This document shows positions 1 to 10,091 of a stretch of 10,091 nt of DNA, piece by piece (positions within the stretch are counted from its first letter, which is position 1; each line of letters begins with the position of its first letter). Made by a program: the position numbers and the translations under genes. Under the pieces are notes generated by a model. It searched no databases. It had not been told where the DNA came from and saw only the letters and a list, made by a program, of their open reading frames with translations. Origin of the DNA: an uncultured Erysipelotrichaceae bacterium (lineage in GTDB: Bacteria; Bacillota_I; Bacilli_A; Erysipelotrichales; Erysipelotrichaceae); NCBI GenBank assembly GCA_900319505.1, contig ONOV01000191.1, forward strand, positions 1-10,091, read 5' to 3'.

Positions 1-12
1 ATTTCATCGATA

Positions 13-729
13 TTACCGCACAAAAGCCCATACCACGGCCACAACCAGAGAAGGCAAGAGATTTGCCACACTGATCTTCCTGGGCCACAGCAGATTGATT
101 CCTACACAGGCAATCAGAATATTACCTACATAGGAAAGATTGGCCATGGCCGCATCTTTCATTAACGGTGCAAAGAAAGATGCCAGTATGGTGATTGAGC
201 CCTGCAATAAACCGACTGAAACAGCCGAGAAAACCGTACCGACCCCGGCCGAAGCTGCCATGGCTGTAATAATGACAAAGTCCAGCACCGCCTTGGTAAA
301 CAGAATCGTATGATTGCCATACATACCGTCTTCGATGGAACCGATCACCGCCATTGCCCCGATACATACTGTCAAAGACGCATTGACAAATGCATCCACA
401 AACCCGGAATCCTTTTCATGATGCGTCTTACACTTCAGCCACATGCCGAAGCGTTCAAACTTTCCTTCCAGATCCAGCAGTTCTCCCACAACCGTGCCGA
501 TGAGCAGAGAAAAGATCATCATCATGGTCCCCTGTGTACTCAACAGACCCTTCTCTACTTCCAGCATCTTTGCCATGACTCCGCCGATCCCGGTAAAGAT
601 CGTCATCAGTCCGCAGGTATTCAGCAGTGCCTTCTGCATCTTCTCACTTAAAAACCGCCCGCATCCCATGCCGAGCAGCCCGCCCCCGATAATCGCCAGA
701 ACATTTACTGCTGTACCAAGACCTGCCAT
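13..729 (-). CDS. DUF554 family membrane protein (YdfK/YqgA-like)
   Basis: Predicted 238-residue polytopic membrane protein of the DUF554 family, whose biochemical function is not established; a transport role is only a guess. Family-like blocks visible: N-terminal GLGTAVNV with a glycine-rich first helix (residues 3-22), GELLDLEG near 82-89, the conserved ASLTVCIGAMAVIGSIEDG block at 117-135, AVLD at 147-150, and a C-terminal NLSYVGNILI...GINLLWP region with NLLPSL at 223-228. About six to seven hydrophobic segments are seen. The frame stays open upstream to 783, but the start at 729 is chosen because DUF554 proteins begin with this block and a purine-rich GGGGGAAGGGA lies just upstream (about 733-743). 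The gene ends twelve bases from the window edge, so its terminator is not visible. It is monocistronic as far as can be seen, with its own promoter candidate. Confidence 0.88.
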   Translation of the reverse strand: MAGLGTAVNVLAIIGGGLLGMGCGRFLSEKMQKALLNTCGLMTIFTGIGGVMAKMLEVEKGLLSTQGTMMMIFSLLIGTVVGELLDLEGKFERFGMWLKCKTHHEKDSGFVDAFVNASLTVCIGAMAVIGSIEDGMYGNHTILFTKAVLDFVIITAMAASAGVGTVFSAVSVGLLQGSITILASFFAPLMKDAAMANLSYVGNILIACVGINLLWPRKISVANLLPSLVVAVVWAFVR

Positions 730-757
730 ATGTCCCTTCCCCCTGTATGTACGTCTG

Positions 758-785
758 ACTATACTCCTGTTTTTCTCTGACACAA
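758..785 (-). promoter_or_regulatory. candidate sigma-A promoter for the DUF554 gene
   Basis: On the minus strand, TTGTGT (780-785) is followed after 16 bases by TATAGT (758-763), five of six matches to the -10 consensus. Predicted transcription would start near 751, leaving a leader of about 22 bases that contains the ribosome binding site. The -35 hexamer abuts the U-tract of the terminator of the upstream gene. The -35 is weak (three matches), so this is a pattern-based inference. Confidence 0.45.
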
Positions 786-823
786 TAGAAAAAAGAAGCT
801 GAAAATCTTCCAGCTTCTTCTGT
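781..823 (-). terminator. intrinsic terminator of the acidic membrane-anchored protein gene
   Basis: Immediately after the minus-strand stop at 824, AGAAGCTG (818-811) pairs with CAGCTTCT (801-794) across a nine-base loop. The stem extends by one A-T pair and is followed on the minus strand by a run of T (TTTTTC, 793-788). This is a classical Rho-independent terminator for the gene at 824-1495, separating it from the DUF554 gene. Confidence 0.85.
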
Positions 824-1495
824 TTACAGACTGACCGTTATGCCTTCATACTGACCATCCAGGGCTCTGACCTGGTTGGCCACATTCAGCTCATCCGAAA
901 TGATCGTTCCATCTTCACAGAACTCTCTGACTTCAGCCTTGACCTTCAGATCATTCTTCTCACACTGATAGCCTGCCTCATCCATGACTTTGACAAACTT
1001 CAGGGCACTTTCTTCATCCTTGAAAGTCGCTTCATGTACAATCGTAATCAGCGGTTCACCCTGGAACTGTTCCTTATATTCCGGATCCCTGGCCAGAACA
1101 GACTGAATGAACGGTACATCCAGATACGGATACAGCTCAGCGATTTCCTTTACTTCCTGAGGAACCTCTTCCTCATCTTTTTTTTCCTCTGCCGGTGCTT
1201 CTGCCTCTTCTTCAGGCTCTTTTTCTTCCTTCCTGTCAGAGAAAGTTTCGATGGAGATATCATCCGCTTCATCCTCATCATCCAGCTTTACTTCTTCCAC
1301 ATGGACTTCATGAGGCTTCTCAGCCGGCTTTTCATCCTCCGGTTCATCCCTGATCTCGATGAAATGAATTTCATCGTCATCTTCGGACTTGTCTTCCTCT
1401 CCCTTTTCGTCGCGCTTCTTCAATTGTAATACGGCAAGTACTGCCGCGGCGGCCGCGGCGGCTGCCAGAGCACCCAATATACTTTTATGGAACAT
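824..1495 (-). CDS. membrane-anchored acidic protein with possible RraB-like C-terminal domain
   Basis: Predicted 223-residue protein. Residues 5-25 form one alanine-rich hydrophobic segment (eight alanines in a row) followed by LKKR, as in a single N-terminal membrane anchor with the rest in the cytoplasm. Residues 29-110 are a low-complexity, very Glu/Asp-rich linker, probably disordered. Residues 113-145 look helical (EIAELYPYLDVPFIQSVL). Residues 148-222 form a small folded domain: a strand, EESALKFVKVMDEAGYQ, another strand, then an alternating run ending in YEGITV. The order of elements and the GY and Y-x-G positions recall the RNase E regulator RraB, but this is my impression, not a demonstrated match. 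The start at 1495 has GAGAGG eight bases upstream. It has its own promoter candidate and terminator, so it is probably a single-gene unit. Product function is unknown. Confidence 0.8.
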   Translation of the reverse strand: MFHKSILGALAAAAAAAAVLAVLQLKKRDEKGEEDKSEDDDEIHFIEIRDEPEDEKPAEKPHEVHVEEVKLDDEDEADDISIETFSDRKEEKEPEEEAEAPAEEKKDEEEVPQEVKEIAELYPYLDVPFIQSVLARDPEYKEQFQGEPLITIVHEATFKDEESALKFVKVMDEAGYQCEKNDLKVKAEVREFCEDGTIISDELNVANQVRALDGQYEGITVSL

Positions 1496-1520
1496 GACTT
1501 CAACCTCTCATCTTTCTGTC

Positions 1521-1549
1521 ATTCTAACACGTTTTGCAGGGTGTGGACA
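1521..1549 (-). promoter_or_regulatory. candidate extended -10 promoter for the acidic membrane-anchored protein gene
   Basis: On the minus strand TGTCCA (1544-1549) is followed after 17 bases by TAGAAT (1521-1526). The -10 is preceded by TGT, an extended -10 signature. The predicted start near 1514 gives a leader of about 19 bases carrying GAGAGG. It lies just downstream of the asd terminator, which fits a separate transcription unit. Confidence 0.5.
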
Positions 1550-1552
1550 GAG

Positions 1553-1600
1553 CATAAAACAGGCTGAAAATCACTGTCATATACAGTATTCTCAGCCTGT
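1553..1600 (-). terminator. intrinsic terminator of the hom-lysC-asd operon
   Basis: Fifteen bases after the asd stop, ACAGGCTGA (1600-1592) pairs perfectly with TCAGCCTGT (1567-1559), nine pairs. The large loop holds a smaller hairpin, ACTGT/ACAGT. On the minus strand the stem is followed by TTTATG, giving a TTTT run with the stem's last base. The U-tract is short, so termination may be partial, but position and symmetry support the call. Confidence 0.7.
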
Positions 1601-1614
1601 AAATATTTCTGTAC

Positions 1615-2604
1615 TTACTTATGGTCTTCCAGATACTTCAGGATCTCCACCGCATTGGCAGCAGCACCCTTTCTGATCTGATCGCCGCAGCACCATAAGG
1701 TGATGCCGTTTTCATTGACCAGATCTCTTCTGATCCGGCCGACATAGACTTTATCCTGGTTGGATGTCATCAGCGGGGTCGGTACTTTCTGATCCATCAG
1801 CACATCCCCGTCAAACGCATCTATGGCCCGTTTCACCTCATCCAGATCCAGCTTCTTTTCCGTTACACATGTCACGGAGATGGAGTGGGAGCGGAACACC
1901 GGTACTCTGACACAGGTACAGGTGACTTTCAGATCAGGGTCATGCATGATCTTGCGGCCTTCATTGAGCATCTTCATCTCTTCGGTGGTATAGCCGTTAT
2001 CCGTATAGGAACCGATCTCGGCAATACAGTTATAGGCAATCTGGGCCGGGAAATGCTTTACCTGCACTTCCTTTCCGGTACGGATCGCTTCCACCTGTTC
2101 ACTGAGCTCTTCAATGCCGCCCATTCCGGCGCCGGAAACAGCCTGGTACGTTGAGGCATTAATCGCTGTAATACGGGAAAGATGATAGATCGGCGCCAAG
2201 GCCATGTAGGTAATGATGGTGGAGCAGTTGGGATTGGCAATGAGGCCATGATGATGCAGGGCATCTTCGCCATTGATCTCCGGCACAACTAACGGAACGC
2301 CTTCTTCAAGACGGAAAGCACTGGAATTATCAATATAGACCGCACCGCTCTTTTCAATGGCAGGTCTGAACTTCTGACTCAGCGCATTGGAAACTGCCCC
2401 AAGCACATAATCCAGTCCGTCAAAAGAATCTTCCTTCGCTTCCTGGACCCTTAATACACCGTCTTTAAAGGGAATCTCTTTTCCTACCGAACGGGCCGAA
2501 GCCAGCAGTCTGATCTCTTCTGTTTCAATGCCCTGTTCCCCAAGACATTCCAGCATCTGTCTGCCGACCGCCCCGGTAGCACCTAAAATACCAACCTTTG
2601 TCAT
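1615..2604 (-). CDS. asd: aspartate-semialdehyde dehydrogenase
   Basis: NADP-dependent reduction of aspartyl-4-phosphate to aspartate-4-semialdehyde, the branch-point precursor of lysine, threonine and methionine; cytoplasmic. The 329-residue length is normal. Visible motifs: nucleotide-binding GILGATGAVG (5-14), SARSVGKEI (36-44), IDNSSAFR (91-98), catalytic cysteine C127 in NPNCSTI, Q154 in STYQAVSGAG, and CTCVRVPVFRSHS with R238 and the catalytic-type H240. The reading frame is open upstream to 2757 inside lysC, but the start at 2604 gives the canonical N-terminus and lies four bases after the lysC stop. The purine-rich GAGAGGAAGAG upstream sits in the end of lysC. It is the last gene of hom-lysC-asd and is followed by a terminator. 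No odd residues are seen. Confidence 0.97.
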   Translation of the reverse strand: MTKVGILGATGAVGRQMLECLGEQGIETEEIRLLASARSVGKEIPFKDGVLRVQEAKEDSFDGLDYVLGAVSNALSQKFRPAIEKSGAVYIDNSSAFRLEEGVPLVVPEINGEDALHHHGLIANPNCSTIITYMALAPIYHLSRITAINASTYQAVSGAGMGGIEELSEQVEAIRTGKEVQVKHFPAQIAYNCIAEIGSYTDNGYTTEEMKMLNEGRKIMHDPDLKVTCTCVRVPVFRSHSISVTCVTEKKLDLDEVKRAIDAFDGDVLMDQKVPTPLMTSNQDKVYVGRIRRDLVNENGITLWCCGDQIRKGAAANAVEILKYLEDHK

Positions 2605-2608
2605 AGCC

Positions 2609-3946
2609 TTATCTCTTCCTCTCTTCCCTGATGAATTTGGCATAGATTGCCTGAATCGCCTTTTCATATTCCCGGTCAGCGACACCAACCACAATGGAAA
2701 GCTCATCCGATGACTGATTGATTGTACGGATGTTGATGTGGTTGCGGCCGAACTCACTCAGCAGAGCACCGGAAATACCGGGCTGGTTGCGCATCTCACG
2801 GCCGACAATGGCAATCTGGGAGATATGTTCTTCAATCCGGATATCATCCGGCGTACATCTTTCCTTGATGAGACCAATGACTTCATACAGCTGCTTCCTG
2901 ATCTTGTCCGTCTCCACAATCACCGACATCGTATCCACCGTTGTCGGAGCGGATTCAATGGAAACACCGCAGTCCTCAAAGCACTGCAGCAGGTTTCTGA
3001 GATAGCCGACCATCGTTGAGCAGTGGGCTTTGGCAACGGTAATGACCGTGAAGTTCTTACGGCCGGCAATACCGGTAATGGCATGCGGCGGATCGTTCTT
3101 ATCCTGCTCAGAGCAGTCTTCCATGATCATCGTGCCGGGACTTTCAGGATCGTTAGTATTGCGGATATTGATCGGGATGTTCTTCTGCCTGACCGGGAAT
3201 ACCGCATCATCATGAAGCACATTGGCACCCATATAGGACATTTCACGCAGTTCCGCATAAGTAATGCGGGGAATGCCCAGGGGATGATCCACAATACGGG
3301 GATCCGCCACCATGAAGCCGGACACATCCGTCCAGTTTTCATATACATCCGCATTGACAATGTTGGCAATCACGGATCCGGTCACATCAGAACCGCCCCG
3401 GGACATGACCTTGATTGTGCCGTTAGGCATCGCCCCATAGAAACCGGGCACCAGAATCCGATCCGCCTGCCTGGCATATTCCCGCAGCTTCTGACCGGTG
3501 CGTTCCATATCGATTTCACCATCATATTTGAAGATAATGACATCTGCCGCATCCACAAACCTGGCCTGCAGATACTCAGCCAGCAGTCTTCCCGTCAGAT
3601 ACTCACCTCTGGAAACCAGATAATCCTCCGATTCCCCCTGGTCAATCAGCTCTCTGATATGATCAAACTCACGCTTCAGATCCACATGCAGGCCCAGGGC
3701 ATCCTCAATCCTCTGATACTTATCCACAATCAGCTGGAACAGAGAATCATAGGAAACCCCGTACTTCACATGGGCTTCAATCAGATACAGAAGATCCGTC
3801 ACCTTATGGTCTTCATGCGACTCCTTGCCGCAGGCACTGGTCACAATGAACTTGCGGGCCGGATCACTTTCTACGATATGTTTTACTTTGCGGAACTGAT
3901 CCGCATTGGCAACAGAAGAGCCGCCGAACTTCGCCACCTTGATCAT
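2609..3946 (-). CDS. lysC: aspartokinase, monofunctional with tandem ACT domains
   Basis: Phosphorylates aspartate to aspartyl-4-phosphate, the committed step of the aspartate pathway; cytoplasmic. 445 residues. The N-terminal amino-acid kinase domain shows KFGGSSVA (6-13), SRGEYLTG (112-119), SRGGSDVTG (182-190), TDVSG (206-210) and DPRIV (215-219). The C-terminal half carries two ACT-type regulatory regions at about 297-365 and 376-437, the latter with INIRTINQSSDELSIVV. The tandem ACT layout implies allosteric feedback by lysine or threonine; which effector cannot be read from the sequence. The start codon overlaps the hom stop as ATGA (3943-3946), with GAGG seven bases upstream inside hom, so translational coupling is likely. 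asd follows after four bases. The symbol lysC is used generically; a threonine-regulated isozyme would be named differently. Confidence 0.96.
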   Translation of the reverse strand: MIKVAKFGGSSVANADQFRKVKHIVESDPARKFIVTSACGKESHEDHKVTDLLYLIEAHVKYGVSYDSLFQLIVDKYQRIEDALGLHVDLKREFDHIRELIDQGESEDYLVSRGEYLTGRLLAEYLQARFVDAADVIIFKYDGEIDMERTGQKLREYARQADRILVPGFYGAMPNGTIKVMSRGGSDVTGSVIANIVNADVYENWTDVSGFMVADPRIVDHPLGIPRITYAELREMSYMGANVLHDDAVFPVRQKNIPINIRNTNDPESPGTMIMEDCSEQDKNDPPHAITGIAGRKNFTVITVAKAHCSTMVGYLRNLLQCFEDCGVSIESAPTTVDTMSVIVETDKIRKQLYEVIGLIKERCTPDDIRIEEHISQIAIVGREMRNQPGISGALLSEFGRNHINIRTINQSSDELSIVVGVADREYEKAIQAIYAKFIREERKR

Positions 3947-5091
3947 GCGTCAGCCTCAGCCGCAAATAACAGCGGATCATCCGTCCTTCTGACAATTTCA
4001 TCCAGTCTGCTCAACGGTATTCTTCTGGTAATGAAGGCATGTTCATTGATCGGATGATCAATGACACTGGAGAAGAGATTGGTCTTATCCGTTCTGACAT
4101 AGAAAGTACCTTCATGCAGGGCATTATTGACAGGACGTGACGTCTTTTCATTGATCTCCGGGTCCTGATTCTTGACAATATCAATCACATTCTGCACCAC
4201 CGCATGTGCCGTCGGCAGAGAACCTGCCCCCTGGCCATAGAACGCAGCCGCCCCAAGCGTCTCTGATCTGCTTTCAATAATATTGAAGTTCAGCGGTACC
4301 GCCGCAAACAGATCCTCATCCCGTACAAAAGAAGGAATGACAAAGGCACTGACCGATGTACCGAAATTCTCCGCCATGCCGATGAGCTTGACCGTGCGGC
4401 CGATCGAAGCCGCATACTGAAGATCAAAAGGCTTGATATTTCGGATGCCATAGGTGGAAATGGCATTGACATCCACCAGATCATCAAACGCCTTGACCAC
4501 AGACAGCGCCACCTTGGAACGTACATCATAGCCATCGATATCATCCGAAGGATCACGCTCCGCATAGCCGAGCTTCTGTGCTTCCTTTAACATGACATCA
4601 AAATCACTGCCCTCTTCCTTCATTTTGGAAAGAATATAGTTTGTCGTACCGTTGAAAATACCTCTGAAGCTCTGGATATCATCCACTCTTCTGGTACGGT
4701 CCAGAGAAGCCATCCAGGGAATGCCGCCGCCGCAGGCCGCTTCATAATGAATGGTTACGCCGTGCTTTCTGGCTTCCTCAAACAGATCCTCACAATACGC
4801 TGCCAGCATCTTCTTATTGGAAGTCACCGCATACTTGCCATTGGCCAATGCTCTTTTCACAAACGTATGTGCCGGTTCCAGACCGCCCATGCATTCCACA
4901 ACTATATCGATATCCGGATCATCCAGTATCTCATTGACATCCGTTGTACAGCGGGGATCATTCTTCTCCGCTTCGCTCTTGACCAGTATCTTCTTGACAC
5001 TGACCTCTTCCACTTCCCATGTCTTATTGGCATCAATAATCGCAGCTACACCGCTTCCTACAACACCATGTCCAAGCAGTCCGATCTTCAT
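3943..5091 (-). CDS. hom: homoserine dehydrogenase lacking a C-terminal ACT domain
   Basis: Reduces aspartate-4-semialdehyde to homoserine with NAD(P)H; cytoplasmic. 382 residues. Rossmann motif GHGVVGSG (7-14), VVECMGG (64-70), SNKK with catalytic-type lysine (91-94), AACGGGIP (118-125), IFNGTTNYIL (145-154), and the substrate/catalytic block GYAERDPSDDIDGYDVRSK (175-193). Many Gram-positive homologues run to about 430 residues with a C-terminal ACT domain. Here the core is followed only by about 50 residues (EGTFYVRTDK to the end), too short for one. Two adjacent ATG codons exist at 5094 and 5091; 5091 is chosen because GGAGGG (5098-5103) is then six bases away. It is first in the hom-lysC-asd operon and overlaps lysC by four bases. 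Confidence 0.95.
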   Translation of the reverse strand: MKIGLLGHGVVGSGVAAIIDANKTWEVEEVSVKKILVKSEAEKNDPRCTTDVNEILDDPDIDIVVECMGGLEPAHTFVKRALANGKYAVTSNKKMLAAYCEDLFEEARKHGVTIHYEAACGGGIPWMASLDRTRRVDDIQSFRGIFNGTTNYILSKMKEEGSDFDVMLKEAQKLGYAERDPSDDIDGYDVRSKVALSVVKAFDDLVDVNAISTYGIRNIKPFDLQYAASIGRTVKLIGMAENFGTSVSAFVIPSFVRDEDLFAAVPLNFNIIESRSETLGAAAFYGQGAGSLPTAHAVVQNVIDIVKNQDPEINEKTSRPVNNALHEGTFYVRTDKTNLFSSVIDHPINEHAFITRRIPLSRLDEIVRRTDDPLLFAAEADA

Positions 5092-5126
5092 CATACGCCC
5101 TCCGTTTGTTCCTGTTCTGGATACAC

Positions 5127-5155
5127 TTGTTTTTAGCACGTGAACATAGTATCAT
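5127..5155 (+). promoter_or_regulatory. candidate promoter of thrC-thrB-ACT operon
   Basis: TTGTTT (5127-5132) is followed after 17 bases by TATCAT (5150-5155), five of six matches in the -10. Predicted start near 5162 gives a leader of about 25 bases carrying the Shine-Dalgarno AAGGAG (5173-5178). The overlapping TAGTAT (5147-5152) is an alternative -10. The element overlaps the opposing hom promoter. Confidence 0.5.
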
Positions 5156-5162
5156 TGTCCAC
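5140..5162. promoter_or_regulatory. imperfect dyad over the divergent hom/thrC promoters, candidate operator
   Basis: GTGAACA (5140-5146) and TGTCCAC (5156-5162) are inverted repeats matching at six of seven positions across a nine-base spacer. The dyad centre (5151) falls on the shared -10 region of both promoters. A dimeric repressor here could shut both operons at once. No regulator family can be assigned from the motif. Confidence 0.35.
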
Positions 5163-5174
5163 AGTGAAAGACAA
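5146..5174 (-). promoter_or_regulatory. candidate promoter of hom-lysC-asd
   Basis: On the minus strand TTGTCT (5169-5174) is followed after exactly 17 bases by TACTAT (5146-5151). The -10 is preceded by TGA, an extended -10 signature. Predicted start near 5139 gives a leader of about 48 bases with GGAGGG. There is no room for a T-box or lysine riboswitch in this leader. Confidence 0.6.
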
Positions 5175-5186
5175 GGAGATAAATCT

Positions 5187-6680
5187 ATGCAGTACTATAT
5201 CAGTTCACGCAATAAAAACAATGCCGTAACCGGGCATGAAGCGATAATCAAAGGTCTCGCAGACGACGGCGGCCTTTATACCCCTCTGCATTTATCTTTT
5301 CATATCAACGCAGCTGATCTGCTGCACCTTTCCTATCAGGAAACCGCCCTGCTCATTCTCAAAGGCTTCTTCCCGGACTTCTCAGAAGAAGATCTGAAAG
5401 AATGTGTCTATGGCGCCTATAATGAACGGTTTGACAATCCTGCCATCGTCCCATTAACCCGCATCTCTGATGCCCATCTGATGGAGCTCTACCATGGCCC
5501 GACAAGCGCCTTCAAGGATCTGGCCCTCACCATCCTGCCCCGGCTCATGTCAAAGTCCTATGCCATGGAAAACAGAAATGACACCATTGCCATCCTGACC
5601 GCAACCAGCGGCGACACCGGCAAAGCAGCCTTAAGCGGCTTTGCGGATGTACCGCACACCGCGGTCACGGTATTCTACCCGCATGTCGGCGTCTCTCCCA
5701 TCCAGAAAAAACAGATGGAAACAGCCGAAGGCAGCAATGTCTGTGTCATTGCCGTCAACGGCAACTTCGATGACTGCCAGCGCATGGTCAAGCAGGCCGT
5801 CACTTCCAAAGAAGTACTGGATGCCTGTGACGGTGTGGTTATCTCCTCTGCCAATTCTATTAATATCGGCCGTCTTGTCCCCCAGATCGTCTACTACTGC
5901 ACAAGCTATGCAAAACTGGTCAATGACGGCGTCATTGCCTGCGGCAACCCCATCAACTTCGTCGTGCCTACCGGCAACTTCGGTGATATATTAGCCGGCT
6001 GGCTGGCTAAAAAAGCAGGCCTGCCGATCTATAAACTCATCTGTGCTTCCAACACAAACAACGTATTGACCGACTTCCTGCGTACCGGCACCTATTCCAT
6101 TCACCGTGACTTCCATACCACCATGTCGCCTTCCATGGACATCCTGATCTCCTCCAACCTGGAACGCCTATTGTTCCTGGCTTCTGATTATGATGACATG
6201 AAGGTCAGAACATGGATGCAGGATCTGCAGACAGAAGGCTCCTATACCATTGATGATGATCTTCTGCATACCATCCAGAGCGACTTTGCCGGTGTCTGGA
6301 CCGATGAAGACACCTGTTCATCTACCATTCATGATCTTTATGAAAAGGAAAAGGTCCTCATCGACCCCCATACTTCCATTGCCCTTTCCGGTCTGCGCCA
6401 GTACCGTAAAGAAACCGGCGACCCTACTCCGGCGGCAGTCTTATCCACTGCTTCTCCCTATAAGTTCTGCCGTTCCGTCTACAGAAGCCTGACGGATATT
6501 GATGATCCGGATGATTTTGATGCCATGGATAAGCTCAATGCCCTGACGGGTGTCAAAGTACCGAAGAACCTGGCAGATCTCAAAGATAAACCGGTACGCT
6601 TCCATGAAACCATCGAAGTCAAAGACGGGCTTTCCCGCATCGCTGCACGCATCGAGGAAATCTCCCATGATAACCATTAA
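5187..6680 (+). CDS. thrC: threonine synthase
   Basis: PLP enzyme converting O-phosphohomoserine to threonine, the final pathway step; cytoplasmic. 497 residues, in the range of the longer class of threonine synthase with its own N-terminal domain. Residues 2-80 form the N-terminal domain (YYISSRN, ADDGGLYTP). The PLP lysine is K110 in GPTSAFKD (104-111). Phosphate and cofactor loops are ATSGDTGKAA (139-148), SANSINIGRL (221-230) and PTGNFGDILAG (261-271). The frame is open upstream to 5106, but the start at 5187 gives the canonical N-terminus and has AAGGAG eight bases upstream. It is the first gene of the plus-strand operon; thrB starts within its last codons. The divergent hom operon supplies the precursors. 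No missing residue was noticed. Confidence 0.97.
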   Translation: MQYYISSRNKNNAVTGHEAIIKGLADDGGLYTPLHLSFHINAADLLHLSYQETALLILKGFFPDFSEEDLKECVYGAYNERFDNPAIVPLTRISDAHLMELYHGPTSAFKDLALTILPRLMSKSYAMENRNDTIAILTATSGDTGKAALSGFADVPHTAVTVFYPHVGVSPIQKKQMETAEGSNVCVIAVNGNFDDCQRMVKQAVTSKEVLDACDGVVISSANSINIGRLVPQIVYYCTSYAKLVNDGVIACGNPINFVVPTGNFGDILAGWLAKKAGLPIYKLICASNTNNVLTDFLRTGTYSIHRDFHTTMSPSMDILISSNLERLLFLASDYDDMKVRTWMQDLQTEGSYTIDDDLLHTIQSDFAGVWTDEDTCSSTIHDLYEKEKVLIDPHTSIALSGLRQYRKETGDPTPAAVLSTASPYKFCRSVYRSLTDIDDPDDFDAMDKLNALTGVKVPKNLADLKDKPVRFHETIEVKDGLSRIAARIEEISHDNH

Positions 6681-7533
6681 AGTACCAGCCACATCCGCCA
6701 ACCTCGGGCCCGGCTTTGACTGTCTCGGCCTTGCCCTTTCCCCAAGCGACACCTTCCTCATCGAACCTTCCGACAAAGACATTCTCGACAATGTCGAAGA
6801 ACGCTTCAATAACCGTGACAACCTCTTCCTGCAGGCCTATCGCAGAGGCTGTGAAGCCCTGCATATACAGGACCATATCCATGCCGTATTCCAGTGCGGC
6901 ATACCTGTCTCAAGAGGTCTGGGCTCTTCCGCCGCGCTGATTGCCGCAGGCCTGGCCGCTGCCAGTGTCCTGCATGATTCAGCCTTAAGCAGAGATGACA
7001 TCTTTGAACTGGCTTCAGAAATGGAAGGGCATCCCGACAATGCCGCCCCGGCCGTCTATGGCGGCCTCAATGCCTGTATGAAAGAAAACGGCAGGTACCA
7101 TCGTGTTTCCCTGCCGCTGTCTGATGTATTCCATTATACCGTCTTCATTCCGGATCATGAGGTTTCAACTGCTGAAGCGCGTTCCATCTTACCCGATGAA
7201 TATCCCCGCGCAGCCGCGTCAGGCAACACCGCCCATGCCATAATACTGGTCCACGCCCTGGAAACAGGCAATATTCATCTCTTACATGAAGCCGCCCATG
7301 ACATCATTCATGAGCCCTACCGCTCACGGCTCATTCCCCGCTTTGATCAGGCCAGAGACTGTGCCTTATCCCATAACAGCGGCGCCTTTCTGATCTCAGG
7401 CTCCGGTTCAACCTGCCTTTTAATCAGCGATACGGATCTCTATCCTGCTTCCCGGAAAGAAATCCTTGCCTATACGGATCCATCCTGGGATGTTTTCTCC
7501 TGTACAATCAGCCAGGGGCTTGAAATCCTATGA
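6667..7533 (+). CDS. thrB: homoserine kinase (GHMP family)
   Basis: ATP-dependent phosphorylation of homoserine to O-phosphohomoserine, the substrate of threonine synthase; cytoplasmic. 288 residues, close to the usual family length. GHMP kinase motifs: PATSANLGPGFDCLGLAL (7-24), the ATP-binding loop GIPVSRGLGSSAA (78-90), EGHPDNAAPAVYGGL (120-134) and the C-terminal SGSGSTC (244-250). The frame is open upstream to 6550, but the start at 6667 gives the family N-terminus MITIKVPATSANLG and has GAGGA (6654-6658) eight bases upstream. That start is inside thrC, giving a 14-base overlap and probable translational coupling. The stop overlaps the next gene as ATGA (7530-7533). ThrB and ThrC catalyse successive steps. 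Confidence 0.97.
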   Translation: MITIKVPATSANLGPGFDCLGLALSPSDTFLIEPSDKDILDNVEERFNNRDNLFLQAYRRGCEALHIQDHIHAVFQCGIPVSRGLGSSAALIAAGLAAASVLHDSALSRDDIFELASEMEGHPDNAAPAVYGGLNACMKENGRYHRVSLPLSDVFHYTVFIPDHEVSTAEARSILPDEYPRAAASGNTAHAIILVHALETGNIHLLHEAAHDIIHEPYRSRLIPRFDQARDCALSHNSGAFLISGSGSTCLLISDTDLYPASRKEILAYTDPSWDVFSCTISQGLEIL

Positions 7534-7967
7534 GCAGCTTCCTGATTGTTTCCAAAGAAATTCTGCCCGACTACTACGATAAAGTCATCGAGGCAAGAAA
7601 ACTGCTGGAAAGCCGCCAGTGCAAAACCGTCACGGAAGCAGTTGAACGCTGCGGCATCTCCCGCACTACCTTCTATAAATACAAAGACTATGTCTTTGCC
7701 TTCAATGAAAGTCCCAAAAGCACCCGCAAGGCCATCCTTTCCGTCCTGCTCAAAGACGAAAGCGGCGCCTTATCCTCCGTGCTCAACAGCATATCCGACC
7801 ATGGCGTATCCATCCTGACAATCTCTCAGGCGGTACCCGTCGCCGGCAATGCCAATGTCCTTCTGTCATTAGATATTTCCGGTATCGGTGAAGGCCTTGA
7901 CAGCATGATCACGGACCTACGCCATCTAAAAGCCGTCAGACACGTTCATCTGGACGCCCTCGAATGA
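7530..7967 (+). CDS. HTH-ACT domain protein, PheB/UPF0735-like
   Basis: Small cytoplasmic protein of 145 residues. Residues about 32-51 (KTVTEAVERCGISRTTFYKY) have helix-turn-helix character, and residues 68-143 form an ACT domain (AILSVLLKDESGALSSVLN, HGVSILTISQ). The size and layout fit the UPF0735/PheB family of Bacillota; the family's molecular role is not well defined. It overlaps thrB as ATGA and is last in the thrC-thrB operon. AGGGG lies about eleven bases upstream of the start. ACT domains usually bind amino acids, so a sensor or regulator of threonine synthesis is a natural inference, either as a DNA-binding protein or as a detached regulatory partner of the ACT-less homoserine dehydrogenase. 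Its 3' end overlaps the convergent transporter gene by 22 bases and contributes to the terminator stem. Confidence 0.88.
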   Translation: MSSFLIVSKEILPDYYDKVIEARKLLESRQCKTVTEAVERCGISRTTFYKYKDYVFAFNESPKSTRKAILSVLLKDESGALSSVLNSISDHGVSILTISQAVPVAGNANVLLSLDISGIGEGLDSMITDLRHLKAVRHVHLDALE

Positions 7968-7989
7968 GACGTCTGATGCGTGTCTTTTT
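7938..7989 (+). terminator. intrinsic terminator of thrC-thrB-ACT, embedded in coding ends
   Basis: AGACACG (7938-7944) pairs with CGTGTCT (7979-7985); inside it CATC (7947-7950) pairs with GATG (7975-7978) and GACG (7953-7956) with CGTC (7970-7973). The stem is followed by TTTTT (7985-7989). The left arm and the loop lie within the last codons of the ACT gene (stop 7965-7967), and the whole stem lies over the convergent transporter's 3' end. Confidence 0.65.
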
Positions 7990-8887
7990 CTGTACTTAAA
8001 GAGATCATCACCAGCATCGCAAAAACACATGCAAAACCGATCAGATCCCCGATCTGAAACGGCGTATCCAGCACTAATGCCGAAACAACTGCCGCCGTCA
8101 CCGGCTCCGAGAACCCATACAGAATGCCCCGGCCCGGTCCGATCCGCTTGACCCCTTCCATATACATGGTAAAAGCCAGCACATTGCCGACCACAACCAC
8201 AAAAGCAATGCCGAATAACCCCATCAAAGACGGCACATAATGGTATTCCCAGATCCGAAACACAAACGCAAACACAATGCCGCCCATCAGAAACGACCAT
8301 CCCTGTAGCAGAATCACCGGATACCTTGCCAAAAGCTTCCTTGGATAGCAGTTATAAATGGTAACACACACCGCACATAACACACCGGTAAACAAGGCAA
8401 ACAGACTGATCCCGAGCGATCCTGTGCCATGGGTTGTAATCAGATAAATGCCGGCAAGTGCCAGAATCACCGCACCGATCTCCAGCCAGCCCGGCTTTCT
8501 CTTTTCCCGTACACATTCCACCGCCAGAATCATGATCGGAGACAGATCCTGCAGAATTGTCGCTGCCCCGGCCGTACTGTACTGAATCGTTGTAAAGTAA
8601 AGAAACTGACAGAGACTGATCCCGGCCAGGCCATAAATCAATAACTGCTTCCTGTCTTCCATTTCAGCAAGCGGCTTTACTGTATAATTTCTGCCAAAGC
8701 GGATCATACAGTACACTAACAGGATCACCCCGGCCAGGCCTAAGCGGATCGGCACAAGCCACCGGCTGTCCATTCCTTCATGGGTAAACAGATACTGTCC
8801 CATCGATCCGCTTAAGCCCCAGCACATGCCGCCGCCAAGCGTCAGTAAAGCACCCTGTACATTCCCGTTCTTCTTCATGCATGACAT
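7946..8887 (-). CDS. EamA/DMT-family transporter
   Basis: Predicted inner-membrane transporter of the drug/metabolite superfamily with about ten hydrophobic segments in 313 residues, the usual size for a two-EamA-domain protein. The first repeat spans about 10-150 (GGMCWGLSGSMGQYLF, then GAATILQDLSPIMI at 107-120) and the second about 155-298 (GVKRIGPGRGILYGFSEPVTAAVVSALVL at 245-273). The SEPVTAAV element is typical of the second repeat. The tail is hydrophilic. The start at 8887 has GAGAG seven bases upstream; an in-frame ATG at 8878 is an alternative. It converges on the threonine operon with a 22-base overlap and diverges from the small membrane-protein gene. Family members export amino acids and other metabolites; the substrate here is unknown, and a link to threonine or homoserine export is only suggested by position. 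Confidence 0.9.
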   Translation of the reverse strand: MSCMKKNGNVQGALLTLGGGMCWGLSGSMGQYLFTHEGMDSRWLVPIRLGLAGVILLVYCMIRFGRNYTVKPLAEMEDRKQLLIYGLAGISLCQFLYFTTIQYSTAGAATILQDLSPIMILAVECVREKRKPGWLEIGAVILALAGIYLITTHGTGSLGISLFALFTGVLCAVCVTIYNCYPRKLLARYPVILLQGWSFLMGGIVFAFVFRIWEYHYVPSLMGLFGIAFVVVVGNVLAFTMYMEGVKRIGPGRGILYGFSEPVTAAVVSALVLDTPFQIGDLIGFACVFAMLVMISLSTEKDTHQTSHSRASR

Positions 8888-8912
8888 GATATCACTCTCT
8901 TCCCCAATCCGC

Positions 8913-8919
8913 TATAATA
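8913..8919. promoter_or_regulatory. shared -10 element between transporter and small membrane-protein gene
   Basis: The plus strand reads a perfect TATAAT (8913-8918) six bases before the ATG at 8925; the minus strand reads TATTAT (8919-8914) 26 bases before the transporter start at 8887. No convincing -35 is seen in either direction. A bidirectional promoter is possible. On the plus strand the expected start point coincides with the ATG. Confidence 0.4.
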
Positions 8920-8924
8920 CGTTT

Positions 8925-9287
8925 ATGAACGAAAGTACTGCTTATCTGATTATCCTGATCACGGCTTTATTGTGTCTGTTGATCGGACTGATCGAATACC
9001 GCTCCCACCGGACCGCACCCTATGGCTTTCCGATGCCGGATGCCGGATTCAGAGTCAAAGATGTATCAGGCTGGAACAGACATGTCGCCCGCCTCTGGCT
9101 TTATGCCGGATTGGGCCTGATGCTGGATCTGCTGCTTTATAAACTGACCCATCTGCCCTTATTGACCGCCATCATTGTCATTCTGATATTCGTACTGGAT
9201 ATCATTCTGTATCTGAAGAAATATGTACCGGCATATCTTTATGTGCCGGATGATGAAGAACTATGGAAGGATGTGAAAAAGAAATGA
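8925..9287 (+). CDS. small three-helix membrane protein of unknown function
   Basis: Predicted 120-residue membrane protein that I do not recognise. Hydrophobic segments lie at about 6-23 (YLIILITALLCLLIGLI), 57-73 (LWLYAGLGLMLDLLLY) and 79-97 (LLTAIIVILIFVLDIILYL). Between the first two is a polar stretch with GFRVKDVSGWNRHVARLW (41-58), vaguely like the W-containing loop of SdpI-type small membrane proteins, but the resemblance is too weak for assignment. The C-terminus is charged (DDEELWKDVKKK). The start at 8925 is the only one that keeps the first helix whole without a long unlikely extension. It lacks a Shine-Dalgarno sequence and sits seven bases after a perfect -10, suggesting a leaderless message. 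The stop overlaps the next gene's start as ATGA, so the two are probably co-expressed. Confidence 0.75.
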   Translation: MNESTAYLIILITALLCLLIGLIEYRSHRTAPYGFPMPDAGFRVKDVSGWNRHVARLWLYAGLGLMLDLLLYKLTHLPLLTAIIVILIFVLDIILYLKKYVPAYLYVPDDEELWKDVKKK

Positions 9288-10051
9288 ATATTGCTGTGAT
9301 TACCGGTGCTTCCGCAGGACTTGGCATGAAGTTCTTTGAACATTTGAAAAACAATCCCGAATACGATGCCTTCTGGCTCATCGCCAGAAGAAAAGAACGT
9401 CTGGAAGCCCTGGCAGAAGAAACCAGCAAACCCGTCAAAGTACTTTCCCTGGATCTGACCAAGTCAGAATCCATTGATACCCTCGCCAGTGAACTGCAGA
9501 AAGAAAAACCAGTCATCAGACTGCTCATCAACTCAGCAGGCCTTGGCCGGATCGGACGCATCGATGAACAGACCCGGAAAGAAAGTGAAACCATGGTCGA
9601 CCTCAACTGCCGTGCCATCGTCTCTGTCAGCAATGTCTGCCTTCCCTATATGACAAAAGGTTCAGGTATCCTCAATATCTCCTCTATTGCCGGCTTTCAG
9701 CCCCTGCCCCACTTCGGCATCTATGCCGCATCCAAAGCCTTTGTCGAATCCTATTCCAAAACCCTGCACCATGAACTGCTCCTGAAGCACATCCATGTCA
9801 CCTGTGTCTGTCCCTACTGGATCAAAGACACCGAATTCATTGCCGGTGCCCAGCATGAACACAACAAAGGCTATAAACATATCATCCTGCCATCCCACTC
9901 CAATACCGTCGTATCCCTGTCCATGGCAGCTCTGAAAGTAAATGCCTGGGTATGTACCCCAGGCATCATCACCACCGCCCAGCGCATCTGTGCCTGGATA
10001 GTCCCTGACTGCATTGTTACGCCATTCATGGAACTGATCAGCAGAATCTGA
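9284..10051 (+). CDS. short-chain dehydrogenase/reductase (SDR)
   Basis: NAD(P)-dependent oxidoreductase of the classical SDR family, 255 residues, cytoplasmic; substrate unknown. Cofactor motif TGASAGLG (7-14), then DL (57-58), NSAG (83-86), structural N108 in DLNCR, the catalytic serine in NISS (131-134), Y147 and K151 in YAASK. The tetrad is complete. The usual CPG after the sixth strand reads CPYWIKDTEF (176-185), a mild departure. The C-terminal region from about 215 is hydrophobic and may contact the membrane or its partner. The frame opens earlier at 9263, but 9284 gives the canonical N-terminus and overlaps the preceding stop as ATGA; AAGGA lies twelve bases upstream. The stop codon is inside a strong inverted repeat, and a CRISPR-like repeat begins ten bases later. 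Confidence 0.92.
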   Translation: MNIAVITGASAGLGMKFFEHLKNNPEYDAFWLIARRKERLEALAEETSKPVKVLSLDLTKSESIDTLASELQKEKPVIRLLINSAGLGRIGRIDEQTRKESETMVDLNCRAIVSVSNVCLPYMTKGSGILNISSIAGFQPLPHFGIYAASKAFVESYSKTLHHELLLKHIHVTCVCPYWIKDTEFIAGAQHEHNKGYKHIILPSHSNTVVSLSMAALKVNAWVCTPGIITTAQRICAWIVPDCIVTPFMELISRI

Positions 10052-10061
10052 TCAGTTCTTT
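10031..10061 (+). terminator. inverted repeat at the SDR 3' end, probable weak terminator
   Basis: GAACTGATCAG (10031-10041) and CTGATCAGTTC (10048-10058) pair perfectly over eleven bases with a six-base loop. The stop codon (10049-10051) lies within the right arm. Only TTT follows on the plus strand before the CRISPR-like repeat, so the U-tract is poor. On the minus strand no T-run follows, so it is unlikely to end transcription arriving from the array side by the intrinsic mechanism. Confidence 0.5.
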
Positions 10062-10090
10062 CGGTTCACCCCTACGCATGTAGGGAATAC
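10062..10090 (-). CRISPR. single type I-E-like CRISPR repeat, probable leader-distal end of an array
   Basis: Read on the minus strand this 29-base element begins GTATTCCC and ends GTGAACCG. The stem CCCTAC/GTAGGG (six pairs) encloses a four-base ATGC loop. Length, stem position, the TTCCC start and the GAACCG end all match type I-E repeats, where the last eight bases become the crRNA 5' handle. Only one copy is in the window, with a single base after it, so the array itself is not seen. The orientation places the crRNA transcript on the minus strand. The ten bases between the SDR stop and this repeat leave no room for a leader, so the leader should be on the far right and this repeat would be the oldest, terminal one. 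A lone repeat-like relic is the alternative. Confidence 0.75.
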
Positions 10091-10091
10091 A

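Follow-up and report, generated by a model that had tools for sequence, protein, structure and literature searches.

A type I-E CRISPR repeat at a contig end in an uncultured Erysipelotrichaceae bacterium, probably the outer end of a broken array

The window analysed here (10,091 nucleotides) is the whole of contig C223 (1-10091). The assembly to which it belongs totals 1,564,454 bases over 239 contigs and is rated 92.05% complete with 1.2% contamination. Visible in the window are genes of the threonine pathway, a transporter-like gene and one for an SDR-family oxidoreductase. The threonine-pathway genes (1615-7967) form two divergent groups: the minus-strand group holds asd, aspartate kinase and homoserine dehydrogenase, the plus-strand group threonine synthase, homoserine kinase and an ACT-domain protein. 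The SDR stop codon (10049-10051) lies 10 bases from a 29-base minus-strand element, which reads GTATTCCCTACATGCGTAGGGGTGAACCG from 10090 to 10062; on its other side only base 10091 separates it from the contig end. The element is present at the window edge as the initial annotation had described it. An inverted repeat that spans the SDR gene end is terminator-like with a poor T run, and a consensus scan reported no terminator there. The coordinates of the features are given in Table 1.

Table 1. Features at the right-hand end of the window.
Feature	Coordinates	Strand	Basis and remarks
SDR-family oxidoreductase gene	9287..10051	plus	Borders the repeat; outside the CRISPR system; mechanical ORF start 9263
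Inverted repeat, 12 pairs, loop of 6	10030..10059	plus	Over the SDR gene end; outside the array; fold -17.0 kcal/mol, z -4.86
Type I-E CRISPR repeat, as judged from sequence	10062..10090	minus	Sequence, models R1 and R2; taken as leader-distal terminal repeat, with the array beyond the contig end
Repeat hairpin CCCTAC / loop ATGC / GTAGGG, six pairs	10070..10085	minus	Fold; paired changes across six repeats
End of contig C223, assembly break	10091..10091		One base beyond the repeat; window = G000:C223:1-10091

The element has the layout of a type I-E repeat, consisting of about 29 bases with a short 5′ part, a hairpin of about six pairs, a four-base loop and an eight-base 3′ handle (GUGAACCG). 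The six-pair CCCTAC/GTAGGG stem with the loop ATGC was present as initially claimed, and outside the stem GTATT and GTGAACCG likewise match type I-E repeats. The repeat folded at -9.7 kcal/mol (z -1.99), with an extra U-G pair predicted at the base of the six-pair stem. Equally good folds were obtained for 8 of 200 shuffles, and the predicted fold by itself would be weak evidence for a repeat element. None of 200 shuffled versions of the window contained the 29-mer within 3 mismatches. An Rfam scan of the window reported no family at the gathering score.

Related systems were located by Cas6e searches. Cas6e was found in 3 of 70 genomes of the genus (own genome included in the sample), all three with arrays beside type I-E cas genes, and in 3 of 296 genomes sampled from the class (own genome included), namely G264, G361 and G224. 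The array of G052 counted 33 repeats, the last of them degenerate, with a period of 61-62; that of G034 had 49 repeats (period 61-62) and that of G039 33 repeats (period about 60-65). The neighbours of these arrays according to NCBIfam were the I-E genes Cas3 through Cas2e in G039, Cse1 through Cas2e within the scanned frames in G034, and Cas6e, Cas1e and Cas2e at the contig start in G052. The arrays of G264 and G361 adjoin Cas3, Cas8e, Cas11e, Cas7e, Cas5e, Cas6e, Cas1e and Cas2e (PADLOC). The cas operon of G361 may not be fully intact, since none of the Cas3-HD models matched its Cas3 frame at the threshold applied. G224 had cas6e but no array on the contig, which runs out shortly after the cas genes. 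Cas2e was fused to a DnaQ-like DEDDh exonuclease domain in G034 (L065:10063-10974, minus strand), G361 (L073:8007-8921, plus strand) and G264 (L071:9498-10388, plus strand) and was stand-alone in G052 and G039.

The pattern TTCCCTACNNNNGTAGGGNTGAWCC, comprising stem plus handle, was scanned over genome_contigs and matched nine stretches in six records. A further copy lay 61-63 bases off in eight of the nine stretches (five of the six records), these ranging from copy pairs to long arrays; the paired copies in L055 and L060 had 4-5 mismatches of 25. The ninth stretch was solitary. This I-E-like repeat (L062:148-176, minus strand; JAUVFC010000002.1, a Desulfobacterales MAG) had no further copy in the 400 bases upstream or in the 147 bases to the contig end. 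A terminase small subunit gene (197-664, minus strand; phrog_51, E 8.6e-32) ends 20 bases before it and a 37-residue ORF follows after 11 bases, which makes the repeat a candidate Racr, a prophage-borne mimic directed against type I-E.

The exact 29-mer was found in neither genome_contigs nor viral_contigs, and the degenerate stem pattern was not found in viral_contigs; these collections may omit records of the own or near genomes. Across 100 genomes (own included) the 29-mer within 3 mismatches occurred in the own genome only (1/100). A looser pattern within 2 mismatches matched 5 of 70 genus genomes: the own genome with 0 mismatches, the G052 array at 32 places, and G020, G007 and G015 at one place each with 2 mismatches. 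The last three were taken as chance; a backwards control pattern matched once each in two genomes. BLAST of the edge gave no match against phages and a single match against plasmids (Azospirillum argentinense p7, E 0.3), which sits in a period-61 array by I-E cas genes. The array and cas genes of this plasmid (L074, 93326-105355) are about 3 kb from Qat anti-phage genes.

The nearest repeat in the genus, that of G052 (GTATGCCCCACATGCGTGGGGATGAACCG; L064), is identical to the window repeat at 25 of 29 positions, including the loop ATGC and the end TGAACCG. Of the four differences, two make up one compensated change at stem pair 9-18 (C-G in G052, T-A in the window), as hairpin conservation predicts; the others are at positions 5 and 22. 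The G052 array adjoins cas6e-cas1e-cas2e, and its contig begins just before cas6e. G361, from the same family (L073), has a six-pair stem identical to that of the window, in an array with 37 exact copies of a 16-base core at period 61 and cas genes running from Cas3 to the Cas2-DEDDh fusion. Its repeat is identical to the window repeat at 22 of 29 positions, with loop ACAC and end GTGAATCC. The stem is again as in the window in Candidimonas nitroreducens (L057; 25/29 identical, loop GTGC) and Ligilactobacillus equi (L059; 24/29 identical, loop GTAT), both with a period of mostly 61 and both pattern-selected for the stem. The T/A pairs had initially been read as making this stem a distinctive variant. 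That description is not supported: the stem is not distinctive, because CCCTAC/GTAGGG also occurs in arrays of Fluviispira, Candidimonas and Ligilactobacillus, which were retrieved by asking for this stem, and in that of the same-family G361, which was retrieved through cas6e.

Two covariance models were built without the window element. R1 was made from nine repeats from other loci, aligned without gaps with a six-pair stem, and was run with filters off on the window plus 13 further loci. It gave the window element 42.7 bits (E 7.9e-12 for 63,053 bases; E-values of both models are rough according to the tool's own warning) and the L062 copy 40.8 bits. Opposite-strand readings of the window and L062 palindromes reached 15.6 and 15.5 bits, and the remainder stayed at or below 12.4 bits; in a search of the complete own genome the runner-up reached 17.2 bits. 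The training set of R1 was biased, the Fluviispira, Candidimonas and L. equi repeats having come from a pattern derived from the window element and the Azospirillum repeat from BLAST similarity to it. Since four of the nine repeats had thus been found through the window element, R2 was built from the other five, which belong to relatives and were located by cas6e searches alone. Searched over the window and 13 loci, R2 gave 38.9 bits (E 1.9e-10 for 63,053 bases) for the window element, 35.3 bits for the L062 copy and at most 13.6 bits for all else. R1 and the array matches agree with this score, and the initial assignment of the repeat was borne out: on sequence grounds the window element is a type I-E repeat, a result that holds under R2.

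Conservation of the stem was assessed on six repeats, that of the window and the five found via cas6e. All 36 stem cells paired, the shuffle mean being 90.4%. Five cells had changed on both sides, a number reached by none of 500 shuffles, and both-side changes affected three of the six pairs, as reached by 31 of 500 shuffles. The stem was kept through paired changes among these relatives. With ten repeats, 60 of 60 cells were paired and nine had changed on both sides, three of the rows being pattern-found with the stem demanded.

The SDR locus was compared with its homologues. In G034 the order transporter-like gene, small ORF, SDR gene is kept and no array follows the SDR gene. In the 400 bases 3′ of 11 SDR homologues (L067 of G034 and L027-L036; shorter where contigs end, with 55 bases in L031 and 156 in L036), every stretch differed from the three repeats compared at 12 or more of 29 positions. 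When the SDR loci (L026-L036 and L067) were scanned with the models, no R1 score exceeded 10.0 bits and no R2 hit had an E of 1 or less.

The own assembly was searched for the remainder of an array. No second copy of the 29-mer within 3 mismatches was found in the whole assembly, the 3′ 18 bases of the repeat within 2 mismatches had no other place in the genome, and over 300 offsets on the SDR-gene side the closest 29 bases had 15 mismatches. An array with copies every 60-62 bases would lie out of view, because the contig stops one base beyond the only copy. The four cas genes sought (Cas1, Cas6e, Cas8e and Cas7e) were not found in the 92%-complete assembly, the control genomes being positive in 9/14, 2/14, 2/14 and 2/14 cases, respectively. 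The initial annotation, which took the element for the terminal repeat of an array, had named a lack of recurrence together with a lack of cas genes as evidence to the contrary. Both are lacking in the assembly for the four cas genes tested, but an incomplete assembly that breaks off at the element does not refute the array. Operon and array may belong to a stretch of the genome absent from the assembly or may have escaped binning; alternatively, the array may be an orphan without cas genes.

The identity of the repeat, its orientation and the contig end are direct observations. In type I-E arrays a spacer comes after each repeat's 3′ end. Here the handle at the 3′ end points towards the SDR gene, which places any array beyond the contig end and would make the repeat leader-distal. 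We take the element to be a true type I-E repeat, most likely (probability about 0.88) the leader-distal terminal repeat of a minus-strand array extending rightward of the contig. The orientation and the contig break favour this part of the initial proposal, and the absence of an array and of the four sought cas genes from the assembly speaks against it. That absence and the single copy would equally suit a solitary I-E repeat with no array beyond, either the relic of a lost array or a chromosomal orphan, and L062 provides an example of a solitary I-E-like repeat. What chiefly favours an array over a solitary copy is that a single 29-mer placed at random would have a chance of about 6e-4 (uniform placement) of ending up no more than one base from a contig end, whereas arrays are able to break assemblies. 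Moreover, the pattern stretches elsewhere lie in arrays or copy pairs with the one exception named above, and we consider a solitary repeat unlikely.

A statement in PMC6617893 is that array repeats can fragment short-read assemblies, and a passage of PMC8549365 places the CRISPR locus of one symbiont consistently at contig ends. The contig of the family relative G264 ends 4 bases beyond a repeat, inside an array adjoining I-E cas genes. Among the arrays fetched from five relatives, those of G034, G052, G039 and G361 were assembled to the far end and only that of G264 was cut. An assembly break at an array is possible rather than usual, and the contrast between break and chance stands even at one assembly break per five arrays. 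Further points against the array are that the outermost repeats of the G052 and G361 arrays are degenerate at the 3′ end, whereas that of the window repeat is intact, and that type I-E is rare in the genus, as the cas6e count shows. With one copy visible, the window repeat may be the array consensus or a drifted end copy.

Repeat mimics on mobile elements (solitary repeat units or Racr) that divert I-E Cas proteins have been described, and within the account in PMC10651486 two I-E candidates inhibited an I-E system; L062, adjoining its terminase gene, resembles one. Such units stand singly amid viral or mobile-element genes, often behind a promoter and apart from cas genes. For the window element such a mimic is highly improbable. 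Its visible neighbours are metabolic, transporter-like and SDR genes rather than phage genes, and no promoter-like site was found within 9900-10091. These points concern the visible side; a minus-strand transcript would come from beyond the edge. It is also quite improbable that the species has no I-E cas genes and keeps this single intact repeat on its chromosome, be it as a relic under selection or as a mimic directed at Cas systems that enter the cell. A palindrome 10 bases after the stop codon might suggest a transcription terminator of the SDR gene or some other chance hairpin, but this is extremely unlikely: the SDR gene has its own hairpin, the parts outside the stem match I-E repeats as well, and the element scores as it does against R1 and R2. 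The terminator was rejected, there being no T run on either side.

Returning to the outer end of a broken array, we infer an array with leader and spacers, a cas operon, the reason for the break and any activity, and the mechanism would be the standard I-E one. In type I-E systems Cas6e cuts at the hairpin base, leaving an 8-base 5′ handle on the crRNA, and Cascade and Cas3 use the spacers. By analogy, the array would be transcribed from a leader somewhere rightward, towards the SDR gene, which is convergent with this presumed transcription. Cleavage by Cas6e at the hairpin base would leave the handle GUGAACCG at the 5′ end of each crRNA, and Cascade with Cas3 would employ the spacers. The contig presumably broke because the repeats could not be bridged by short reads.

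The window element is an ordinary, unremarkable repeat viewed through an incomplete genome. It marks a likely type I-E array in a species whose assembly shows none, which adds little beyond annotation; where assemblies are fragmented, arrays at contig ends can be overlooked and their genomes counted as CRISPR-free.
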